A stretch of 64,000 bases of DNA, from assembly GCF_022095675.1 (NCBI RefSeq), contig NZ_JAHYSG010000038.1, positions 1 to 64,000 of the forward strand, given 5' to 3'. The stretch comes from Dactylosporangium sp. AC04546 (GTDB lineage Bacteria; Actinomycetota; Actinomycetes; Mycobacteriales; Micromonosporaceae). The first letter of the stretch is position 1, and each line of letters begins with the position of its first letter. The translations under genes were made by a program, and so were the position numbers. The notes beneath the pieces were generated by a model. That model was not told the DNA's origin. It worked only from the letters and a program-made list of their open reading frames with translations, and did no database searches. Of this stretch, positions 1 to 64,000 are shown in pieces.

Positions 1-18
1 AGCGGGCGGGCGGGCAGG

Positions 19-44
19 CCGGCACGTGGGCCGGCCGGCACGTG
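19..44. repeat. CCGGCACGTG direct repeat pair
   Basis: The 10-mer CCGGCACGTG occurs at 19-28 and 35-44, a 16 bp period, each copy containing the palindrome CACGTG. It lies upstream of the DoxX-like gene and could be a regulatory site, but nothing else supports that. Confidence 0.4.
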
Positions 45-111
45 TGTCACAAACGGCCTCGCTGGCGTGTCTCCGGAACGTACATGCCGTCAACCGGAGC
101 GGAGCAACCGC

Positions 112-501
112 ATGAGCCTCAACCTTGCGCTGTGGGTCGTCACTGTCCTGCTCGCCGCAGTGCTGCTGGTCAGCACCTCCAAGATGGTCGTGCCCAGGGA
201 GCGGATGGCGGCCCTGGGCCGCGCCGCGGAGTGGGTGCTCGACTTCAGCCCGGGCGCGTTGCGGGCCATCGGCACCCTGGAGATCCTCGCCGCGGCGGGC
301 CTGATCCTGCCCGCCGTCCTCGACGTCGCGCCGGTGCTGGTGCCCGTAACGGCCACCTGCGTGGCGCTGCTGTTCGCCGGTGCCGCGACCATGCGCCTGC
401 GCCGGGGCGAGACCGTGACGATCGCCGCCGACCTGGTCTACCTCGCGCTGGCCGTGTTCGTGGCCTGGGGCCGGTTCGGCCCCGTGCCCCTCACCGGCTG
501 A
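112..501 (+). CDS. DoxX-like family membrane protein
   Basis: A 129-residue integral membrane protein with four hydrophobic segments at about residues 4-24, 45-67, 71-92 and 97-119, the size and layout of small DoxX-like proteins. Their biochemical role is poorly defined; some family members are linked to thiol or oxidative stress. The start is the ATG of MSLNLALW, preceded by a purine-rich GGAGCGGAG. An in-frame GTG at 67 would add 15 non-hydrophobic residues and lacks a ribosome site. It stands alone ahead of the Clp-N gene, 95 bp away. The family call rests on overall topology rather than a catalytic motif. Confidence 0.75.
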   Translation: MSLNLALWVVTVLLAAVLLVSTSKMVVPRERMAALGRAAEWVLDFSPGALRAIGTLEILAAAGLILPAVLDVAPVLVPVTATCVALLFAGAATMRLRRGETVTIAADLVYLALAVFVAWGRFGPVPLTG

Positions 502-596
502 GCTCGGGCGACGACGACACTCCCGTGCGTGAGTCGCTCACCGCTACCATGTGCACGCGTCTGGTGAGGGTACGACTGACGGATGAAAGGGGCGCG

Positions 597-1307
597 ATGG
601 CGCTGACCGACCGCGCGCACCTGGTGGTCGCCCTCGCCCACCGCACGGCCGTCTTCCGGGCACACGGTCCGGTCGGCGCCGAGCATCTGCTGCTGGCCAT
701 GACCGAGATCGAGGAGAGCGTCGCCGCGCTGGTCCTCGCCTCGCTCGGCATCTCGCTGCCCACCCTGCGCGCGGAGGTCGAGCGGCGCCTGCCGGCCAAC
801 GGCTCGCACGTCGACCTCGGCGACGCCGCCGGCTGGGTGCTGCAACGCGCGCAGGCGTGGGCCGACGACGAGTGGGTCGGCACCGAGCACCTGCTCACGG
901 CGCTCGGCGAGGTCGGCGGTACCGCCGGTGAGGTCCTCGCCGTCCTCGGCGCGACGCCCGACCGGGTGACGGCCGAGGCCGCGCGGCTGCTGAGCGCCTA
1001 CCCGCACGGCCGCCCCGAACCGGGTGTCGAGCCGACCGCCGAGCAACTGGTCGGCGCGCGCCGGCTCGTCGTGCCGCCCGGCCTGCCCGACTACGAGGCG
1101 GCCATCGCCGAGGCCCGCCGCGAGAAGGAGGCCGCCGTCGACGACCAGCGGTTCGACTCGGCGGCCCGGCTCCGCGACACCGAACGGCAGCTGCTGGCCG
1201 AACGCCAACGGCTCGTGCACGACTGGCTCGCCGAGGTCGACCCGGTGGTGCTCGTCACCGAGCTCGACCGCCTGTACCGCCAGGCCGACCACCTCCTCCG
1301 GCCCTGA
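597..1307 (+). CDS. Clp N-terminal repeat / UVR-motif protein (ClpC-like adaptor without ATPase)
   Basis: A 236-residue protein. Two Clp-N (substrate/adaptor-binding) repeats are visible at about residues 15-45 (HRTAVFRAHGPVGAEHLLLA) and 85-115 (WVGTEHLLTALGEVGG), followed at about 165-205 by a UVR-type coiled helix pair (EARREKEAAVDDQRFDSAAR). ClpC has this order, but both AAA+ ATPase domains are missing, so this is a stand-alone regulator-like fragment, a type common in actinomycetes. It may bind Clp substrates or adaptors (inference). The ATG at 597 follows GAAAGGGG; the frame is open further upstream, but no earlier start has a ribosome site. Confidence 0.85.
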   Translation: MALTDRAHLVVALAHRTAVFRAHGPVGAEHLLLAMTEIEESVAALVLASLGISLPTLRAEVERRLPANGSHVDLGDAAGWVLQRAQAWADDEWVGTEHLLTALGEVGGTAGEVLAVLGATPDRVTAEAARLLSAYPHGRPEPGVEPTAEQLVGARRLVVPPGLPDYEAAIAEARREKEAAVDDQRFDSAARLRDTERQLLAERQRLVHDWLAEVDPVVLVTELDRLYRQADHLLRP

Positions 1308-1339
1308 ACCCGGCAATCGTCTGACGTATGGTTGGGCGC

Positions 1340-1819
1340 ATGACGCAGGACGTTCGGCAAGGGGACCTCGTTGAGGACTTCGAGCTGCTCGACGAGACCG
1401 GCACGCCGCGGAAGTTGTCGGAGCTGCTCGGCAACGGGCCCGTGGTGCTGTTCTTCTACCCGGCCGCGCTCACCCGCGGGTGCACCGCCGAGAGCTGCCA
1501 CTTCCGCGACCTCGCCGCCGAGTTCATCGAGGTCGGCGCGCAGCGGGTCGGGATCAGCCGGGACAGTGTCGAGAAGCAGCGGGAGTTCTCCGAGCTGCAC
1601 AAGTTCGACTACCCGCTGCTGTCCGACCCGGACGGCGTGGTGGCTGACCGGTTCGGGGTGCGGCGGCGGCTGCCGCTCGGGCCGCTGAGCATGAAGCGGA
1701 TGACGTTCGTCATCGGCACCGACCGGCGGGTCATCGCGGTCATCCACAGCGAGCTGTCCATGAACGAGCACGCCGACCACGCGCTGCGGGCGCTGCGGGA
1801 GCACACCCGGCAGGGTTGA
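1340..1819 (+). CDS. Peroxiredoxin (AhpC/TSA, Bcp/PrxQ-like)
   Basis: A 159-residue thioredoxin-fold peroxidase. The peroxidatic cysteine is Cys48 in the FYPAALTRGCTAESC segment, with a candidate resolving Cys53 five residues later, the CxxxxC arrangement of PrxQ/Bcp enzymes that reduce hydroperoxides with thioredoxin. The Thr and Cys of the TxxC motif are present, and a conserved Arg follows in the FGVRRRL region. An in-frame ATG at 1328 is also possible. I prefer 1340 because a -10-like TATGGT (1326-1331) would place transcription start at or next to this ATG, giving a leaderless message. It converges on the lanC gene with only 4 bp between stops. Confidence 0.88.
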   Translation: MTQDVRQGDLVEDFELLDETGTPRKLSELLGNGPVVLFFYPAALTRGCTAESCHFRDLAAEFIEVGAQRVGISRDSVEKQREFSELHKFDYPLLSDPDGVVADRFGVRRRLPLGPLSMKRMTFVIGTDRRVIAVIHSELSMNEHADHALRALREHTRQG

Positions 1820-1823
1820 GGCG

Positions 1824-2759
1824 TCACTGCACCAGCAGCAGCGCCGGCCAGGTCACCGGGCCGGGGTTGGCGTGGTCGTGCAGGGCCAGGGCCACGCCCG
1901 CGTCGCCGTACAGCAACGAGGCGTCGCCCGGGCGCCACGTGTCGCGGATCGCGGCCGCCGTGGCGTCGGCGAGTGCCGGCAGGCCGGCGCTGAGCGCGGT
2001 CCGCAGCACGCCGGCGTACCCGCAGCACAGCATCGCGTCCCGGACGCCCCACCGGTCGGGCGGCGTGGCCGCGATCGCGCTGAGGGCCTCGGTGCCGGCG
2101 CGGGTCAGGGCCGGGTCGGCCAGAGCGTTCCCGGCCAGCTGCACGGCCCGGGCGATGCCGGCGGTGCCGACGCACCACTGGTGCCGCGGCTCGGCGGGCC
2201 AGGCGGCGAGCCGGGCCGCGGCGGCGAGCCGGGCCGCGGCTGCCTGGAGGGCCTCGCGCTGCCCAGGGACGGCGACACCGGCGTCGAGCGCGATCGCGAG
2301 CAGCGCCACGGGGCCCGCCAGACCGTGCGCCATCCCCGGACGGGCGATCCCAGGCCCCAACAGGCCGGAGAGCGAGCGCAGCGCCGCCTCGAGGCCGGGC
2401 CCGGCACGGTCGTAGCCGAGGTCGCGGGCCAGCAGCAGCAACCGGCCCAGACCGGCCAGGCCGGTGATGGCGTCGAACTCCACGGCAGCGCGGGCCTGCC
2501 GCGCGAGCCAGGCGACGCCCGGCGCCACGATCCGCTCCAGCCGCGGGTCCTCCACCGAACCCCGCACGATGAGCGCGGCGGCGAGCGTCCCCGCCGTACC
2601 CTCGAACAGGTTGCTGCGCGGGCCCGGCAGTCCGGCCTGCGCCGCGAGGATGTGGGCGACCGCCGCCTCACCCGCCGACAGTCGCGCGGCCAGAATGGCA
2701 CGGGCCGGCGCGGCGGCGTCACGCGTCGGCGGCGCCAGCGCGAGCGCTTCGAGCGTCAT
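1824..2759 (-). CDS. lanC: Stand-alone lanthionine synthetase C-like cyclase
   Basis: A 311-residue LanC-like alpha-toroid protein, the last gene of the lanthipeptide operon. Typical LanC GxxG repeats are present (GTAGTLAA, MAHGLAGP, WCVGTAG, CCGYAG). Cys196 in WCVGTAG and Cys245-Cys246 in LCCGYAG occupy the zinc-ligand positions; the usual Cys-His-Gly is Cys-Cys-Gly, the three-Cys site known from ProcM-like LanM enzymes. LanC proteins bind zinc and catalyse Michael-type addition of Cys thiols to dehydroamino acids. The start overlaps the exporter stop in ATGA, so the two are translationally coupled. A separate LanC is not expected in a class IV cluster, where LanL carries its own cyclase domain; it may close extra rings, or may be a structural helper (inference). 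Confidence 0.85.
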   Translation of the reverse strand: MTLEALALAPPTRDAAAPARAILAARLSAGEAAVAHILAAQAGLPGPRSNLFEGTAGTLAAALIVRGSVEDPRLERIVAPGVAWLARQARAAVEFDAITGLAGLGRLLLLARDLGYDRAGPGLEAALRSLSGLLGPGIARPGMAHGLAGPVALLAIALDAGVAVPGQREALQAAAARLAAAARLAAWPAEPRHQWCVGTAGIARAVQLAGNALADPALTRAGTEALSAIAATPPDRWGVRDAMLCCGYAGVLRTALSAGLPALADATAAAIRDTWRPGDASLLYGDAGVALALHDHANPGPVTWPALLLVQ

Positions 2760-4624
2760 GCGGTGCGCTCCGCGTACTGGCGCTGCTGGGCCGCGTACAT
2801 CCGGGCGAACCGCCCGCCCCGGGCCATCAGCTCGTCGTGCGTGCCGGACTCGACCACGGCGCCCGCGTCGAGGACGTAGATGCGGTCGGCGTACCGGACC
2901 GAGCCGAGCCGGTGCGTGATGAGCACGACCATCCGCCCGTCGCGGGCCAGGTCCATGAGCCGGCCGAAGCTCTCGATCTCCGCCTCCGGGTCGAGCGCCG
3001 CGGTCGGCTCGTCGCAGATGAGCACCGGCGCGGCCCGGAAGTGGGCGCGGGCCAGGGCGAGGCGCTGCCACTGGCCGCCGGAGAGGTCGGTACCGCCCTG
3101 GAAGTCGCGGGCCAGCAGCGTCTCCCAGCCCTCGGGCAGCCCGGCGACCAGGTCGTCGGCGCCGGCGAACGACCCGGCGCGGTCCAGGCGCCCCCCGTCG
3201 GCGGAGGCGGACGGGCGGCCGAGGGTGACGTTCTGGCGGGCGGTGAACGGCCACCGCGGGAAGTCCTGGGCGATCCAGGCGACCTGCGAGAACACGTCGT
3301 GGCGGTCGACGCCGTCCCAGGTGACCGCGCCGCGCGAGGGCCGGTGCAGGCCGGCGACGATCCGGGCCAGGGTGCTCTTGCCGCTGCCGTTGACGCCGAC
3401 CAGGGCGATCACCTCGCCGCGGCGCAGGGTCAGGTCGACGCCGGTGAGGGCCGGTTGGTCGCTGCCCGGGTACGTGAAGTGGACGTCGCGCAGCTCGATC
3501 CGCGCCGGCTCGCAACCGGCCGTCCCGCCGGGAGCGATGGCGTGTTCGGTCACCCGCTGTACCGTGCGCTGATAGTCGGCGACGAAGAGCCCGTGCGTGT
3601 AGAGGCCGTTGCCCTGCAGCAGGACCGTCGTCAGCAGGCCGGTCACCTTCGTGACGGCGAAGATCGACGTGCCGGCGGTGGACAGGTCCATCCGGCCGGT
3701 CAGTAGCAGCCAGCCCAGGGCGGCGAACGCGAGCACGGTCGCGAGCCCGCCGGCGGCGTCGGCGAGCAGCCCGGCGCCCGCCTCGGCACGGGCCAGGCGG
3801 GCCCGCTCGGCCTCCAGGGCGGCGGCGAGCCGGCGGTAGTGGCCGAGGAGGACGTCGGCGAGGCCGTGGACGCGGATCTCCTCGGCGGCCGCGCCCCGCT
3901 CCACGAGGACGTCGGCGAGCACCTGCTTCTGCCGGTTGCCGTTCAGCGACCGTACCGCGGACGCGTGCCCCCATCGGGCCACACTCATCGCCCGCCAGGC
4001 CTGCGGCACGACGGCCAGCAGCAGCAACGGCAGCAGCAGCGGGTGCAGCGCCCCGCCGACCCCGGCGAGCGCGACGATCCCGGCGAGCGAGCCGGCCGCG
4101 GACAGGACGGTCGACGTGAGCTGCTCGGTCGCGCGGACGCCGAGCTTGGCCCCGGCGAGGGCGCGGTGGAACGCCCCGTCGTCGACGACGGCGAGCTCGG
4201 CCCGGGCCGCGCCCTCGAGGAGCCGCTGCTCGGCGAGCCGCTGGACGCGTGGCGCGAGCCGTCCCCCGGCGGCGGTCGCGACCGCCTCGGCGAGGGCGCC
4301 GGCGCCGGCGAGGGCGGCGACGACGAGCAGGGCGGGGACCGCGGCGGCGACCCGGCCGGGCGCGTCGCCCGGGGCGAGCAGCGCGGTGAGCGCCGCGTTG
4401 ACGGCGACCAGCCCGGCCGCGCCGGCGGCCGCCTTGACCAGGTGCGCGGCCCCGGCGGTGAGGAGGGCGGCGCGGTCGGCGGCCCAGGCGATGCCGAGTG
4501 TGAACCGGGTCAGGCCGGGCACGGTCCGCAGCGTGGCCAGGAACCCGGTCTCGGCGGCGGCCGACACGTGGGTCGCCCAGGCGCCGTTCATCCGGATGCC
4601 GGAGCCGAACAACGGATCACTCAT
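2756..4624 (-). CDS. lanT: ABC transporter, fused permease/ATPase, probable lanthipeptide exporter
   Basis: A 622-residue half-transporter. An N-terminal membrane domain with about six helices (residues 45-350) is followed by an ATPase domain with Walker A GVNGSGKST (about 407-415), signature LSGGQWQR (about 512), Walker B VLICDEPTA and H-loop ITHR. There is no N-terminal C39 peptidase, so leader removal must be done elsewhere, as in many class III/IV clusters. The start has a strong AGGAGGG site. It lies 63 bp downstream of lanA, separated by a perfect GC hairpin, and overlaps lanC by 4 bp. The export role is inferred from context. Confidence 0.88.
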   Translation of the reverse strand: MSDPLFGSGIRMNGAWATHVSAAAETGFLATLRTVPGLTRFTLGIAWAADRAALLTAGAAHLVKAAAGAAGLVAVNAALTALLAPGDAPGRVAAAVPALLVVAALAGAGALAEAVATAAGGRLAPRVQRLAEQRLLEGAARAELAVVDDGAFHRALAGAKLGVRATEQLTSTVLSAAGSLAGIVALAGVGGALHPLLLPLLLLAVVPQAWRAMSVARWGHASAVRSLNGNRQKQVLADVLVERGAAAEEIRVHGLADVLLGHYRRLAAALEAERARLARAEAGAGLLADAAGGLATVLAFAALGWLLLTGRMDLSTAGTSIFAVTKVTGLLTTVLLQGNGLYTHGLFVADYQRTVQRVTEHAIAPGGTAGCEPARIELRDVHFTYPGSDQPALTGVDLTLRRGEVIALVGVNGSGKSTLARIVAGLHRPSRGAVTWDGVDRHDVFSQVAWIAQDFPRWPFTARQNVTLGRPSASADGGRLDRAGSFAGADDLVAGLPEGWETLLARDFQGGTDLSGGQWQRLALARAHFRAAPVLICDEPTAALDPEAEIESFGRLMDLARDGRMVVLITHRLGSVRYADRIYVLDAGAVVESGTHDELMARGGRFARMYAAQQRQYAERTA

Positions 4625-4651
4625 CGAAACCCTCCTGTTCGAGAAAGGGGC

Positions 4652-4678
4652 CCGGGGCGGCCGGAACGGCCGCCCCGG
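4652..4678 (-). terminator. Hairpin between lanA and exporter gene
   Basis: A perfect inverted repeat: arm CCGGGGCGGCC at 4652-4662, loop GGAAC, complementary arm 4668-4678. There is no U tract. Its place between precursor and exporter suits an attenuator or 3'-end stabiliser that keeps lanA message in excess (inference). Confidence 0.6.
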
Positions 4679-4687
4679 ACAACCCGA

Positions 4688-4864
4688 TCAGCACCAGTAG
4701 CTGTACGGGTTGGTGCTCTCGCACGGCGCGCTCGGGTCCGTCAGGGCGCTGTTGCACGTGGTCCTCGTGCGGGTGTTGACGGACTCGTTGCAGATGACGT
4801 CGAGGCCGAGGCGCTCGCGGGGCTGGGTCTCGGGCAGCATCTGCAGCACGGCGATGTCGGACAT
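4688..4864 (-). CDS. lanA: Class IV-type lanthipeptide precursor peptide
   Basis: A 58-residue peptide. The leader-like N-terminus contains DIAVLQMLPETQPRERLG, which matches the LxxLPETxP pattern I recall in class IV (venezuelin-type) leaders. The following region is rich in Ser, Thr and Cys: four cysteines (25, 37, 48, 58) and eleven Ser/Thr between residues 28 and 55, ending Tyr-Ser-Tyr-Trp-Cys with Cys as the last residue. A ribosome site GAAGGGA precedes the ATG. It lies 69 bp downstream of lanL and 63 bp upstream of the exporter. The start of the core is not certain (after Gly20 to Asp22 is plausible). I know no named lanthipeptide with this core. Confidence 0.88.
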   Translation of the reverse strand: MSDIAVLQMLPETQPRERLGLDVICNESVNTRTRTTCNSALTDPSAPCESTNPYSYWC

Positions 4865-4933
4865 GTGCGGGTTCCCTTCATGGGTTCTTCGGCTGCCGCC
4901 GCCCGGTCGGGCGGGGCATGTCTCGGAAGGTGG

Positions 4934-7573
4934 CTACGACCACCAGGGGTGCGCGCCGCCGTACCGGAGGCGCAGCAGGAAGTCCAGGACGCCGGCCGGG
5001 CCGTAGCCGTAGTCGAAGCCCAGCTCCGGCTCGCAGGTCAGGACGAGACCGTCGCGCAGCTGGCGGCGGGCGTGCAGGGCCGCGGCGACCTCGCCGGCCC
5101 GGTCGCGGTGCGTCGCGTCGCCGGTGTGGCCGGCGCCGTAGTGGTCGAGGTCGAGCAGGAAATGCCCGACACCGGCCAGCCCGCAGCAGGCGCCGGCGGT
5201 GGAGCTCCACAGGTCGCGCAGGCACGCGTCCGCGCACCGCAGCGCCAGCGAACGCAGGCGCTCGTCGCGGGTGACGTCCCAGAGCCGGATGAGGAACGTG
5301 CCGATGCCGGCCGCGCCGCTGCACCAGTGACCGGCGAACCCGACGTCGCCGCCGAGCCGCAGCGGCCACGCGACGCGGCCACGGTCGTCCCGCGCCGCCC
5401 GCACGAGGGTCTCCCCGGCGGCGGCCGCGGCGTCGGCGAAGCGGGCACCGTCGGGCAGGTGCCGCCCGGCGAGCAGCAGGAACGTCCCGGCACCGGCGAC
5501 GCCGTGGGCGAAGCCGTGCGAGGCGTGCCCGGCGAGCTTCGAATCCGCGCCGGCGGCGGTCGGCCAGTGCCAGTCGTCGCCGTCGCGCTCCGCGGCGGCG
5601 AGCACGGCGTCGGCGTACGCGGCCGCTCGCTCCCCCGCCGCCGGGTCGCCGCCGTCGCGCCACAGCCGCAGGTGGGCCAGGCCGGCGCCGGACAGGCCGT
5701 GGGTGATGTCGCTGCTGTGCCAGGCGAGCGGCAGCCGGCCGGCCAGGTCCGCGGCGCGGGCGGTGAGCCGGTCGTCGCCGAGGAGCCGGGCCGCGTCGTG
5801 CAGCGCCCAGGCGGTGCCGGCGCGGCCGTAGCACAGGCCGGGCAGGAACCGCGGCACGGCGAACAGCCGCTCGTCGAGCCACGCCGCCGCGCGGGCCACG
5901 TCGGCGCGCAGGGCCGGGTCGCCGGTGAGCCGCGCCGCCCGGGTGAGCACCGCGAGGCCGCCGGCCGCGCCGGTCCACAGGTTGGCGGCGTCGTGGTCGC
6001 GGGAGTCGGCGCGCTGCGGCCACAGTGCCGGCGCGCCCGGCGTCATGCCCTGCCGCAGGTGCGTGAGGCCGTCGGCGATCAGCCGGTCGACGCCGTCGGG
6101 CTCCCCGGCTGGTCCTGGCTTCAGCGGTACCACTGAATCGTCGATCGACAGCAGATGCGCCTCGGCGCGTTTGAGGGTCCAGCGGGCCTGCGGATCGGGG
6201 TCGGTCAGCCCGAGGATGGGCGGCGCGAACGCGGCGAGGTCGGGGAACGTGTGCGCGATCCGGTCCAGCAGCGCCGCCCGCTCGGCCGCGGTGCGGGCCA
6301 CCCCGGGGCTGCCGGACACCCACGACGGGCCGAGGCCGGTGACCGCGCAGAACAGGGTCGCGCCCAGGCTGAAGCAGTCGGTCACCGGGCCGGCCAGCGC
6401 GTCCGAGTCCGGGTCGCGCAGTTCGGGTGCCATGAATCCGGCGGTACCGGCGGCCAGCCCGTCGCGCCCGGCCGGCGTCACGAACTCGACGTCGATGAGG
6501 TGCACCTCGTCGAACGGCGACACGAGCACGTTCTGCGGCTTGAAGTCGCGGATCACCAGGCCGGCGTCGTGCACCTCACGCATCAGGTCGATGAGCCGCA
6601 GTCCCAGCTCGGCCGCGGTCTCGACGCCGGCCGTCCGCTCCCGCGCCCACGCGTCGAGCGTGAGCCCGGGCAGGTACTCCTGGGCGAGGAACAGGTCGCC
6701 CTGCTCCTCGAACAGCGCCACCCTGTGCGGCGCGACCCCGAGCGGCACGAGCTCGTCGAGCAGCCGCGCCTCCTCCCGCAGCCGGTCGCGGGCGTCGCTG
6801 CCGTCGAGCAGCGCGCCGGCGTGGGCGCGGGCCTGCTTGACGACGACGTCGGCGCCGTCGCGGTCGTCGACCGCGCGGTACACGCCGCCCTTGTTGGCGT
6901 GGCGGATCGCCTCCCGGATCCGGAACCGGCCGCCGAGCAGCACCTCCTGCGGCGCGGTGTCGGGCTCGGCGGGCACGTCCGGGAACGGCGCGGGCGCCCA
7001 CGCCGGCGGGGTGAACCACGCGGCCCGCACATCCTTGACGACGGTGCCGTCGGGCCCGGCCATGCGCGACTCCATGACGCCGTCGTCGGTGAAGACCCGC
7101 TCGCTGTGGAACTCGCCGTACCGGTAGTGGACCAGGCTGCCCGGCCGGAACGGCCGGTCGGACAGGATCCGCGGCCCGGGCAGCCCGCGGGTGGCCTCGT
7201 GCAGCCGCGCCGCGAGGGCCCGGAACTCGTCGTCGTCGACGGGGTAGGCGGTGATGAACTTGCCGGCGCCGCCGCGGTCGTACCAGCTGTCGACCAGCTG
7301 CGCGACCCGGGCGAGGTCGGTGCCGAACTTGAACGAGCAGCCGGCCTGCACCAGTACCTCGGCCGCCCGGGCCAGCACCAGCGGCGCCGCGAGCGGCGTC
7401 GCCGAGAGGTGCAGCTTCCAGCCGTGCCGTCGCGCGTTGGGCGTCGGCGCCGTCAGGTGGCACCAGGCGGGCGTCGGCTGCACGGTCCACCGCTGCCCGC
7501 CGTTGCGATCGAGCACGCCCCGCACCACGTCGGTCAGCAGTACCGCATCGACCGTCAACGCCTGTCCCATCAC
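4934..7573 (-). CDS. lanL: Lanthionine synthetase, lyase-kinase-cyclase (class IV LanL type)
   Basis: An 879-residue trifunctional enzyme. Residues about 1-200 form the phosphoSer/Thr lyase (motifs WKLHLSA, FKFGTDL, GGAGKFITAYP). About 210-470 form a Ser/Thr kinase with Lys near 245 (DVVVKQAR), catalytic VIRDFKPQNVLV near 340 and LIDVEFV in place of DFG. About 500-879 form a LanC cyclase. Zinc-ligand candidates Cys751 (HWCSGAAG) and Cys796-Cys797 (ACCGLAG) are present. Class III LanKC enzymes lack these ligands, so class IV fits better, but with Cys-Cys-Gly instead of Cys-His-Gly. The enzyme would phosphorylate, eliminate and cyclise LanA. The start may be GTG 7573 or the adjacent ATG 7570; GAGGTGAGGGAG precedes both. 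Confidence 0.9.
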   Translation of the reverse strand: MMGQALTVDAVLLTDVVRGVLDRNGGQRWTVQPTPAWCHLTAPTPNARRHGWKLHLSATPLAAPLVLARAAEVLVQAGCSFKFGTDLARVAQLVDSWYDRGGAGKFITAYPVDDDEFRALAARLHEATRGLPGPRILSDRPFRPGSLVHYRYGEFHSERVFTDDGVMESRMAGPDGTVVKDVRAAWFTPPAWAPAPFPDVPAEPDTAPQEVLLGGRFRIREAIRHANKGGVYRAVDDRDGADVVVKQARAHAGALLDGSDARDRLREEARLLDELVPLGVAPHRVALFEEQGDLFLAQEYLPGLTLDAWARERTAGVETAAELGLRLIDLMREVHDAGLVIRDFKPQNVLVSPFDEVHLIDVEFVTPAGRDGLAAGTAGFMAPELRDPDSDALAGPVTDCFSLGATLFCAVTGLGPSWVSGSPGVARTAAERAALLDRIAHTFPDLAAFAPPILGLTDPDPQARWTLKRAEAHLLSIDDSVVPLKPGPAGEPDGVDRLIADGLTHLRQGMTPGAPALWPQRADSRDHDAANLWTGAAGGLAVLTRAARLTGDPALRADVARAAAWLDERLFAVPRFLPGLCYGRAGTAWALHDAARLLGDDRLTARAADLAGRLPLAWHSSDITHGLSGAGLAHLRLWRDGGDPAAGERAAAYADAVLAAAERDGDDWHWPTAAGADSKLAGHASHGFAHGVAGAGTFLLLAGRHLPDGARFADAAAAAGETLVRAARDDRGRVAWPLRLGGDVGFAGHWCSGAAGIGTFLIRLWDVTRDERLRSLALRCADACLRDLWSSTAGACCGLAGVGHFLLDLDHYGAGHTGDATHRDRAGEVAAALHARRQLRDGLVLTCEPELGFDYGYGPAGVLDFLLRLRYGGAHPWWS

Positions 7574-7598
7574 CGCTCCCTCACCTCGTTCCGCCGTC

Positions 7599-7662
7599 AG
7601 CGGGACCGAGGTTGACAGCGGCCGCTGAAACGGCGCTGAAACGCCGCTGAAGCACCTTCAGC
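7599..7662 (-). promoter_or_regulatory. lanL promoter with three 11-bp-phased TTTCAGC-type repeats
   Basis: Read on the minus strand, heptamers CTTCAGC, TTTCAGC and TTTCAGC lie at 7652-7646, 7641-7635 and 7630-7624, an exact 11 bp period. Eight bases after the last comes TCAACCT, a possible -10. Heptamer repeats of 11 bp period about 8 bp upstream of the -10 are the known layout of SARP-type activator sites. The outermost heptamer also forms an inverted repeat GCTGAAG-CAC-CTTCAGC (7646-7662). The pattern is repeated near 10784-10811. Confidence 0.6.
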
Positions 7663-8204
7663 CAGCGAACACTCGGCGACCTCGACGTCACGGTGGAGCG
7701 TCGGGCCGGTGGCTTACCTGATGACGACCGTCACAGCGCCGAGCGACCCGCCGCCCGACGTCATCGTCGAGCCGCAGGCTGGCCCGTGGTGAGTCAGACA
7801 CTGGTCACCCTGGCCGGACCGAGGGCCTTCTGGGTGACCGTCCAGCTCGCCTTGGCTAGCGTGAGCTCCAGCACGACGGTCGCAACGTCGTGAATCATCG
7901 GAGCGCCTCGTTGGCAACGGCGTCGCACCGAATCAGCCAATAATTCACGCAGGTGGAAGTTGACGCCGACGGGACGCGGCGTCGGCGTAGCGCCTACTAA
8001 TCGGCGCATTTCGTCGACCGACCGGCTGACCTGCCAGTTCGTGAGTGTTGCCTTAAGACGGGTGTGCCGAAAGGGCAGATTGCTGACACCGCGCCACCGG
8101 GCTTTCGGAGTACGGTCTGGATACGATTGGCGGACGGCGATACGTCGATACGCTCGGCGTGATCCCTGGTTCGCGAGGGTTGCGGGACGCATCGCCCTGC
8201 CCTG
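7663..8204. other. Intergenic region, less GC-rich, no convincing gene
   Basis: About 540 bases with visibly lower GC than the flanks. Short ORFs exist on both strands (for example a 34-codon minus ORF beginning MIHDVATVV near 7896 and a 23-codon plus ORF at 7719), but none has a clear ribosome site, family match or normal third-position GC. A plus ORF at 7960-8205 shares its stop with the next start (TGATG), yet its arginine-rich composition looks random. I treat this as the left part of an acquired or decayed segment. Confidence 0.5.
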
Positions 8205-10622
8205 ATGGATTCGGAGGGCCGAAGTTTGCCGGACACGTCGCTCGAGCCCACACGGACAATGACGGGGAAACCGAAACGTCGACGATTGGCGCTCGCTGCA
8301 CTGTGGACCACGTCTGTGCTGCTCGTCATCCTGGCCGGCGCATCGCAGGGTTTTGCCGCAGGACGGTTCACATGGCCGTCGTGGATCCTTGCGGCGATCA
8401 CCGCCGTGCTCGCGGTAACAGCAGGCCTCGCGAAGCGGCCAGTGGAGGTTGCGAGCGCCGCCCTCGGCCGCCCATTGGAGCGTCGCCAACGTCAGCGGGA
8501 GATCATTGAATCGATCCCTGGTTACGGCGTGCGCGTCGACGAGTCGATGGCGCGAATAGAAATGGATGTCCATCCTTCAGTCGAGCTTCCTGACGGTGCC
8601 GATCCCGGGCTGTCCGCCTACTTCCCGGAATACGTTAGCCGTGATCTCGACAACAACATTCGTGCCTGGATTCGCAGCCGGAAGGCTACCGGCGGTTTCG
8701 TTGTGCTCGTCGGTGACGCGGCCGCAGGCAAGACCCGCATGCTGTACGAGGCGCTCCGCGAGGAACTGCCGTCGTGGCAGATGCTCTGCCCAGACGGCGG
8801 ACAGTTGCACGCTCTCGGCCAGTCCGAGGTCGATCTAGCCCAGGCGGTCCTGTGGCTTGATGACGTGGAGACCTGCATAGGGGCGGGCATGCTAACCGCC
8901 ATGACGCTCAAGCGGCTGATCTCCCGGCCAGGCCAGCCGGTACTGATAGCCGCCACCATCCGCACAGGGGAACTCGCCAAGGCCTTCGAGCAGCCGACCT
9001 CGGAGGACGAGCCTGAGATCAACCGGCATGTGCGCGAGGTACTCGGCAAACTGGGACGCTGGTCGCGAACCGGGTCGCGGCAGGGCAGCACGATCCGTTT
9101 CGACATATCCAGCCATTTCAGCGCCGAAGAAGTCACACGCGCCGAGACGGTAGCGGCATATGACCCCCGACTTCATACGGCCGTGCGCGACTCTGAAGAC
9201 AGAAGGATTACCGCCACGCTGGCAGGCAGCGAGGATCTGCTTGACCACTGGACGGCCGACGGCGGTGACCCGGCTGGCCAAGCGATGATCACAGCTGCGG
9301 TCGTCGCTCGGCTATGCGGCCGGCCGGAGCCTGTTCCAGCCAGCCTGATCGAACTACTGGCGCTGGTCCGGCTGGCCGCGCGAGAGTCGGCCCCGACGTC
9401 GGAAGCGTGGTCGTCAGCGGCCTTCGACTGGGCGGCCAGGCCGCTGCGTGGCGACATCCGCGCCATCCGCGCCGTGCGCACCACAATTGAGAGGGTTGAC
9501 GGGTACCGCGTGTCCGACATCCTCATCCAACGCTGGGAAGACGGCGATGCATCGTTCGTACGCCAGATGCGCGACGACCCCCCGACCTGGGCTGCCGTAC
9601 TGGACGAAGCCAACGCGTCAGCTGCTCTCAGCATCGGCCGCGCCGCCTACCGCCTCGACAAACCGGAGGTGGCGGAGCGCGCCTGGCTCCGCTCTGCGGC
9701 GAAAGGCAACGTTGACGCGATGGTCGACCTCGGTTCTCTGTATGAGACGTTGGACCGGCCCGAAGCTCGAGAGTGGCTCGAGGCGGCGGCGCGGCGCGGC
9801 GACTCGAGGGGAATGCAGCGGCTCGGTGGGCTGTTGGCCGCGATTGGCGAATGGGACGCCGGCTTGACGTGGTTGCGCCGTGGCGCAGAGACCGGCGGGC
9901 CAGAGATGATGGCCAAGCTCGGATTCTGGCTTTGGAATCGCAGCCCGGCCGACGAAGCCGAGAGTGAGCATTGGTACAGAGCCGCCGCCGAACTCGGCGA
10001 TCCACTGGCAATGACTAACCTCGGCTATATCGTCGGTAGACGAGGCGAACTCGCCGAATCTGAGCGATGGAGCCGCATGGCCGCCGAGCGCGGCCATGTC
10101 GGAGCGATGGAGAATCTGGCTACCCTGCTTCGCGCTCGCGGCGAGGAAGAGGAGGCGTTCGACTGGTTCCGAAGGGCAGCGGAGGCGGGATACGACAACG
10201 CCCTGTCCGTACCGTCCTCGGTCCGCCGTTGGTCGAGCGAGGCGGGCGACGAGGGGATATCGAATGCGGTGCTGGGCTACGCCGATCTGCTCCTCAGTCG
10301 GGGCGCGTCAGAAGCGGCCGAGAAATGGTATACAAACCTTGCCGATCTGGGTGACGCCAGGGCCGCCGAAAGGCTGGCCAAACTCGCCGCTCGGCGGGGC
10401 GACTACGAGAGGGCGTGGCAGGAACAGACACGTGCAGCCCGGCTCGCCCATGACAACCTGCGGATGCACTGGTCGGCGATTCTGGCCGCGTACGGGCCGG
10501 ACGGTGGCGCAGTCCACGTCCGAATTATCACGCAGTACGCCGAGGACCTACTACGCCGCGGGGAAACCGAGGCAGCGGCGCTGTGGCGGGAACGAGCGGT
10601 CGGGCCGTGGGCATCGCGATAG
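8205..10622 (+). CDS. Membrane-anchored P-loop NTPase with Sel1/TPR-like repeats (STAND-like)
   Basis: About 805 residues. Two hydrophobic helices lie at about residues 28-70 (LALAALWTTSVLLVILAGA; WILAAITAVLAVTAGLA). A P-loop NTPase follows with Walker A GDAAAGKT near 169-177 and Walker B AVLWLDDVE near 214-222. From about residue 475 the protein is a run of Sel1-like repeats of about 34-36 residues (AAARRGDSRGMQRLGGLL; AAAELGDPLAMTNLGYI; AAERGHVGAMENLATLL). The architecture resembles signal-transducing NTPases and some conflict-system proteins; a defence role is only a possibility. The start is uncertain: ATG 8205, or ATG 8259 just before the basic patch and helices. GC is lower than in the neighbours, and the gene sits between two copies of the lanL 5' end, suggesting acquisition. 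Confidence 0.75.
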   Translation: MDSEGRSLPDTSLEPTRTMTGKPKRRRLALAALWTTSVLLVILAGASQGFAAGRFTWPSWILAAITAVLAVTAGLAKRPVEVASAALGRPLERRQRQREIIESIPGYGVRVDESMARIEMDVHPSVELPDGADPGLSAYFPEYVSRDLDNNIRAWIRSRKATGGFVVLVGDAAAGKTRMLYEALREELPSWQMLCPDGGQLHALGQSEVDLAQAVLWLDDVETCIGAGMLTAMTLKRLISRPGQPVLIAATIRTGELAKAFEQPTSEDEPEINRHVREVLGKLGRWSRTGSRQGSTIRFDISSHFSAEEVTRAETVAAYDPRLHTAVRDSEDRRITATLAGSEDLLDHWTADGGDPAGQAMITAAVVARLCGRPEPVPASLIELLALVRLAARESAPTSEAWSSAAFDWAARPLRGDIRAIRAVRTTIERVDGYRVSDILIQRWEDGDASFVRQMRDDPPTWAAVLDEANASAALSIGRAAYRLDKPEVAERAWLRSAAKGNVDAMVDLGSLYETLDRPEAREWLEAAARRGDSRGMQRLGGLLAAIGEWDAGLTWLRRGAETGGPEMMAKLGFWLWNRSPADEAESEHWYRAAAELGDPLAMTNLGYIVGRRGELAESERWSRMAAERGHVGAMENLATLLRARGEEEEAFDWFRRAAEAGYDNALSVPSSVRRWSSEAGDEGISNAVLGYADLLLSRGASEAAEKWYTNLADLGDARAAERLAKLAARRGDYERAWQEQTRAARLAHDNLRMHWSAILAAYGPDGGAVHVRIITQYAEDLLRRGETEAAALWRERAVGPWASR

Positions 10623-10736
10623 ATACGAGCGGTAACGACATCGCCCGCTGTTCGCCCCGTTGTCGTCGACTAGAACGTTCGGCGAGGCCCCGGTCAGCAG
10701 CACCGCAGCGGCCGTCAGCGCCTGTCGCATCACCAC
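10551..10736 (-). pseudogene. Remnant of a second lanL 5' end
   Basis: The minus-strand reading frame begins GTG-ATG and encodes MRQALTAAAVLLT, matching MGQALTVDAVLLT at the LanL N-terminus, with further similarity to about residue 30 before it diverges and runs into the 3' end of the NTPase gene. At DNA level 10691-10811 aligns with 7531-7652 with about 14 differences counted by eye (about 88 percent identity). Only the promoter and first roughly 30 codons remain. Confidence 0.7.
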
Positions 10737-10759
10737 TCACTCGCCTCGTTCCGCCGTCA

Positions 10760-10811
10760 GCGAGACCGAGGTTGACAACGGTCGCTGAACGGGGCTGAAA
10801 CGCCGCTGAAG
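10760..10811 (-). promoter_or_regulatory. Second copy of the lanL-type promoter repeats
   Basis: Minus-strand heptamers are at 10811-10805, 10800-10794 and (six-base match) 10789-10784, followed by GTTGTCAACCTCGG as at lanL. Spacing is 11 then 10 bp, because one base is missing relative to the lanL copy. It now drives only the lanL remnant, antisense to the end of the NTPase gene. Confidence 0.55.
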
Positions 10812-10849
10812 GGGGATCCGCTGGCGGGAACGCGCGGGCGCCCGGGCGG

Positions 10850-11485
10850 TCAGGCGTTGAGGTAGGCGAGCACGGCCAGCACCCGGCGGTTGTCGTCGTC
10901 GGACGGCGGCATGTCGAGCTTGGTCAGGATGTTGTTGATGTGCTTGCTGACAGCCTTCTCGGTGATGCCGAGCTTGCCGGCGATGGCGGCGTTGGAGCGG
11001 CCCTCGGCCATCTCGCCGAGCACCTCGCGCTCCCGGGTGGTCAGCACCGCGAGCGGTTCGCGGCGGGCGAGCAGCTGCGTGATGACCTCGTGGTCCATGG
11101 CTGTGCCACCATCGGCGACCCGGCGGACGGCGTCGACGAACGCGCCGACGTCCGACACCCGGTCCTTGAGCAGATAGCCGACGCCCCCGGCCGGGGTGCC
11201 GAGCAGCTCCCGGGCGTACAGCGGTTCGACGTGCTGCGAGAGCATCAGGACCGGCAGGCCGGGCACCTGGGCCCGGGCCTCGATCGCGGCCTGCAGGCCC
11301 TCGTCGGTGAACGTCGGCGGGAGCCGGACGTCGATGACCGCCACGTCGGGCCGGTGCGTGAGCAGGGCCGGCAGCAGCGCCGGGCCGTTGTCGACAACCG
11401 CCACGACGTCGAAGTCGAACGCCTGCAGCAGCCGGGTCAGCCCGTCGCGGAGGAGGGCATGGTCCTCGGCGATGACAACGCGCAC
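10850..11485 (-). CDS. NarL/DesR-type response regulator
   Basis: A 211-residue response regulator. The receiver domain has acidic Asp pair IAEDHALL and phospho-acceptor Asp in VAVIDVRLPP (about residue 53), with switch Lys in LLKDRVSD. The C-terminal LuxR HTH spans about 145-205 (LTTREREVLGEMAEGRSNAAIAGKLGITEKAVSKHI in register). Its start lies inside the 3' end of the sensor kinase gene (49 bp overlap), so the two are co-expressed. It is closely related to the regulator at 53299-53943, including the APELL/GVGYLLKDRVSDVG and DDDNRRVLAVLAYLNA blocks. The likely target is the divergent desaturase (see the shared operator). Confidence 0.9.
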   Translation of the reverse strand: MRVVIAEDHALLRDGLTRLLQAFDFDVVAVVDNGPALLPALLTHRPDVAVIDVRLPPTFTDEGLQAAIEARAQVPGLPVLMLSQHVEPLYARELLGTPAGGVGYLLKDRVSDVGAFVDAVRRVADGGTAMDHEVITQLLARREPLAVLTTREREVLGEMAEGRSNAAIAGKLGITEKAVSKHINNILTKLDMPPSDDDNRRVLAVLAYLNA

Positions 11486-12744
11486 GGCACCTCCATTCTG
11501 ATGACGGTCGGTCCACCCGGCGGGCTCGACAACGCCATCGTGCCATCGAACGCCGCCAGCCGGCGCTCGATGCCGCGCAGGCCGGTGCCGACGGCCGGGT
11601 CGGCGCCGCCGCCACCGTCGTCGGCGACCACCATCGTCAGCAACCCGTCCGCATGGCTCATCGACACCGAGCCGGTCCGGGCCCGGCTGTGCCGGACCAG
11701 GTTGGTCAGGGCCTCGGCGACGACGAAGTACGCGGCCGACTCCACGGGTGTGTCGGGCCGGCCCGGCAGGTCGACGCCGACCGTGATCGGCACCGGAAGG
11801 CCCAGCGCCAGCGCGCGGACGGCACCGGCGAGCCCGCGCTCGGCCAGCACGGGCGGGTGGATCCCGCGGACCAGGTGCCGCAGCTCGACGAGGGCCGTCC
11901 CGCTGGACTCACGCGCCTCGGCGAGCAGCTTGTGCGCCTCGGCCGGGTTGCGGTCGATGAGCTCGTCGGCCAGCCCGATGATCATGCTCAGTGAGACGAG
12001 GCGGGCCTGCACGCCGTCGTGCAGGTCGCGTTCGATCCGGCGCAGCTCCGCGGCCTGGGCGTCCACCGTGTCGGCCCGGGTCACGGTCAGCTGCGTGACC
12101 CGCAGCCGCAGCTCGGCGGCGCGCGTGGGAGCCAGGAAGAGCCGGGCGAAGTGGGCGTCGACGCGGCGCAGCCACGGTGCGGCCCACAGGCCGACGACGA
12201 GGATGAGGGCGCCCTCCGGCAGGCACAGCAGCGCGGTGCCGAGCCCGTCGACGGCCCAGAGGCTGCCGTACCCGTACCAGCCCGTGCCGAGCCAGATCCA
12301 CACCGGCACCAGGGCCAGCCCGGCCAGCCCGTACAGCGGCACCAGCACGCCGATCGCCCCCAGCGCGCACCCGACCAGTGCGCCGGGGACCAGCCAGGCG
12401 AGGTCCCGCCAGGTGGCCGGGTCGGTCACGATCCAGCGGAACTGCCGCCAACCGCCGGCGACGGCACCCTCGGGAGCCGGATGATACGGCCGAGTCACCA
12501 GGACACCGGTCAGCGACGCCCGCCGGCGTTCCTGGTTGACCCGCATCCGGACCAGCGTCATGGTCCACGGCACGAGCGCGATGCCGAGGAACGGCACCGG
12601 CGTGAGGACCAGCACGACGACGGACACCACGAACAGCGGCAGGTTGGTGAACGCGAGGCCGATCGCGGCGAGGCCGGACAGCACGGCACGCAACCGCGTC
12701 CGGGTCCACCGGCCCGCCCGCGCACCGTCGCCCGCCGTCTCCAC
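11437..12744 (-). CDS. DesK-type sensor histidine kinase
   Basis: About 435 residues. Four to five hydrophobic segments in the first 230 residues form a membrane sensor. A HisKA_3 dimerisation domain follows with phospho-acceptor His in LRRIERDLHDGVQARLVSL, then an HATPase_c domain with N-box VVAEALTNLVRHS and G-boxes ADDGGGGAD and GTGLRGIERRL. DesK kinases respond to membrane state and control the cognate LuxR-type regulator. I use the GTG of VETAGDGARAG; an in-frame ATG at 12804 would overlap the proposed operator and is less likely. It is divergent from the fatty acid desaturase, which fits a membrane-fluidity circuit. Confidence 0.87.
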   Translation of the reverse strand: METAGDGARAGRWTRTRLRAVLSGLAAIGLAFTNLPLFVVSVVVLVLTPVPFLGIALVPWTMTLVRMRVNQERRRASLTGVLVTRPYHPAPEGAVAGGWRQFRWIVTDPATWRDLAWLVPGALVGCALGAIGVLVPLYGLAGLALVPVWIWLGTGWYGYGSLWAVDGLGTALLCLPEGALILVVGLWAAPWLRRVDAHFARLFLAPTRAAELRLRVTQLTVTRADTVDAQAAELRRIERDLHDGVQARLVSLSMIIGLADELIDRNPAEAHKLLAEARESSGTALVELRHLVRGIHPPVLAERGLAGAVRALALGLPVPITVGVDLPGRPDTPVESAAYFVVAEALTNLVRHSRARTGSVSMSHADGLLTMVVADDGGGGADPAVGTGLRGIERRLAAFDGTMALSSPPGGPTVIRMEVPCALSSPRTMPSSATG

Positions 12745-12792
12745 GACACCATTGTGCCCGTGTACCCGGGACACGCCGTCCGGCGGTGGTGC

Positions 12793-12816
12793 TAGCACCC
12801 CCATGCCGGGGGACGT
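12793..12816. promoter_or_regulatory. Proposed DesR-type operator, copy 1
   Basis: TAGCACCCCCATGCCGGGGG, an interrupted palindrome of C5 and G5 arms, lies between the divergent kinase and desaturase genes. Its first 20 bases match copy 2 (53950-53969) at 16 positions, and both end exactly 46 bases before the start codon of the adjacent plus-strand target. Confidence 0.6.
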
Positions 12817-12858
12817 AGCGCTCCTGACGGCGCGCCCGCCGCACGGTTGGCTGGGACC

Positions 12859-13881
12859 ATGACGACCACCGCCGCAACGGCGACCCGTAGCGACTTCGCA
12901 GTGCTGGCCCGGCGGGTCACCGAGCAGGGGCTGATGGACCGCCGGCCCGTCTATTACGTCGCCCGGTTGAGCGTCGTCGCGCTCATGCTCGTCGGCAGCT
13001 GGACCGCCTTCGTCGTGATCGGCTCGTCGTGGTGGCAGCTGGTGACCGCGGTCGTACTGGCGATCACGTTCACCCAGCTCGCGCTCGTGGGCCACGACCT
13101 GGCCCATCGCCAGGTGTTCCGCACCAAGAGGCCCAGCGAGTTCGCCGGGCGGCTGGCCGGCAACCTCCTCATCGGCATGAGCTACGGCTGGTGGGTGGAG
13201 AAGCACACCCGCCACCACAACAACCCCAACCACGACGACCTCGATCCCGACGTGTCGCCCGAGGTGCTCATCTGGGCCACCGAGTCCGCCTTCGGCCGGC
13301 GCGGGCTGAAGGGCTTCATCACCCGCCACCAGGCGGCGCTGTTCTTCCCCCTGCTCACGCTGCTCGCCGTCGACCTCAAGGTGTCCAGCGTCAAGGCGCT
13401 GCGCAACGGAACGGTGAAGCGCCGCGGCCTGGAGACGACGCTGCTGGTCCTGCACGCCGCCGGCTACCTGGCGGCCCTGCTGATCGTCCTGTCGCCGCTG
13501 CAGGCGCTGGCCTTCCTGCTGGTGCACCAGGCGCTGTTCGGCGTCTACCTCGGCATGACGTTCGCCCCGAACCACAAGGGCATGCCGCACCCGGACGGCA
13601 CCGAGGACTTCCTGCGCAAGCAGGTCCTGACCTCGCGCAACGTCCGCGGCGGGCGCTTCGTCGACGCGGTCTTCGGCGGTCTGAACCACCAGATCGAGCA
13701 CCACCTGTTCCCGGGCATGCCGTCGCCGAACCTGCGCAAGGCGAAGCCGATCGTCGAGACGTACTGCGCGGAGATCGGGATCCCGTACACGCAGACCGGC
13801 CTCGTGGCGTCCTACCGCCAGGCCCTGCGGTTCCTGCACGAGGTCGGCGCCCCGGCCCGCGCGGAGCACGCCGCCCGCTGA
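12859..13881 (+). CDS. Membrane fatty acid desaturase
   Basis: A 340-residue di-iron desaturase. All three histidine boxes are present: HDLAH (about residue 79), HTRHH (about 116) and NHQIEHH (about 276). Hydrophobic helix pairs flank the boxes (about 38-75 and 150-225). It introduces double bonds into acyl chains at the membrane using oxygen and reduced ferredoxin or a similar donor. ATG 12859 is chosen; a TTG four codons upstream is open. It diverges from a DesK/DesR pair and has a palindromic operator candidate 46 bases upstream, so control by membrane fluidity is likely. Confidence 0.92.
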   Translation: MTTTAATATRSDFAVLARRVTEQGLMDRRPVYYVARLSVVALMLVGSWTAFVVIGSSWWQLVTAVVLAITFTQLALVGHDLAHRQVFRTKRPSEFAGRLAGNLLIGMSYGWWVEKHTRHHNNPNHDDLDPDVSPEVLIWATESAFGRRGLKGFITRHQAALFFPLLTLLAVDLKVSSVKALRNGTVKRRGLETTLLVLHAAGYLAALLIVLSPLQALAFLLVHQALFGVYLGMTFAPNHKGMPHPDGTEDFLRKQVLTSRNVRGGRFVDAVFGGLNHQIEHHLFPGMPSPNLRKAKPIVETYCAEIGIPYTQTGLVASYRQALRFLHEVGAPARAEHAAR

Positions 13882-13900
13882 GCCGCCCTAGACTGTCGGC

Positions 13901-14755
13901 GTGCTCGAGGAGCTGGTGCCGCCGACGCTACCGGTCGTCGTCACCCTCGGCCGCAACCGCGACGCCCAGGCGTGGCTGGCCGCGCTGCCCCGGCTCATCG
14001 ACGAGGTCCGCGAGGCCTTCGGGATCCGGCTGGCCGCGCCGCTGCACGGCGGGAGCTGCAGCTGGGTCGCGCCGTGTGAGCTGCCGGACGGCACGGCCGC
14101 CATCGTGAAGATCGGATGGCCGCACCGGGAGATGTTCGGCGAGGCCGCCGCGCTGCGGGCGTGGGACGGGCGGGGCGCGGTGCGGCTGCTCGCCCACGAC
14201 CCGGCCCGGCACGCGCTGCTGCTGGAGCGTTGTTCCCCGGGCCGGCCGGTGACCGGCCACCCGGACGCCTGCCGGGTGCTGCGGGAGCTGTGGGAGGCGG
14301 CACCGCCGGACGGGCTCGAGGAGCTCGGCACCGTCACCGGCGAGTGGGCGGGCCTGGTCGAGGAGCGGATGGACCGCATCCGCCCGCCGTACGACCCCGG
14401 GCTCGTCGCCGAGGGTGCCCGGTTGCTGCGCGAGCTGCCCGCGTCGGCGCCCCGCCGGGTGCTGCTGCACGGCGACTGCAATCCCGGCAACGTCCTGTCG
14501 CACGGCGCCGGCTGGGTCGCCATCGACCCGAAGCCGATGACGGGCGACCCGGGATACGACCCGTGGCCGCTGCTGCAGATCCCCGGCGCCACCCGGGCCG
14601 CGCTCGCCGACGAGCTGGGCCTCGACCGGGACCGGGTGGCGGCCTGGTGCCTGGCCCGGTCGGTCGAGGCGGCCCTGTGGCACGCCCACCACGGCGACAT
14701 CCAGGCCGGCGCGGCGGCGCTGATCGACGCCCGTCGGTGCACACTGGAGACATGA
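13901..14755 (+). CDS. Aminoglycoside phosphotransferase family protein (APH(6)/streptomycin 6-kinase-like)
   Basis: A 284-residue kinase-fold protein of the aminoglycoside/hydroxyurea phosphotransferase family. The catalytic loop LLHGDCNPGNVL (about 189-200) and metal-binding AIDPKPMTGDPGYD (about 206-219) match the HGDxxxxN and IDPKxxxG patterns of streptomycin 6-kinases. The nucleotide-binding part is visible as AAIVKIGWP with a conserved Lys. Chromosomal homologues are common in actinomycetes and not all confer resistance, so the substrate is open. The start is a GTG 20 bp after the desaturase stop, and the gene overlaps the next start in ATGA, indicating coupled expression. Confidence 0.85.
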   Translation: MLEELVPPTLPVVVTLGRNRDAQAWLAALPRLIDEVREAFGIRLAAPLHGGSCSWVAPCELPDGTAAIVKIGWPHREMFGEAAALRAWDGRGAVRLLAHDPARHALLLERCSPGRPVTGHPDACRVLRELWEAAPPDGLEELGTVTGEWAGLVEERMDRIRPPYDPGLVAEGARLLRELPASAPRRVLLHGDCNPGNVLSHGAGWVAIDPKPMTGDPGYDPWPLLQIPGATRAALADELGLDRDRVAAWCLARSVEAALWHAHHGDIQAGAAALIDARRCTLET

Positions 14756-14979
14756 GCGAGTTCGCGACCACGTTCCGCGGCTATGACCGCACCGAGGTCG
14801 ACGCCTTCGTCAGGACCGCCACCGAGGCCCTGGCCTCCGCCGACCCCAACCGCCACGCCCAGGCCCGAGCCGACGCGCAGGCGGTCACCTTCCACACCGC
14901 CGCCTGGCGCGGCTACGACCGCAAGGACGTCGACCACTACCTGCGCCGCATCGCCCGCGGCCGCCCCGACGACCGCTGA
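14752..14979 (+). CDS. Small protein with two DivIVA N-terminal motifs
   Basis: 75 residues containing the DivIVA-type signature twice: FRGYDRTEVDAFV near the start and WRGYDRKDVDHYL near the end. In DivIVA/Wag31 this motif (F-x-G-Y-D-x-x-x-V-D) forms the membrane-binding cap ahead of a long coiled coil. Here there is no coiled coil, only two motif copies joined by about 30 residues. It overlaps the kinase gene by 4 bp. Function is unknown; a membrane-curvature or septum-associated peptide is possible. Confidence 0.7.
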   Translation: MSEFATTFRGYDRTEVDAFVRTATEALASADPNRHAQARADAQAVTFHTAAWRGYDRKDVDHYLRRIARGRPDDR

Positions 14980-14988
14980 CCGGCCGCC

Positions 14989-15879
14989 TCAGCGGACGCC
15001 GGCCTCCACGGGGGCGGCGTCCGCCCGGGCGACCTCGCGCTCCAGGTCGTCCAGGGCCGCCCGCAGGACCGCGATGCGCTCCTCGACGTTCGTGCGGGGC
15101 GACGGGATCTCGGGCGGCGCCACTGCCATCTCCGCCTCCTTCTCCGCCTCCTTCTCCACCTCCTGCGCCTCCTGCAGCGCGTTGAGGACCACGCCCACCA
15201 GCAGGTTCGTCAGCAGGTACGAAGCGGCGATCATGTAGGACAGGTAGTACAGGATGCCCCACTCCGTCACCTCCCGGCCCGCCTGCAGCGTGTCGGTGAT
15301 GCCGTCGAGCGACAGCAGCAGGAACAGGGTCAGCATCGCCTGGCCGACCGTGCCGTACTGCTCGGGGTACGCGTGGCCGAAGACCATCCAGCCCAGCATC
15401 GCGTAGCCGTAGAGGACCAGCAGCGTGATGAGCAGGAAGCTGCCGAGGCCCGGCAGGCTGCGCCGGATGCCGACCAGGATCACCCGGAGGCTGGGGAACA
15501 GCCGGAACGCCCGCACGATGCGGGCCAGGCGCAGCAGCCGCAGCAGCGTCACGTTCTCCCGCACGCCCGGCACCAGCGGCGCCAGGATGATGGCGAGGTC
15601 GAAGAGGTTCCAGCGGTCGCGGAAGAAGCCGCCGGGGCGCGGCAGGTGCGCGCAGAAGCGGATGAGCAGCTCGACCGAGAAGCAGGCGAGGAAGACGTAC
15701 TCCAGGACGTGGAACACCGCGCCGGCGGAGTTGACGACGCCGTGGTACGTCTCCAGGCCGAGGGTCAGCGCGTTGAGCAGGATGACGACGAATGAGGCGG
15801 CGTTGAACCACGGGGCGGCGACCAGCGCACGGCACGCGGCCGCCAGCCGGGACACCGGACGATTCGGCGTGCTGTCCAC
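14989..15879 (-). CDS. Voltage-gated ion channel (single-domain bacterial channel)
   Basis: A 296-residue six-helix channel. Helices S1-S3 lie in the first 110 residues. S4 is clear as LLRLLRLARIVRAFRLFPSL, with Arg at every third position (about 110-135). S5 is followed by a pore loop, S6 and a C-terminal acidic/basic coiled coil (QEAQEVEKEAEKEAEM) typical of tetramerising bacterial Na channels. The pore reads TLFLLLSLDGITDTL, where NaChBac-type channels have TLESWAS, so the selectivity is uncertain. I use GTG 15879; ATG 15915 would leave only 6 bp to the divergent LAL gene. Confidence 0.82.
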   Translation of the reverse strand: MDSTPNRPVSRLAAACRALVAAPWFNAASFVVILLNALTLGLETYHGVVNSAGAVFHVLEYVFLACFSVELLIRFCAHLPRPGGFFRDRWNLFDLAIILAPLVPGVRENVTLLRLLRLARIVRAFRLFPSLRVILVGIRRSLPGLGSFLLITLLVLYGYAMLGWMVFGHAYPEQYGTVGQAMLTLFLLLSLDGITDTLQAGREVTEWGILYYLSYMIAASYLLTNLLVGVVLNALQEAQEVEKEAEKEAEMAVAPPEIPSPRTNVEERIAVLRAALDDLEREVARADAAPVEAGVR

Positions 15880-15921
15880 GGGTCGGCAGCCTACACAGCA
15901 ACGCCGCCGTACCATCGCCGG

Positions 15922-18492
15922 GTGGAGCTGTGGGAGCGGTCGGAGGCATTGGCGCTGCTCGACGAGATGCTGCGGCGCAGCGCCGACGGCGGGCGCATCG
16001 CCGTCGTGTCCGGCGAGGCCGGCCTCGGCAAGTCGGCGCTCGTGGCCGAGTTCGCGCAGCGCTGCGGCTCCCGGGCCCGGGTGCTGTGGGGCGGCTGCGA
16101 CCGGCTCGTGACCCCGCGGGCGCTGGGCCCGCTGCAGGACATCGGCCGGCACACCGGCGGCCTCCTCGCGGCGCGGCTCGGCGCCGGTGCCCCGCAGGGA
16201 GACGTGTTCGCTGCATTCTTGGACACACTGTCGGGTCCGCGACAGCTGCCCCGGCCCGTTGTCGTGGTCGAGGACGTGCACTGGGCCGACGAGGCCACGC
16301 TGGACTGGCTGACGTACCTCGGCCGGCGCATCGCCCGCATCCCCGCCCTGCTGGTGCTCACCCACCGCGACGACGAGCTCGGCCCCGGCCATCCGCTGCG
16401 GGCCGCCCTCGCCACCCTGCCCAGCGCGATCGTCGAACGGATCGCGCTCACGCCGCTGTCCGAGGCGACGGTCGGCGAGCAGGCCGCGGGCGCCGGCCGC
16501 GACGCGGCCGCCGTGTACCGGCTCACCGGCGGCAACCCGCTGCTGGTCACCGAGCTGATCAAGGGCCTCCGGGGCGACTCGATCCCGGCCGCCGTGCAGG
16601 ACCTCATCCTCGGCCGGATGCGCGACCTGCCGCCGGCGGCGCGGGAGCTGGCCCAGCTCGTCGCGGTCGTGCCGACCCGGGCCGACGCGGCCCTCGTCGC
16701 CGGCGCGCTCGACGAGGTCGACGCGGCGATCGCCGCCGGGGTGCTGGTGGCGTCCGGCGACGGTGTGGCATACCGGCACGAACTGCTCCGCGAGGCCGTC
16801 GAGGACACGCTGTCACCGGCCCGCCGCACCGCCCTGCACCGGCGGGTCCTCGCCGCGCTGGCCCGCACGGCCGGCGTCGACCCGGGCCGGCTGGTCCACC
16901 ACGCACGGCTGGCCGGCGACGCCGACGCGGTGCTGCGGCACGGGCAGGTCGCCGGGGCCGGCGCCGCCCGGCAGGGCGCGCACCGCGAGGCCGTCGCCCA
17001 CTACGGCGCCGCGGCGGCCCACGCCGACCGGCTCGGCCCGGCCGAGCGCGCCACCCTGCTGGAGGAGTATGCCGGCCAGGCGTACCTCGCCGGCGCGCAC
17101 GACGAGGGCCTGCGCGCCCGGCAGGCGGCGCTCGCCCTGCGTGAGGAGCTCGGCGCGGTCGAGCCGGTCGGCGAGAACCTGCGCTGGATCTCCCGCCTGG
17201 CCTGGTGGACCGGCGACGTCGGGCTGGCCGAGCGGACCGCGCTGCGGGCGGTCACCCTCGGCGACGATCATCAGCTCGCCGTCGCCTACGCGAACCTGTC
17301 CCACCTCTACACGCTGTCCTACCGGCTGCGCGACGCGGTCGAGTGGGGCACGCGGGCCCACGCCCTCGCCGAGCGCCTCGGCGACCTCGACACGGCGCTG
17401 CAGGCACTGACGAACGTCAACGTCGCCCGGCTCACGGACGGCCTGCCCGCCGCACGGGAAGCCCTGGAGGAGGCGTTCGCGACGGCCGACGCGAACGGGT
17501 TGCCGGTCCACGCGTCCCGGGCCCTGGGCAACATCGCCGGCATCCTCGCCGACGAGGTCGCCGAGTACGACGCGGCGGCCGAGGTCGTCGACCGGGCCCA
17601 CGCCTACATCGCCGCGCACGACCTCGACGCCTATGAGCTGTTCACCCTCGGCATCCGCAGCCGCATCCGGCTCGAACGCGGCGACTGGGACGGCGCCCTC
17701 GCCGACGCCGACGAGACGATCGCCCGCAGCGGCGGCCACGGCGTCAACGCGGTGCTGCCCCTGGCCATGAAGGGCCGCATCCTGGCCGCGCGCGGCCACC
17801 CCGACGCACTGTCCACACTGGACGACGCCGCCCGCGAGGCCGACCGGGTCGGGTACGTGCAGTTCGTCGCCCCCGTCGCCGACGGGCGCGCGGAGTACTT
17901 CCTCTGGAACGGCGACCCCACCCGCAGCCGTGCCGAGGCGATGCGCGGCCTGGAGCTGGCCGCCGCGGTCGAGGGCCAGCCGTTCGTGACGGGCCGGTTG
18001 GCGCTGCGGTACCGCAACGGCGGCGGAACCGGTGACCTGCCGGACGCGGTCGCCGCGCCCTACCGCTGGATGATCGACGGCGACTGGCGCGCCGCCGCCG
18101 CGGAATGGCAGCGCCGCGGCGCCCACCTGCTGGAGACCGAGGCCCTCGCCGGCGGCTCCCCGGAGGCCGCGCTTGTGGCCCTGCGCCGCTACGACGAGCT
18201 CGGCGCCGTGCGGATCGCCGAGCACCTGCGGGCCGACCTGCGCCGCCGCGGCGTGACCCGGGTGCCGCGCGGCCCGCGCCCGGCGACGGCCGCGCACGCC
18301 GCCGGGCTGACCCCGCGCCAGGCCGACGTCCTCGGCCTGCTCGTCGAGGGCCTGTCCAACGCCGAGATCGCCGAAAGGCTCACGCTGTCGGCCAAGACCG
18401 TCGACCACCACATCTCGGCCGTCCTGGCCAAGCTCGGCGTGTCCAGCCGCGCCCAGGCCGTCGCGGCCGCCCGGCGGCACGGCCTGAGCTAG
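15922..18492 (+). CDS. LAL-family LuxR transcriptional regulator
   Basis: An 856-residue regulator with the LAL (MalT-like large ATP-binding) layout. The N-terminal ATPase has Walker A SGEAGLGKSAL (about 30-40) and Walker B VVVVEDVHWADEA (about 112-124). A long helical TPR-like sensor region covers about 300-780. The C-terminal LuxR HTH spans about 795-850 (LTPRQADVLGLLVEGLSNAE). Such proteins are activated by ligand and ATP. The start is the GTG of MELWERSE. It is divergent from the ion channel gene and is followed 48 bp later by the CMD-family gene, the most obvious target. Confidence 0.9.
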   Translation: MELWERSEALALLDEMLRRSADGGRIAVVSGEAGLGKSALVAEFAQRCGSRARVLWGGCDRLVTPRALGPLQDIGRHTGGLLAARLGAGAPQGDVFAAFLDTLSGPRQLPRPVVVVEDVHWADEATLDWLTYLGRRIARIPALLVLTHRDDELGPGHPLRAALATLPSAIVERIALTPLSEATVGEQAAGAGRDAAAVYRLTGGNPLLVTELIKGLRGDSIPAAVQDLILGRMRDLPPAARELAQLVAVVPTRADAALVAGALDEVDAAIAAGVLVASGDGVAYRHELLREAVEDTLSPARRTALHRRVLAALARTAGVDPGRLVHHARLAGDADAVLRHGQVAGAGAARQGAHREAVAHYGAAAAHADRLGPAERATLLEEYAGQAYLAGAHDEGLRARQAALALREELGAVEPVGENLRWISRLAWWTGDVGLAERTALRAVTLGDDHQLAVAYANLSHLYTLSYRLRDAVEWGTRAHALAERLGDLDTALQALTNVNVARLTDGLPAAREALEEAFATADANGLPVHASRALGNIAGILADEVAEYDAAAEVVDRAHAYIAAHDLDAYELFTLGIRSRIRLERGDWDGALADADETIARSGGHGVNAVLPLAMKGRILAARGHPDALSTLDDAAREADRVGYVQFVAPVADGRAEYFLWNGDPTRSRAEAMRGLELAAAVEGQPFVTGRLALRYRNGGGTGDLPDAVAAPYRWMIDGDWRAAAAEWQRRGAHLLETEALAGGSPEAALVALRRYDELGAVRIAEHLRADLRRRGVTRVPRGPRPATAAHAAGLTPRQADVLGLLVEGLSNAEIAERLTLSAKTVDHHISAVLAKLGVSSRAQAVAAARRHGLS

Positions 18493-18540
18493 GGACTTCT
18501 CCCCATCCTTTTGTCGTACCGCGCGACTACCGTTCCAGTC

Positions 18541-19110
18541 ATGACCTACCTCGAGACGCCCGACGAGTCGCCCCTCTACCAGCCAGAGATCGACCGCTTC
18601 GGCTACGTGCCCAACTACACCCGCGTCTTCGCGCTGCGCCCGGAGGTGTATGGCGCCTGGGCCGGCCTGGGCCGGTCCGTCAAGAGCGGCATGGACCTGC
18701 GCCGCTTCGAGCTGGCCACCCTCGCCGCGGCCCGCACGCTGCGCTCCAGCTACTGCGCCCTCGCGCACGGCAGCGTGCTGCTGCAGCAGTTCTTCGACGC
18801 CGACACGCTGCGCCGCATCGCCGTCGACCATCACGACGCCGGCCTCGACCCGGCCGACGTGGCGGTGATGGACTTCGCGGAGAAGGTCGCCGGCGACCCG
18901 ACGGCGATCACCGCCTCCGACGTCGACGTGTTGCGCCGCCACGGCCTGACCGACACCGACATCCTCGACGTGGCCCTGGCCGCGGCGCTGCGGTGCTTCT
19001 TCAGCACCGTGCTCGACGCGGTCGGCACCGAGCCCGACGCCGCCTACCGCTCCTCCCTGTCCGTTCCGCTGCTGACCGCCCTCACGGTCGGCCGCGCGGT
19101 CGAGGCGTAG
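18541..19110 (+). CDS. Carboxymuconolactone decarboxylase (AhpD-like) family protein
   Basis: A 189-residue alpha-helical protein of the CMD/AhpD superfamily. The motif RRFELATLAAARTLRSSYCALAHG supplies a conserved Glu57, Cys72 and His76, the E-C-x3-H active-site pattern of peroxidase-related members; the second Cys of true AhpD (CxxC) is absent. It probably acts on peroxides or small reactive compounds, substrate unknown. ATG 18541 is used because the frame upstream includes the end of the LAL gene. It is likely controlled by or co-transcribed with the LAL regulator. Confidence 0.8.
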   Translation: MTYLETPDESPLYQPEIDRFGYVPNYTRVFALRPEVYGAWAGLGRSVKSGMDLRRFELATLAAARTLRSSYCALAHGSVLLQQFFDADTLRRIAVDHHDAGLDPADVAVMDFAEKVAGDPTAITASDVDVLRRHGLTDTDILDVALAAALRCFFSTVLDAVGTEPDAAYRSSLSVPLLTALTVGRAVEA

Positions 19111-19195
19111 GCGCGCCACCCGGCTGCCCCCTGAAGGGTGCTACCGTCCGCGTCGCCGCATCGACGATCATGCGGCGCCACACGAGGGGAGCACC

Positions 19196-19666
19196 ATGTC
19201 CGTCCCTACCGCTCACGCGTTCGGTTCCGCGCTGCGGCCCCCGGCCGAGGGTGAGTGCCAGTACTGCGGGTCGCACCCGGCCGTCCGCACCACCTTCCAG
19301 TCGCTGACCAGCATCGCGATCATCTACATCATCACGACGTTCCGCGGCTGGATGTGCCGGTCGTGCGGCCTGGCCACGTACCGGGCCCGCACCAACCGCA
19401 CCCTGGCGGCCGGCTGGTGGGGCATCGGCGCCATCGGCGTGCCGATCCTGCTGCTCATCGACCGTCTCCGCCTGCGCAAGGTGCTCCGCCTGGCCCCGCC
19501 CGCGCCGACCCAGGGCGTCGCGGCCCAGCTGCCGGCCCCGATGGACCCGGGCCCGCCGGTCCTGCGCCGCCCGGGCGCCATCGTCGCGGGCGTCGTCCTG
19601 GCCGGCTGGCTGCTGCTCATCGCCCTGATCGTCTGGGCGGAGATGACCACCCCGTCATTCGAGTAG
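19196..19666 (+). CDS. Zinc-ribbon membrane protein, function unknown
   Basis: 156 residues. Two CxxC knuckles (Cys21/Cys24 in ECQYCG and Cys54/Cys57 in MCRSCG) form a probable zinc ribbon, with a hydrophobic stretch between them (about 38-49). Two further membrane segments follow at about 70-90 and 128-148. Similar small proteins are common in actinomycetes without assigned function. The ATG follows GAGGGGAGCACC, a strong ribosome site. It converges with the nucleoside hydrolase gene, overlapping it by 12 bp. Confidence 0.75.
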   Translation: MSVPTAHAFGSALRPPAEGECQYCGSHPAVRTTFQSLTSIAIIYIITTFRGWMCRSCGLATYRARTNRTLAAGWWGIGAIGVPILLLIDRLRLRKVLRLAPPAPTQGVAAQLPAPMDPGPPVLRRPGAIVAGVVLAGWLLLIALIVWAEMTTPSFE

Positions 19667-20530
19667 CGTCGTCAGGAAGCGCTCCCGGTCGTAGCCGGTG
19701 ATGATCCACGTGCCCGAGCCGGGCTGTGGCCGGGAGCCCCACTCGCCGCGCTCGCGGTAGAGCTCCACCTCGGCCCAGGTGCCGATGGCCGGGTCGATCG
19801 CGCAGCAGGCCGCGAGCGGGTCGTGGAACATCTTCCCGCCGGGGCGCCCCCGCAGGTACACCTCCATCAAACGGTGGATCATGCGGGTGGAGTCGCGGTG
19901 GGCCTGCTCGGCGAACCGCGCGTGCACGGCCGCGTCGTACACGACACCATGGCAGACGTTCTTCGACACGAACCGGCGGTGGCCGATGCCGTCGTGGGCG
20001 AGCACGGCGAACACGGCCCTCGGGTCGCCGTTGAGGTTGTAGCTGGGGCAGGTGACCCGCCCGCGGAACTTCTCCAGCTGCCGCTCGGCGGGCACGACGC
20101 CTTCCCCGGCGAAGCCGCCCTGGACGACCAGCCTGCCGACCGTGAGACGGCCGCTCGCGATGGCGCGCCTGACGTTCGTCAGCGGCCCGCCGCAGACGAG
20201 CGTGGTGTCGCTGCCGGAGAGCTCGCCGAGCAGCTCCGCGGCGTCCTCGGCGTCCCGCGAGGGCGCGACGTCGCCGAGCGCCCGGTAGTGCCACAGCGAC
20301 ACGACGTCCCTGGCGTGGTCGAGGTTCCCGGCCCCGACCCGCACGTCGTCCCGCCCGACCAGCCGCAGCGCATGCCGCACGACCCCGACCTGCGCGGCAC
20401 TGCCGGGCACGACGGTGACACCGGTGAGCCGCACGCGGGGGTGCCCGGCGAGCAGCAGCAGCGTGAGAAGGTCGTCGGGGTCCCCGGTCTCCATGTCGAA
20501 CACCACGTCAAGCACGCCCGATGACACCAC
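19655..20530 (-). CDS. Inosine-uridine preferring nucleoside hydrolase family protein
   Basis: A 291-residue nucleoside hydrolase fold. The N-terminal calcium-binding motif appears as VVFDMETGDPDDLLTLLLL, a variant of the DxDxGxDD signature in which the second Asp is Glu. Further family blocks are TLVCGGPLTNV and a late MFHDPLAACCAIDP with the conserved HDPLA. These enzymes cleave the N-glycosidic bond of nucleosides. The start is chosen at GTG-GTG (20530/20527) after GGGGGAGATCTCGGAG; upstream codons are low-complexity. The gene is 43 bp downstream of the pentapeptide-repeat gene and probably in one operon with it. Confidence 0.82.
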   Translation of the reverse strand: MVSSGVLDVVFDMETGDPDDLLTLLLLAGHPRVRLTGVTVVPGSAAQVGVVRHALRLVGRDDVRVGAGNLDHARDVVSLWHYRALGDVAPSRDAEDAAELLGELSGSDTTLVCGGPLTNVRRAIASGRLTVGRLVVQGGFAGEGVVPAERQLEKFRGRVTCPSYNLNGDPRAVFAVLAHDGIGHRRFVSKNVCHGVVYDAAVHARFAEQAHRDSTRMIHRLMEVYLRGRPGGKMFHDPLAACCAIDPAIGTWAEVELYRERGEWGSRPQPGSGTWIITGYDRERFLTTLLE

Positions 20531-20573
20531 CTCCGAGATCTCCCCCGCCACCGCTTTGCGGCCGGGCACACGC

Positions 20574-21842
20574 TCAGGTGACCGCGCCGAGGAAGACGGC
20601 GTGGTCTGGCGGAGGAGTGCCGAAGACCGCGTCGCCGTGGAACGTGGCGTGGCCACGTGGGCCGTCCAAGGAGAACGACCTGCGCTTCATGCGGTTGCCC
20701 TCGAAGCGGGTCGTGCCGTGGAACTGGGCACCGCAGAACTCGGCGTAGTCGGCCTCGCAGCCGGTGAAGTCCGCGTCGATGAGCACGGCGCCGCTCAGGT
20801 GCACGTGTAGGCCCGGCCACTCGCGGAGGCGTTCGGTCAGGGTCGCCTGCGTCGCCCGCCGGAGCGGCAGGTCGGCCCGCACGTCTGTCACGAGCGGGGC
20901 GCGGAGCAGGGCGCACAGCGTCGTCACGATCCGCTGGCGCAGGTCGGGGCGGTCCTCGCCCAACCTCACCAGCATCGCCAGGCCCGACGGGTCAGCTTCG
21001 GTCAGGTGGCGGGCGAATGGCGGTACACCTGGATCGAACGTCACGTCGCCGCCCTCCGGAGGGGCCGTCCAGCCCAGCGGCCAACCGGATGCGCCGTCCT
21101 CGGTGTTGCCGGTCCAGTGGGCGCCGGTCAGGTCGGCCGTGGGGTGGTCGAGGTGGCAGCGGCCCGCGAAGTGCGCGCCGGCGAAGGTGGCCGCCGCGGC
21201 GAACCTGGCGTTGTAGAACCAGGCCGGGCCGGCGAAGGTCGCGTCGCCGAACGTCACGTCGCCGGTGAAGCGGGCGCCGTCGCCGCCCTCCTCCCAGTCC
21301 TGGTAGTCCTCGATGAGCACGGCGACCGGCCAGTCGGGGTCGGCCTCGTTCGGCTCGTCCCACGGTGCCGGGTCGATCTGCTCGACCGTGTCCCACGCCT
21401 CGTCGTCGTCCCACCACGTCTCGGCGCCGCGGCCGAACCACGCCATGCCGCCGAAGCGCGCGCCCGCGAAGCCGGCACGGCCGCGGAACCTGGTCCGGCC
21501 GAACGCTGCGTAACCGTCGAACCGCACGCCCACGAAGCTCGCGTCGCCGGTGAACAGTGCGCGCTGGAAGGTGGCCCCGCCGTCGAACGTGGCGTGGTCG
21601 AAGCGTGTCGTACCGTGGAAGCGGGTGTCGGCGAACGCCGCGGCGGCGAGGTGGCAGCCACTGAAGTCGGCATCGACGAGGGTCGCGCCGGAGAGATCGA
21701 CGCTGATGCCCTCCCAGCCCGCGCGGAGGCGGGCGGTGAGCAACGGCAGCGCGTCGGGGCCGGCGGCGCAGACGGCGTCGGCGGCCGACTGGCGGCGCGC
21801 CGGGTCGGCCTCGGCCTGTTCGACCAGCGTCACGAGATCCAC
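20574..21842 (-). CDS. Pentapeptide-repeat protein
   Basis: 422 residues dominated by pentapeptide repeats of the Phe-centred type (AAFADTRFHGTTRFDHATF, FDGYAAFGRTRFRGRAGF), in two blocks at about 45-140 and 195-235, with a shorter one near 360-415. A helical segment of about 30 residues precedes each block (ARRQSAADAVCAAG; DLRQRIVTTLCALLRAP), so the protein looks internally duplicated. Such right-handed quadrilateral helices act as protein scaffolds or DNA mimics; no function is assigned here. The GTG start lies about 50 bp downstream of two operator-like palindromes. Confidence 0.83.
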   Translation of the reverse strand: MDLVTLVEQAEADPARRQSAADAVCAAGPDALPLLTARLRAGWEGISVDLSGATLVDADFSGCHLAAAAFADTRFHGTTRFDHATFDGGATFQRALFTGDASFVGVRFDGYAAFGRTRFRGRAGFAGARFGGMAWFGRGAETWWDDDEAWDTVEQIDPAPWDEPNEADPDWPVAVLIEDYQDWEEGGDGARFTGDVTFGDATFAGPAWFYNARFAAAATFAGAHFAGRCHLDHPTADLTGAHWTGNTEDGASGWPLGWTAPPEGGDVTFDPGVPPFARHLTEADPSGLAMLVRLGEDRPDLRQRIVTTLCALLRAPLVTDVRADLPLRRATQATLTERLREWPGLHVHLSGAVLIDADFTGCEADYAEFCGAQFHGTTRFEGNRMKRRSFSLDGPRGHATFHGDAVFGTPPPDHAVFLGAVT

Positions 21843-21893
21843 CGCGACAGCCTAGCGCGCTTGAAGGCTTCCGAGATCAACGTTGGCGTTCAT

Positions 21894-21911
21894 CACGTTA
21901 GTGCTAACGTG
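21894..21911. promoter_or_regulatory. Perfect palindrome CACGTTAGTGCTAACGTG
   Basis: Eight-base arms with a two-base centre, 52 bp upstream of the pentapeptide-repeat gene start. Size and sequence suit a TetR- or LacI-type dimer site controlling the pentapeptide/nucleoside hydrolase operon. Confidence 0.55.
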
Positions 21912-21915
21912 CTTA

Positions 21916-21929
21916 GGAAAGCGCTTACC
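21916..21929. promoter_or_regulatory. LacI-type operator-like site GGAAAGCGCTTACC
   Basis: A near-palindrome around the central CG of AAGCGCTT, typical of LacI-family operators. It overlaps the alpha/beta hydrolase stop and lies four bases from the 21894-21911 palindrome. Confidence 0.4.
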
Positions 21930-22728
21930 CGGAGAAGAACCGGGTCAGGACGGGCACCAGCGCGGCCGGGTCGGCGACGTGGCCCTGGCCAGCGAGGACG
22001 TGACGGCGGGCGGCCGGGGCGGCGGCCGCGATCGCCTCCGCGGCCGGTTCGAACAGGCCCCCGCCGTCGCCGGTCAGCACCAGCAGCGCCCCCGTGACCG
22101 TCGCCAGGCGGGCCACCGGCGGGCGGCCGTCGCCGAGGCACGCCGCGTCGTACGCGAGCGTCGGTGCCAGCGCCTCCAGTGCCGGCCACACCGGTGCCGA
22201 CCGGGCCGCAGCGACGTCGTCGTCCTCCGACCCGGCGAGCCGCATGAACAGCTCCACGGCCGCGCCCCCTTCACCGGCGCCGAGCAGGCGGTGCAGTTCG
22301 ACCGCGTACTCGGCGAACGCAGCCACGATGGCCGGTTCGATCAGGTACGGCACCTCGTACACCGCGATCCGCCCAACCGGCAGTCCGGCCGCGGCCGCCT
22401 CGAGGGCGAGCGCCCCGCCGGACGAGGCGCCGAACACGTGGGCCGTGCCGCCGGCCGCGGTGATGACCGCCGCGAGGTCCTCGATCTCCCGCGCCACCGC
22501 GTCCCGGCCACCGACCTGTCCGCGCGCCACGGGCGGCGCAGCGTCGGTGCTGCCCGCGCGTCCTCGGCGGGCGTAGTTGAGCACCGTGAACGACTGCGCC
22601 AACGCCGGCACGAGCGGAGCGTTCTCCGATCCGTCGTCGAGGCCGCCACCCACCAGGACCACGGCCGGCCCCTCGCCGGCGCGCTCGACCGCGATCGTCG
22701 TGCCGTCGCGCGAGGTCACCGTCTCCAT
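21925..22728 (-). CDS. Alpha/beta hydrolase
   Basis: 267 residues with the alpha/beta hydrolase pattern: oxyanion segment VVLVGGGLDDGSENAPLV near residue 25, nucleophile elbow GASSGG (Ser near 102), a late Asp region (VLTGDGGGLFEP) and catalytic His in AGQGHVADPAAL near the end. It resembles small esterases or lipases found beside regulators in actinomycetes; substrate unknown. It is divergent from the nitroreductase gene with 67 bp between starts, a stretch that contains the AT-rich sequence TTTGACATGATATCGTC. Confidence 0.85.
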   Translation of the reverse strand: METVTSRDGTTIAVERAGEGPAVVLVGGGLDDGSENAPLVPALAQSFTVLNYARRGRAGSTDAAPPVARGQVGGRDAVAREIEDLAAVITAAGGTAHVFGASSGGALALEAAAAGLPVGRIAVYEVPYLIEPAIVAAFAEYAVELHRLLGAGEGGAAVELFMRLAGSEDDDVAAARSAPVWPALEALAPTLAYDAACLGDGRPPVARLATVTGALLVLTGDGGGLFEPAAEAIAAAAPAARRHVLAGQGHVADPAALVPVLTRFFSG

Positions 22729-22795
22729 CGCCGCAGTCTATGCGGCGGCGGGTTTTCCCATTTCTCCTATCTGTTTGACATGATATCGTCGCGCC

Positions 22796-23320
22796 ATGGA
22801 GACCTGGGACGCGCTGCGGGCGCGGCGCAACGTCAGGCAGTACCGGCCGGAGCCCGTCCCCGGCGAACATCTCGACCGGCTGGTCGAGGCGGCCCGGCGG
22901 GCGCCGTCGGCGTCCAACGGGCAGCGCTGGGACTTCGTCGTCGTCACCGACCGCGAGCAGCTGGCCGGACTGGCCGACGTCTGGCGCGGCGCCCGGCACA
23001 TCGCCGGAGCCGCGGCGGCGATCGCCCTCGTGCTGCCCGAGCCGGCCGACGACCGGCAGCGCCTCACCGACCGGTTCGACCTGGGGCAGGCCGCGTTCGC
23101 GATTCTGGTGGCGGCGGCCGACCTCGGCATCGGCACCGGGCACTCGTCCGTCGGGGACCAGGACCGGGCCCGCGAGCTGCTGGGCGTGCCGGCGGACCGC
23201 ACTGTGCCATACCTGATCGGCGTCGGATACCCCGCCGACCGCCCGCTGCGTCCGCTCGCCCGGCCGGACCGCCGCCCGTTCGACGAGGTCGTCCACCGCG
23301 GCCGCTGGCATGCATCATGA
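22796..23320 (+). CDS. Nitroreductase family protein
   Basis: A 174-residue FMN-dependent nitroreductase fold. The FMN phosphate-binding start RARRNVRQYRPEPVP and the APSASNGQRWDFVVV block are typical, as is the later GIGTGHSSVGD. At this length it belongs to the small NADH-dependent group that reduces quinones, nitro compounds or nitriles. The ATG is preceded by TGATATCGTCGCGCC without a clear ribosome site, so the message may be short-leadered. It overlaps the LLM oxidoreductase in ATGA, so the two flavoenzymes are co-translated. Confidence 0.87.
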   Translation: METWDALRARRNVRQYRPEPVPGEHLDRLVEAARRAPSASNGQRWDFVVVTDREQLAGLADVWRGARHIAGAAAAIALVLPEPADDRQRLTDRFDLGQAAFAILVAAADLGIGTGHSSVGDQDRARELLGVPADRTVPYLIGVGYPADRPLRPLARPDRRPFDEVVHRGRWHAS

Positions 23321-24417
23321 CCGTCACCACGCTCGCCTTCCTCACCCCGGGCAACTTCGCCGACGACGACCCCTACGCGGGGCTCGAGGCGACGCTGCGG
23401 CTGTTCGAGTTCGCCGAACGGCTCGGCTTCGACGGCGGCTGGATCCGCCAGCGCCACCTGGAGCACGGCGTGGGCTCGGCAGCCGTGTTCCTCGCCGCGG
23501 CCGGCCAGCGCACCAGCCGCCTGCAGCTCGGCACCGCGGTCATCCCGATCGGCTACGAGAGCCCCTTCCGCCTGGCCGAGGACCTGTCGCTGGCGGACGT
23601 GCTCTCCCGCGGCCGCCTGCAGGTCGGCTTCAGCGCGGGCACCCCGCCGCACGCCGAGCTCATCGGCGACCTCGTCTTCGACGGCGACTGGCGCACCTAC
23701 GACCTCTCCTACGGCCGCATCGCCCGCCTCCGCGACAACCTCCGCGGCGACTTCCTCGGCGGCCCGGACACGGTGATCCACTCCCCCGGCAACACGCAGC
23801 GCCCGCGCCTGCAGCCCTACAGCAAGGGTCTGGTGGACCGCCTCTGGTACGGCGGTGGCTCGCTCCGCTCGATCCGCTGGGCGGCCTCCGCCGGCCTGAA
23901 CCTCCTCGCCGGCAACATCGTCTCCGGCGAGACGACCGACGACTTCGTCACCGCCCAACTGGCCCACATCGAGGAATACCGCGCCCTGTCGGCGAACCCG
24001 GCCGGACCGGGCACCGAACCGCCGGCTCCGGGACGCCAGCCCGGCCGGATCGCCGTGGGCCGGGTGGTCGTGCCGCTCGACAGCGCGGACGCCGCGACCC
24101 GCCGCCGCTACGTCCGCTACGCCGAGTCCCGCCACGAGCGCACCCTCAAGCCCCACGGCGAGCGCCGCACCCTCTTCGCCCCCGACGTCATCGGCACCGC
24201 CGACGACATCGTCGAGCGCCTGCTGGCCGACGCGGCGGTCCAGGCCGTCGACGAACTGCGGCTCGAGCTGCCCTACGAGTTCGAGCCGGCCGACTACGAG
24301 CAGATCCTCCATGACGTCGCCGGTCTGGTGGCGCCGCGCCTTGGCTGGTCCCCGGCCGCGCCTGCCTCCACGGTGGCCACCATCGCGTCCACGTCGTCCG
24401 CCGCACCCGCCGTCTGA
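23317..24417 (+). CDS. LLM-class flavin-dependent oxidoreductase
   Basis: A 366-residue luciferase-like TIM barrel. The N-terminus TLAFLTPGNFADDDPYAGLE, the RLQLGTAVIPIGYESPFRLAED segment and GRLQVGFSAGTPP are family hallmarks for F420- or FMN-dependent monooxygenases. It overlaps the nitroreductase stop by 4 bp, suggesting a shared flavin supply or consecutive steps. The C-terminal 25 residues are low-complexity (Ala/Ser/Thr) and lead into a tandem-repeat intergenic region. Substrate unknown. Confidence 0.88.
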   Translation: MTVTTLAFLTPGNFADDDPYAGLEATLRLFEFAERLGFDGGWIRQRHLEHGVGSAAVFLAAAGQRTSRLQLGTAVIPIGYESPFRLAEDLSLADVLSRGRLQVGFSAGTPPHAELIGDLVFDGDWRTYDLSYGRIARLRDNLRGDFLGGPDTVIHSPGNTQRPRLQPYSKGLVDRLWYGGGSLRSIRWAASAGLNLLAGNIVSGETTDDFVTAQLAHIEEYRALSANPAGPGTEPPAPGRQPGRIAVGRVVVPLDSADAATRRRYVRYAESRHERTLKPHGERRTLFAPDVIGTADDIVERLLADAAVQAVDELRLELPYEFEPADYEQILHDVAGLVAPRLGWSPAAPASTVATIASTSSAAPAV

Positions 24418-24457
24418 CGAGCTCTCACACGGCCACCCTCCGCTCCCGTCCTGGGCC

Positions 24458-24554
24458 GGCAGGCCTCCGTTCCCGCCGCCGGCCGGCAGCCCCCGATTCC
24501 CGCCGCCGGCCGGGAGCCTCCCGTGCCCGCCGCCGGCCGGGAGCCCCGCGTCAC
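24458..24554. repeat. 27-bp tandem repeats (3.6 units)
   Basis: Units at 24458-24484, 24485-24511 and 24512-24538, plus a partial unit to 24554 running into the next gene's 3' end. Each full unit ends CCCGCCGCCGGCC; the first half varies. The unit length is a multiple of three. It lies between converging genes. Confidence 0.8.
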
Positions 24555-25468
24555 GGCACCAGGACGAGCTTGCCGAGCGTGTGCCGGCGCTCCAGCAGCG
24601 CGTAGGCATCGGCCACCTCCTCCAGCCCGACCACCCGCTCGACCGGCACGTCGAGTCGCCCCGCCGCCACGAGGGCCGCCAGCGCTTCGAGCACCGCCGG
24701 GCTCGACGCGTCGTTGCTGCCCACCGCGTGGACGCCGTGCCGGGCGGCGGCCGCGAAGTCGATGAGCGTGTTGATCCGATCGGGCCGCACGCCGAGCGCG
24801 AGGGCCAGGTCCACGTAGCCGCCGCCGAACGCGTCGACGAACGCGTCGGCCTGCCCGGCGACGGCTCTCAGCCGGTCGAGCACCCCGTCCCCGTACGCGA
24901 CCGGGATCACGCCGTGCGCGCGCAGCCAGGCGTGGTGTGGCTCGCTCGCCAGGCCGACGACCGCGGCGCCGGCCTCCCGGGCGAGCTGCACCGCGAGGGT
25001 GCCGACCCCGCCGGCGGCACCCGCGACGACGACCGTGTCGCCCGGTCCGGCGGCCACCGCGCGGACCGCGGCGTAGGCGGCCGCCCCGGTCGTATACAGG
25101 GCGCCGGCCACCTCCCAGGGCACGGCTGCCGGCCGCCGGGCGAGGTTACTCACCGGCACCAGAACCAGTTCGGCGTGGGTGCCGAACTCGTCGGCCCAGC
25201 CGAACACCTCGTCACCGGCCGTGAACCCCTCGGCGCCCGGGCCGGCCTCCTCCACCACACCGGCGACGTCGCGGCCCTGCCCGGAGGGGAAGCTCGTGCG
25301 ATACACCCCCTGCAAAAATCCGCCGCGGATCCCAGACTCGACCGGATTGAGGCCCGAGGCACGCACCCGCAGCAGCACCGTCCCCGGCCCCGGCACCGGC
25401 CGCTCCACCTCCACGACCTGGAGGACCTCGGGCCCACCGAACTTCTCGAACCGCACCGCGCGTGCCAT
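24551..25468 (-). CDS. NADPH-dependent quinone/zinc-type alcohol oxidoreductase (MDR family)
   Basis: A 305-residue medium-chain dehydrogenase/reductase of the quinone oxidoreductase group. GroES-like N-domain (FEKFGGPEVLQVVEVERPVP, then SGLNPVESGIR), Rossmann motif AGAAGGVGTLAVQLAREAGA near 145-165, and a typical LEEVADAYALLERRHTLGKLVLVP end. No zinc-ligand set is seen, as expected for QOR enzymes. It reduces quinones or enones with NADPH. The start ATG at 25468 has GGAGACGGCAG upstream. Divergent from a second QOR-type gene. Confidence 0.88.
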   Translation of the reverse strand: MARAVRFEKFGGPEVLQVVEVERPVPGPGTVLLRVRASGLNPVESGIRGGFLQGVYRTSFPSGQGRDVAGVVEEAGPGAEGFTAGDEVFGWADEFGTHAELVLVPVSNLARRPAAVPWEVAGALYTTGAAAYAAVRAVAAGPGDTVVVAGAAGGVGTLAVQLAREAGAAVVGLASEPHHAWLRAHGVIPVAYGDGVLDRLRAVAGQADAFVDAFGGGYVDLALALGVRPDRINTLIDFAAAARHGVHAVGSNDASSPAVLEALAALVAAGRLDVPVERVVGLEEVADAYALLERRHTLGKLVLVP

Positions 25469-25586
25469 CTGCCGTCTCCCTCGCACCGGATCGCCTCCGC
25501 CGACAAGACGACCCTGACACCCCACGCAGCGGGTGAGAATGGGCTTGTCCGGCCTAGGATTCGCGATCCGGGGCAGGGTCGCAGGC

Positions 25587-26567
25587 ATGCGCGCGGCCTA
25601 CATCGAGCGGCTCGGACCGGCGGAGGAGATCCGGTGCGGCCCGTTGCCGGACCCCGTGCCCGGCCCCACCGACGTGCTGGTCGAGGTGACGGCGACGACG
25701 GTGAACGCGGTCGACACGTTCGTGCGCTCTGGCCTGTTCCCCACGCCGCTGCCGATGCCGTTCGTCGTGGGCCGCGACCTGGTCGGCACCGTCCTGTCGG
25801 CGGACGAACGCGCGACCGGGTTCGCGCCCGGCGACGTCGTGTGGTGCAACAGCCTCGGCCACGCGGGCCGGCAGGGCGCCGCCGCGGAGCGGGCCGTGGT
25901 GCCGATGGAGCGGCTGTACCGCGTGCCGCCCGGCGTCCCGCCCCGCGCCACGGTCGCCGCGGTCTTCCCGGCCGGCACCGCCTACCTCGCGCTGTTCACG
26001 CACGGCCGGCTGCGTCCCGGTGACACCGTGATCGTCGAGGGCGCCGCGGGCCACGTCGGTGCGGCGCTCGTCGCGTTCGCCGTCGACGCCGGGGCGCGGG
26101 TCGTCGCCACGGCCGCGGCCGACGACGCCGCCTACTGCACGGCGCTCGGCGCGGACGAGGTGGTCGACTACCGCGCCGCGGACCGCGTCGAACGGCTGGC
26201 GGCGGCCTGCCCCGGGGGCGCGGCCCTGTATCTCGACACGTCGGGGCGCAACGACCTGGCAACCGCGATGGACCTGCTGGCGTTCCGCGGCCGGATCGTG
26301 GTCCTGGCGGGTGCGTCGTCCCAGCCGGTACTTCCGGTGGCCGCGCTGTACATGCACGACCGGACGGTCAGCGGGTTCGTCATCTCGCACGCCACCGCCG
26401 CGGAGCTGGCCGAGGCCGCGGTGGCGACCAACCGGCTGCTGGCGGCCGGGCAGCTCCGCCCACGGGCGACGGTCGACCTGCCGTTGTCGGCGACGGCCGA
26501 GGCGCACGCGATGGTCGAGCGCGGCGAGTTACGGGGCCGTCGTGTCGTGATTACTCCTGGTGACTAG
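25587..26567 (+). CDS. NADPH:quinone oxidoreductase-like MDR protein
   Basis: A 326-residue member of the MDR superfamily: N-terminal GroES fold (MRAAYIERLGPAEEIRCG), substrate loop VVGRDLVGTVLSADE, Rossmann motif EGAAGHVGAALVAFAVDAGA near 150-170, and C-terminal HAMVERGELRGRRVVI. Sequence similarity to the divergent neighbour is only at family level. ATG 25587 is chosen; the 18 codons before it lack family similarity. A palindrome overlaps its stop codon, ahead of the XRE regulator gene 61 bp downstream. Confidence 0.87.
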   Translation: MRAAYIERLGPAEEIRCGPLPDPVPGPTDVLVEVTATTVNAVDTFVRSGLFPTPLPMPFVVGRDLVGTVLSADERATGFAPGDVVWCNSLGHAGRQGAAAERAVVPMERLYRVPPGVPPRATVAAVFPAGTAYLALFTHGRLRPGDTVIVEGAAGHVGAALVAFAVDAGARVVATAAADDAAYCTALGADEVVDYRAADRVERLAAACPGGAALYLDTSGRNDLATAMDLLAFRGRIVVLAGASSQPVLPVAALYMHDRTVSGFVISHATAAELAEAAVATNRLLAAGQLRPRATVDLPLSATAEAHAMVERGELRGRRVVITPGD

Positions 26568-26580
26568 GATCGACGATCCT
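26566..26580. promoter_or_regulatory. Palindrome AGGATCGACGATCCT
   Basis: Perfect seven-base arms around a single A, overlapping the stop codon of the quinone oxidoreductase and lying 48 bp before the XRE regulator start. A likely autoregulatory operator. Confidence 0.5.
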
Positions 26581-26628
26581 TGCCTGCGCTTTGGGTGTCC
26601 GGGCCGCCGCGGGGTCAAGATGGGCGGC

Positions 26629-27492
26629 ATGAACCGCCGCGAACTTGCCGACTTCCTCCGTCGCTGCCGGGAGCGGGTGCAACCCGCCGACGTCGGGCTC
26701 CCCGCCGGGGCCCGCCGCCGCACACCGGGCCTGCGGCGCGAGGAGGTCGCGCGGCTGGCCGGCATGTCCGCGGACTATCTCATGCGGCTGGAGCAGGGCC
26801 GTGGCCCGCAGCCGTCGACCCAGCTCCTCGCGCCGCTCGCCCGCGCGCTGCGGCTCAACGATGACGAGCGCGACCATCTCTATCTCCTGGCCGGCCACCG
26901 CCCGCCGGCGGGGCCACCGGCCGGTGACGAGGTCCAGCCCGGGCTGCTCATGCTGCTCGACCGCCTGACCGACGCGCCGGCCCAGGTGCTCAGCGACATC
27001 GGCGACCTGCTCGCGCAGAACACGCTCGCCGAGGCACTGTTCGGCGGGGTGTGCTCGACCCGGCCGCAGCAGCGCAACATCGTGTGGCGGTGGTTCACCG
27101 ACCCGGCGGTCCGGGCCGCATACCCGACGGAGGACCAGGCCGCGTGGAGCCGCGTGCACGTGGGGGACCTGCGCGCCGCCCTGGCCCGCCGCAGCAGCGA
27201 CCCGGCGGCGCTCGAGCTCGTGCGGCGGCTGCACGCGGCGAGTCCGGAGTTCCGCGAGCTGTGGCAGCTGCACGAGGTCGGCGTCCGCCGCGTCGGCAAC
27301 GTGCGGGTGATCCACCCGGTGCTGGGGCTGGTCGACCTCGACTGCAAGCAGGTGCTCTCGCCGGCCGAGGACCAGCGCCTGCTGCTGTTCACCGGCCCGC
27401 CGGGCAGCCGCACGGCCGAGCAGCTCGGGCTCCTGCGCGGCGGGCGCCTCGACTATCCCGATGGGGTGCCCGCGGCGACCGTTCCGGCCTAG
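26629..27492 (+). CDS. XRE-family regulator with MmyB-like ligand domain
   Basis: 287 residues. The N-terminal HTH_XRE domain (about 5-70) contains the actinobacterial signature RRTPGLRREEVARLAGMSADY and LEQGRGPQPS. The C-terminal part (about 95-270) is an MmyB/PAS-like domain proposed in this family to bind lipids or other small ligands, with NTLAEALFGG and the FRELWQLHEVGVRR block. Such proteins usually regulate a neighbouring oxidoreductase, here the upstream MDR gene. An ATG at 26620 is also possible. The 3' end runs straight into a 27-bp tandem repeat. Confidence 0.87.
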   Translation: MNRRELADFLRRCRERVQPADVGLPAGARRRTPGLRREEVARLAGMSADYLMRLEQGRGPQPSTQLLAPLARALRLNDDERDHLYLLAGHRPPAGPPAGDEVQPGLLMLLDRLTDAPAQVLSDIGDLLAQNTLAEALFGGVCSTRPQQRNIVWRWFTDPAVRAAYPTEDQAAWSRVHVGDLRAALARRSSDPAALELVRRLHAASPEFRELWQLHEVGVRRVGNVRVIHPVLGLVDLDCKQVLSPAEDQRLLLFTGPPGSRTAEQLGLLRGGRLDYPDGVPAATVPA

Positions 27493-27597
27493 CGAAGCAA
27501 GGCCACCGGGCCGGCGCAGCGGAACAAGGCCACCGAGCCGGCGGTGCGGAGCAATGTCACGCGGCCGGCGCAGCGGAGCGAAGCCACCCGGCCGTTT
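27493..27597. repeat. 27-bp tandem repeats (about 4 units)
   Basis: Three full units (about 27517-27597) follow a partial one just after the XRE stop. Each ends in CCGGCC or close to it and carries a GCGCAGCGGAGC-like core (for example GCGCAGCGGAACAAGGCC). The sequence is unrelated to the 24458 repeat but has the same 27 bp period. The rest of the stretch to about 27780 shows no gene. Confidence 0.7.
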
Positions 27598-27781
27598 CCC
27601 ACACCACTCGGCACTCGTTCTCCGGTCAACGAACGACGGGAGACGACGGCTGTGGACATATTCCTGTCAACGCCGTTGCGTTAAGCGGCCGGCCGAACTG
27701 TCAAGGGGGCGGGAAGGCGCCAAAACGGACCTCTGGTAGATCAACTGCGTCGCGCAGGAGGATCACGTTCCAGGGGTTCCG

Positions 27782-28840
27782 TTGCAGGAGCAGTCCGTCG
27801 TCGTCCAGGCGGTCACCGCGGCGGCGTTGTTCGAGAGCTGTTCCTGCCGGGCCCACGTGGGCGAAGCTGACTGCGGCGCTGACCGGTCTGCGGCTGCCGC
27901 AGCCGAACGTGTCATCGCTGACCAGAGCGCGCCAGCGGGTCGGTGCCGCGCCGCTGCGGCGGCTGTTCGAGACGCTGGCCGGGCCTGTCGGTCTGCCGAG
28001 CCAGCCAGGGGCCTCCTACCGGGGGCTACGCACGGTCACCATCGACGGCACGACCTTGCACGTGCCGGACGAGCCGCAGATCACCCGCCGCTACCCGAAG
28101 CGAGCCTGCGACCATCGGGAGTTCGGCTACCCCTTGGTGCGGCTGCTCGTAGTCGTCGAGTGCGGCACCCGCGCGCTGCTGGCCGCCGCGTTCGGCCCCG
28201 ACAACGAGGGTGAGCTCAGCTTGGCGAGCCAACTGCTCGCCAGTCTGAACGCCCCCATGCTGCTGGCCGACGCCGCGTTCGACGCCGCCACGTTCCTGCA
28301 GCAGATCACCACCACCGGTGCCCAGTTCCTCGTCCGTGGCGACGCCAACCGCCGCCCGACCATCACGCAACGGCTGCCCGACGGCACCTACCTGGCTCGC
28401 CTCGGCTACCGGGTCCTGCCCACGTTGCTGCCCGTACGCATCGTCGAAGCCACCGTCACCATCACCCTCGCCGACGGCACGGTGCGCACCGAACCATGGC
28501 GGCTCATCACCAACCTGCTCGACCACACCCGCGAGCTCGTGCACCTCTACCACGAACGCTGGCAAGCCGAGACGACCTACGCCTCGATCAAAGCCACCAT
28601 CCTCGACGGACGCGTCTTACGCTCCCGCAGCACCAACGGCCTCGAGCAAGAGATCTGGGCACTGCTGGCGACCTATCAGGCACTTGTCCGCGCCGCCGCC
28701 GACGCCGCCTTACGCGGGCACATCGGCCGATCCGACTGACCTACGCGGGCACATCGGCCGCTCCATCCTGGCCAATCTTTTGACCGCTCGACATCGCCGA
28801 CGCACCAAGCCCCGCACCCGGAAAAGTCCAGCACCTCAGA
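27782..28840 (+). pseudogene. Decayed IS4-family transposase
   Basis: Transposase similarity starts near SVVVQAVTAAALFESC in one frame, shifts near 27860 to a second frame (WAKLTAALTGLRLPQPN onward) and runs through the DDE core: TVTIDGTTLHVPD with the first Asp, LLADAAFDAATF with the second, and YHERWQAETTYASIK with the Glu. The C-terminal part is short of roughly 60 residues and then broken by a 31 bp duplication. The final GHIGRSILANLLTARHRR block lies in another frame. No intact terminal inverted repeats were seen. The element is dead. Confidence 0.85.
28711..28760. repeat. 19-bp direct repeat from a 31-bp duplication in the transposase
   Basis: TACGCGGGCACATCGGCCG occurs at 28711-28729 and 28742-28760. 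The 31 bp period is not a multiple of three and introduces the premature TGA at 28737. Confidence 0.8.
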
Positions 28841-28845
28841 TGGGT

Positions 28846-30294
28846 TCACCGGTCCACCGTCCGCGGCGGCTCGACCCCCGCGACACGGCCCTCGCGGTGG
28901 AACTGCCGCCAGAACATGCCGTCCTCCTCGCTCGCGGACGCCTCCTCGGTCGCGAACAGCGCCAGCGCCTCCTCGACACGGCCCTGGTCGATCAGGAGCA
29001 CGGCCAGTTCGGCGGCGGTCCACGCGGAGTCGTCGGCGGACTCCAGCATCCGGATCGCCTCGTCCGGGCGGCCCGCGAGGACCAGAAGGCCGGCCAGTTT
29101 CAAGCTCCCGTACCAGGTACCACCCTCTGGGTGAGCGCCCAGCTCGGCGATCGCCTGCTCGACCCGTCCCGACCGTGCGAGCACCTCGACGCGCTCGAAC
29201 AGCAGGTCGATCCACATGCCGCCGTAGTGCGCCGCAAGGTCGTCGATCGCCGCGAGCGCCTCGTCGGCCCGGCCTCGCTCGACCAGGAGCTTGCACAGGA
29301 TCCCGACGAGCCACTCCGGGTCGCCGCCCATCAACCTCGGCACCGGCCGCAGGACCTCGATAGCCTCGTCGGCGCGGCCGTGCCGGGTCAAGAGCTCCGC
29401 CAGGGCAGCGGCAACGTTCGGCGAACCGTCCGCCGCGAAGGGCCGCATCGCCTCGACGGCCTCGTCCACCCGATCGAGACTTTCCAGCCAGACGGCCAAC
29501 CGGAAGACGGCGTGCTCGCCACCACGACCGGCGACCAACTCGCGAAGCTGCCGCTCCCGACCGTGCCTGGCCAGAATGTCAGCGAGCTGCTCGACGGCAT
29601 TGACGAACAAGCCGTGCTCACCGAAGGCGCTCCCGGTGAGCACCTCCAACGCCTCGTCCACCCGCCCTTGGCGCTCCAACAGCGTGGCGAGCACCGCCGC
29701 GGCGTTCCACAACCCCATGGCACTGTCAGCCTCGATCTGCTCGCGTACCAGCGCCGTGAGCTCGCCGTCGTAGCCGTGCCCGTCGGCCAGCTCGACCAGC
29801 GCATCGAGCACCACATCCTTACCGGCGTACGGCCGGAGCAGCGCCACGGCCTCATCCACGCGCCCCCGCCTGGCCAACAGCGTCGCCAACCGCTCGATCC
29901 CGTGCGGACTACCCTTGTCCAACGCACCCCGCACGTACGCGATCGCGGCATCCGTCTCGCCGCGCCCGTCGTGGAAGTCCACGAGCACCCGCACCGCCTG
30001 CCACCAACCGGTATCGACGAACGGCCGGAGCACTCGCACGGCGGCCTCGGGTTCGTGCCGCTCGAACAGCGCACGCGCCAGCCGATCGGCGCAGCACCAG
30101 TCGCCTCGCTCGGCCAGGCGCCGCAGTTCGTCGAGATGGCCATGCTCGGCCAGCCGGTCGGCGACCGCGGGCGGCAGCCAACCGTCATAGTTCCGAAAAC
30201 GTCGAGCAAGGTCCGCAGCCTTCACACCGTCGAACGTAGCGCCCGCAAGCTGAGCGGCGAGCGTGGGATTCGTCGCCGACTCCAGTGAAATCAA
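28846..30294 (-). CDS. TPR/Sel1-like repeat protein, function unknown
   Basis: Up to 482 residues made almost wholly of degenerate helical repeats of about 35 residues (for example LLARRGRVDEAVALLRPYAG, LLTRHGRADEAIEVLRPV, LLIDQGRVEEALALF). No enzymatic domain or membrane segment is visible. Similar actinobacterial proteins are long scaffold-like repeats often near mobile or variable regions. The listed 5' end is a TTG whose only purine run (GAGGA) is too close. GTG 30225 is an alternative, so the start is unsure. It lies directly against the transposase remnant. Confidence 0.7.
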   Translation of the reverse strand: MISLESATNPTLAAQLAGATFDGVKAADLARRFRNYDGWLPPAVADRLAEHGHLDELRRLAERGDWCCADRLARALFERHEPEAAVRVLRPFVDTGWWQAVRVLVDFHDGRGETDAAIAYVRGALDKGSPHGIERLATLLARRGRVDEAVALLRPYAGKDVVLDALVELADGHGYDGELTALVREQIEADSAMGLWNAAAVLATLLERQGRVDEALEVLTGSAFGEHGLFVNAVEQLADILARHGRERQLRELVAGRGGEHAVFRLAVWLESLDRVDEAVEAMRPFAADGSPNVAAALAELLTRHGRADEAIEVLRPVPRLMGGDPEWLVGILCKLLVERGRADEALAAIDDLAAHYGGMWIDLLFERVEVLARSGRVEQAIAELGAHPEGGTWYGSLKLAGLLVLAGRPDEAIRMLESADDSAWTAAELAVLLIDQGRVEEALALFATEEASASEEDGMFWRQFHREGRVAGVEPPRTVDR

Positions 30295-30365
30295 TCCTCA
30301 GCACTCATCGGCATGAGCGCGCATCGTCGGCAACTGATCGGGAGACTGCCCTGCTCGGTGGTTGA

Positions 30366-30581
30366 TCAGCCGACGAAGGCATCGAGGTCACCGGGGCGGG
30401 GGCCGGGCAGGGCGGCGGCAACGTCGACCTTGAGTTCGGCGACGAACGCTGGCGGGTCGGCGACGCGCTTCGGGACGTCAGGCGGCGTCTGACGGAGATC
30501 GGGATGGCTGAACTCGTGCGGGTCCACGTTCCGGACACCGATGAGCGGATGCTGGTGGCCGACATCCCGATGGGGAGCTGA
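30366..30581 (+). pseudogene. Truncated gene remnant
   Basis: An open frame without a usable start encodes about 71 residues ending VDLEFGDERWRVGDALRDVR, then RRLTEIGMAELVRVHVPDTD and a short tail. Codon usage looks genuine and the composition is protein-like, but a stop immediately precedes the frame (30363-30365). It may be the 3' end of a gene lost in rearrangement. Family not recognised. The rest of 30295-30644 holds nothing else I can support. Confidence 0.4.
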
Positions 30582-30644
30582 GGAGCGCTGATGCCCGAAA
30601 CGCGCGGGCACCGGGGCACTTACTGATCGACTACGGTCGGACGC

Positions 30645-32582
30645 ATGGGGGACGTGTCGGTGTGGGTGGCTATGGTCGTCACCGTGTTCGGGGTGGTGGC
30701 CGTCATGGCGGTCATCGCACGGCGGCTGCTCGGGGTGCGGTTCGGGACCGTGCGGCTGCTGCTCGCCGGGACCGTTGCGCTGCTCGTCGCCGGGCCGATC
30801 GCGCGGGCCATGGCCGGGTCGGTGCCGAGCGACAGCACGTCCGCGGCGCCGCTGTGGCTGCTGTTCCTGGCGATCATCACCTCGCTCGTCGTCGCCATGA
30901 TCTTCCTGGTCGTCGCCGAGGCGCTCGTGCCGGCCGGGCAGATCACGCCGGTGCAGTGGCTGAAGGGGCTGCGGGCCCGGGCCAGGCGGACCCGGCGGTA
31001 CGTGCAGATCCTCGCGATCGTGGTGCGTCACGGGCTCGGGCCGCACCTGCGCGGGCGCCGCGCCGGGGCGCCTGCCGGGCGGTCGGTGCGGGCGGCGCTG
31101 GAGGAGGGCGGGCTCACCTTCGTCAAGCTCGGTCAGGTGCTCTCGACCCGGCGTGACCTGGTGCCGGTGGAGGTCGCCGAGGAGCTCAGCACGCTGCGCG
31201 ACCGGGCCGCGCCGGTGCCGTGGAGCGACGTCGAGGCCGTGCTGGTCGCCGAGTTCGGGATGCCGCCCGGCGAGCTGTTCGCCGCGATCGACCACGAGCC
31301 GCTCGCGGCCGCCTCGGTCGCCCAGGTGCACGCGGCCACGCTGCGCTCCGGCGCCGACGTCGTGGTGAAGGTTCAGCGGCCCGGCGTGCGCGCGGCCGTC
31401 GAGCGTGACCTCGACATCGTGGCGCGGCTTGCGGCGACGCTGGAGACGCGCACCCGCTGGGGCCGCACCACCGGCGCCGCCGCGCTCGCCGCCGGGTTCG
31501 CCCAGGCGGTCCGGGAGGAGCTCGACTTCCGCGTCGAGGCGCGCAACCTGGCCGCGGTCGCGCGGGCCGCGCCGGACAGCGCGGTCGTGTTCCCCGAGCC
31601 GTTCCCGGCGCTGTGCACCGAGCGGGTGCTGGTGATGAGCCGGCTCGACGGCGTCCCGCTCACCACCGCCGGGCCGGCGCTGGCGGCGCGCGGCCTCGAC
31701 CCGGCCGGCCTGGCCCGGACGCTGCTGGCGTGCGTCCTGCGGCAGATCCTCGTCGCCGGGGTGTTCCACGCCGACCCGCACCCGGGCAACGTGCTGCTGC
31801 TGCGCGACGACCGGCTCGGGCTGCTCGACTTCGGCTCGGTCGGCCGGCTCGACGGCGGGGTGCGCGAGTCCCTCCAGCGGCTCCTGCTGGCGCTCGACCG
31901 CGGCGACCCGGCCGGCGCGACCGACGCGCTGCTCGGGGTCGTCGCCCGGCCCGACGAGGTCGACGAGGAGCGGCTCGAACGGTCCCTCGGGCAGTTCATG
32001 GCGCGGTACGTCAGCCACGGCGGCAGCACCGACCCGCAGCTGTTCCGGTCGCTGCTGCGGCTCGTCGCCGACTACGAGCTCAGCGTGCCGCCGGAGGTGG
32101 CCGCGGTGTTCCGGGCGCTGACCACGCTGGAGGGCGGGCTGGCCGAAGTGTCGCCCGGGTTCGACGTGATGACCGAGGCGCGGCGGTTCGCCGCCGACGC
32201 CTTCGCCGAGCTGGCCCGGCCGGAGGCGGTGCGCCAGGCGCTCACCGACGAGCTGACCACGCTGGTGCCGATCCTGCGGCGGCTCCCCCGCCGCGTCGAC
32301 CGCATCGCCGCATCGCTGGAACGCGGCCGGCTCGGCCTCAACGTGCGGCTGTTCGCCGACGAGCGCGACCGCCGCCTGGTCAGCGGCCTCGTGCACCGGG
32401 TGCTGCTGACGGTGCTGGCCGGGGTCAGCGGCATCATGGCGGTGATGCTGCTCGGCACGGCCGGCGGCCCCGAGGTGACGAAGACGCTGACGCTGTACGC
32501 GCTACTCGGCTACAACCTGCTCGCGATAGCCGCCATCCTGGCCCTGCGGGTGCTCGTCGTGGTGTTCCGCTCAGACCGATGA
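30645..32582 (+). CDS. ABC1/UbiB-family atypical kinase, membrane-anchored
   Basis: A 645-residue ADCK/UbiB-like protein. Two to three N-terminal helices (about 8-100) precede the kinase-like domain. Family motifs are present: KxGQ element LTFVKLGQVLSTRRDLVP (about 160-177), Ala-rich loop AAASVAQVH, Lys in VVVKVQRPGV, catalytic HADPHPGNVLLL and metal-binding LLDFGSVGRL. Two C-terminal helices (about 583-640) complete it. UbiB-like proteins are ATPases that support isoprenoid quinone metabolism; in actinobacteria this would be menaquinone or another lipid (inference). A GC hairpin follows the stop. Confidence 0.9.
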   Translation: MGDVSVWVAMVVTVFGVVAVMAVIARRLLGVRFGTVRLLLAGTVALLVAGPIARAMAGSVPSDSTSAAPLWLLFLAIITSLVVAMIFLVVAEALVPAGQITPVQWLKGLRARARRTRRYVQILAIVVRHGLGPHLRGRRAGAPAGRSVRAALEEGGLTFVKLGQVLSTRRDLVPVEVAEELSTLRDRAAPVPWSDVEAVLVAEFGMPPGELFAAIDHEPLAAASVAQVHAATLRSGADVVVKVQRPGVRAAVERDLDIVARLAATLETRTRWGRTTGAAALAAGFAQAVREELDFRVEARNLAAVARAAPDSAVVFPEPFPALCTERVLVMSRLDGVPLTTAGPALAARGLDPAGLARTLLACVLRQILVAGVFHADPHPGNVLLLRDDRLGLLDFGSVGRLDGGVRESLQRLLLALDRGDPAGATDALLGVVARPDEVDEERLERSLGQFMARYVSHGGSTDPQLFRSLLRLVADYELSVPPEVAAVFRALTTLEGGLAEVSPGFDVMTEARRFAADAFAELARPEAVRQALTDELTTLVPILRRLPRRVDRIAASLERGRLGLNVRLFADERDRRLVSGLVHRVLLTVLAGVSGIMAVMLLGTAGGPEVTKTLTLYALLGYNLLAIAAILALRVLVVVFRSDR

Positions 32583-32590
32583 CACCGGAC

Positions 32591-32618
32591 GCCGGGCCGC
32601 GGTGATCACCGGCCCGGC
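32591..32618. terminator. Hairpin between converging ubiB-like and marR genes
   Basis: Arms GCCGGGCC (32591-32598) and GGCCCGGC (32611-32618), enclosing GGTGATCACC, itself a palindrome. No U tract; a bidirectional terminator by position. Confidence 0.55.
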
Positions 32619-32649
32619 GGCGGGCACGACGTCGCGGTAGAGCGCCGGG

Positions 32650-33111
32650 TCACTCCTCGGTCAACGCGTCCTCGCCGACCAGGCCGCGCAGGCGGGTGCT
32701 TGCGCGTTCCAGGGCGCTCACCGTCGTCTCCAGGTCCCGCTCCGGGAGGTCGCCCAGGGCCTCCTCGGCCAGTTCGGCCCAGGCGCGTTCGATGGCCGGG
32801 ACCAGCGCGCGGCCGGCCTCGGTCACCACGATGCGGACCTGGCGGCGGTCGCCCGGGACCGGCTCGCGGCGGAACCAGCCGCCGGACTCCAGGCGGGCCA
32901 GGCTGCGGGTGGCGGTCGGCGGCTCCACGCCCAGACGGGCCGCGAGCTCGGACACCGTCATGCCGGCGCGCTCCTCGGCGAGCAACCACAGCAGCACGTC
33001 CTGGCCCGGGTGCAGGCCCAGTGCGGCGAGCTTGCGGGCCTTCGCGGCGCGGTAGAGCTTGGCCAGCTTGTTGAGCGCCCGGTTGACGCGCATGACCTCG
33101 GCGGGTTCCAC
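32650..33111 (-). CDS. MarR-family transcriptional regulator
   Basis: A 153-residue winged-helix regulator: dimer helix at the N-terminus (NRALNKLAKLYRAAKAR), HTH at about 50-80 (MTVSELAARLGVEPPTATRS) and wing GWFRREPVPGDRRQVRIVVT. The start is GTG 33111, with ATG 33093 as the alternative. It is divergent from the SDR gene, and a perfect 25 bp palindrome between them is its obvious operator, so it probably represses itself and the SDR until a ligand binds. Confidence 0.9.
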   Translation of the reverse strand: MEPAEVMRVNRALNKLAKLYRAAKARKLAALGLHPGQDVLLWLLAEERAGMTVSELAARLGVEPPTATRSLARLESGGWFRREPVPGDRRQVRIVVTEAGRALVPAIERAWAELAEEALGDLPERDLETTVSALERASTRLRGLVGEDALTEE

Positions 33112-33129
33112 GCGACCATCCTACCGATG

Positions 33130-33156
33130 TATAGTCGGCTAACCTTTAGCCGACTA
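33130..33156. promoter_or_regulatory. MarR operator and SDR promoter
   Basis: A perfect inverted repeat with arms TAGTCGGCTAA (33132-33142) and TTAGCCGACTA (33146-33156), spacer CCT. A -10-like TATAGT (33130-33135) for the SDR gene overlaps its left arm, so binding would block initiation. Confidence 0.8.
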
Positions 33157-33173
33157 GCTTTTGGAGTACCCAC

Positions 33174-33911
33174 ATGAATCTCGGACTTGCCGGGAAGGTC
33201 GTGCTGGTCACGGGCGCCTCCGGCGACATCGGGCGGGCGGTCGCCGCGGCGTTCGTCGGCGAGGGTGCCCGGGTCGTCGCCGGGTGGCACCGCAACGAGG
33301 ACGCGGCGCGCGGCATCCGGGGCGTCGCGATGACGGTGCGGATCGACCAGCGCGACCCCGGCTCCATCCGCGCCGCCGCCGAGGAGGTCGCGCGCACCGC
33401 CGGCGACGTCGCCGTCCTCGTCGCCAACGCGGTCGCCTGGCCGTCGTGGGACCCGGAGACCTGGGACAGCCTCACCGACGGCTTCGCGGCCAACGCGGTC
33501 GGGACGTTGTCGCTGGTGGAGGCGGTGCTGCCGGGGATGCGCGCGGCCGGCTGGGGCCGGATCGTGCTCATCTCGTCCGACGTGGTGGACCAGCCGATGC
33601 CGGCCGGGCTGGCCTACCCGGCGGCGAAGGGCGCACTGGAGACCGCCGCCCGGGTGCTCGCGGCGCGCGAAGCGCGGCACGGCATCCTCACCAACGTGGT
33701 GCGGCCCGGGTTCACGCTGACCGACCGGGCGCTGACGACTCCGGGCTTCGGCCAGGAGGTGGTCGACGCCGAGGCCGCCCGCACGCCGACCGGCCGCATC
33801 TGCACGCCGACGGACGTGGCCTCGGCGGTGCTGTACCTGGGCTCGGCCGCGAACGGCCACATCAACGCGGAGACGCTGTCGGTGGCGGGCGGCCGGCACC
33901 TGACGAGGTGA
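33174..33911 (+). CDS. SDR-family oxidoreductase
   Basis: A 245-residue classical short-chain dehydrogenase: cofactor motif TGASGDIG (about 12-19), structural NANAVAW in place of NNAG, catalytic Ser in VLISSDV, and catalytic YPAAK (about 143-147). Substrate unknown. The ATG follows TTTTGGAGTACCCAC. Its expression is probably released by the divergent MarR regulator. The C-terminus is the usual substrate-closing LSVAGGRHLT. Confidence 0.9.
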   Translation: MNLGLAGKVVLVTGASGDIGRAVAAAFVGEGARVVAGWHRNEDAARGIRGVAMTVRIDQRDPGSIRAAAEEVARTAGDVAVLVANAVAWPSWDPETWDSLTDGFAANAVGTLSLVEAVLPGMRAAGWGRIVLISSDVVDQPMPAGLAYPAAKGALETAARVLAAREARHGILTNVVRPGFTLTDRALTTPGFGQEVVDAEAARTPTGRICTPTDVASAVLYLGSAANGHINAETLSVAGGRHLTR

Positions 33912-33961
33912 GCGCCGCCCCGAATTGGGTATCCCTCCGTGGAGAACGGAGGAGGTTGACG

Positions 33962-34129
33962 ATGCGCAGAGCGTTCGGACGGTGGGCGGTCGCCGCCGTC
34001 GCGATCCCGCTCGCCGTGGCCGGGGCGCGGAAGGTCAGTGAGCGGATCGAGGCCCGGCGCGGCTCGACGCGGGCGTCGCGGCTGCTGCGGCAGGGCACGA
34101 CCCTCGCGGAGCGGCTGACGGGGCGGTAG
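33962..34129 (+). CDS. Small hypothetical membrane-associated protein
   Basis: 55 residues: a hydrophobic helix at about 8-23 (WAVAAVAIPLAVAGA) followed by a basic tail. The ribosome site CGGAGGAGG is excellent, which is the main reason to accept it. Similar tiny proteins follow SDR or unrelated genes in actinomycetes. No function can be assigned. Confidence 0.6.
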   Translation: MRRAFGRWAVAAVAIPLAVAGARKVSERIEARRGSTRASRLLRQGTTLAERLTGR

Positions 34130-34156
34130 GAAGCGCCGGTTCGGCTGGTAGGAAAG

Positions 34157-34189
34157 GCGGGCCCGGAGGACGGTTGCCTCCGGGCCCGC
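34157..34189. terminator. Perfect 13-bp hairpin, bidirectional terminator
   Basis: Arm GCGGGCCCGGAGG at 34157-34169 and its exact complement at 34177-34189, loop ACGGTTG. It sits between the converging small gene and the Tat-exported protein gene. Confidence 0.75.
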
Positions 34190-34195
34190 ACCGGT

Positions 34196-34876
34196 TCAGA
34201 CCTCCAGCAGCCACCAGGCGACCGGCACGCCGCCGGCCGGGGCGGCCGCGTTGAGGTACACGCGGAGCTGGCCGGTGCCCGAGTTCGGGACGGCGGCCTT
34301 CACCCAGACGGCGGTGTTGCGCTGGGCCACCGCGAGGGCGTGGGTCGAGGTGTACACCTGCAACCCCGCCACCGTCGCGCTCGTCGCGCCGGCGGGCACC
34401 GTCACGACGCCGCTGCGGGCGAAGCGGACCTGGCCCCGCACGTCGAGGGCCGTCTTGCTGAACTCGTCCGGCGCCGACGCCACCACGCCGATGCCGCCGA
34501 GGTCGGACGCCGTGCCGACCACGCCGTAGCCGATGTCGCTGCGGCCGACGAGGCCGTTGCCGTTCGAACTGAAGCCCACCACGCCGGCGTCAAAGCCGGA
34601 CGCGTCGACGCCCACGTCGGCCGACGCCTTGACGCCGACCGCGCCGCCCACCCCGACGGCGTTGCGGACCTCGAGGGTCGCGCCGCCCGCGGTCGAGCGC
34701 AGGATCGTGCCGGCGCCGCCGGCGTCGTTGTCGGCGCCCTGGACGACCGGGTCACCCGGCGCCGCACCGGCCGGTGTCGCGCTCAGCGCGAGCACGCCCG
34801 CGCCGGCCGCCGCCGCGCCGAGGCCGGTGAGCATCCCCCGCCGGCCGATCCGCTTCGCTGACTCCTGCTGTGTCAT
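34196..34876 (-). CDS. Tat-exported protein, beta-rich, function unknown
   Basis: 226 residues with a twin-arginine signal at the N-terminus (KRIGRRGMLTGLGAAAAGAG) and cleavage expected after PAGA near residue 38. The mature part is Gly/Val/Ala-rich with repeating beta-like stretches (VGVGGAVGVKASADVGVDAS; GVVGFSSNGNGLVGRSD), reminiscent of phage tail-fibre or adhesin-like repeats, ending in a compact VPVAWWLLEV. Related exported proteins occur in Streptomyces-type genomes without a known role. Single gene. Confidence 0.75.
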   Translation of the reverse strand: MTQQESAKRIGRRGMLTGLGAAAAGAGVLALSATPAGAAPGDPVVQGADNDAGGAGTILRSTAGGATLEVRNAVGVGGAVGVKASADVGVDASGFDAGVVGFSSNGNGLVGRSDIGYGVVGTASDLGGIGVVASAPDEFSKTALDVRGQVRFARSGVVTVPAGATSATVAGLQVYTSTHALAVAQRNTAVWVKAAVPNSGTGQLRVYLNAAAPAGGVPVAWWLLEV

Positions 34877-35006
34877 CAGACCATCCCTCCCGCTGGTTAC
34901 TCACAAGGAGAGCCGGCCCCACGGGGAGATACCGCGGGGCCGAGCAAGGAATCCGTCATCGATTCGGACCGATGCGCGGTTGCGCCGCGCCGGCCCGGCA
35001 CCGTGG

Positions 35007-36458
35007 CTACAGGCCGATGTTCGACTGCGGCCCGGAGTACGTGCGCAGCAGCGACGGCACGTCCGCCGCCGCGTCGAGCGTGTACGAGTAGAAGCTCGAC
35101 GGGGTGAACGCCGAGCCGTTGGTCTGCTGCTTGCCCGTGCAGTTGACGACGATGCTGCCGCTCTGGCGCAGCTGCGCCGCGGACGTGTCGTTGTAGTACG
35201 GGTTCGCGACCTTCTCGAAGTAGCTGTTCTCCAGCACCATCTTCGTGGCGCCGCGCGACAGGTTGCCGTACGACGTGATGTTCTGCAGGTAGTTGTTGTA
35301 GAGGTGCGCGTAGGCGACGTTGTCGGTGCTCGGGTTGCGCTGGTTCGTGTCGTGGATCCAGTTGTGGTGGATCGTCATGCGCGCGGTCACGTTGTCGGTC
35401 CAGCCGATGCCGAACGCCTTGTTCGTGTAGCCGAGGTTGTTCCACGACACCGTCAGGTTCGTGGTGTCCTTGCGGCTGTCGATGAGCCCGTCGTTGGTGC
35501 GGCTGATCGTGTTGTGGTCGATCCAGACGTGGTCGGCGGTGTCCATCTGGATGCCGTCGTAGTCGAAGTCCTTGTCGTCCGGGTCGTCGGAGGCGACGAG
35601 CGTGTCGCCGATGGTGAGGTTGCGGATGATGACGTTGCGGGTGCCGGCGCTGAGGTTGAACCCGCCGTTGAAGATCCGGCCGCTCTTGCCGACGCCGATG
35701 ATGGTCTTGTCGGACGTCACCGGGATCTCGTAGCCGTACGGCGTGACGGTCACGGTGGCATTGACCCGGATCACGTACTTGCCACTCATCGCCGCGTATC
35801 GCTTGAGATCGGCGAAGTTCGACACGGTGACGGTGGTGCCGCCGGCGCCGCCGGTGGTCCCGGCCGCGAAGCCGTCGGCGGTGTCCGACCACGTGCGCCC
35901 CGAAGAGGTCGTCGGCGCGGTCCCCACCTGGTTGAACGCGAACTGCATCCGGGCGACGTCGGAACAGGTCTCCTGGACGATCGGGTTGTTCCCGGCCGTG
36001 GAGCCGTCCTTGTCGCTGACACACAGCCCGGTGGCGACGTTCTTGATCAGGTACTTCCCGGCCGCCGCGGAGGACGCGGTGAACGTCCACTGCTGGTTCG
36101 TCTTGGTGCCGTCGCCGCAGCCCCACTGCTGCAGCTGCAGCCCGGAGGTCGTGGCACTGTTGGGGACATCGACGCACCTCGTGCTGCCGACATTCACCAA
36201 GGTGTACTGCGAGGAGCCCGCGACCTTCCATTGCTGGCGAGTCGCGCCGGACGCGCACGCCGCCTGCTGCAGCAGCGCGCCGTTGTCGGCCGACCCACCG
36301 GCCACCTCGACACACTTCCCGCTGGCACCCGGCACGACCGTGTAGACACCACCGGCGACCGGGGTGGTGGCGGCCTCGGCGGAGGGCAGCATCACCACCG
36401 CGACCACACCGGCGGGCACCGCCACCGCGGCGGCGAGGAGCACTCTCTTCAGACGCAT
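35007..36458 (-). CDS. Secreted pectate lyase (PL1) with RICIN lectin domain
   Basis: 483 residues: a Sec signal peptide (MRLKRVLLAAAVAVPAG, cleavage near AEA-A), a RICIN (QxW-type beta-trefoil) module at about 30-180 and a PL1 parallel beta-helix at about 195-483. PL1 motifs include VWIDHNTISRTNDGLIDSR (calcium-binding region) and TIHHNWIHDTNQRNP with the catalytic Arg. It cleaves de-esterified polygalacturonate by beta-elimination. It starts 14 bp after the methylesterase stop with a GGGAG site, so they are one operon. Its RICIN module is about 93 percent identical to that of the neighbour. Confidence 0.92.
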   Translation of the reverse strand: MRLKRVLLAAAVAVPAGVVAVVMLPSAEAATTPVAGGVYTVVPGASGKCVEVAGGSADNGALLQQAACASGATRQQWKVAGSSQYTLVNVGSTRCVDVPNSATTSGLQLQQWGCGDGTKTNQQWTFTASSAAAGKYLIKNVATGLCVSDKDGSTAGNNPIVQETCSDVARMQFAFNQVGTAPTTSSGRTWSDTADGFAAGTTGGAGGTTVTVSNFADLKRYAAMSGKYVIRVNATVTVTPYGYEIPVTSDKTIIGVGKSGRIFNGGFNLSAGTRNVIIRNLTIGDTLVASDDPDDKDFDYDGIQMDTADHVWIDHNTISRTNDGLIDSRKDTTNLTVSWNNLGYTNKAFGIGWTDNVTARMTIHHNWIHDTNQRNPSTDNVAYAHLYNNYLQNITSYGNLSRGATKMVLENSYFEKVANPYYNDTSAAQLRQSGSIVVNCTGKQQTNGSAFTPSSFYSYTLDAAADVPSLLRTYSGPQSNIGL

Positions 36459-36472
36459 CGAAACTCCCATGG

Positions 36473-37936
36473 TTAGAGCGGGTCCCAGCCGTCCGTGCCG
36501 GCCAGGTACTTCTGCGGGGTGTAGTTGGCCGCCTGCGCGTCGCTGAGCTGGGGCCGGTTGCTGTTGGTCCCGGCGCCGGCGCCGGTGTTGCGGTACTCCA
36601 GGAAGCGCGCGTTCTTCCACGAGTTCGACGACATGTCGGTCCACGGCTGCGCGGTGCGGATCGTCGCGCTGAGGCTCGACTCGCGGTACAGCACCTGGGC
36701 GGCGGGACCCCACGGCCGGCCGAGCGTGGTCACGTTGTTCGCGGCGCCGGTGATCGTGCACTGGTAGAAGAGGATCCCGTAGGTCTTGCTCGCGTCGGTG
36801 TTGGCCGCGGTGATGGGGCCGCCGCTCGATCGCTTCTCATAGATCGTGCTCGACCGGAACACGACGGTCGCGCCGCCGAAGATGAAGTCGACGGTGCCCT
36901 CGACGTAGGAGTTCACGATGTACGCGCGGTAGTTGTTCACCAGCAGGGTGTCCTGGTTGCCGAGGAACCGCACGCCGTCGAAGACCGAGCGGTCGGCGTT
37001 GAGGTTCGCGGCCACGGCCTGGCTGCCCTCGCCGTAGTCGTTGGACATGGTGAGGTTCTTGGCGACGAAGTCGTGGCCGTTGACGAACACCGTCGCGCTG
37101 CCCGACGTGCCGTAGCCGCCGGCCGAGCTGTGGTTGTTGACGATGACCACGTTCGACGGCCCGGAACCGAGGCCCTGCAGCGTCACGTACGGCTTGTTCG
37201 ACGGGATCGTCACGATCTCCCGGTACGTGCCGGCCTTGATGGTGATGACCCGCCGCGTCGTGTTGTTCGCCGGTACCGCGTCGATCGCCGCCTGCACCGT
37301 GCGGTAGGTGCCCGAGCCGTCGGCGGCGACGGTCGGTGTGGCGCCGTTCGTGGTCGTCGGCGTGGTCGGGGTGGTGCCGCCGACCTGGTTGAACGCGAAC
37401 TGCATGCGGGCGACGTCGGCGCAGGTCTCCTGCACGATCGGGTTGTTCCCGGCGGTCGAGCCGTCCTTGTCGCTCACGCACAGCCCGGTGGCGACGCTCT
37501 TGATCAGATACTTCCCCGAGGCGGCCGACGACGCCGTGAACGTCCACAGCTGGTTCGTCTTGGTCCCGTCACCGCAGCCCCACTGCTGCAGCTGCAGCCC
37601 GGAGGTCGCGGCACTGTTGGGGACATCGACGCACCTCGTACTGGAGATATTGACCAACGTGTACGGCGAGGAGCCCGCGACGCGAAACTGCTGGCGAGTC
37701 GCGCCGGAGGCACACGCCGCCTGCTGCAGCAGCGCGCCATTGTCGGCCGACCCACCGGCCACCTCGACACACTTCCCGCTGGCACCGGGCACGATCGTGT
37801 AGACGCCGCCGGCGACGGGCGTGGTGGCGGCCTCGGCGGAAGGCATCACCACCGCGACCACGGCGACGGTGGCGGGCACCGCGACGCCGAGGACGGCGAG
37901 CAGCAAATGTCGGCCGAGCCGACGCTGTCTGGGCAT
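36473..37936 (-). CDS. Secreted pectin methylesterase (CE8) with RICIN lectin domain
   Basis: 487 residues: signal peptide (HLLLAVLGVAVPATVAVVAV), RICIN module at about 36-190, a Thr/Pro linker and a CE8 domain at about 205-487. CE8 hallmarks are GNQDTLL (catalytic Gln/Asp region), GTVDFIFGGA with the nucleophilic Asp, and LGRPWGP with the substrate Arg. It removes methyl groups from pectin, producing the substrate of the PL1 lyase encoded next. It is the first gene of the operon, divergent from the sigma-sensor fusion gene with 269 bp between starts. Confidence 0.93.
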   Translation of the reverse strand: MPRQRRLGRHLLLAVLGVAVPATVAVVAVVMPSAEAATTPVAGGVYTIVPGASGKCVEVAGGSADNGALLQQAACASGATRQQFRVAGSSPYTLVNISSTRCVDVPNSAATSGLQLQQWGCGDGTKTNQLWTFTASSAASGKYLIKSVATGLCVSDKDGSTAGNNPIVQETCADVARMQFAFNQVGGTTPTTPTTTNGATPTVAADGSGTYRTVQAAIDAVPANNTTRRVITIKAGTYREIVTIPSNKPYVTLQGLGSGPSNVVIVNNHSSAGGYGTSGSATVFVNGHDFVAKNLTMSNDYGEGSQAVAANLNADRSVFDGVRFLGNQDTLLVNNYRAYIVNSYVEGTVDFIFGGATVVFRSSTIYEKRSSGGPITAANTDASKTYGILFYQCTITGAANNVTTLGRPWGPAAQVLYRESSLSATIRTAQPWTDMSSNSWKNARFLEYRNTGAGAGTNSNRPQLSDAQAANYTPQKYLAGTDGWDPL

Positions 37937-37965
37937 GGAACGGTCCTTTCGTCACGCACAGCTAC

Positions 37966-37994
37966 GGTGCCGCCAGGGGCGGACCGGCGGCACC
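37966..37994 (-). promoter_or_regulatory. Inverted repeat in the pectinase leader region
   Basis: GGTGCCGCC (37966-37974) and GGCGGCACC (37986-37994), separated by 11 bases, begin 29 bp upstream of the methylesterase start. It may be an mRNA hairpin or an operator. Further upstream, GTGGGAGCGATAACA (38008-38022) resembles half of a LacI-type cellulase/pectinase operator, and TCCTGGAAGATCTTGGAAGG (38041-38060) is a short direct repeat. Confidence 0.4.
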
Positions 37995-38205
37995 CTGGTA
38001 GATGCATCGGCCGTGGGAGCGATAACAAAAATTCGCGGCCGTCCTGGAAGATCTTGGAAGGCAGCGGCGGCCGTCGCTGCTTTACAGCCCGGACGTGCCG
38101 TGCAACCATGCGGGGCGCGATTTCCGCCCGGCGGCCACGAGCAGGACGGCTGGTGACCGCCGGCGCGGAGCCGGGCCGCAGAGCACGTCCGGAGGAGACC
38201 ACACC

Positions 38206-40356
38206 GTGACGGAGAGTAGGACCGCGCCGAAGACCGCCGGGACCACGATCGAGGACCCGGTCGCGCTCGTGCGGGCCGCCCAGGCCGGCGACGACCGGGC
38301 GCTCGAGCGGCTCGCCGCCGCGTTCCTGCCGCTGGTGTACAACGTCATCGGCCGCGCGCTCGACGGGCACGCCGACGTGGACGACCTCGTCCAGGAGACG
38401 ATGATCCAATTCGTGCGGGGGCTGCCGGACCTGCGGGAGCCGGAGCGGTTCCGAGCCTGGTTGATCGCCATCGCGTACCGCCAGGTCCAGCTGCACCTGC
38501 GCAACCGGCAGCGCAACCAGCGCCGGCGGCAGGAGGGGCCGGTGGAGCTCGCCGACCCGCGCGGCGACTTCGTCGACCGGACGGTCACCGAGCTCGTCCT
38601 CACCGGCCAGCGCCGCGAGCTGGCCGACGCCACCCGCTGGCTCGACGAGCGCGACCGGCACCTGCTCGCCCTGTGGTGGCAGGAGGCGTCGGGCACGCTC
38701 TCCCGGGCCGAGCTCGCCGCCGCCCTCGGGGTGGCGCCGGCCCACGCCGCCGTCCGGGTCCAGCGGATGCGCGCCCAGCTGGAGGTGGCCCGGTCGGTCG
38801 TGCGGGCACTGCGGGCCGAGCCGCGCTGTGCCGAGCTCGACGCCCTGGTGCGTCCCTGGCACGGCACCGCCGACGGCCTGTGGCGCAAGCGCCTGGCCCG
38901 GCACGTGCGCGGCTGCCCGGCCTGCGGCGCGCAGCGGACCGGCCTGGTCGCGCCGGAGCAGCTGCTGCGGGGCCTGGCGGCGGTACCGCTGCCGCTCGCG
39001 CTGGAAACACTGCGCGTCACGAGCCTCGGATCCGGCGCGGCCACCACACCGATCGCGGGCGCGGTCGCTGGCACGGGGCTGCTCGCGCACCTCCAGCACG
39101 CCGCCGGCACGAAGCTGGCCGCCGCCGGGGCCGTCGTGCTGATCGCCGGCGGCGGGATCGCGTTCGCGGTGTACGAGACGCCGCTCACCGACGGTGGCGG
39201 CCCGGTCGCCGCCCCGCCGCCCGCGGCCACCGCCACGGTGCCGCCGCCACCCACCGCGACCGGACCGTCCGGACCGGTGAGCGCCGCGCCGTCGGCGTCG
39301 GCGGCCGTCCCGCCGCCCGGCGGCACCGGTGTAACTTTCGCCGACATCTACGTCGCCCCCGGCGGGTCCGACACCGCCGACGGCACCGCGCAGCGGCCGT
39401 TCGCCACGCTCGGCAAGGCCGTCGCCGTGGTGCGGCCCGGCCAGACCATCGCGCTGCGCGGCGGGACGTACCGGCCGGCCGCCCCGGTGACGATCGGCAC
39501 CAGCGGCGACGCGGAGCACCACATCACGCTCAGCGCCTACGGCGACGAGAAGCCCGTCATCGACGCCGCCGGCATCCCGTCGGACAAGTACCTGGTCACG
39601 CAGCGGGCCTCGTACTGGACTGTGCAGGGGATCGAGGTCCGCAACGCGCCCAGCCACGCCTGGGTGTGCTTCTCCTGCCGGTACAACACCTTCCAACGCA
39701 TGACGATGCGCGACAACGCGTCGTCCGGCCTCACCCTGCGTGATCCCGGCACCGTCGGCAACCAGGTCCTGAACAGCGACTTCCTCGGCCGCGCCGGGAT
39801 CGGGCTGGGCATCAAGTTCGGCGACGGCGAGGGCAACGTCGTGCGCGGGTGCCGCATGAGCGGCGCGTCCGGCGACGGCGTCGACCTGGGCGAGTTCACC
39901 GGTGCGGTGACGCTGGAGTACAACTGGGCCTGGGGCAACGGCAAGAGCGGCTTCAACCTCGGCGGCGGCGACCCGCCGGCCGGCGCCGCGCACAAGCTGC
40001 GCCACAACGCCGCGTGGGACAACGCCCGCCACGGCTTCGCCGACGACGGCAACCCGGCCGCGCTGGAGCTGCAGAACAACACGGCGTTCCGCAACCGCGG
40101 CAACGGCTTCAACATGACCACCGCGGCGGCCGTCCTGCGCAGCAACGTCGCCGTCGGCAACGCCGCCCCCACCAGCACCGGCGCCGGGGTGCGCAGCAGC
40201 CGCAACACGTGGGACGAGGGCAGCTGGGACGCGACGATGTTCTCCTCGACCGACCCGGCCGTCGCGCAGGGCCCGCGCCGCGCCGACGGGACGATGACAC
40301 CGACCGACTTCCTGCGCACCGGCAACGGCATGGGTGCGTCGATGTCGGGCGGCTAG
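38206..40356 (+). CDS. ECF-type sigma factor fused to zinc anti-sigma motif, membrane helix and extracellular PL9-like beta-helix
   Basis: 716 residues. Sigma region 2 lies at about 37-102 (HADVDDLVQETMIQFVRGL, then FRAWLIAIAYRQVQ) and region 4 at about 129-199 (LSRAELAAALGVAPAHAAVR). HVRGCPACG at 233-241 gives the HxxxCxxC of zinc anti-sigma (ZAS) domains. One hydrophobic helix lies at about 303-324, then a Pro/Ala linker at 331-378, and a right-handed beta-helix at 380-716 beginning IYVAPGGSDTADGTAQRPFA, like PL9 pectate lyases. The sigma part would be cytoplasmic and the beta-helix outside. GTG 38206 follows GGAGGAG. It is divergent from the pectinase operon. The segment WGNGKSGFNLGGG appears to have Asn where I recall the catalytic Lys of PL9 enzymes, which suits a sensor. 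Confidence 0.9.
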   Translation: MTESRTAPKTAGTTIEDPVALVRAAQAGDDRALERLAAAFLPLVYNVIGRALDGHADVDDLVQETMIQFVRGLPDLREPERFRAWLIAIAYRQVQLHLRNRQRNQRRRQEGPVELADPRGDFVDRTVTELVLTGQRRELADATRWLDERDRHLLALWWQEASGTLSRAELAAALGVAPAHAAVRVQRMRAQLEVARSVVRALRAEPRCAELDALVRPWHGTADGLWRKRLARHVRGCPACGAQRTGLVAPEQLLRGLAAVPLPLALETLRVTSLGSGAATTPIAGAVAGTGLLAHLQHAAGTKLAAAGAVVLIAGGGIAFAVYETPLTDGGGPVAAPPPAATATVPPPPTATGPSGPVSAAPSASAAVPPPGGTGVTFADIYVAPGGSDTADGTAQRPFATLGKAVAVVRPGQTIALRGGTYRPAAPVTIGTSGDAEHHITLSAYGDEKPVIDAAGIPSDKYLVTQRASYWTVQGIEVRNAPSHAWVCFSCRYNTFQRMTMRDNASSGLTLRDPGTVGNQVLNSDFLGRAGIGLGIKFGDGEGNVVRGCRMSGASGDGVDLGEFTGAVTLEYNWAWGNGKSGFNLGGGDPPAGAAHKLRHNAAWDNARHGFADDGNPAALELQNNTAFRNRGNGFNMTTAAAVLRSNVAVGNAAPTSTGAGVRSSRNTWDEGSWDATMFSSTDPAVAQGPRRADGTMTPTDFLRTGNGMGASMSGG

Positions 40357-40375
40357 CAAGGCCCGCGACGCCAGA

Positions 40376-40513
40376 GTGCCGATCTTCGTGACCTCGGTCG
40401 TGCCGGCCGACACCGCCGGCATCCTCGGCGCGGTCCTCGTCGACCTCAGGGCGGTCGGCGCACTCGACGCCGACTGGGTTTCCGCCGACGCGCCGCAGGA
40501 CTGCCTGGCCTGA
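40376..40513 (+). CDS. Possible small ORF or gene remnant
   Basis: A 45-codon frame from GTG encodes VPIFVTSVVPADTAGILGAV followed by an acidic tail. Codon bias is normal for the genome, but there is no ribosome site and the product looks like the C-terminal piece of a larger protein. No family recognised. Confidence 0.25.
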   Translation: MPIFVTSVVPADTAGILGAVLVDLRAVGALDADWVSADAPQDCLA

Positions 40514-40533
40514 AGATCCTGTACCGTGCGCGG

Positions 40534-41544
40534 ATGTCTCGTGCGCGGCTGTTCATGGCCCTCACCGCCGTCGTGGTCGCGGTCCTGGGTCTGGCCACGC
40601 TGGTCTGGGCCACGCTCGCGGCCGTCCGCCCGGCCCGCGTCGAGCCGTACCTGGCGGTCGCCACCGAGGCGAACGCCCTCGTCCTGACGGTGCCCGCGGT
40701 GCTGTTCGGCTGCGCGCTGCTCGTGCTGGCCGCGCTGGTCCCGACCGGCCGCCCCGCCGCGCGCAGCGCGCTGGTGTGGGTGGCGAGCACCGGGACCGCC
40801 CTCGTGCTCTGGCTGTGCCTCGTCCACTACACGGCGGTGCACCCCACGGGGTACGACGTATGGCTCGTGCGCCCGTGGATCGGCGCCGTCGCCACGCCGG
40901 TGACCCTGCTCGCGCTGGTCGCCACGGCGGTGTGCGCCCGCCTCCCGGTCACGCGGCGGGCGCCGGCCGCTCCGGTGGGCGACACGACGGCCACAGTGGC
41001 ACCGGCGCCGCTGCGGCGCGCGGTGGGGTGGATCGTGGCCGGCAGCGTGGCCGGCATCGGCGCGTTCGCGCTGGCGGTGGCCCTCGACAGCACGGTCACG
41101 GTCGACCCGCTCTACGTGATGATGTACGTGGTCATCGGCGGCGCCCCGCTGCTCGCCGGCGCGGTGTGGGCGTCGGTCACCGCCGGCCTCGCCCGCTCCG
41201 GCCGGCTCATGTTCGCCCACCTGGCCCGGGCCGGCGCCGCGATCCTGCTTGCCGGCCTGTGGTTCGCCCTCGTCCAGGACGCGGAGGCCGCCGTCATCGC
41301 CGTGGGGCGCTACGCGGACGCCCGCCCGATCCCGCTGGCCGTGGGCGTGGGCCTGCTCCTGGCCGGCGCGGCCGCGATCGCCGCGACCGTCACCGGCCTG
41401 GCCGGGCTCGCCGATCCGCGGACCGAGCGGTACGTCCGCGACACCGAGGCCCGCGAGAACAACCCCTGGGCGGCATGGGAGCACCGGCCTGCACCGTCGC
41501 CGCTCACCGTCGTGGTCGCCGAGGAGTCGACCTGGACGTCCTAG
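40534..41544 (+). CDS. Polytopic membrane protein, function unknown
   Basis: 336 residues with about eight hydrophobic segments (about 8-30, 44-66, 76-97, 110-134, 164-186, 195-218, 232-250, 272-296) and a cytoplasmic tail. No conserved charged motif, transporter signature or enzymatic domain was recognised. It stands alone; a strong hairpin terminator follows. The ATG at 40534 is preceded by CCTGTACCGTGCGCGG with no clear ribosome site. Confidence 0.7.
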   Translation: MSRARLFMALTAVVVAVLGLATLVWATLAAVRPARVEPYLAVATEANALVLTVPAVLFGCALLVLAALVPTGRPAARSALVWVASTGTALVLWLCLVHYTAVHPTGYDVWLVRPWIGAVATPVTLLALVATAVCARLPVTRRAPAAPVGDTTATVAPAPLRRAVGWIVAGSVAGIGAFALAVALDSTVTVDPLYVMMYVVIGGAPLLAGAVWASVTAGLARSGRLMFAHLARAGAAILLAGLWFALVQDAEAAVIAVGRYADARPIPLAVGVGLLLAGAAAIAATVTGLAGLADPRTERYVRDTEARENNPWAAWEHRPAPSPLTVVVAEESTWTS

Positions 41545-41602
41545 AGCCCCTTGGCGCCGTCGGTGGGCCGCATCAGCGCGCTCACGGTCACGACCGAAGG
41601 GA

Positions 41603-41628
41603 ATGGCCCGGCCGGGCGGCCGGGCCAT
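41603..41628. terminator. Perfect 11-bp hairpin, bidirectional terminator
   Basis: ATGGCCCGGCC (41603-41613), loop GGGC, and complementary GGCCGGGCCAT (41618-41628), between converging genes. Confidence 0.7.
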
Positions 41629-41636
41629 GAGCAGCC

Positions 41637-43235
41637 TCAGGCGGTGGTCGCGGCGACCTCCTCGGGGGTGAGGCGCGGCCGGACGGTCGCCGAGCGGGCG
41701 GCCGCCGCCGGTGGTGCCGGGTCCGCCGGGCGGCGGGTGTGCCAGTCCGTGACCGCCTGGTACGCCGCGCCGACCTCGAGCAGGCGGTCCTCCTCGTACG
41801 GGCCGGCGCCCAGGATCGCGCCGACCGGGACCGCCGGGTTCGCGCCCACCGGAGCGAAGCCGATCGGCAGGCCCAGCTCGGGCAGGCCCAGGATGTCGAA
41901 CGGCACCGGGCCGGTCTGCAGGAGCACGTCGCACGTGCTCAGGACGCCGTCGAGGACCTCGCGCAGCAGGTGGTGCTTGGCCCGCTGGCCGGTGATCCAC
42001 TCGTCGCCCGACAGGAACAGGCCCTGCAGCCAGCTCAGCAGTGACACGCCGAACAGCTTCGGGTCCTGCTTGAGGTACGGCAGGAACGGCTCGGTCCGCT
42101 CGCTCAGGCGGATCGCGTTGAACGTGCCCGTCAGCAGACCCCAGTCGGCCGGATACGTCACGTCGACGAGCTTCGCGCCCGGGATCGCGGCGAGCGTGTC
42201 GAGGAGCGTCCGGCGCAGGGCGACCACCGCCGCGTTGCCGGTCAGGAAGTCCGGCGGGACGCCGATGGTCGTCGATCGCCGCAGTACCACCTTGCCCTTC
42301 TTCCGCACGGGCAGCGCGGCGGCGACGAGGTCGGGCACGGCGGGCAGGCCGAGGGTGCGCGCGTCGTTCGGGTCCGGGCCGGCCAGGACGGCGGTCATGA
42401 TGGCCGCGTCGAGCACGTCGCGGGCGAGCGGGCCGGAGTGGTCCCGGGTGTACGACAGGGGGATGATCCCGTAGATCGACGTGCGGCCCATCGTCGGCTT
42501 GAGGCCGGTGAGGTTCTGCTGGTTGGACGGGCCGACGATGCTGCCGCCGGTCTGGGTGCCGATCGACGAGCAGGCCAGGCGCCCGGCGACCGCCGTCGCG
42601 GGGCCGGTCGACGAGCCGCCGGGGTCGACCGACGGGTCCTGCGGCGTCCACGCGTTCACGGTGGTGACGGTGCCGTTGGGCAGGGTCGCCCGGGTGGTCG
42701 CCAGGGGGCCCATCTGGCCCTTGCCCACGACGATGCCGCCGGCGGCCTTGAGACGGGCGACGGCCGTCGCGTCGTACGGCGGCACGAAACCCTCGAACAC
42801 GAACGAGTTGGCCGTGGTCTCGACGCCGGCCGTGAAGTAGTTGTCCTTGATGCACAGCGGGATCCCGGCCAGCGGCCCGCTGCGGCGCCGGTCGGCGGCC
42901 TTCGCGGCGTCCCGGGCGGCGTCGGCGGTGATCGCGTTGAACGCCTGGTACGTGGGCTCGAAGGCGGCGATCCGGGCCAGGTGCGCCTCGACGAGCTCGG
43001 TGGCGCTGGTCGCCCGGCGGCGCAGCAGCGTGACGGCCTCGGCGAGGGTGGCCTCGGTGAGGTCAGCGCGGGCCGCTGGCCGCACGTCGACGTCGGGCAC
43101 CTCGACCGGGCGGCCCTGCTGGAACGCGGGCGCGGCGTGGGCCGCGGTCCACGGGATGGCGGTGGCGGCCACGGTACCGGCGGCGGCCGCGGCCGAGCCG
43201 GCCAGGAACACCCGGCGGTTCAGTCCCCGGCTCAC
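41637..43235 (-). CDS. Tat-exported amidase-signature hydrolase
   Basis: 532 residues. A twin-arginine signal (SRGLNRRVFLAGSAAAAAG) is followed by an amidase-signature domain: catalytic Lys in LCIKDNYF, Gly/Ser core DPGGSSTGPATAVA and nucleophile region GTQTGGSIVGPSNQQN, the Ser-cisSer-Lys arrangement. It hydrolyses amide bonds; substrate unknown. GTG 43235 is used because it overlaps the stop of the upstream small gene (GTGA). A GTG at 43259 would add eight residues ahead of the signal. It belongs to a two-gene operon with the small partner. Confidence 0.88.
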   Translation of the reverse strand: MSRGLNRRVFLAGSAAAAAGTVAATAIPWTAAHAAPAFQQGRPVEVPDVDVRPAARADLTEATLAEAVTLLRRRATSATELVEAHLARIAAFEPTYQAFNAITADAARDAAKAADRRRSGPLAGIPLCIKDNYFTAGVETTANSFVFEGFVPPYDATAVARLKAAGGIVVGKGQMGPLATTRATLPNGTVTTVNAWTPQDPSVDPGGSSTGPATAVAGRLACSSIGTQTGGSIVGPSNQQNLTGLKPTMGRTSIYGIIPLSYTRDHSGPLARDVLDAAIMTAVLAGPDPNDARTLGLPAVPDLVAAALPVRKKGKVVLRRSTTIGVPPDFLTGNAAVVALRRTLLDTLAAIPGAKLVDVTYPADWGLLTGTFNAIRLSERTEPFLPYLKQDPKLFGVSLLSWLQGLFLSGDEWITGQRAKHHLLREVLDGVLSTCDVLLQTGPVPFDILGLPELGLPIGFAPVGANPAVPVGAILGAGPYEEDRLLEVGAAYQAVTDWHTRRPADPAPPAAAARSATVRPRLTPEEVAATTA

Positions 43236-43525
43236 CGCCCGCCCGCCTTTCCGGTCCACGCCTCGGTGATGGAGGGGTACTCCAGCGGCGCGGCGAGCTG
43301 CTGGCCGAGCGCGGCGTCGGCCGAGGGCCGCCAGCCGTTGACTGCGGCCGGGTTGGCAAGTAGGAACGACCGCAGCGACGCGAGGACCTGGGTCTGCGTG
43401 GGGACCCCGGTGGCGGGGTCGGGCTGGGCCGGCAGCAGGTTGAAGTCGATGCCGGAGATGGCGAGCCGGGCGACGATGAAGGCGTTGAGCTGATCGGTGG
43501 ACAATGAGGACGGGCCTACGGCCAT
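43232..43525 (-). CDS. Small protein encoded before and coupled to the Tat amidase
   Basis: 97 residues with no signal peptide or membrane helix. The sequence SLSTDQLNAFIVARLAISGI is helical, followed by a Pro-rich turn and FLLANPAAVNGWRPSADAA. It resembles the small, leaderless partner genes that precede Tat-exported oxidoreductases or hydrolases and travel out as a complex with the signal-bearing subunit (inference). ATG at 43525 after CGCGGAGG. Overlaps the amidase start by 4 bp. Confidence 0.7.
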   Translation of the reverse strand: MAVGPSSLSTDQLNAFIVARLAISGIDFNLLPAQPDPATGVPTQTQVLASLRSFLLANPAAVNGWRPSADAALGQQLAAPLEYPSITEAWTGKAGGR

Positions 43526-43619
43526 GTTGGACCTCCGCGTGGTGGTGATGGCGGCGTTGAAGATCGCAACGCGCGGCCGTTTCCCGGCCACCACGCGGCC
43601 GTTACGATCCGGTTTCCCG

Positions 43620-44168
43620 TCAGTTCCCGGCGCGGCAGGTCCGATCGAAGTCGGCGTACCACGGGGTGCCGAACGACGGCACGGCGAGGGTCACCTTCGT
43701 CCACTGCCCGTTCCACGTGCCCGCCGACAGGTCGAGCGGCACGGCACCCACGTGCGCGTCCGAGCACGGTATCGTCGTGCTCACCGAGAACGAGACGCTC
43801 GCGCCCCGCTCGATCCGCTGCCTGGACCGGACCGTGAGGCCGGCGGCGTCCGGCGCGCCGGCGACCTCGACCGGCCGGGGCCCGCCGTTCGAGATCCAGA
43901 TCGTGCCGTCGATGGTCGCTCGGCCACCGCTGAACGTGCCGACGTCGAGGTCGGCGACGCCGGCGAAGAGCATGACCTCGCCCGCCTCCCGGGCGTCGTG
44001 CCGCGAGACCGTCAGGCGCCAGCCGGCGGCGGCGCCGGCCCCGGCGGCCAGCAGCGTCACCAGGACGACGACGAACAGCGGCACGCGCAGACCCGTCACG
44101 CGCCGCAGCCGGGGCAGGGGCAGCGACCGCCGGGGCGGCCGCGCGGGAGGCAGGTCGAGATCGATCAC
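43620..44168 (-). CDS. Single-pass membrane protein, function unknown
   Basis: 182 residues: a basic Pro/Arg-rich N-terminus, one transmembrane helix at about 29-50 (VPLFVVVLVTLLAAGAGAAAG) and an extracytoplasmic beta-like domain of about 130 residues containing two Cys (CSDAHVG and the final DRTCRAGN), possibly a disulfide. No family recognised. Divergent from the M15 peptidase gene. Confidence 0.7.
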   Translation of the reverse strand: MIDLDLPPARPPRRSLPLPRLRRVTGLRVPLFVVVLVTLLAAGAGAAAGWRLTVSRHDAREAGEVMLFAGVADLDVGTFSGGRATIDGTIWISNGGPRPVEVAGAPDAAGLTVRSRQRIERGASVSFSVSTTIPCSDAHVGAVPLDLSAGTWNGQWTKVTLAVPSFGTPWYADFDRTCRAGN

Positions 44169-44198
44169 CGCATCTGTCTACAGGATCGGCGCAAGTCA

Positions 44199-44227
44199 TT
44201 GTCAATAGATCGATAATTGCCCATACT
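44199..44227 (+). promoter_or_regulatory. Promoter of the M15 peptidase, predicted leaderless transcript
   Basis: -35 TTGTCA (44199-44204), 17 bp spacer, -10 CATACT (44222-44227). The GTG start at 44235 lies seven bases after the -10, so translation probably begins at or next to the transcript 5' end. Confidence 0.6.
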
Positions 44228-44234
44228 TCGACGC

Positions 44235-45011
44235 GTGCACATCAGAATCGGCCGCCTGCTGGCCGCCGCCATGCTCACTCTCGGATGCACCGGCGTGACG
44301 CTCGTCGCGTCGGCGTCGCCCGCGCTCGCGGACGGCTGTTACACCTGGAGCGGCACGCTCTCGCAGGGCTCGTCCGGCGAGGCCGTCCGCCAGCTGCAGA
44401 TCCGCGTCGCCGGCTACCCCGGCTCCGGCGCGGTCCTCACCATCGACGGCGCGTTCGGCCCCGCGACCAAGGCCGCGGTGCAGCGCTTCCAGTCCGCCTA
44501 CGGCCTGACCGCCGACGGCGTCGCCGGCCCCGCGACGTTCAGCAAGATCTATGCGCTGCAGGACGACGACTGCACGCCGGTGAACTTCGCCTACGCCGAG
44601 CTGAACAACTGCAACAGCACCTGGGCCGGCGGCAATGTCAGCGCCGCGACGGCCAAGGCCAACGCGCTGGTCACGATGTGGAAGCTCCAGGCGCTCCGGC
44701 ACGCCCTGGGCGACCAGCCGATCCGCGTCACGAGCGGCTTCCGCAGCGCGGCCTGCAACAACGCCGTGGGCGGCGCGTCGAGCAGCCGGCACCTCTACGG
44801 CGACGCGGCCGACCTCGGCGCCGGCCCGCACAGCCTGTGCACCCTGGCCCAGGCCGCCCGCAACCACGGCTTCGCCGGCATCCTCGGCCCGGGGTACCCC
44901 GACCACAACGACCACACGCACGTGGACGGCCGCCCGTCGCGGTTCTGGTCCGCCCCGAACTGCGGCGTGGCCAGCCTGACCGGTTCCCTCGACCCGCTCG
45001 GCGACAACTGA
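44235..45011 (+). CDS. Secreted peptidoglycan-binding / M15A D,D-peptidase
   Basis: About 258 residues: signal peptide (LLAAAMLTLGCTGVTLVASA), a PG_binding_1 repeat (SSGEAVRQLQIRVAGYPG, then DGAFGPATKAAVQRFQ) and a peptidase M15A domain. Zinc site: HLYGDAADL (His and Asp) and HTHVDGRPS (His), plus RVTSGFRSAACN. It resembles zinc D-Ala-D-Ala carboxypeptidases of Streptomyces that trim cell-wall peptides. GTG 44235 is selected from promoter spacing; a TTG at 44217 is in frame but overlaps the -35/-10 spacer. Followed by a strong hairpin terminator. Confidence 0.9.
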   Translation: MHIRIGRLLAAAMLTLGCTGVTLVASASPALADGCYTWSGTLSQGSSGEAVRQLQIRVAGYPGSGAVLTIDGAFGPATKAAVQRFQSAYGLTADGVAGPATFSKIYALQDDDCTPVNFAYAELNNCNSTWAGGNVSAATAKANALVTMWKLQALRHALGDQPIRVTSGFRSAACNNAVGGASSSRHLYGDAADLGAGPHSLCTLAQAARNHGFAGILGPGYPDHNDHTHVDGRPSRFWSAPNCGVASLTGSLDPLGDN

Positions 45012-45021
45012 CGTTCCTCCG

Positions 45022-45051
45022 GCCGGGACGCGGTGGCGTCCGCGTCCCGGC
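45022..45051. terminator. Perfect 12-bp hairpin, bidirectional terminator
   Basis: GCCGGGACGCGG (45022-45033), loop TGGCGT, and the complementary arm at 45040-45051, between converging genes. Confidence 0.72.
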
Positions 45052-45085
45052 TACCCGTGCGCTCCGTGGAGGTCGGCCCGGGTGA

Positions 45086-47476
45086 CTACTCGGCGCGCAG
45101 TGCGGTCGAGGCGCGCGTGCGGCCGGCCCACGTGGCCGGGACCAGCGCGCCCAGCACCGCCAGTGCCACCCCGAGCAGGGCGCACACCGCCAGGACCGGC
45201 CAGCTGTAGACGTCGATGACGTCCGCCGGGATGCCGGTGCCGGCCGCGCCCGCGATCACCGGGAGCAGCCGGTGGTGCAGCAGGAGGCCGAGCGGCACCG
45301 CAAGCAGGCCGCCCACCAGGCCGACGACCGTCATCGACGCGATGACCATCAGCCGGACCTGGCCGGGGGTCATGCCGATCGACTTCAGCACGCCGATCTC
45401 GTGGACCCGGTCGCGGGTGTTGAGCACGACCGTGTTGAACACGCCCAGCGCGGCGACGGCGCTGAGCAGCGTCGCCAGCGTCACCACCAGGCCGATCATC
45501 AGGGTCAGCGTCTCGCTGCCGGACCCCTCGGCCGCCGCGACCGGGATCACCGCGTTCGAGCCGACGGCCTCGTCGAGCGTCTTGGCGTAGGCGTACGGGT
45601 CGGTGCCGGAGGTCAGGGCGACCTCGAAGCGGTTCGGGCCGGACGCCTTGATCAGGGTGCCGAGCGAGGCGCGGTCCATGATCAGCGTCGGGTCACCGGC
45701 GCGGCTGAACGCCTCGCCGACGATCTTCACGCGCAGCTGGCCCTGGTCGGTGCTGACGGTGATCGTGTCGCCGACCCGGGTGCCGGTGAGGCTCAGCATG
45801 CGCGAGCCGGCGACGGCCTCCCCCGCACCCGCATACCAGCGGCCGCTGATCAGCGGGTACCCCGTCCAGGTCGCGTCGCCGTCGTAGGCCTCGACCTCGA
45901 CCGGCTCCGCGAGGCCGGCCATCGTGACCTCGGTCCGCGTCAGCCCGACGACGCGGGCCGTGCCGGGCTGCGCCTCGATCGTCCGGCGCACCGCGGCGGG
46001 GTCGACCGGGTCGAGGGTCTCGCCCGGCTTCGGGCCGCCGGCCGGCATCATGACCCGCCCCTCGCCCTCCGGCGCGGCGCTGAGGACGTCGACGACGACC
46101 TGCACCGAGCCGGTCCGCGCGAAGTGCTCCTTGACGACGCCGAACGAGGTGGACAGCCCGATGGCGAGGACCACCGTCATCGCCCCTAGCAGCACGGCGA
46201 CGACCGTCATCGCCGAGCGGCCGGGCCGGGCGAACGGGGTGCCGAGGCCGAAGCTGACCGGCCGGGGCAGCGTCGTGGCGGCGAGCAGGCGGCGGATGCG
46301 GTACCCCCGGCCCGACCGCGGCGCCCGCCCGACCGCGACGGCCTGCGTGGCCGACAGCCGCCCGGCCCGCGTGGCCGGCACGACCGCGGCCAGCCCGACG
46401 AGCAGCGGCACGGCGACCAGCGCGGCGAGGCTCAGCCACAGCGGCACGATGCGGGCGCCCGGGATGCCGTACGCCTCCTCGGTCTGGGACAGCAGCGGCA
46501 GCGCCAGCAGGTTGCCGAGCAGCACCCCGAGCGCCGCCGCCGGCAGCCCGACGAGCATCGCCTGACCGGCGTAGACGGCGACGACCTGCCGGGGCGTGTA
46601 CCCGAGCGACTTGAGCACGCCGATCGTGCGGTACCCGGAGACGACCGCCCCGCCGACGACGTTGGCGACGATGAGCACCGACATGATCAGGCCGAGGACG
46701 GCGAACGCGACCACGAACGGGACCATCGTGGCGATGTTGCCGTTCACCTCCAGGCGCACGGCGTGATAGCGGGCGGAGCCCGTGACGGCGTCGGCCGGCA
46801 GGGAGGCGGTCGCGGTGGCCAGGGCGTCGCGTACCGCGTCGTCGGTGCCGGCGGACGCGAAGCGGTACAGCATCTGCCGCCCGGTCTCGGCCCCGGCCGC
46901 CTGGAGCACGTCGGTCTGGCTCGGCCACACCCACGCCTGGGCGGTCCCGGTCACCGAGGCGGCGAACCCGACGAGCCTCAGCTTGGGCTGGCTGGCACCG
47001 TTCGGGAGCACCCCGATGCCGACCTCGTCGCCGACCTTCAGCCGGGGGCTCCTGATCTGGGCGGACAGCACGATCTGCCCGGGGCCGGTCAGCCACCCGC
47101 CGTCGACGATCTCGAGCTTGTCGACGGCGGGAGTCGCCTCGGACCGCCCGGCGATGTCGACCTTCGGGCCGCGCCCGCCGTCGATGAGCACCGACGCCTT
47201 GACCGTGTCGTAGGGGCCGGCGGCCGCGGTGACCCCGCTCGCGGTGGCCGTCCCCCGCAGCGCGTCGGCGGTGACCTTCGCCGGGTCGTAGGCGACCGCC
47301 GCGTGGGCGCCCTGCTGGCGGGCGAAGGCCCGGTCGAACGGGCCGGTGGAGGTGGCGATGAGCCCGGCGGCGAGGACGCCGGTGGCGCTGGCCAGCAGTA
47401 CCACCAGGCCGATGACGACGCTCTGGAGCCGGCGGCGGCGCACGGCGGCGGTCGCCGCGCGCACGACGGCCCTCAC
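45086..47476 (-). CDS. ABC transporter permease, FtsX/MacB type (duplicated)
   Basis: 796 residues with the FtsX-like layout in two halves: an N-terminal helix (about 18-42), a large extracytoplasmic domain, three helices at about 250-365, a second anchored helix near 425-445, another external domain and three final helices (about 650-785). Such permeases pair with a LolD-type ATPase and act in lipoprotein, peptide or envelope-stress processes rather than nutrient uptake. GTG start overlaps the ATPase stop (GTGA). An adjacent two-component system on the other strand is a typical BceAB/MacB-like arrangement. Confidence 0.9.
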   Translation of the reverse strand: MRAVVRAATAAVRRRRLQSVVIGLVVLLASATGVLAAGLIATSTGPFDRAFARQQGAHAAVAYDPAKVTADALRGTATASGVTAAAGPYDTVKASVLIDGGRGPKVDIAGRSEATPAVDKLEIVDGGWLTGPGQIVLSAQIRSPRLKVGDEVGIGVLPNGASQPKLRLVGFAASVTGTAQAWVWPSQTDVLQAAGAETGRQMLYRFASAGTDDAVRDALATATASLPADAVTGSARYHAVRLEVNGNIATMVPFVVAFAVLGLIMSVLIVANVVGGAVVSGYRTIGVLKSLGYTPRQVVAVYAGQAMLVGLPAAALGVLLGNLLALPLLSQTEEAYGIPGARIVPLWLSLAALVAVPLLVGLAAVVPATRAGRLSATQAVAVGRAPRSGRGYRIRRLLAATTLPRPVSFGLGTPFARPGRSAMTVVAVLLGAMTVVLAIGLSTSFGVVKEHFARTGSVQVVVDVLSAAPEGEGRVMMPAGGPKPGETLDPVDPAAVRRTIEAQPGTARVVGLTRTEVTMAGLAEPVEVEAYDGDATWTGYPLISGRWYAGAGEAVAGSRMLSLTGTRVGDTITVSTDQGQLRVKIVGEAFSRAGDPTLIMDRASLGTLIKASGPNRFEVALTSGTDPYAYAKTLDEAVGSNAVIPVAAAEGSGSETLTLMIGLVVTLATLLSAVAALGVFNTVVLNTRDRVHEIGVLKSIGMTPGQVRLMVIASMTVVGLVGGLLAVPLGLLLHHRLLPVIAGAAGTGIPADVIDVYSWPVLAVCALLGVALAVLGALVPATWAGRTRASTALRAE

Positions 47477-48138
47477 GCCAGCTTCCCGTCGTGCAGCGTG
47501 ACCGTGCGGGTCGCGCAGTGGTCGGCGAGGGCGGCGTCGTGGGTGACCAGCAGCAGGGTCTGCCCGTCGTGGTTGAGCTCGCGCAGCAGCTCGGCGACGC
47601 GGGCGCCGGAGTCGGTGTCGACGGCCCCGGTCGGCTCATCGGCGAGCAGCAGCGGCGGCCGGTTGACCAGGGCGCGGGCAATCGCGACCCGCTGCCGCTC
47701 GCCCCCGGAGAGGCGGGCCGGGTACGCGTCGGCGCGGTGCGCGATGCCGAGCGCGTCGAGCAGCTCGCCGGCCCGGGCCAGGGCCGCCTTCCGGGGCATG
47801 CCGGCCAGCTGCGCCGGCAGCAGCACGTTGTCCCGCGCGGTGAGGTCGTCGAGGAGGTGGAAGAACTGGAACACGATCCCGATGTGCCGGCGGCGGAACC
47901 GGGCGAGCCCGGTCTCGGACAGCTTGCCCAGGTCGGTGCCGGCCACCTCGACCTTGCCCTCGGTCGGCCGGTCCAGGCCCGCGACCAGGTTCAGCAGGGT
48001 CGACTTGCCGCTGCCGGACGGCCCCATCACGGCGACCGCCTCCCCCGGCGCGATGTCGAGGTCGACCCCGTCGAGGGCCGGCAGCCCGGCCTGCTCGTAG
48101 CGCTTTCCGGCGGCCCGCAGCCGCACCACGTCAGTCAT
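47473..48138 (-). CDS. ABC transporter ATP-binding protein (LolD/MacB type)
   Basis: A 221-residue ATPase: Walker A GPSGSGKST (about 40-48), Q-loop FQFFHLLDDLTARDN, signature LSGGERQR, Walker B LLLADEPTGAVD and H-loop VTHD. The DEPTG-A-VD and FFHLL forms are typical of the LolD/MacB group. It forms the energising subunit for the FtsX-type permease encoded immediately downstream. ATG 48138 is chosen; the 12 codons upstream lack similarity. It is divergent from the histidine kinase gene, with 151 bp between starts. Confidence 0.93.
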   Translation of the reverse strand: MTDVVRLRAAGKRYEQAGLPALDGVDLDIAPGEAVAVMGPSGSGKSTLLNLVAGLDRPTEGKVEVAGTDLGKLSETGLARFRRRHIGIVFQFFHLLDDLTARDNVLLPAQLAGMPRKAALARAGELLDALGIAHRADAYPARLSGGERQRVAIARALVNRPPLLLADEPTGAVDTDSGARVAELLRELNHDGQTLLLVTHDAALADHCATRTVTLHDGKLA

Positions 48139-48274
48139 GCCGGGACCGTACGGAGCGCGGGCCGAACCGGACATCCGGCGCGAGATCGGTCCGCGGTACC
48201 TCGCTGCGATGACGCGCCGCGGATCTCATCCTCGCGATGTAGGTGGCGGGGCCGACGCCGCCGCCCGCGACAGC

Positions 48275-48289
48275 CAGCACAATGTGCTG
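48275..48289. promoter_or_regulatory. Palindrome CAGCACAATGTGCTG
   Basis: Seven-base arms around a central A, ending at the histidine kinase start codon. Could be an operator or could influence start choice; it includes an in-frame GTG. Confidence 0.35.
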
Positions 48290-49522
48290 ATGATGGACCG
48301 GCTCTCGCGCATCCGGTGGCCGGACGTCGCGCTGGCCGTCGTCCTCGCCGCCCTCTCCGTCTGGTGGACGGTCCACGCCAGCCGCGGCGACGTGCCGGCG
48401 ATGCCGTTCCAGGACTTCCACGACGGGCCGGTCCGGCCGGTCCCGCCCGGCGCGTTCATCGTCCAGGAGGACGACCAGAGCATCGGCCGCGAGATCGTGC
48501 TCAACCTGCTCATCACGCTCGCCGTCGTGCTGCGCAGGATCTGGCCGCTGTCGGTGGTGCTCGTGCAGTTCACCGCGATCCTGGCCTTCGAGAACGGCGC
48601 CGACCTGGTGACCACGGTCGCCACCCTCATCGGGGTGTACTCCGTGTGCCTCTACGGCCGGTCGACCGCGCTGTCGCTCGGGGTCCTGGCGGTGCTCGCG
48701 ACGATCACGACGCTCGCCTTCGACAACACCACCCCGCAGCTGCCCGACTGGGCCGGCGTCTTCGCCCTGGTCGCCCCGATCGGCCTGCTCGGCGTCACGG
48801 TCCGGGCCGCGCGGATCCGGGCCGAGACCGCCCACCAGCGGGCCGAGGCCCTCGAACGCGGCCAGGAGGCGGCCACCCGGCTGGCCGTCGCCCAGGAGCG
48901 CGCCCGCATCGCCCGGGAGCTGCACGACGTGGTCAGCCACCACGTGAGCGTGATGACGATCCAGGCCGGGGCGGCCGGGAAGGTCATCGACACGCGGCCC
49001 GAGCTGGCCCGGGACGCGCTGACGGCGATCGAGGCGAGCGGCCGCGAGACGATGACCGAGCTGCGCCACCTGCTCGGCGTGCTGAGCCCCGGTCCGGACG
49101 ACGACCTGCTGCACCCGCAGCCGGGCCTCGACCAGCTCGACGCCCTCGTCGACAACGTGCGGCGGGCCGGCCAGCCGGTGCAGGTGCACCGCGAGCCGGT
49201 GACGCTGCCGCGCGGCACCGACCTGACCGCGTACCGGGTCGTGCAGGAGGCCCTCACCAACGCGCTGCGGCACGCGCCCGGCGCCCGGACGGAGATCACG
49301 ATCGACGTGGTGGACACGACGGTGGACATCGAGGTGCGCAACGATCCGCCGCCGCCCGGGGTGACCCCGGCCTCGACGGGCAGCGGCACGGGCCTGGTCG
49401 GGCTGGCCGAGCGGCTGCGGCTCTACGGCGGGACGCTGGAGGCCGGCCCCCGCCCCACGGGCGGCTTCCGGGTCCGCGCCAGCATCCCGCTCGACGCGAA
49501 CCTCCCGGCAGGTGCGGCATGA
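48290..49522 (+). CDS. Sensor histidine kinase (HisKA_3 type)
   Basis: 410 residues. Four to five membrane segments lie in the first 180 residues (DVALAVVLAALSVWW; IVLNLLITLAVVL; AGVFALVAPIGLLGV). HisKA_3 motif ERARIARELHDVVSHHVSVM contains the phospho-His, and HATPase_c shows VVQEALTNALRHAPG and GTGLVGLAERLRLYGG. ATG 48290 and ATG 48293 are adjacent; either is possible. It is paired with the response regulator at 49603 and divergent from an ABC transporter operon it probably controls. It belongs to a different subfamily from the two DesK-like kinases in this window. Confidence 0.9.
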   Translation: MMDRLSRIRWPDVALAVVLAALSVWWTVHASRGDVPAMPFQDFHDGPVRPVPPGAFIVQEDDQSIGREIVLNLLITLAVVLRRIWPLSVVLVQFTAILAFENGADLVTTVATLIGVYSVCLYGRSTALSLGVLAVLATITTLAFDNTTPQLPDWAGVFALVAPIGLLGVTVRAARIRAETAHQRAEALERGQEAATRLAVAQERARIARELHDVVSHHVSVMTIQAGAAGKVIDTRPELARDALTAIEASGRETMTELRHLLGVLSPGPDDDLLHPQPGLDQLDALVDNVRRAGQPVQVHREPVTLPRGTDLTAYRVVQEALTNALRHAPGARTEITIDVVDTTVDIEVRNDPPPPGVTPASTGSGTGLVGLAERLRLYGGTLEAGPRPTGGFRVRASIPLDANLPAGAA

Positions 49523-49604
49523 CCGGTTCGGAGCGAAGCGGAGAGGCCGGTCATCATGGGCTCAGTTTGGAAGGCATGCGGCCGGAGCGAAGCGGAGGCC
49601 GCAT
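49519..49604. repeat. Two hairpin mini-repeats with a GGAGCGAAGCGGA loop
   Basis: Copy 1: arms ATGACCGG (49519-49526) and CCGGTCAT (49547-49554), with GGAGCGAAGCGGA at 49530-49542. Copy 2: arms ATGCGGCC (49576-49583) and GGCCGCAT (49597-49604), whose loop is exactly GGAGCGAAGCGGA (49584-49596). Copy 2 includes the response regulator start codon, so folding could mask translation initiation. Confidence 0.75.
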
Positions 49605-50283
49605 GACGCGGGTGGTCATTGCCGATGACCAGGCGCTCGTCCGCACCGGGTTCACGATGATCCTGGTCGCGGCCGGGATCGAGGTCGTCGGCGAGGCGTC
49701 GGACGGCGAGGAGGCGATCTCAGCGGTACGGCGGGAGCGCCCGGACGTCGTCCTGATGGACATCCGCATGCCCCGCCTCGACGGCCTGGAGGCCACCCGC
49801 CGCCTCCTGGAGGACCGCCCCACGACGACCGCCGGGCAGCCCACGCGGGTGCTCATCCTGACGACGTTCGATCTCGACCAGTACGTCTACGCCGCCCTCA
49901 CCGCCGGGGCCAGCGGCTTCCTGCTCAAGGACGTCACCCCCGACCACCTCGTCCACGCCGTCCGGCTGGTGCGCGACGGCGACGCCCTGCTCGCCCCGAC
50001 GATCACGCGCCGCCTGGTCGAGCGCTTCGCCCGCGCCGGCACCGAGGCGTCGGCCCTGCACCGCGACCTGGCCGCGCTGACCCCGCGCGAGGTCGAGGTG
50101 CTGACCCTGCTCGGCCGCGGCCTGAGCAACCCGGAGCTGGCGGCGGCGCTGCAGCTCAGCGAGGCCACGGTGAAGACCCACGTGACGCACATCCTGACCA
50201 AGCTGCACCTGCGCGACCGCGTCCAGGCGGTCGTCGTCGCTTACGAGACCGGCCTGATCACCCCCAACAGCCGTCCTGACTAG
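49603..50283 (+). CDS. NarL-type response regulator
   Basis: 226 residues. Receiver domain with VVIADDQALV, phospho-Asp in VVLMDIRMPRLDG (about residue 54), a Thr in LTTFD and Lys in LLKDVTPD; LuxR HTH at about 158-215 (LTPREVEVLTLLGRGLSNPE). Cognate of the kinase encoded 80 bp upstream. The ribosome site is within the hairpin repeat (AGCGGAGG), an unusual start context. Likely target: the adjacent FtsX-type ABC transporter. Confidence 0.92.
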   Translation: MTRVVIADDQALVRTGFTMILVAAGIEVVGEASDGEEAISAVRRERPDVVLMDIRMPRLDGLEATRRLLEDRPTTTAGQPTRVLILTTFDLDQYVYAALTAGASGFLLKDVTPDHLVHAVRLVRDGDALLAPTITRRLVERFARAGTEASALHRDLAALTPREVEVLTLLGRGLSNPELAAALQLSEATVKTHVTHILTKLHLRDRVQAVVVAYETGLITPNSRPD

Positions 50284-50355
50284 GTCTTTCGTCCCGTCGC
50301 GGGCGGGGCGTCGGACCGTGTCCGGGCGGGATGTGCGGCCGTAGCGTCACCAGCC

Positions 50356-51066
50356 GTGGGGACTCGACGGGTGCGCCAGTGGTTGCCGCCGCAGCACGGT
50401 GCCTGGGCGATGCTGCTGGTCCCGTTCGCCGCCGGGCTGCTCACCGCCGGCTTCCGGTGGCTCGACCTGCCGCTGCTGGGCGCCTGGCTGGCCGGCTACC
50501 TCTGCTCGTACTTCGCCCTGCTCGCGGTCAAGACCCGCCGCCCGCGCCGCCAGGTGGCCGTCTACGGGGCGCTCACCGCGGCCCTCGCCGCGCCGGTCCT
50601 GCTCGCCCGGCCCGACCTGCTGCGCTTCGCCGCCGTCTACGCCCCGCTCATCGCGGTCAACGTCGTCTACGCCGCCCGCCGGCGGGAACGGGCGCTCGTC
50701 AACGACCTGGCGTCGGTCGCCCAGAGCTGCGTGATGGTCTTCGTCGTCGCCGCGGTGGCCTCGGTACCCCTGCAGCAGGTGGCCGTCCCGTTCCTCGTCG
50801 TCCTCGCGTACTTCACGGGGACCGTCCTCTACGTCAAGACCATGATCCGGGAGCGGGGCAGCCGCGGGTACCGGATCGCGTCGGTCGCCTGCCACGTGCT
50901 GGCCCTCGCCGGCGCAGTCGTCCTCGGCCCGCTCTCGGCGGCGGTCTTCGCGCTGCTGCTGGCCCGGGCCTGGCTGCTGCCCGGCCGCCGGCTGACCCCG
51001 AAGCAGGTCGGCCTGGCCGAGATCGCGGCGAGCGCGCTGGTCCTCACGACGGCCGCGTTGGCCTGA
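50356..51066 (+). CDS. YwiC-like family membrane protein
   Basis: 236 residues with six to seven hydrophobic segments. The N-terminal signature LPPQHGAWAMLLVPFAAGLL is diagnostic of the YwiC-like family, whose members are often near nitrate/nitrite or respiratory genes in Bacillus; the role is not established. GTG 50356 is the start. A single gene downstream of the two-component system with 72 bp between them. Confidence 0.85.
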   Translation: MGTRRVRQWLPPQHGAWAMLLVPFAAGLLTAGFRWLDLPLLGAWLAGYLCSYFALLAVKTRRPRRQVAVYGALTAALAAPVLLARPDLLRFAAVYAPLIAVNVVYAARRRERALVNDLASVAQSCVMVFVVAAVASVPLQQVAVPFLVVLAYFTGTVLYVKTMIRERGSRGYRIASVACHVLALAGAVVLGPLSAAVFALLLARAWLLPGRRLTPKQVGLAEIAASALVLTTAALA

Positions 51067-51174
51067 CCTCGCCTGGGCGCCCGGGTCACGATTTCGGGGC
51101 AGTGCCGCGTGCCCCGCGGCCGTATTCTGCCGGTGCACCCGCGTCGCGGGTCGCATCCATCACGGGAGGAACCC

Positions 51175-52800
51175 TTGACACCCCTGCGACAGCGCAGGTT
51201 CCTTACGGCTGCGTTCACATCCGTGGCCACCGTCATGGCCACCGTCGTGGCCACCGCCGGACCGGCCGCGGCCGCGCCGGCCACCGCCGATCGGTCGGCG
51301 ATCACCCTCGCCTCGCTCGGCTTCGCGGCGGACACCGTCGACGCGACGGGCGACGCCACCGGCATCGGCCTGACCTGGACGATCGTCGACCAGGACAGCG
51401 CCGCCACCACCATCGGCGGCAGCGTCGAGCTGCGGCTCTTCGCCGGCGACCGGGCCGTCGGCCCGGCACGGACCTACACCTGGGACCTGCAGCCGAACGG
51501 CGTCGCGGACGTCTTCGCCGACGACTGGTGGCAGGCCACCGCGCAGCGTTCGTCGTACACGTTGAACTTCGTCGTGCCGCAGTACGGTCCGGCCGAGCAC
51601 GTCACCTGGCGGGTCACCGGGCTGACCGCTCGCGACGACCACGGCAACAGCCGCTCCTTCGACCGCGCCGCACTCGCCCGGTTCGACAGCTCGGTCGCCG
51701 TCACCGAGCTCGTCGACACCGCCAACCCCACGCTCGAGGCCCTGGCCCGCGGCTGGAACCAGCTGCCGGAGATCTACGACAACGGCGGCCCGATCACCCT
51801 GGGGTACAGCCTCGGCATCACCGAGCAGGCCGGCTTCTGGAAAGGCAGGCTCAAGTTGGCCGGCCCGGGCGGCGCCCACGCCACCGCGTCCTTTGAGTTG
51901 GTCAAACTCAACTCGTACATCTGGATGTGCGGCGACGCCCAGAACTATGACAACCAGCTGGTGAACTGCGACATCTCCGTCACGCTGCCGACGCGTTCGC
52001 CGGCCGGCGTCTGGCGTGTGGCGAGCGTCGAGCTGACCGACACCGTCGGCCACACGCTGACCGCCACGGGCAGCTCGTCGTCGGACGTGCGCACCACCCG
52101 CAACCGGCCGCTGAGCGCCGGCGGCTTCGCGCTCAGCGCGACCGAGGTCGACAACTGGCGCAGCGAGCAGATCGTGCGCATCAGCATGACGCCCGCGGGC
52201 GCGCAGGGCGGCGTCACGTCGGTGCGGCTGGACTCCAGCTGCTGGCAGCGCGACACCACCCCGATTCCCGGTCCCGACGGCACGATCGCGATCGAGATGG
52301 TAGTGCCGGTGTTCCTCGGCCGCTGCGCCGTCGACGGCATCGCGCTGCAGGACGCCAAGGGCAACCTGGCCCTCTACGGGACCCGCTACCACAACGCCGA
52401 CCTCGGCCTGGTCGTCACCCGACAGCCCGACACGGTGCCCCCGGTCGCGCTGTCGGCGGTCCTGCGCAAGCCCGTCTGGACCCAGACGGAGCTGCAGGAG
52501 GCGTGGGGCATCGCCGTCGATGTGACGGTGGACACCAGCTCCCCGGCGCCCGTCACCGGCTTCAGCACGACGATCTACGACGCCGGTGGCATCTCGACCG
52601 GCGGCGGCTCGGGCGGCATCCAGGAGGCCGACGGCTACCTGGGCCTCTCGGCCCACGCGAACTGGCTCCCGCCCGGGCAGTACACGATCGGTTTCACTCT
52701 CACCGACGCGGCCGGCAACTTCACGCAATACGGCTACCCGAACGGCGTCGGCAACCCCGTGCCGGGCGGCCCGCTGATCCTGACGGTCGTCGCCGGCTGA
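51175..52800 (+). CDS. Secreted multidomain beta-rich protein, function unknown
   Basis: 541 residues with a Sec signal peptide (FLTAAFTSVATVMATVVATA, cleavage near AAA-APAT). The mature protein is Thr/Val/Asp-rich and consists of Ig/FnIII-like beta repeats; LTARDDHGN, VELTDTVGHTLTA and FTLTDAAGNFTQYGY are the recurring strand-loop motifs of such domains. No catalytic motif recognised. TTG 51175 is used as start because GGGAGGA lies four bases upstream and it opens the signal peptide. A -10-like TATTCT is at 51123. Confidence 0.78.
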   Translation: MTPLRQRRFLTAAFTSVATVMATVVATAGPAAAAPATADRSAITLASLGFAADTVDATGDATGIGLTWTIVDQDSAATTIGGSVELRLFAGDRAVGPARTYTWDLQPNGVADVFADDWWQATAQRSSYTLNFVVPQYGPAEHVTWRVTGLTARDDHGNSRSFDRAALARFDSSVAVTELVDTANPTLEALARGWNQLPEIYDNGGPITLGYSLGITEQAGFWKGRLKLAGPGGAHATASFELVKLNSYIWMCGDAQNYDNQLVNCDISVTLPTRSPAGVWRVASVELTDTVGHTLTATGSSSSDVRTTRNRPLSAGGFALSATEVDNWRSEQIVRISMTPAGAQGGVTSVRLDSSCWQRDTTPIPGPDGTIAIEMVVPVFLGRCAVDGIALQDAKGNLALYGTRYHNADLGLVVTRQPDTVPPVALSAVLRKPVWTQTELQEAWGIAVDVTVDTSSPAPVTGFSTTIYDAGGISTGGGSGGIQEADGYLGLSAHANWLPPGQYTIGFTLTDAAGNFTQYGYPNGVGNPVPGGPLILTVVAG

Positions 52801-52807
52801 CGCCGGC

Positions 52808-52844
52808 CTGCGGTGCCCGGCAGCCACGCCGCTGGGCACCGCAG
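52808..52844. terminator. 11-bp hairpin, bidirectional terminator
   Basis: CTGCGGTGCCC (52808-52818) pairs with GGGCACCGCAG (52834-52844), loop of 15 bases, between converging genes. Confidence 0.65.
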
Positions 52845-52849
52845 CCGTA

Positions 52850-53212
52850 TCACCACTCGTTCTTGTCGCCGTAGACGGTGTCGCGGTACGCCTGCTGGTA
52901 GTCCTGCTCGGCGGCCCACTGGCTGTAGGTCTGGCCGGTCCCGGTCTCGGAGGGCTCGCTCGTCGTCTCCTGGGTCGGCTCCTGGGTCTGTTCCTCGGCC
53001 GACCCGGTCTCACCCGCGTAGCCCCCGATGTCCTCGGGCGACACGAACGCGTCCGCCTCCCCGTCCCCGTCCTCGTCGTAGGCGGCCACGTCGCCGTACC
53101 CGTCCCCGTCCAGGTCGGCGACCACGGAGGTGCTGCCGTCGCTATATTCGGTGACCTCGACGAGGTCGAGGTCACCGTCCCCATCCACGTCGTATTCGAA
53201 GATCTCGCTCAT
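52850..53212 (-). CDS. Acidic DxDGDG-repeat protein (calcium-binding type)
   Basis: 120 residues, strongly acidic. Three DxDGDG-like loops (YDVDGDGDLDLVEV, ADLDGDGYGDVAAYD, EDGDGEADAF) resemble EF-hand/dockerin or thrombospondin-type calcium loops. A Glu/Thr/Ser-rich linker follows, then a C-terminal aromatic helix (YSQWAAEQDYQQAYRD). There is no signal peptide or membrane segment, so it is either cytoplasmic or exported by an unrecognised route. No close family known to me. Confidence 0.75.
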   Translation of the reverse strand: MSEIFEYDVDGDGDLDLVEVTEYSDGSTSVVADLDGDGYGDVAAYDEDGDGEADAFVSPEDIGGYAGETGSAEEQTQEPTQETTSEPSETGTGQTYSQWAAEQDYQQAYRDTVYGDKNEW

Positions 53213-53298
53213 GCGCCGACGCTAGGACACCGCTCCCCGCCAAGGCTTGCATCTGTCGGACCGACGTCTCCCAGGCAACCTGGCGATAGGGTGGCCCG

Positions 53299-53943
53299 AT
53301 GCGAGTCGTCGTGGCGGAGGATCTGGCCCTGCTGCGCGACGGGCTCATACGGCTCCTCGAAGCGCACGGGTTCGAGGTCGTCGCCGCCGTCGGCACCGGG
53401 CCGGAGCTGCTGCGGGCGCTGCTCGACCAGCGGCCCGACGTGGCCGTGGTCGACGTGCGGCTGCCGCCGACCCACACCGACGAGGGGCTGCGGGCGGCGC
53501 TCGCCGCGCGGGCCGAGGTGCCGGGGCTGCCGGTGCTCGTGCTGTCGCAGTACGTGGAGCGCCTCTACGCCCGCGAGCTGCTCGCCGACGGGCGGGGCGG
53601 CATCGGCTACCTGCTCAAGGACCGGGTGTCCGACGTCGGGGACTTCGTCGAGGCGGTGCGGCGGGTCGCCGGTGGCGGCACCGCGCTCGACCCCACCGTC
53701 GTGGCGAAGCTGCTCGACAACCGCGAGCGGGTGCTCCCGCTCGACCGGCTCACCGCCCGCGAGCGCGAGGTGCTCGCCCACATGGCCCAGGGGCGCTCCA
53801 ACGCGGCCATCGGCACCGCCCTGTTCATCACCGAGAAGGCGGTCGCCAAGCACACCAACAACATCTTCGCCAAGCTCGACCTGCAGTCGTCGGAGGACGA
53901 CAACCGCCGCGTCCTGGCGGTGCTCGCCTACCTCGGCGCATAG
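53299..53943 (+). CDS. NarL/DesR-type response regulator (paralogue of 10850-11485)
   Basis: 214 residues. Receiver with VVAEDLALL and phospho-Asp in VAVVDVRLPP, HTH near 150-210 (LTAREREVLAHMAQGRSNAA). It shares long blocks with the regulator at 10850-11485 (DVRLPPT.TDEGL, GYLLKDRVSDVG, DDNRRVLAVLAYL). First gene of a three-gene set with the DUF418 membrane protein and a DesK-like kinase. The palindrome just after its stop probably is the site it binds. Confidence 0.9.
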   Translation: MRVVVAEDLALLRDGLIRLLEAHGFEVVAAVGTGPELLRALLDQRPDVAVVDVRLPPTHTDEGLRAALAARAEVPGLPVLVLSQYVERLYARELLADGRGGIGYLLKDRVSDVGDFVEAVRRVAGGGTALDPTVVAKLLDNRERVLPLDRLTAREREVLAHMAQGRSNAAIGTALFITEKAVAKHTNNIFAKLDLQSSEDDNRRVLAVLAYLGA

Positions 53944-53949
53944 GGGTGG

Positions 53950-53973
53950 TAGTACCCCCACGGCTGGGGTTCC
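53950..53973. promoter_or_regulatory. Proposed DesR-type operator, copy 2
   Basis: TAGTACCCCCACGGCTGGGG, an interrupted palindrome. 16 of 20 bases equal copy 1 (12793-12812), and the 20-mer ends 46 bases before the DUF418 gene start, the same distance as copy 1 to the desaturase. Confidence 0.6.
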
Positions 53974-54015
53974 ACGCTCCTCGAAGCGGGCCGCCCGAAC
54001 CGCGACGCTGGGCGC

Positions 54016-55167
54016 ATGACAACGACGCTCACCACCACGTCGACCGGACCGGGGCCGGTGCGCCGCACCGAGCGGGCCCTCGCACCCGACCTCGCCCGCG
54101 GCGCGATGCTGCTGTTCATCGCCCTCGCCAACGCCGCGAACTTCGCGTTCGCCGGCCAGCCCGGGCTCGACCCCACCCCGCACGGCCTCGAACGCGTCGT
54201 CAACTTCCTCATGGCGACGTTCGTCGACAGCCGGGCCTACCCGGTCTTCGCCGTCATGTTCGGCTACGGCCTGGTCCAGATCGCCCGCCGGCAGGGCGAT
54301 GCGGCCCGGCGGGTGCTGCTGCGCCGCAACACCGCGCTGATCTGCTTCGGCCTGGTGCACGCGACACTGCTGTACTTCGGCGACTTCCTCGGCGCGTACG
54401 GCATCGTCGGCATCCTCGCCACCGTGCTGCTGCTCAGGCGGAGCGACCGCTTCCACCGCATCGTGCTGTGGCTGTGGGGCATCCAGACGGTGTCCGCCAC
54501 GGTGATCGGCGTGGTCGCCTTCACCGGAATGCGTGGCGGTGACGCCGGGCTGACGAACACGCCGAACGGTTCGCTCGCGGCCACGTCGTACTGGCAGTCG
54601 ATGCTGGACCGGCTGACCGAGTGGCCCGTCCACACCGCCACCGTCGTGCCGTTCATCGTCATCGTCTGGCTCGGCATCTGGGCCGCCCGGCACCGCATCC
54701 TGGAGGACCCGGCCGCGCACCGCACGCTGCTGCGCTGGACCGCCGGCGTCAGCCTGGGCATCGCGATCCTCGGCGGCCTGCCGTACGCGCTGGTGGCGGC
54801 CGGTGCCGTCACGTTCGATGCCGGTACCGTCGAGGCCATGGCAAGCCTGCACGCGATCACCGGCGAGTACGGCGGCCCCGGCTACGTGGCCCTGTTCGGG
54901 CTGCTCGCGCTGCGGCTGCGCGGCAAGCGCCACGTGGCGCCGGTGGTGGCCCTGGGGCAGCGGTCGCTGAGCGGATACCTGCTGCAGTCGGTGGCCTGGC
55001 TGGCGCTGTTCTCGCCGTGGGCCCTGGGGCTCGACGGCACGCTCGTGGCGGCCGGTGCCGCGATCGGCGTGTGGCTGCTGTCGGTCGCCGCGGCGCAGGC
55101 GCTGGGCGGGCGGCGGGGGCCGGCCGAGGCGCTGCTGCGGCGGATCACGTACCGGACGGGCCGATGA
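54016..55167 (+). CDS. DUF418 (YeiB-like) membrane protein
   Basis: 383 residues with about nine hydrophobic segments. The N-terminal DLARGAMLLFIALANAANFAF and the C-terminal GQRSLSGYLLQSVAWLALFSP blocks are characteristic of the DUF418/YeiB family of acyltransferase-3-like membrane proteins, of unknown reaction. It overlaps the downstream kinase in ATGA. It is likely the regulated target of the flanking RR/kinase pair, as in many actinobacterial DUF418 loci. Confidence 0.88.
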   Translation: MTTTLTTTSTGPGPVRRTERALAPDLARGAMLLFIALANAANFAFAGQPGLDPTPHGLERVVNFLMATFVDSRAYPVFAVMFGYGLVQIARRQGDAARRVLLRRNTALICFGLVHATLLYFGDFLGAYGIVGILATVLLLRRSDRFHRIVLWLWGIQTVSATVIGVVAFTGMRGGDAGLTNTPNGSLAATSYWQSMLDRLTEWPVHTATVVPFIVIVWLGIWAARHRILEDPAAHRTLLRWTAGVSLGIAILGGLPYALVAAGAVTFDAGTVEAMASLHAITGEYGGPGYVALFGLLALRLRGKRHVAPVVALGQRSLSGYLLQSVAWLALFSPWALGLDGTLVAAGAAIGVWLLSVAAAQALGGRRGPAEALLRRITYRTGR

Positions 55168-56141
55168 ACGGCGTCGCCCGCAGCCTGGCCGTGGCCGTGG
55201 CGCTGAGCGCCGCGGCCACGGCCGCTTGGCTGGTCACCGGCCGCGGCGAGTTCTGGCCCCGCTGGGTCGCGTTCGCGGCCGGCGTGGTCCTGCTCGGCGA
55301 GGCACTGCTGCGCCGGGCGCTGCGGCGGCCGCCCGGCCCGCGCCGCTGGCTGGCCGTCGACGCCGCCGTGTGCGGCCTGATCGCCACCGCCGACCTGGCG
55401 GTCTACGTGCTCACGGGCGGCGGCTACTTCTGGCCGGCCTGGACGATCCTCGGCCTGTCCGGGATCGTCGCGCTGCACGCGTGGGCGGCCACCCGGGAGA
55501 ACGCCCTCGCGACCCGGGTCGCGGCCCTGACCAGCTCCCGCCGTACCGCCGTCGACCGGCAGGCGGCCGAGCTCAAGCGGGTCGAGCGCGACCTGCACGA
55601 CGGGGCGCAGGCCCGGCTGGTGTCGCTCGCGCTCACCCTGGGCCTGGCCAAGGACCTGGTCGGCCGCGACGCCGGGGGCGCGGTCCAACTGGTCGAGGAG
55701 GCCCGGCAGGCGGCGGTCGCCGCGCTCGACGACCTGCGCACGGTGATGCACAGCATCCACCCGGCGGTGCTGGCCGACCGCGGCCTCGGCGACGCCGTCC
55801 GGGCCCTGGCGCTCGACCTGGCGGTCCCGGCCACGGTGACCGGCGACCCACCGGCGGGCCTGTCCCCGGCGACGGAGACGGCGGTCTACTTCGCGGTCGC
55901 CGAGGCCCTCGCCAACGTCGTGAAGCACAGCGGCGCGACCCACGCGGAGGTGGCCTTCACCACGACCAGGACCACGCTGCGCGTCGAGATCCGCGACGAC
56001 GGCACGGGCGGCGCCGACCCGGCGGCCGGCTCGGGTCTGCGCGGCATCACCGACCGCCTCGACGCGGTCGACGCCCGCCTGACGGTCTCCAGCCCGCCGG
56101 GCGGCCCGACCCTGGTCACGCTGACGGTGCCGCTGAGCTGA
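55164..56141 (+). CDS. DesK-type sensor histidine kinase
   Basis: 325 residues. Four N-terminal membrane segments, then LKRVERDLHDGAQARLVSLAL with the phospho-His, N-box VAEALANVVKHSG, and G-boxes RDDGTGGADP and GSGLRGITDRL. It is clearly paralogous to the kinase at 11437-12744. It is co-translated with the DUF418 gene, so sensor and membrane protein are probably made in fixed ratio; the DUF418 protein might take part in sensing (inference). The 3' end overlaps the converging GNAT gene by 26 bp. Confidence 0.9.
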   Translation: MNGVARSLAVAVALSAAATAAWLVTGRGEFWPRWVAFAAGVVLLGEALLRRALRRPPGPRRWLAVDAAVCGLIATADLAVYVLTGGGYFWPAWTILGLSGIVALHAWAATRENALATRVAALTSSRRTAVDRQAAELKRVERDLHDGAQARLVSLALTLGLAKDLVGRDAGGAVQLVEEARQAAVAALDDLRTVMHSIHPAVLADRGLGDAVRALALDLAVPATVTGDPPAGLSPATETAVYFAVAEALANVVKHSGATHAEVAFTTTRTTLRVEIRDDGTGGADPAAGSGLRGITDRLDAVDARLTVSSPPGGPTLVTLTVPLS

Positions 56142-56769
56142 TGAGCACGTCGGCGACGCCCCGCCAGCCGAGCGTCGCGTACAGCCGCTGCCCCTCCTCG
56201 CTCGCGACGAGCAGCCCACGGGTGGCGCCCCGCGCGACGGCCGCCGAGGCGAGCGCGCCCATGAGCGCACTGCCCAGACCGCGGCGCTGGTGGGCGGGAA
56301 ACGTCTCGATGCGGTCGGCGACCGCATCGGCGCCGCTCACCGCGATCGTGCCGCGCGCACCGACCTCCCCGGCCAGGTTCCGCACGGTCGCCGTGACGAC
56401 GGCGCCGCCGGAGAGCTCGAGCCGGTAGCCGGAGGCCGGTGCCCGCCGCGGATGGGCTTCCAGGTCCACCGCCATCAGCAACTCCGAGCGGCGCAGCAGG
56501 ACGAGCCCGGCACCGGACAGGGCCGCGCCCGCCGCGCCGGGATCGGTGGTCGGCACGGTCAGCCAGGCGACCTCGTCCTCCTCGGCGACCAGCCGGGCCA
56601 GCCGCGCAAGAGAGGCGGGCGAAGCGTCCAGGACCACGTACTCGACCTCACGGCCCGGCTGCCGGCACACCACCCGCAGCCCGCCGCCGACGTCGTCGGC
56701 ATCGGGCAGCCCGCGGGCCGCCCCCCAGCCCCGCTGCCACCGGACGACCACTTCACGCAGCTCACTCAC
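56116..56769 (-). CDS. GNAT-family N-acetyltransferase
   Basis: 217 residues. The acetyl-CoA-binding motif A is visible near 163-175 as FPAHQRRGLGSALMGAL (Q/RxxGxG/A), followed by GATRGLLVASEEGQRLYATLGW, typical of the GNAT C-terminus. The first 100 residues are a less conserved extra domain, so it may be a two-GNAT or GNAT-fold fusion. Substrate unknown. GTG or ATG start near 56769. Confidence 0.85.
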   Translation of the reverse strand: MSELREVVVRWQRGWGAARGLPDADDVGGGLRVVCRQPGREVEYVVLDASPASLARLARLVAEEDEVAWLTVPTTDPGAAGAALSGAGLVLLRRSELLMAVDLEAHPRRAPASGYRLELSGGAVVTATVRNLAGEVGARGTIAVSGADAVADRIETFPAHQRRGLGSALMGALASAAVARGATRGLLVASEEGQRLYATLGWRGVADVLISSAAPSA

Positions 56770-56833
56770 CCGGTCCAGTAGATCACGGTGCCGACTTCAG
56801 CGAACCGGCGGGCACCGATCTATGGTGGTTTGT

Positions 56834-57535
56834 ATGGTTCGCGACGCTCGATCGACCGCAATCGTCGTCCTGACCGTGTTTGCGCTGGTGGGCTGCGCGA
56901 ACCGCGGCCCGTCCACGGCGGCACCGACCGGCGCCCGGTCGCCGTCCGCCGCCGCGTCGGCGGCGCCGTCGGCCACCGCGAGCGTGCCCAGCGTCATCCC
57001 CGGTGCGGCGCTGCTGCAGCCGGCCGACCTCGACGGCGCGAGGTTCACGCCCATGGCCGAGGGTGACAGCGCGCACCTGCGGCCGCTGCGGCCGTGCGGG
57101 GCGCGGTATCCGAGCGACGCCACCCGCACCGCGGCCGTCGCCGTGCAGGCGCACGTCGTGGACACGCCGGGCGAGACACCGCGCGTGCTCATGCAGTACG
57201 TCGGGCTGCATCCCGGTACCGCGGCCGAAGCCTTCCAGCAGATCGCGGCGGCCGTGCGCGCGTGCCCCGGCAGCCTCGACCCCGGGCAGCTGCGCTGGGA
57301 GGTCGCCGGGACGGCCGACGCCGGGGACGAGTCGCTGTTCGTGCGGGTCAGCCGGCGGTTCAGCTACGGCGACCCGGACAACGTCGTCACCCCGGTCACG
57401 CCCGCGGTGCTGCTGCGCGTCGGCGACCGGGTCACGGTCGTCGCCGACCTGGGCTGGGAGGCCTCCGGCGGCGACGAGGCCTGGGTCCTGCGCCTGGCCA
57501 AGACCGCCGCCGAGCGGCTGCGCGCGACCGCCTGA
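56834..57535 (+). CDS. Putative lipoprotein
   Basis: 233 residues with a lipoprotein signal: AIVVLTVFALVGCANRG has the lipobox LVGC, Cys near residue 21. A Ser/Ala/Pro-rich linker (about 25-55) leads to a globular domain of about 170 residues with two further Cys (RPCGARYP, RACPGSL), likely a disulfide. It resembles the sensor-like lipoproteins (PknH-type extracellular fold) of actinomycetes, but that is only by general pattern. ATG 56834 chosen over ATG 56822. Confidence 0.75.
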   Translation: MVRDARSTAIVVLTVFALVGCANRGPSTAAPTGARSPSAAASAAPSATASVPSVIPGAALLQPADLDGARFTPMAEGDSAHLRPLRPCGARYPSDATRTAAVAVQAHVVDTPGETPRVLMQYVGLHPGTAAEAFQQIAAAVRACPGSLDPGQLRWEVAGTADAGDESLFVRVSRRFSYGDPDNVVTPVTPAVLLRVGDRVTVVADLGWEASGGDEAWVLRLAKTAAERLRATA

Positions 57536-57573
57536 CAACAAAGACCGATCGTCAAACCGGCCAGGGGGCGCCC

Positions 57574-58263
57574 CTATTGCCGCCGCAGCCGGTCCAGGGT
57601 CTGCTCCAGCTCGTCACGCAGCGCCCGCACCGCGCCGTCGGCGTCGCCGGCGGCAACCGCCGCGACCAGCGCGGCGTGCGTGTCGGCGCCGGGGTTGGGG
57701 TGCTCGGCGCGCAGGCCGAGCAGCTGCACCATGTCGACCAGGCCCTCGCGCAGCACCGGCAGGAAGTCGGCGAACAGCCGGCTCAGCACCGGGTTGTGTG
57801 CGGCGTCGACGAGCGCCACGTGCAGCGCGACGTCGGCGTCGACGAACTCGGTGTCGCCCTCGGTGGCGGCCGCCGTGCGCCGGCGCAGGGCGTCCTCGAT
57901 GCGGGCGAGCTCCTTCGGCGTGCGCCGGGCGGCGGCCAGCCGGACCGCCTCCACCTCCACCGCCACGCGCACCTCGTAGACGTCGGTGACGGCGGCGCGG
58001 CGCAGCTGTGCGGCCCAGTCCTCGCTGGGCTCGCGGGCGATGACGAACACGCCCGCGCCCTGGCGGGCCTGCACCAGCCCGGCGCCGGCGAGAGCCCGCA
58101 GCGCCTCCCGGACCGTGGAGCGCCCGACGCCCAGCGTCGCGGCGAGCGCGGTCTCGCTGGGCAGCTTGGCCCCGACGTCCCAGTGCCCGCCGGCGATCTG
58201 CTGCCGCAGCCGGTCGGTGGCCTGCTCGACCAGCGGGGACGGGCGCAGGGGCTGCAACGCCAT
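57574..58263 (-). CDS. GntR/FadR-family transcriptional regulator
   Basis: 229 residues. N-terminal winged HTH at about 10-75 (GAKLPSETALAATLGVGRST, then VREALRALAGAGLV) and a C-terminal FCD ligand-binding domain at about 90-220 with the metal-binding His/Asp pattern (DADVALHVALVDAAHN; DTHAALVAAVAAGD). Divergent from the MFS transporter gene; nested inverted repeats between the genes are probable operators, so it likely represses the exporter until a carboxylate-type ligand binds. Confidence 0.9.
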   Translation of the reverse strand: MALQPLRPSPLVEQATDRLRQQIAGGHWDVGAKLPSETALAATLGVGRSTVREALRALAGAGLVQARQGAGVFVIAREPSEDWAAQLRRAAVTDVYEVRVAVEVEAVRLAAARRTPKELARIEDALRRRTAAATEGDTEFVDADVALHVALVDAAHNPVLSRLFADFLPVLREGLVDMVQLLGLRAEHPNPGADTHAALVAAVAAGDADGAVRALRDELEQTLDRLRRQ

Positions 58264-58288
58264 CGCGGAACACGCCTCACTTATCGGG

Positions 58289-58350
58289 TTGTCTGAGGAG
58301 TTCGGATCACCTAGTGTACTGCTCGCCCAACTCCTCAGAGGAGCAGACAA
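58289..58350. promoter_or_regulatory. Nested inverted repeats in the GntR/MFS intergenic region
   Basis: TTGTCTG (58289-58295) pairs with CAGACAA (58344-58350), and CTGAGGAGTT (58293-58302) pairs with AACTCCTCAG (58329-58338). A -10-like TAGTGT (58312-58317) for the MFS gene lies between the arms. Consistent with FCD-type regulator binding at two sites. Confidence 0.65.
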
Positions 58351-59532
58351 GTGCACAAGGCACGACTCGCGTTACTCACCGGGACGCACCTGGTGAACGA
58401 CCTGTACCAAGGGGTGATCCCCGCCATGCTGCCGTTCCTGATGACGGAGCGGCACTACGGATACGCCGCGGTCTCCGGCCTCGCGTTCGCGGCCAGCGGC
58501 GTCTCCAGCCTCTTCCAGCCGCTGTTCGGCATCGTCGCCGACCGGGGGAACCGCTCCTGGCTGGTGCCGGCCGGCTTCTGCACGGCGGCGTCCGGCGTCG
58601 TCGCCGCCGGCCTGGCCACCTCGTACCCGCTGACCTGGCTGTGGCTGGCCGTCGCCGGCATCGGCATCGCCGCCTTCCACCCGCCGGCGACCAGCCAGGC
58701 CCGGCTCGCCGGCGGCACCTCCCAGCGCGCCATGAGCGTGTTCTCGGTCGGCGGCACGCTCGGCGGGGCGCTCGCGCCCGGCCTGGTGACGCTCGTCATC
58801 GGCCGGCTGGGCTTCGGCGGCAGCCCGCTGCTGGCCGTCCCCGCCGCGGTCATGGCCGTGATCTGGCTGCTGCGGCGCCGGACCCCGGGCGGCGCACCCG
58901 GCACCGCCCAGAAGACCGCCGCCGCGGCGCCCGCCCGCGCGGACGACTGGCGGGCGTTCGGCCGGCTCGTCGTGGTCATCATCGGCTGGTCGATCCCGTT
59001 CGTCACCGTGACGTCGCTGATCTCCCTGCACGCCCAGCGCGACCTCGGGCGATCGACCGCGGCCTCGGCCGCCGTGCTCACCTGCTTCACCGCGGCCGGC
59101 GCGGCCGGCACCCTGCTCGGCGGCTGGGCCGGCGACCGCTACGGCCGGCTGGTCGCGCTGCGGACCGGCTTCCTCGTGTCGCTGCCGGCCCTGGCCGCGG
59201 TCGCCTGGGCACCCACGTACGTGGTGCTGGCCGTGGCCGCGACGGTCCTCGGCACCGGCATGTTCCTGCCGTTCGCGGCCCAGGTGACCCTCGCGCAGGA
59301 CTACCTGCCGAGCCGCCCCGGCACGGCCAGCGGCCTGACCCTGGGCCTGGCGATGGCGGCCGGCGGGCTGTGCGCGCCGCTGTTCGGCCGACTCGCCGAC
59401 GCCGGCGGCCTGCGGACCACGTTCTGGGTGCTCGTCGCCGTGTTCGCCGGCTGCGTGGTCCTCGCGCTGCGCCTGGCCGACCCGCTGCGCGCGACGCCGG
59501 CCCCGCACGAGGTCCTAGCCGCGCAGCGCTGA
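58351..59532 (+). CDS. MFS transporter, Fsr (fosmidomycin resistance)-like
   Basis: 393 residues with about twelve membrane segments. The opening LTGTHLVNDLYQGVIPAMLP is a signature of the Fsr group, as is the long FHPPATSQARLAGG loop; both are shared with fosmidomycin-resistance-type efflux proteins. A cytoplasmic linker occurs near 185-210. It probably exports a small organic compound; substrate unknown. The GTG start lies at the right edge of the operator repeats. Its 3' end overlaps the converging DUF916-like gene by 18 bp. Confidence 0.88.
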   Translation: MHKARLALLTGTHLVNDLYQGVIPAMLPFLMTERHYGYAAVSGLAFAASGVSSLFQPLFGIVADRGNRSWLVPAGFCTAASGVVAAGLATSYPLTWLWLAVAGIGIAAFHPPATSQARLAGGTSQRAMSVFSVGGTLGGALAPGLVTLVIGRLGFGGSPLLAVPAAVMAVIWLLRRRTPGGAPGTAQKTAAAAPARADDWRAFGRLVVVIIGWSIPFVTVTSLISLHAQRDLGRSTAASAAVLTCFTAAGAAGTLLGGWAGDRYGRLVALRTGFLVSLPALAAVAWAPTYVVLAVAATVLGTGMFLPFAAQVTLAQDYLPSRPGTASGLTLGLAMAAGGLCAPLFGRLADAGGLRTTFWVLVAVFAGCVVLALRLADPLRATPAPHEVLAAQR

Positions 59533-60495
59533 CTCGCGGCCCTCGGCGCGGGCGTGGTCGAGCATCGCGTCGAGGCGGCGCCGGCGGGTCCGGCGCTGGT
59601 TGCGCAGCGCGAACACCAGGCCTACGAGCGCGGCCAGGAGCAGCAGCTGCGACCACGGCAGGGCCCACGCGGTCGCGGTCGTGGTGACGGTGTTCGCGGC
59701 GACCGGGCCGGCGCCGGTGTCGCCGAGCACGACCGGGGTGAGCGTCACCGTCGTGCGCACGCGGCCGAAGGGCCACACTCCACCGACCCGCACGTCGGCC
59801 TGGTGGGTGCCCTTCGGCAGCAGCTCCCCCACGTCCGCCGTGGCCGAGCCGCCGCCGGCCGACACCCGGCCCTGCCCGGAGAGCCACACGTTGCCGGTGT
59901 TCGTGACGGTGTACGTGACGTGGGCGCGGCCCGGGCGGAACGGGTTCCAGGAGCGCTCGTAGCTCGTGGTCAGGCCGGTCACCGACAGCGTCGCGGCCGG
60001 GGTGCCGCTGGCTCGCAGCATGAGCCGGAAGCCGACCCGGCTCTCGACGTTGACCTGGCCGCCGGCCGACGTGACCGTCGCCGCGATCCCGGCCGGGTGG
60101 TCGCCCGGCGTGGCGCCGGCCGGGGCGGTGATGGTGAACGGGACGACGACCGTCTCCTTCGCGCCGACCCGCACGGTCGGCTGGACGGCGACCCAGGTAC
60201 CGCCGTCGACCGACGCGCGGTCGGACGGCAGCATGTTGAACCGGCCCTTGTCGGTGAGGTACCCGTCGGCCGCCTTCAGCGCGAAGACCGCGGTGGTGTC
60301 GCCGAAGTTGCGCACCGCCAGGTGCTCGGTCACCGCCTGGCCCGGGTCGAGCGTGCGCTCGATCCAGCGGCGGCCGTCGGGCCCGCCCGGGGTGGCCGGC
60401 TGGACGGTCCAGGTGACGGTGTCCTCGGGCGCGGCGTGGGCCGGGGCGGCCGGCACCAGTACGAGCACGGCGACGAGGGCGAGCAGGCGGCGCAT
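59515..60495 (-). CDS. DUF916/WxL-interacting-like surface protein with C-terminal membrane anchor
   Basis: 326 residues: signal peptide (LLALVAVLVLVPAAPAHA), an extracellular part resembling the WxL-protein peptidoglycan/host-binding domains (TVTWTVQPATPGGPDGRRW; LDPGQAVTEHLAVRNFGDT; PFTITAPAGATPGDHPAG), a membrane helix at about 280-300 and a basic tail. In firmicutes, DUF916-DUF3324 proteins accompany WxL proteins and hold them at the wall. It is encoded last in the operon after the WxL-like gene (51 bp gap). Confidence 0.8.
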   Translation of the reverse strand: MRRLLALVAVLVLVPAAPAHAAPEDTVTWTVQPATPGGPDGRRWIERTLDPGQAVTEHLAVRNFGDTTAVFALKAADGYLTDKGRFNMLPSDRASVDGGTWVAVQPTVRVGAKETVVVPFTITAPAGATPGDHPAGIAATVTSAGGQVNVESRVGFRLMLRASGTPAATLSVTGLTTSYERSWNPFRPGRAHVTYTVTNTGNVWLSGQGRVSAGGGSATADVGELLPKGTHQADVRVGGVWPFGRVRTTVTLTPVVLGDTGAGPVAANTVTTTATAWALPWSQLLLLAALVGLVFALRNQRRTRRRRLDAMLDHARAEGRESALRG

Positions 60496-60546
60496 GGCGG
60501 TGAACCTTTCCGCGGAGGGGGCCGGTCGCCCGGCCCCCGTTGACGG

Positions 60547-61173
60547 TTACTCGAAGAGGGACAGGGTGAGGGTGGCGGTGTACTGGCCCGCGGCCACGTC
60601 GGCCGGGGTGCGCAGGTACAGGTCGGCGTTGACCGCGTACGAGTCGCCGGCGACCGCCGCCGAGTCGAACGTGGAGACGAGCAGCTCCTGGTCGGTGAGG
60701 CCGACGTTGTTGCCGGGCTGGGTCGGGTCGTCCAGGACGGTGACGACCTCTTCGCCCTCGGTGACCAGGCCGCCGCTCTCGCCACCGTCGACGAGGTGCG
60801 GCTTCCAGCCGAGGTGGTCGGCGGTGATCGGGGCCTGCCCGGCCGAGCCGGTGAAGTTCGTCGAGCTGCCCAGCACCGCCCAACTGGCGCCGGGCGGCAC
60901 CTCCTCTGCGGTGCGGGTGTCGGTGACGGTCACCGTCGGCAGGGTGCCGGTGAACTGGCGCACCAGCAGGGTCGAGCCGTTCTCGGCCAGCGCGACGGCG
61001 TTGCCGGCGACGCTGAGGGCGAGGACGCCGGGTTCGTGGATCTCGGCGATGTCGACGGTGACCTGCACGCCGGCGGAGTCACCGTCCTCGGCGTGGGCGG
61101 CCGCCGGGAAGACGGCCACACTCGCCAGGACGGCACCGGCGGTCACCAGATGCAGTCGGGTACGGGCGTTCAT
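60547..61173 (-). CDS. WxL-like secreted cell-surface protein
   Basis: 208 residues with a signal peptide (LVTAGAVLASVAVFPAAAHA). The mature domain has the pattern of WxL-type beta domains: VTVTDTRTAEEVPPGASWAV (aromatic motif position), PQ-like N-glycosyl-type loops and a final VAAGQYTATLTLSLFE, close to the GTYTGTLTYTL ends of firmicute WxL proteins. It is likely non-covalently bound at the wall, with the DUF916-like partner. Encoded between the GH43 enzyme gene (18 bp upstream) and that partner. Confidence 0.78.
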   Translation of the reverse strand: MNARTRLHLVTAGAVLASVAVFPAAAHAEDGDSAGVQVTVDIAEIHEPGVLALSVAGNAVALAENGSTLLVRQFTGTLPTVTVTDTRTAEEVPPGASWAVLGSSTNFTGSAGQAPITADHLGWKPHLVDGGESGGLVTEGEEVVTVLDDPTQPGNNVGLTDQELLVSTFDSAAVAGDSYAVNADLYLRTPADVAAGQYTATLTLSLFE

Positions 61174-61191
61174 TGCGGGGGATCTCCTTAC

Positions 61192-64000
61192 CTAGGCGCA
61201 GCTCTGCACGGTGTACGAGGCGGTGCTGGTCGTGGTGACGGTGGTACCGCCGACGACGCCGGTGGCCCGGACGGTCACCGACCCGGCCGGCACCGTGGCC
61301 GCCCGCACCGCGAACGACTGGTAGGCGACGGCGCCGGGGGCGACGGCGGTGAAGGACCGGTTGCCGTAGGGGGTCTCGAGGTCGACGCCGATCGCCGCGT
61401 CGTGGTCGTTGCGGGCCTGCACGGCCAGGAACACCTTCCCGGCGATGCAGCGGGGCTGGACGGTGACGGTGACCGGCACGACCGCCGGGCTGGTGCCGGG
61501 GTCGTCGGCGAAGACCCGCCACTCGGTGATCGCGACCGCCGAGTACGTGGTGCCGTTGCCGTTGGCCCGGACGGTGGCCCGCAGCCGCGAGGTGGTGACC
61601 GGGGTGAACGTGACGGTGTTGAACGCGGTGGTGCTGGTGCCGTACGCCGAGGCTCCCGCGACGTCGAGCCACGCGGTGCCGTCCCAGTACTGCAGCGACC
61701 AGCCGTCGGGCTCGGCGACGCCGTCGCCGGTCCCCCGGTTCGAGTCGCGCCAGAACTTCAGCTCGGCGCCGGTGAGCCGGATCGGCCGCGACCACTCGTA
61801 CTGCACCCACTGGGTGGCCGGGCGGGTGCCCGACCAGGTGCCCCAGATCTGGGCCTGGCTCGGGTTGGCCGGGTCGGCGTTGTCGTTGAGCGCGCCGACG
61901 CTGTTCCAGCCGGCGGTGTACGACGCGGTCGGGGTCGCGATCGGCCCCACGTTGCCCGACAGCGGCCCGGACAGGTCGGCCGGGATCGTGACCGTCCTGG
62001 CGGTCTCCAGGTTGCCGGCGTTGTCGAGGGCCCGGAACGTCACGGTGTGCTTGTTCGCGTCGGGCGCGGCGACGGGGCCGGTGTAGGTGGTCCACGCCCC
62101 GGTGTCGACGGCGTACTCGATCCGGGCCACGCCGGAGGTGGCGTCGGTCGCGGCCACCGTGACGGAGCGCCCGTCGACCGTGGCCGAGCTCACCGGTACC
62201 GTGGCATCGATGCGCACCGGAAGACTCACCGGTGCCGACGTGTTCCCGGCCCGGTCGGTGGCCGTCGCGCTCACGGTGTGCTGCCCGTCCCCGGAGACGG
62301 TGACATCGGTGTACCGCACCGGCGACGCGCTCACCGCCGTCCCGCTGTCCACAGTGGACGTGAGGGTCAGCCGGCCGCCGCGGTCGTCGACGCCGGCGAC
62401 CCGCACCTTGACCGCCGAGCGGTACCAGCCGCCCGTGCCGGCGCTGCCGTTCGGCGTGAGCGTCAGGGTCGGCGCGGTGACGTCACCGGCGGTGTCGCCG
62501 GGCGAGATGACGGTGACCGTGGCGGACACCCGGCCGGCGGCGTAGCCGAGGACGCCGCCCTGGACCGTGAACGACCCGGGTGCGGCGACCTGCGCGGCGG
62601 TGACGGCGTCCCAGTACACCGGCAGCTGCAGGGTCTCCGGACCGAACGTCACCGGCAGGGTGGCCGGCAGCTCGGTCTCGCCGACCTCGACCGTGATCCC
62701 CGGCGCGGCGACCGGCTGCGACGGCTGAGCGGCGAGGACCTTCCACTCCTCGACGGCGACCGCCGAGTACGTGCTGCCGTTCGTCGAGGCGTTGAACACC
62801 GCGCGGACCTGCGTGGTGGTCACCGCGTCGAACGTGGTGTTCTGGTAGCCCGACGTCGACGTCGGGTAGCCGCTCGGGTTGGGCACGTCGGCCCACTGAC
62901 CGGTCGCGAGGTTCCAGTACTGCAGCTTCCAGCTGGCCGGGGCCGCGACACCGACACCGGTGCCCTGCGGCTGGTCGTTCCAGAAGTCGATCTGCGAGCC
63001 GCTGACCCGCACCGGCTGGTCCCAGGTGTACTGCGCCCACTGCTGCGGCGGGTTGCTCCCGGTCCAGGTGCCCCACATGTCCGGCGGCAGCGGGTTGGCC
63101 CGCACGATCTCGTCGTTGAGGGACTTCACCCAGTACTGCGTGGGCACCGGCTCGTTCGAGACGGTCACCTTCGCCTCCTGGGCGATGTTCGCCCGCGGCG
63201 TGCGGTCGCGCTCCTTCTTCGGCGTCTGGGCGACCAGCTTCATCCGCGGCGGGGTGAGCGTGTCGTCCCACTCGACCGTGTCGATCGCCACCGACCGGCG
63301 GAAGTGCCCGCCGCCGACCGCGTCCGCGGTGTGGTAGACGATCCACCACTTGCCCTGGTACTCGAGGATGCCGGGGTGGCTGGTGGTCGAGGAGACCGGC
63401 GCGAGGACGGTGCCCCGGTAGGTCCACGGCCCCTCGGGCGCGGCGGCGGTCGCGTAGGCGATGCAGGCGTGGTAGTTCGCCGGGGTGCACGCCGACGTCG
63501 GGCCGGCGTTGTTGCCGGCGTAGGCCAGGTAGTACGTGGCGCCGCGCTTGAAGATCCAGGGCGCCTCGAAGTAGCCGGTGAGGCCGGTGACGGTCCGCTG
63601 GGTGCCGACCGGCGTCTTCATGTCGGCCTGGAACTCCTGCATGCGCAGGTTGCTGAACGAGCCCCACCAGACGAAGACCCGCTGGCCCTCGACGAGGATC
63701 GTCGGGTCGATGTTGTGGATGGTGTTCGCGACCGGCACCCGCTGCGAGATGATCGGCCCGCCGGCGTGGTCGGTCCACGGCCCGGTCGGGCTGTCGGACA
63801 CGGCGACGCCGATGGCGAACTTGTCCGACGCCGGGCTGTCACGCTCGTTGATCGGGACGTACCAGTAGTAGCGGCCGTCGACGCCCTTGACGACCTGGCC
63901 GGCGTAGGCGCGCCCGGCGGTGGCCCAGGCGAAGACGGTCTCGGGGCGCATGAGCGACGGGTAGTGGGTCCACTGCCCCGACGCCACGTCGCCGGTGCGC
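61192..64000 (-). CDS. Secreted GH43-type glycosidase with multiple carbohydrate-binding/Ig-like domains (5' end outside window)
   Basis: At least 935 residues; the N-terminus lies beyond the window. The visible start is a five-bladed propeller like GH43 arabinanases/xylosidases (PERSPECTIVE motifs: YYWYVPINERDSP, NIDPTILVEGQRVFVWWGS, GYFEAPWIFKRGATYYL with the acidic residues expected for catalysis). Two F5/8-type-C-like binding repeats follow (MWGTWTGSNPPQQWAQYTWD and IWGTWSGTRPATQWVQYEWS), with an Ig-like domain, a bacterial OmpL47-type repeat (ATDRAGNTSAPVSLPVRID) and a C-terminal beta domain ending in Cys. It probably degrades arabinan or xylan at the cell surface, in one operon with the WxL-like proteins. 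Confidence 0.88.
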   Translation of the reverse strand, partial: RTGDVASGQWTHYPSLMRPETVFAWATAGRAYAGQVVKGVDGRYYWYVPINERDSPASDKFAIGVAVSDSPTGPWTDHAGGPIISQRVPVANTIHNIDPTILVEGQRVFVWWGSFSNLRMQEFQADMKTPVGTQRTVTGLTGYFEAPWIFKRGATYYLAYAGNNAGPTSACTPANYHACIAYATAAAPEGPWTYRGTVLAPVSSTTSHPGILEYQGKWWIVYHTADAVGGGHFRRSVAIDTVEWDDTLTPPRMKLVAQTPKKERDRTPRANIAQEAKVTVSNEPVPTQYWVKSLNDEIVRANPLPPDMWGTWTGSNPPQQWAQYTWDQPVRVSGSQIDFWNDQPQGTGVGVAAPASWKLQYWNLATGQWADVPNPSGYPTSTSGYQNTTFDAVTTTQVRAVFNASTNGSTYSAVAVEEWKVLAAQPSQPVAAPGITVEVGETELPATLPVTFGPETLQLPVYWDAVTAAQVAAPGSFTVQGGVLGYAAGRVSATVTVISPGDTAGDVTAPTLTLTPNGSAGTGGWYRSAVKVRVAGVDDRGGRLTLTSTVDSGTAVSASPVRYTDVTVSGDGQHTVSATATDRAGNTSAPVSLPVRIDATVPVSSATVDGRSVTVAATDATSGVARIEYAVDTGAWTTYTGPVAAPDANKHTVTFRALDNAGNLETARTVTIPADLSGPLSGNVGPIATPTASYTAGWNSVGALNDNADPANPSQAQIWGTWSGTRPATQWVQYEWSRPIRLTGAELKFWRDSNRGTGDGVAEPDGWSLQYWDGTAWLDVAGASAYGTSTTAFNTVTFTPVTTSRLRATVRANGNGTTYSAVAITEWRVFADDPGTSPAVVPVTVTVQPRCIAGKVFLAVQARNDHDAAIGVDLETPYGNRSFTAVAPGAVAYQSFAVRAATVPAGSVTVRATGVVGGTTVTTTSTASYTVQSCA

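Follow-up and report, generated by a model that had tools for sequence, protein, structure and literature searches.

The 64,000-nucleotide stretch of the Dactylosporangium sp. AC04546 genome analyzed here (the window) encodes a 716-residue protein, P0001, that we interpret, with a probability of about three in four, as a membrane-tethered ECF sigma factor with an in-chain zinc anti-sigma domain and a lyase-derived sensor of pectic glycans that drives a pectinase promoter. Under the proposed mechanism, in the absence of a ligand, the zinc domain would inhibit sigma regions 2 and 4 and thereby keep the protein inactive at the membrane. The ectodomain would sense a pectic polymer or its fragment outside the cell, and ligand binding would release the sigma factor. 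Regulated intramembrane proteolysis is the most probable route of release, with mere unmasking as a less probable one. Once free, the sigma factor would activate transcription at a conserved element located before the pectinesterase/PL1 operon and, in the source genome, also before an unlinked rhamnogalacturonan lyase gene. P0001 appears to be one of several paralogous sensors that would have in common the sigma/zinc/membrane part and a -35 core but differ in their ectodomains and in their -10 elements or spacings. The domains, the residue losses, the conserved neighborhood and the conserved promoter are established here by sequence comparison. The relevant features of the window are listed below.

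35007..36458, minus strand: secreted PL1 pectate lyase with a ricin-B lectin domain (PF00544, E 6.1e-18)
36473..37936, minus strand: secreted pectinesterase with a ricin-B lectin domain (PF01095, E 1.4e-55)
37998..38027, minus strand: ECF-type promoter TGTTATC-N16-CATCTAC of the pectinase operon (shared before the pectinases of relatives; one of two exact matches in the genome)
38206..40356, plus strand: sigma-ZAS-TM-PL9 gene (P0001, 716 aa), intact ORF with GTG start at 38206 and stop at 40356
38314..38514, plus strand: sigma-70 region 2, residues 37-103 (PF04542, E 3.3e-13)
38557..38814, plus strand: sigma region 4, about residues 118-203 (TIGR02937 over 32-194; 1or7 profile match)
38827..38925, plus strand: zinc anti-sigma motif C208-x24-H233-x3-C237-x2-C240 (residues invariant in relatives)
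39115..39171, plus strand: predicted transmembrane helix, residues 304-322 (hydropathy maximum 2.26 over 19 residues)
39202..39321, plus strand: Pro/Ala-rich linker, about residues 333-372 (from sequence; model pLDDT <50)
39334..40353, plus strand: PL9-like beta-helix ectodomain, residues 377-716
39955..39957, plus strand: codon of N584, which replaces the PL9 catalytic Lys (alignment to PL9 enzymes and homologues)

Domain architecture of P0001

The coordinates, frame and length of the chain given in the initial annotation proved correct, the reading frame being free of internal stops. Three Pfam families match P0001 above the cut-off, namely Sigma70_r2 (3.3e-13), Beta_helix (1.3e-11) and the Pel9A-like beta helix (9.5e-8). 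The sigma70-ECF model TIGR02937 matches residues 32-194, and a profile of 37 relatives aligns with sigma-E (1or7) over positions 4-186, which include both regions (E 1.5e-16). P0001 thus contains regions 2 and 4, as annotated initially, and no region 3, the arrangement that defines ECF factors. ZAS domains follow the spacing rule Cx24-25HxxxCxxC, and a sequence of this form is found after region 4 of P0001. Its HxxxCxxC portion is located at His233, Cys237 and Cys240, exactly where it had been predicted, and C208, H233, C237 and C240 are invariant in 54 aligned homologues as well as in 37 sigma parts of orthologues and paralogues from all ectodomain classes. Of the profile matches anticipated in the initial annotation, those to the sigma regions and to a PL9-type beta helix were obtained but the zinc-finger profile zf-HC2 gave no match in P0001 up to E 0.1, so the zinc domain is assigned on the basis of the invariant residues.

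The single membrane helix that had been proposed corresponds to the hydrophobic stretch 304-322; in the structural model, residues 259-372 have pLDDT <50 and the helix is modeled at low confidence. The model of the cytoplasmic part has a pTM of 0.54, which does not define whether or how the zinc domain docks onto the sigma domains, and fold comparison of this part matched sigma factors over residues 5-206 only. The extracellular part is a right-handed beta-helix of the Pel9A type, as in the PL9 fold family, and matches Pel9A (1ru4) over residues 380-705 (E 2.4e-21), in agreement with the PL9-like domain described originally.

The source assembly comprises 13.0 Mb in 348 contigs (listed contamination 11.5%). 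A frameshift or an assembly chimera that joined the sigma and beta-helix parts is ruled out as very unlikely because, among 800 homologues found at E <= 1e-10, all 120 that were listed are full-length and contain the same three Pfam families (PF04542, PF13229 and PF22842). The named homologues among those listed come mostly from Micromonosporaceae genera, primarily Dactylosporangium, Actinoplanes, Rugosimonospora, Micromonospora, Solwaraspora, Plantactinospora, Phytohabitans and their kin. Together, these sequence data support the architecture of a single-chain sigma-PL9 sensor.

Association of sigma-PL9 genes with pectinase genes

Pfam searches confirmed both enzymes, a pectinesterase and a PL1 pectate lyase, from which the sigma-PL9 gene had been described as divergent (the start of the PL1 gene at 36458 is that of the gene caller; the ORF is otherwise given from 36707). 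The first sample of loci was drawn from 7 genomes within the genus and 26 within the family, with 40 sigma genes called, and a second genus added 11 sigma-PL9 loci (10 of its 11 genomes matched at 1e-100, and the eleventh, G032, also has a sigma-PL9 gene). In a six-frame profile search, which is independent of gene calls and in which some of the searched stretches stop at contig ends, pectinesterase and/or PL1 was found within 6 kb in 19 of the 20 sigma-PL9 loci (pectinesterase in 16, PL1 in 18), compared to none of the 34 other loci of the same sigma factor family (hereafter sigma-X). The Fisher test value of 2.9e-13, obtained with the near-copy L113 dropped, overstates the independence of the loci because they are related by descent. 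An earlier count with the gene caller was 17 of 19; the caller missed genes in L083, L095 and L114, and the six-frame counts are used where relevant. The exception is L110, where the six-frame search gave no pectinesterase or PL1 match within 6 kb; its neighbor is a CBM2 protein that is 85% identical to the neighbor in L080, for which the PF00544 match is sub-threshold (8.9e-5). It follows from the contrast between 19/20 and 0/34 that the location of the pectinase operon next to the sigma-PL9 gene is not due to chance and that the operon in the window is part of a rule.

A conserved promoter of the pectinase genes

Enumeration of spaced words before the pectinase genes yielded GTTAT-N17-CGTC, which occurs in 10 of these 17 regions and in 2 of 198 control regions, and alignment gave the element YGTTATC-N16-C(G/A)(T/C)CT (YGTTATC-N16-CRYCT), at which the freed sigma factor would act. 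At the spacing of 16, a score of 12-13 of 13 is reached by 18 of the 546 upstream regions, whereas each of eight other spacings gives 0-1 such regions. Seventeen of the 18 belong to sigma-PL9 loci, with 14 preceding pectinesterase or PL1, two preceding the L080 and L110 proteins, and, in L062, one preceding a GH25 gene divergent from the sigma gene; the remaining region, in L083, adjoins another sigma-X gene. Two more loci, L114 and L175, contain TGTTAC-N16-CGTCT between the sigma gene and the divergent pectinase, and L063 has a weak site only (TGTAATC...CACCTC). Counted over the 19 loci without the near-copy L113, the promoter is found before pectinesterase/PL1 in 14 and before a PL1-like protein in two, with the shorter variant in two and the weak site in one; these are the loci from which the motif was derived, and the tests on other material are the whole-genome scan, the blind enumeration at AbfB loci, and L114/L175 together with the comparison of -10 elements among classes. 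Autoregulation of the sigma-PL9 gene through the same promoter is ruled out, no site having been found before the gene itself, unlike the situation in many ECF systems.

Scanning of 20 genomes with YGTTATCN16CRYCTHC produced 18 exact matches, and the reversed pattern produced none. Thirteen matches are at sigma-PL9 loci (two in near-copies of G040). The remaining five are in G023, beside another sigma-X gene; in G015:C3 and G038, inside ORFs; in G032:C10, which is the same 30-mer as the G038 match; and in contig C21 of the source genome (G000). The source genome has two exact matches, the operon in the window and C21, and its three one-mismatch sites overlap ORFs.

An alternative explanation is that the promoter is read by another ECF factor, the sigma-PL9 gene being a bystander that moved along with the operon. 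ECF promoters are alike, and the source genome has many ECF genes, with 15 matches to P0001 alone, but the distribution of the pattern argues against this possibility, which we consider very unlikely. The pattern is present at the locus in 9 of the 12 genomes that encode a sigma-PL9 protein (all except G004, G038 and G032) compared to any match in 1 of the 8 genomes without one, and that sole match adjoins another sigma-X gene. Moreover, genes of the paralogous sigma-X classes are preceded by the same -35 core, combined with a -10 element or spacing that is specific to the class (see below).

The C21 site is located 37 bp before an unlinked gene for a PL11 rhamnogalacturonan lyase (PF21348, E 5.8e-244; L139:5224-7563, minus strand, site at 7600-7629). 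A conserved link with PL11 is ruled out because the PL11 genes of other genomes lack such a site (the best scores in the 22 other rows are 9-11 of 14). The N-terminal lectin part of the PL11 protein is 84% identical to that of the pectinesterase in the window and, given this shared N-terminus, the promoter site may have been carried along in a duplication; the 16-base spacers differ between the two sites.

Decay of the lyase site in the ectodomain

The ectodomain of P0001 resembles both Pel9A (1ru4) and the rhamnogalacturonan lyase 5olr, which we take to be a PL9 member, in fold and sequence but, unlike these enzymes, it has lost the catalytic Lys together with some residues of the acidic site, and is fused to a sigma factor. 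Positions D532, D556, D557, D560 and K584 of the P0001 alignment presumably correspond in their roles to Asp209, Asp233, Asp234, Asp237 and Lys273 of Pel9A. Secreted PL9 enzymes read DDDDK at these positions in 8 of 8 rows (7 genes), whereas P0001 reads IGDDN, so that the catalytic Lys and two of the four acidic calcium-site positions expected in an active PL9 enzyme are gone. The alignment to Pel9A and the enzyme rows confirms the previously noticed replacement of the catalytic Lys by Asn, at N584. A separate secreted PL9 enzyme is also encoded in the source genome. None of the 120 listed homologues (of 800) has Lys at 584, where N, T, A, V and other residues are found instead, and none has Asp at 532. 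Judging from these residues, the ectodomain of P0001 is probably non-catalytic, as suggested initially, but the idea that all sigma-PL9 proteins are dead lyases is ruled out because the catalytic Lys is kept in 11 of the 19 sampled sigma-PL9 loci. Five of these 11 (two of them near-copies) retain all five active-site residues; another locus, L175, has Arg in place of the Lys.

In a quick PL9 tree that includes a random 28 of the 120 listed homologues and omits the near-copy L113, all sensors are separated from the enzymes (support 100), and the Lys-bearing and Lys-less sensors fall on two sides, with L114 as the sole exception. With the enzymes taken as the outgroup, the simpler order is that fusion preceded the loss of catalysis, a direction that the tree alone cannot prove.

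These patterns bear on two alternatives to our preferred reading. First, P0001 could be a catalytic sensor that cleaves pectin weakly and signals on the product or on turnover, as the Lys-bearing relatives, which show the same pairing and promoter, might do. We regard this as highly improbable for P0001, given that Lys and D532 are lost in 120 of 120 listed homologues of its clade and that the pairing and the promoter persist without the active-site residues. Second, the ectodomain might bind another uronic-acid polymer, such as a component of the cell's own envelope, a biofilm or a microbial polysaccharide, with the pectinases as just one component of a broader response. Alginate lyases and other lyases are also similar to beta-helices of this size, and the binding site has lost several PL9 residues, so that specificity may have shifted; nevertheless, we consider this reading unlikely and favor a pectic ligand.

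The ectodomain also contains a CxxC motif, C488/C491 (window positions 39667-39678), that is invariant in 19 of 19 sensor loci and in 120 of 120 listed homologues, and is present in 3 of 8 PL9 enzyme rows; the two cysteines may form a disulfide.

Relationship to known systems

P0001 displays the features of the ECF52/ECF53 type, that is, an in-chain zinc motif, a membrane helix, a Pro-rich stretch, a carbohydrate-related extension and provenance from Actinobacteria. In the accessible parts of the respective sources, ECF52/53 proteins, which in some cases contain predicted hydrolase or carbohydrate-binding domains, are described as experimentally uncharacterized (PMC10766802), ligand-triggered proteolysis or conformational release is proposed for ECF52 (Pinto and Mascher 2016, cited in PMC5826349), and proteolysis is proposed for ECF48/52/53 (PMC8999054) and for SCO4117 (PMC5826349). 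Like P0001, the ECF52 protein SCO4117 of Streptomyces coelicolor combines an ECF sigma factor, a zinc finger, a membrane helix and a Pro-rich stretch in one actinobacterial chain; however, as far as the accessible text goes, its ectodomain is a carbohydrate-binding module rather than a decayed lyase, it is linked to development and antibiotics with no matching enzyme operon described, in contrast to the pectinase pairing of P0001, and its proposed motif is CSGYN-17-SRHA, compared to the P0001-associated YGTTATC-N16-CRYCT (PMC5826349). ECF53 proteins share with P0001 a C-terminal anti-sigma and membrane part, and the description in the accessible text mentions no PL9 ectodomain, pectinase pairing or promoter code (PMC8999054). 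IutY of Pseudomonas putida (ECF243) likewise combines sigma and anti-sigma in one membrane-bound chain and is released by proteolysis (PMC8999054) but, by the same partial account, it functions in iron uptake via a TonB-dependent receptor in a Gram-negative bacterium and, unlike P0001, has no glycan domain.

In the clostridial SigI/RsgI systems, extracellular CBM3, CBM42, GH10 and PA14 domains control alternative sigma factors, and sigma-I3 serves pectinases including rgl11A, according to the accessible parts of PMC6056542 and PMC12203970. The CBM42-type (AbfB) and lyase-type ectodomains of the sigma-X family parallel this arrangement. However, SigI/RsgI, as described there, consists of two proteins, RsgI having an autocleaving periplasmic domain and sigma-I being devoid of region 4, whereas P0001 unites ECF regions 2 and 4 with a zinc domain in a single chain, and no RsgI domain is among its Pfam matches up to E 0.1.

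Our literature search, which covered sources other than the primary ECF classification papers, found no PL9-fused sigma factor, pectinase pairing or such promoter code in Actinobacteria. The novelty suggested initially thus stands for the combination of PL9 with pectinase pairing but not for the kind of fusion, which is not unprecedented because ECF52/53 fusions with carbohydrate domains are in print, at least in the accessible text (PMC8999054, PMC10766802, PMC5826349). What is new here is the PL9 ectodomain, the pectinase pairing and the promoter code; the architecture class was already known. ECF52/53 fusions have been known from genomes for years and, to our knowledge, have no demonstrated ligand or regulon. 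The sigma-PL9 locus makes the one-protein receptor model directly testable because it supplies a candidate ligand (pectic glycan) together with a 30-base promoter and two putative targets, the operon and an unlinked gene; the paralogous classes provide an internal control for the promoter. If the model is correct, P0001 would be a single-gene parallel to the two-protein biomass sensors of clostridia and a receptor that evolved from a degraded enzyme, while related proteins retain the catalytic residues.

Paralogous sensors with other ectodomains

Among the paralogues in the source genome, one contains a PF11790 glycosidase core, and one contains an AbfB domain and is encoded beside GH43, GH62, GH10 and GDSL genes. 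The HxxxCxxC motif is present in 39 of the 40 sampled sigma genes. By similarity, the ectodomains are of the AbfB type in 16, the PF11790 type (GH128-like, hereafter GH128-type) in 10, the PL9 type in 8 and the ricin-B type in 2, with 2 singletons and 2 genes too short for a class. Pfam confirms examples of AbfB, PF11790, ricin-B and CAP ectodomains; the DUF4185 match of one ectodomain (38.5 bits) is just below the cut-off of 39.5. In a quick tree of the sigma/zinc part, which leaves out the remnant L016, L078 (263 aa, no ectodomain) and the near-copy L113 (L006 duplicates P0124), the six ectodomain types require five changes, the minimum possible, and the PL9 type forms one side of a branch with support 89.

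The neighborhoods differ between the classes, such that a CAZyme neighborhood general to all sigma-X genes is ruled out. A lectin/CBM2 CAZyme cluster gene is nearby in 12 of 16 AbfB-type loci, where the Pfam-scanned cluster members include GH10, GH43, GH62, GH54, GH27 and GH29, compared to 1 of 10 loci of the GH128 type and 0 of 4 of other types.

The arabinan-type (AbfB) and GH128-like paralogues have a common -35 core combined with a different -10 element or spacing. When AbfB loci were searched by blind enumeration, GTTAT-N18-GTCG emerged in 6 of them but in none of 448 control regions. In the all-class comparison, for which the pattern was chosen after the blind AbfB result had been seen, PL9 loci have 16 sites with TCT and none with TCG, whereas AbfB loci have 10 with TCG and 2 with TCT (Fisher 5e-6, uncorrected for descent). 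GTTAT-N17/18-GTCTC precedes the sigma genes themselves in 9 of 10 cases of the GH128 type, and six permuted -35 words gave 0-3 sites each compared to 33 for GTTAT-N18.

We lean, with some reserve, toward the broader view that Micromonosporaceae possess a set of one-protein glycan receptors with a shared chassis, swapped ectodomains and a promoter code for each class, in which the sensor in the window would be a PL9 lyase that was fused and then decayed. The ectodomains attached to the chassis would be decayed lyases, arabinose-binding domains, glycosidase cores, lectins and CAP domains, and each class would be wired to its own enzymes or to itself. The promoters would have the GTTAT -35 core in common, and the classes would be told apart by the -10 base that follows GTC (T or G) or by a spacing of 17 or 18.

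Several other members of the family were observed. A short AbfB-type sigma gene remnant in the source genome (L016:12504-13235, minus strand) lacks most of region 2. L095:7884-9209 (plus strand) is a 441-aa sigma frame with no recognized ectodomain, located next to the gene for a lectin protein that matches PL1 weakly, and looks like a decayed sensor. The sensor in L083:8284-10026 (plus strand), whose ectodomain has no Pfam match, is divergent from a lectin/BNR-repeat protein gene that carries the same promoter type, TGTTATC-N16-CATCTCC. A sigma sensor of the PF11790 type is syntenic in six genomes of the genus (L013, G000:C11:7474-9282, and L064-L068), with GTTAT-N17-GTCTC 26-34 bp before its own start and no enzyme partner nearby. 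Finally, L089:7848-9215 (minus strand) encodes the same chassis with a CAP domain outside, and GTTAT-N17-GTCTCC is found before its own start.
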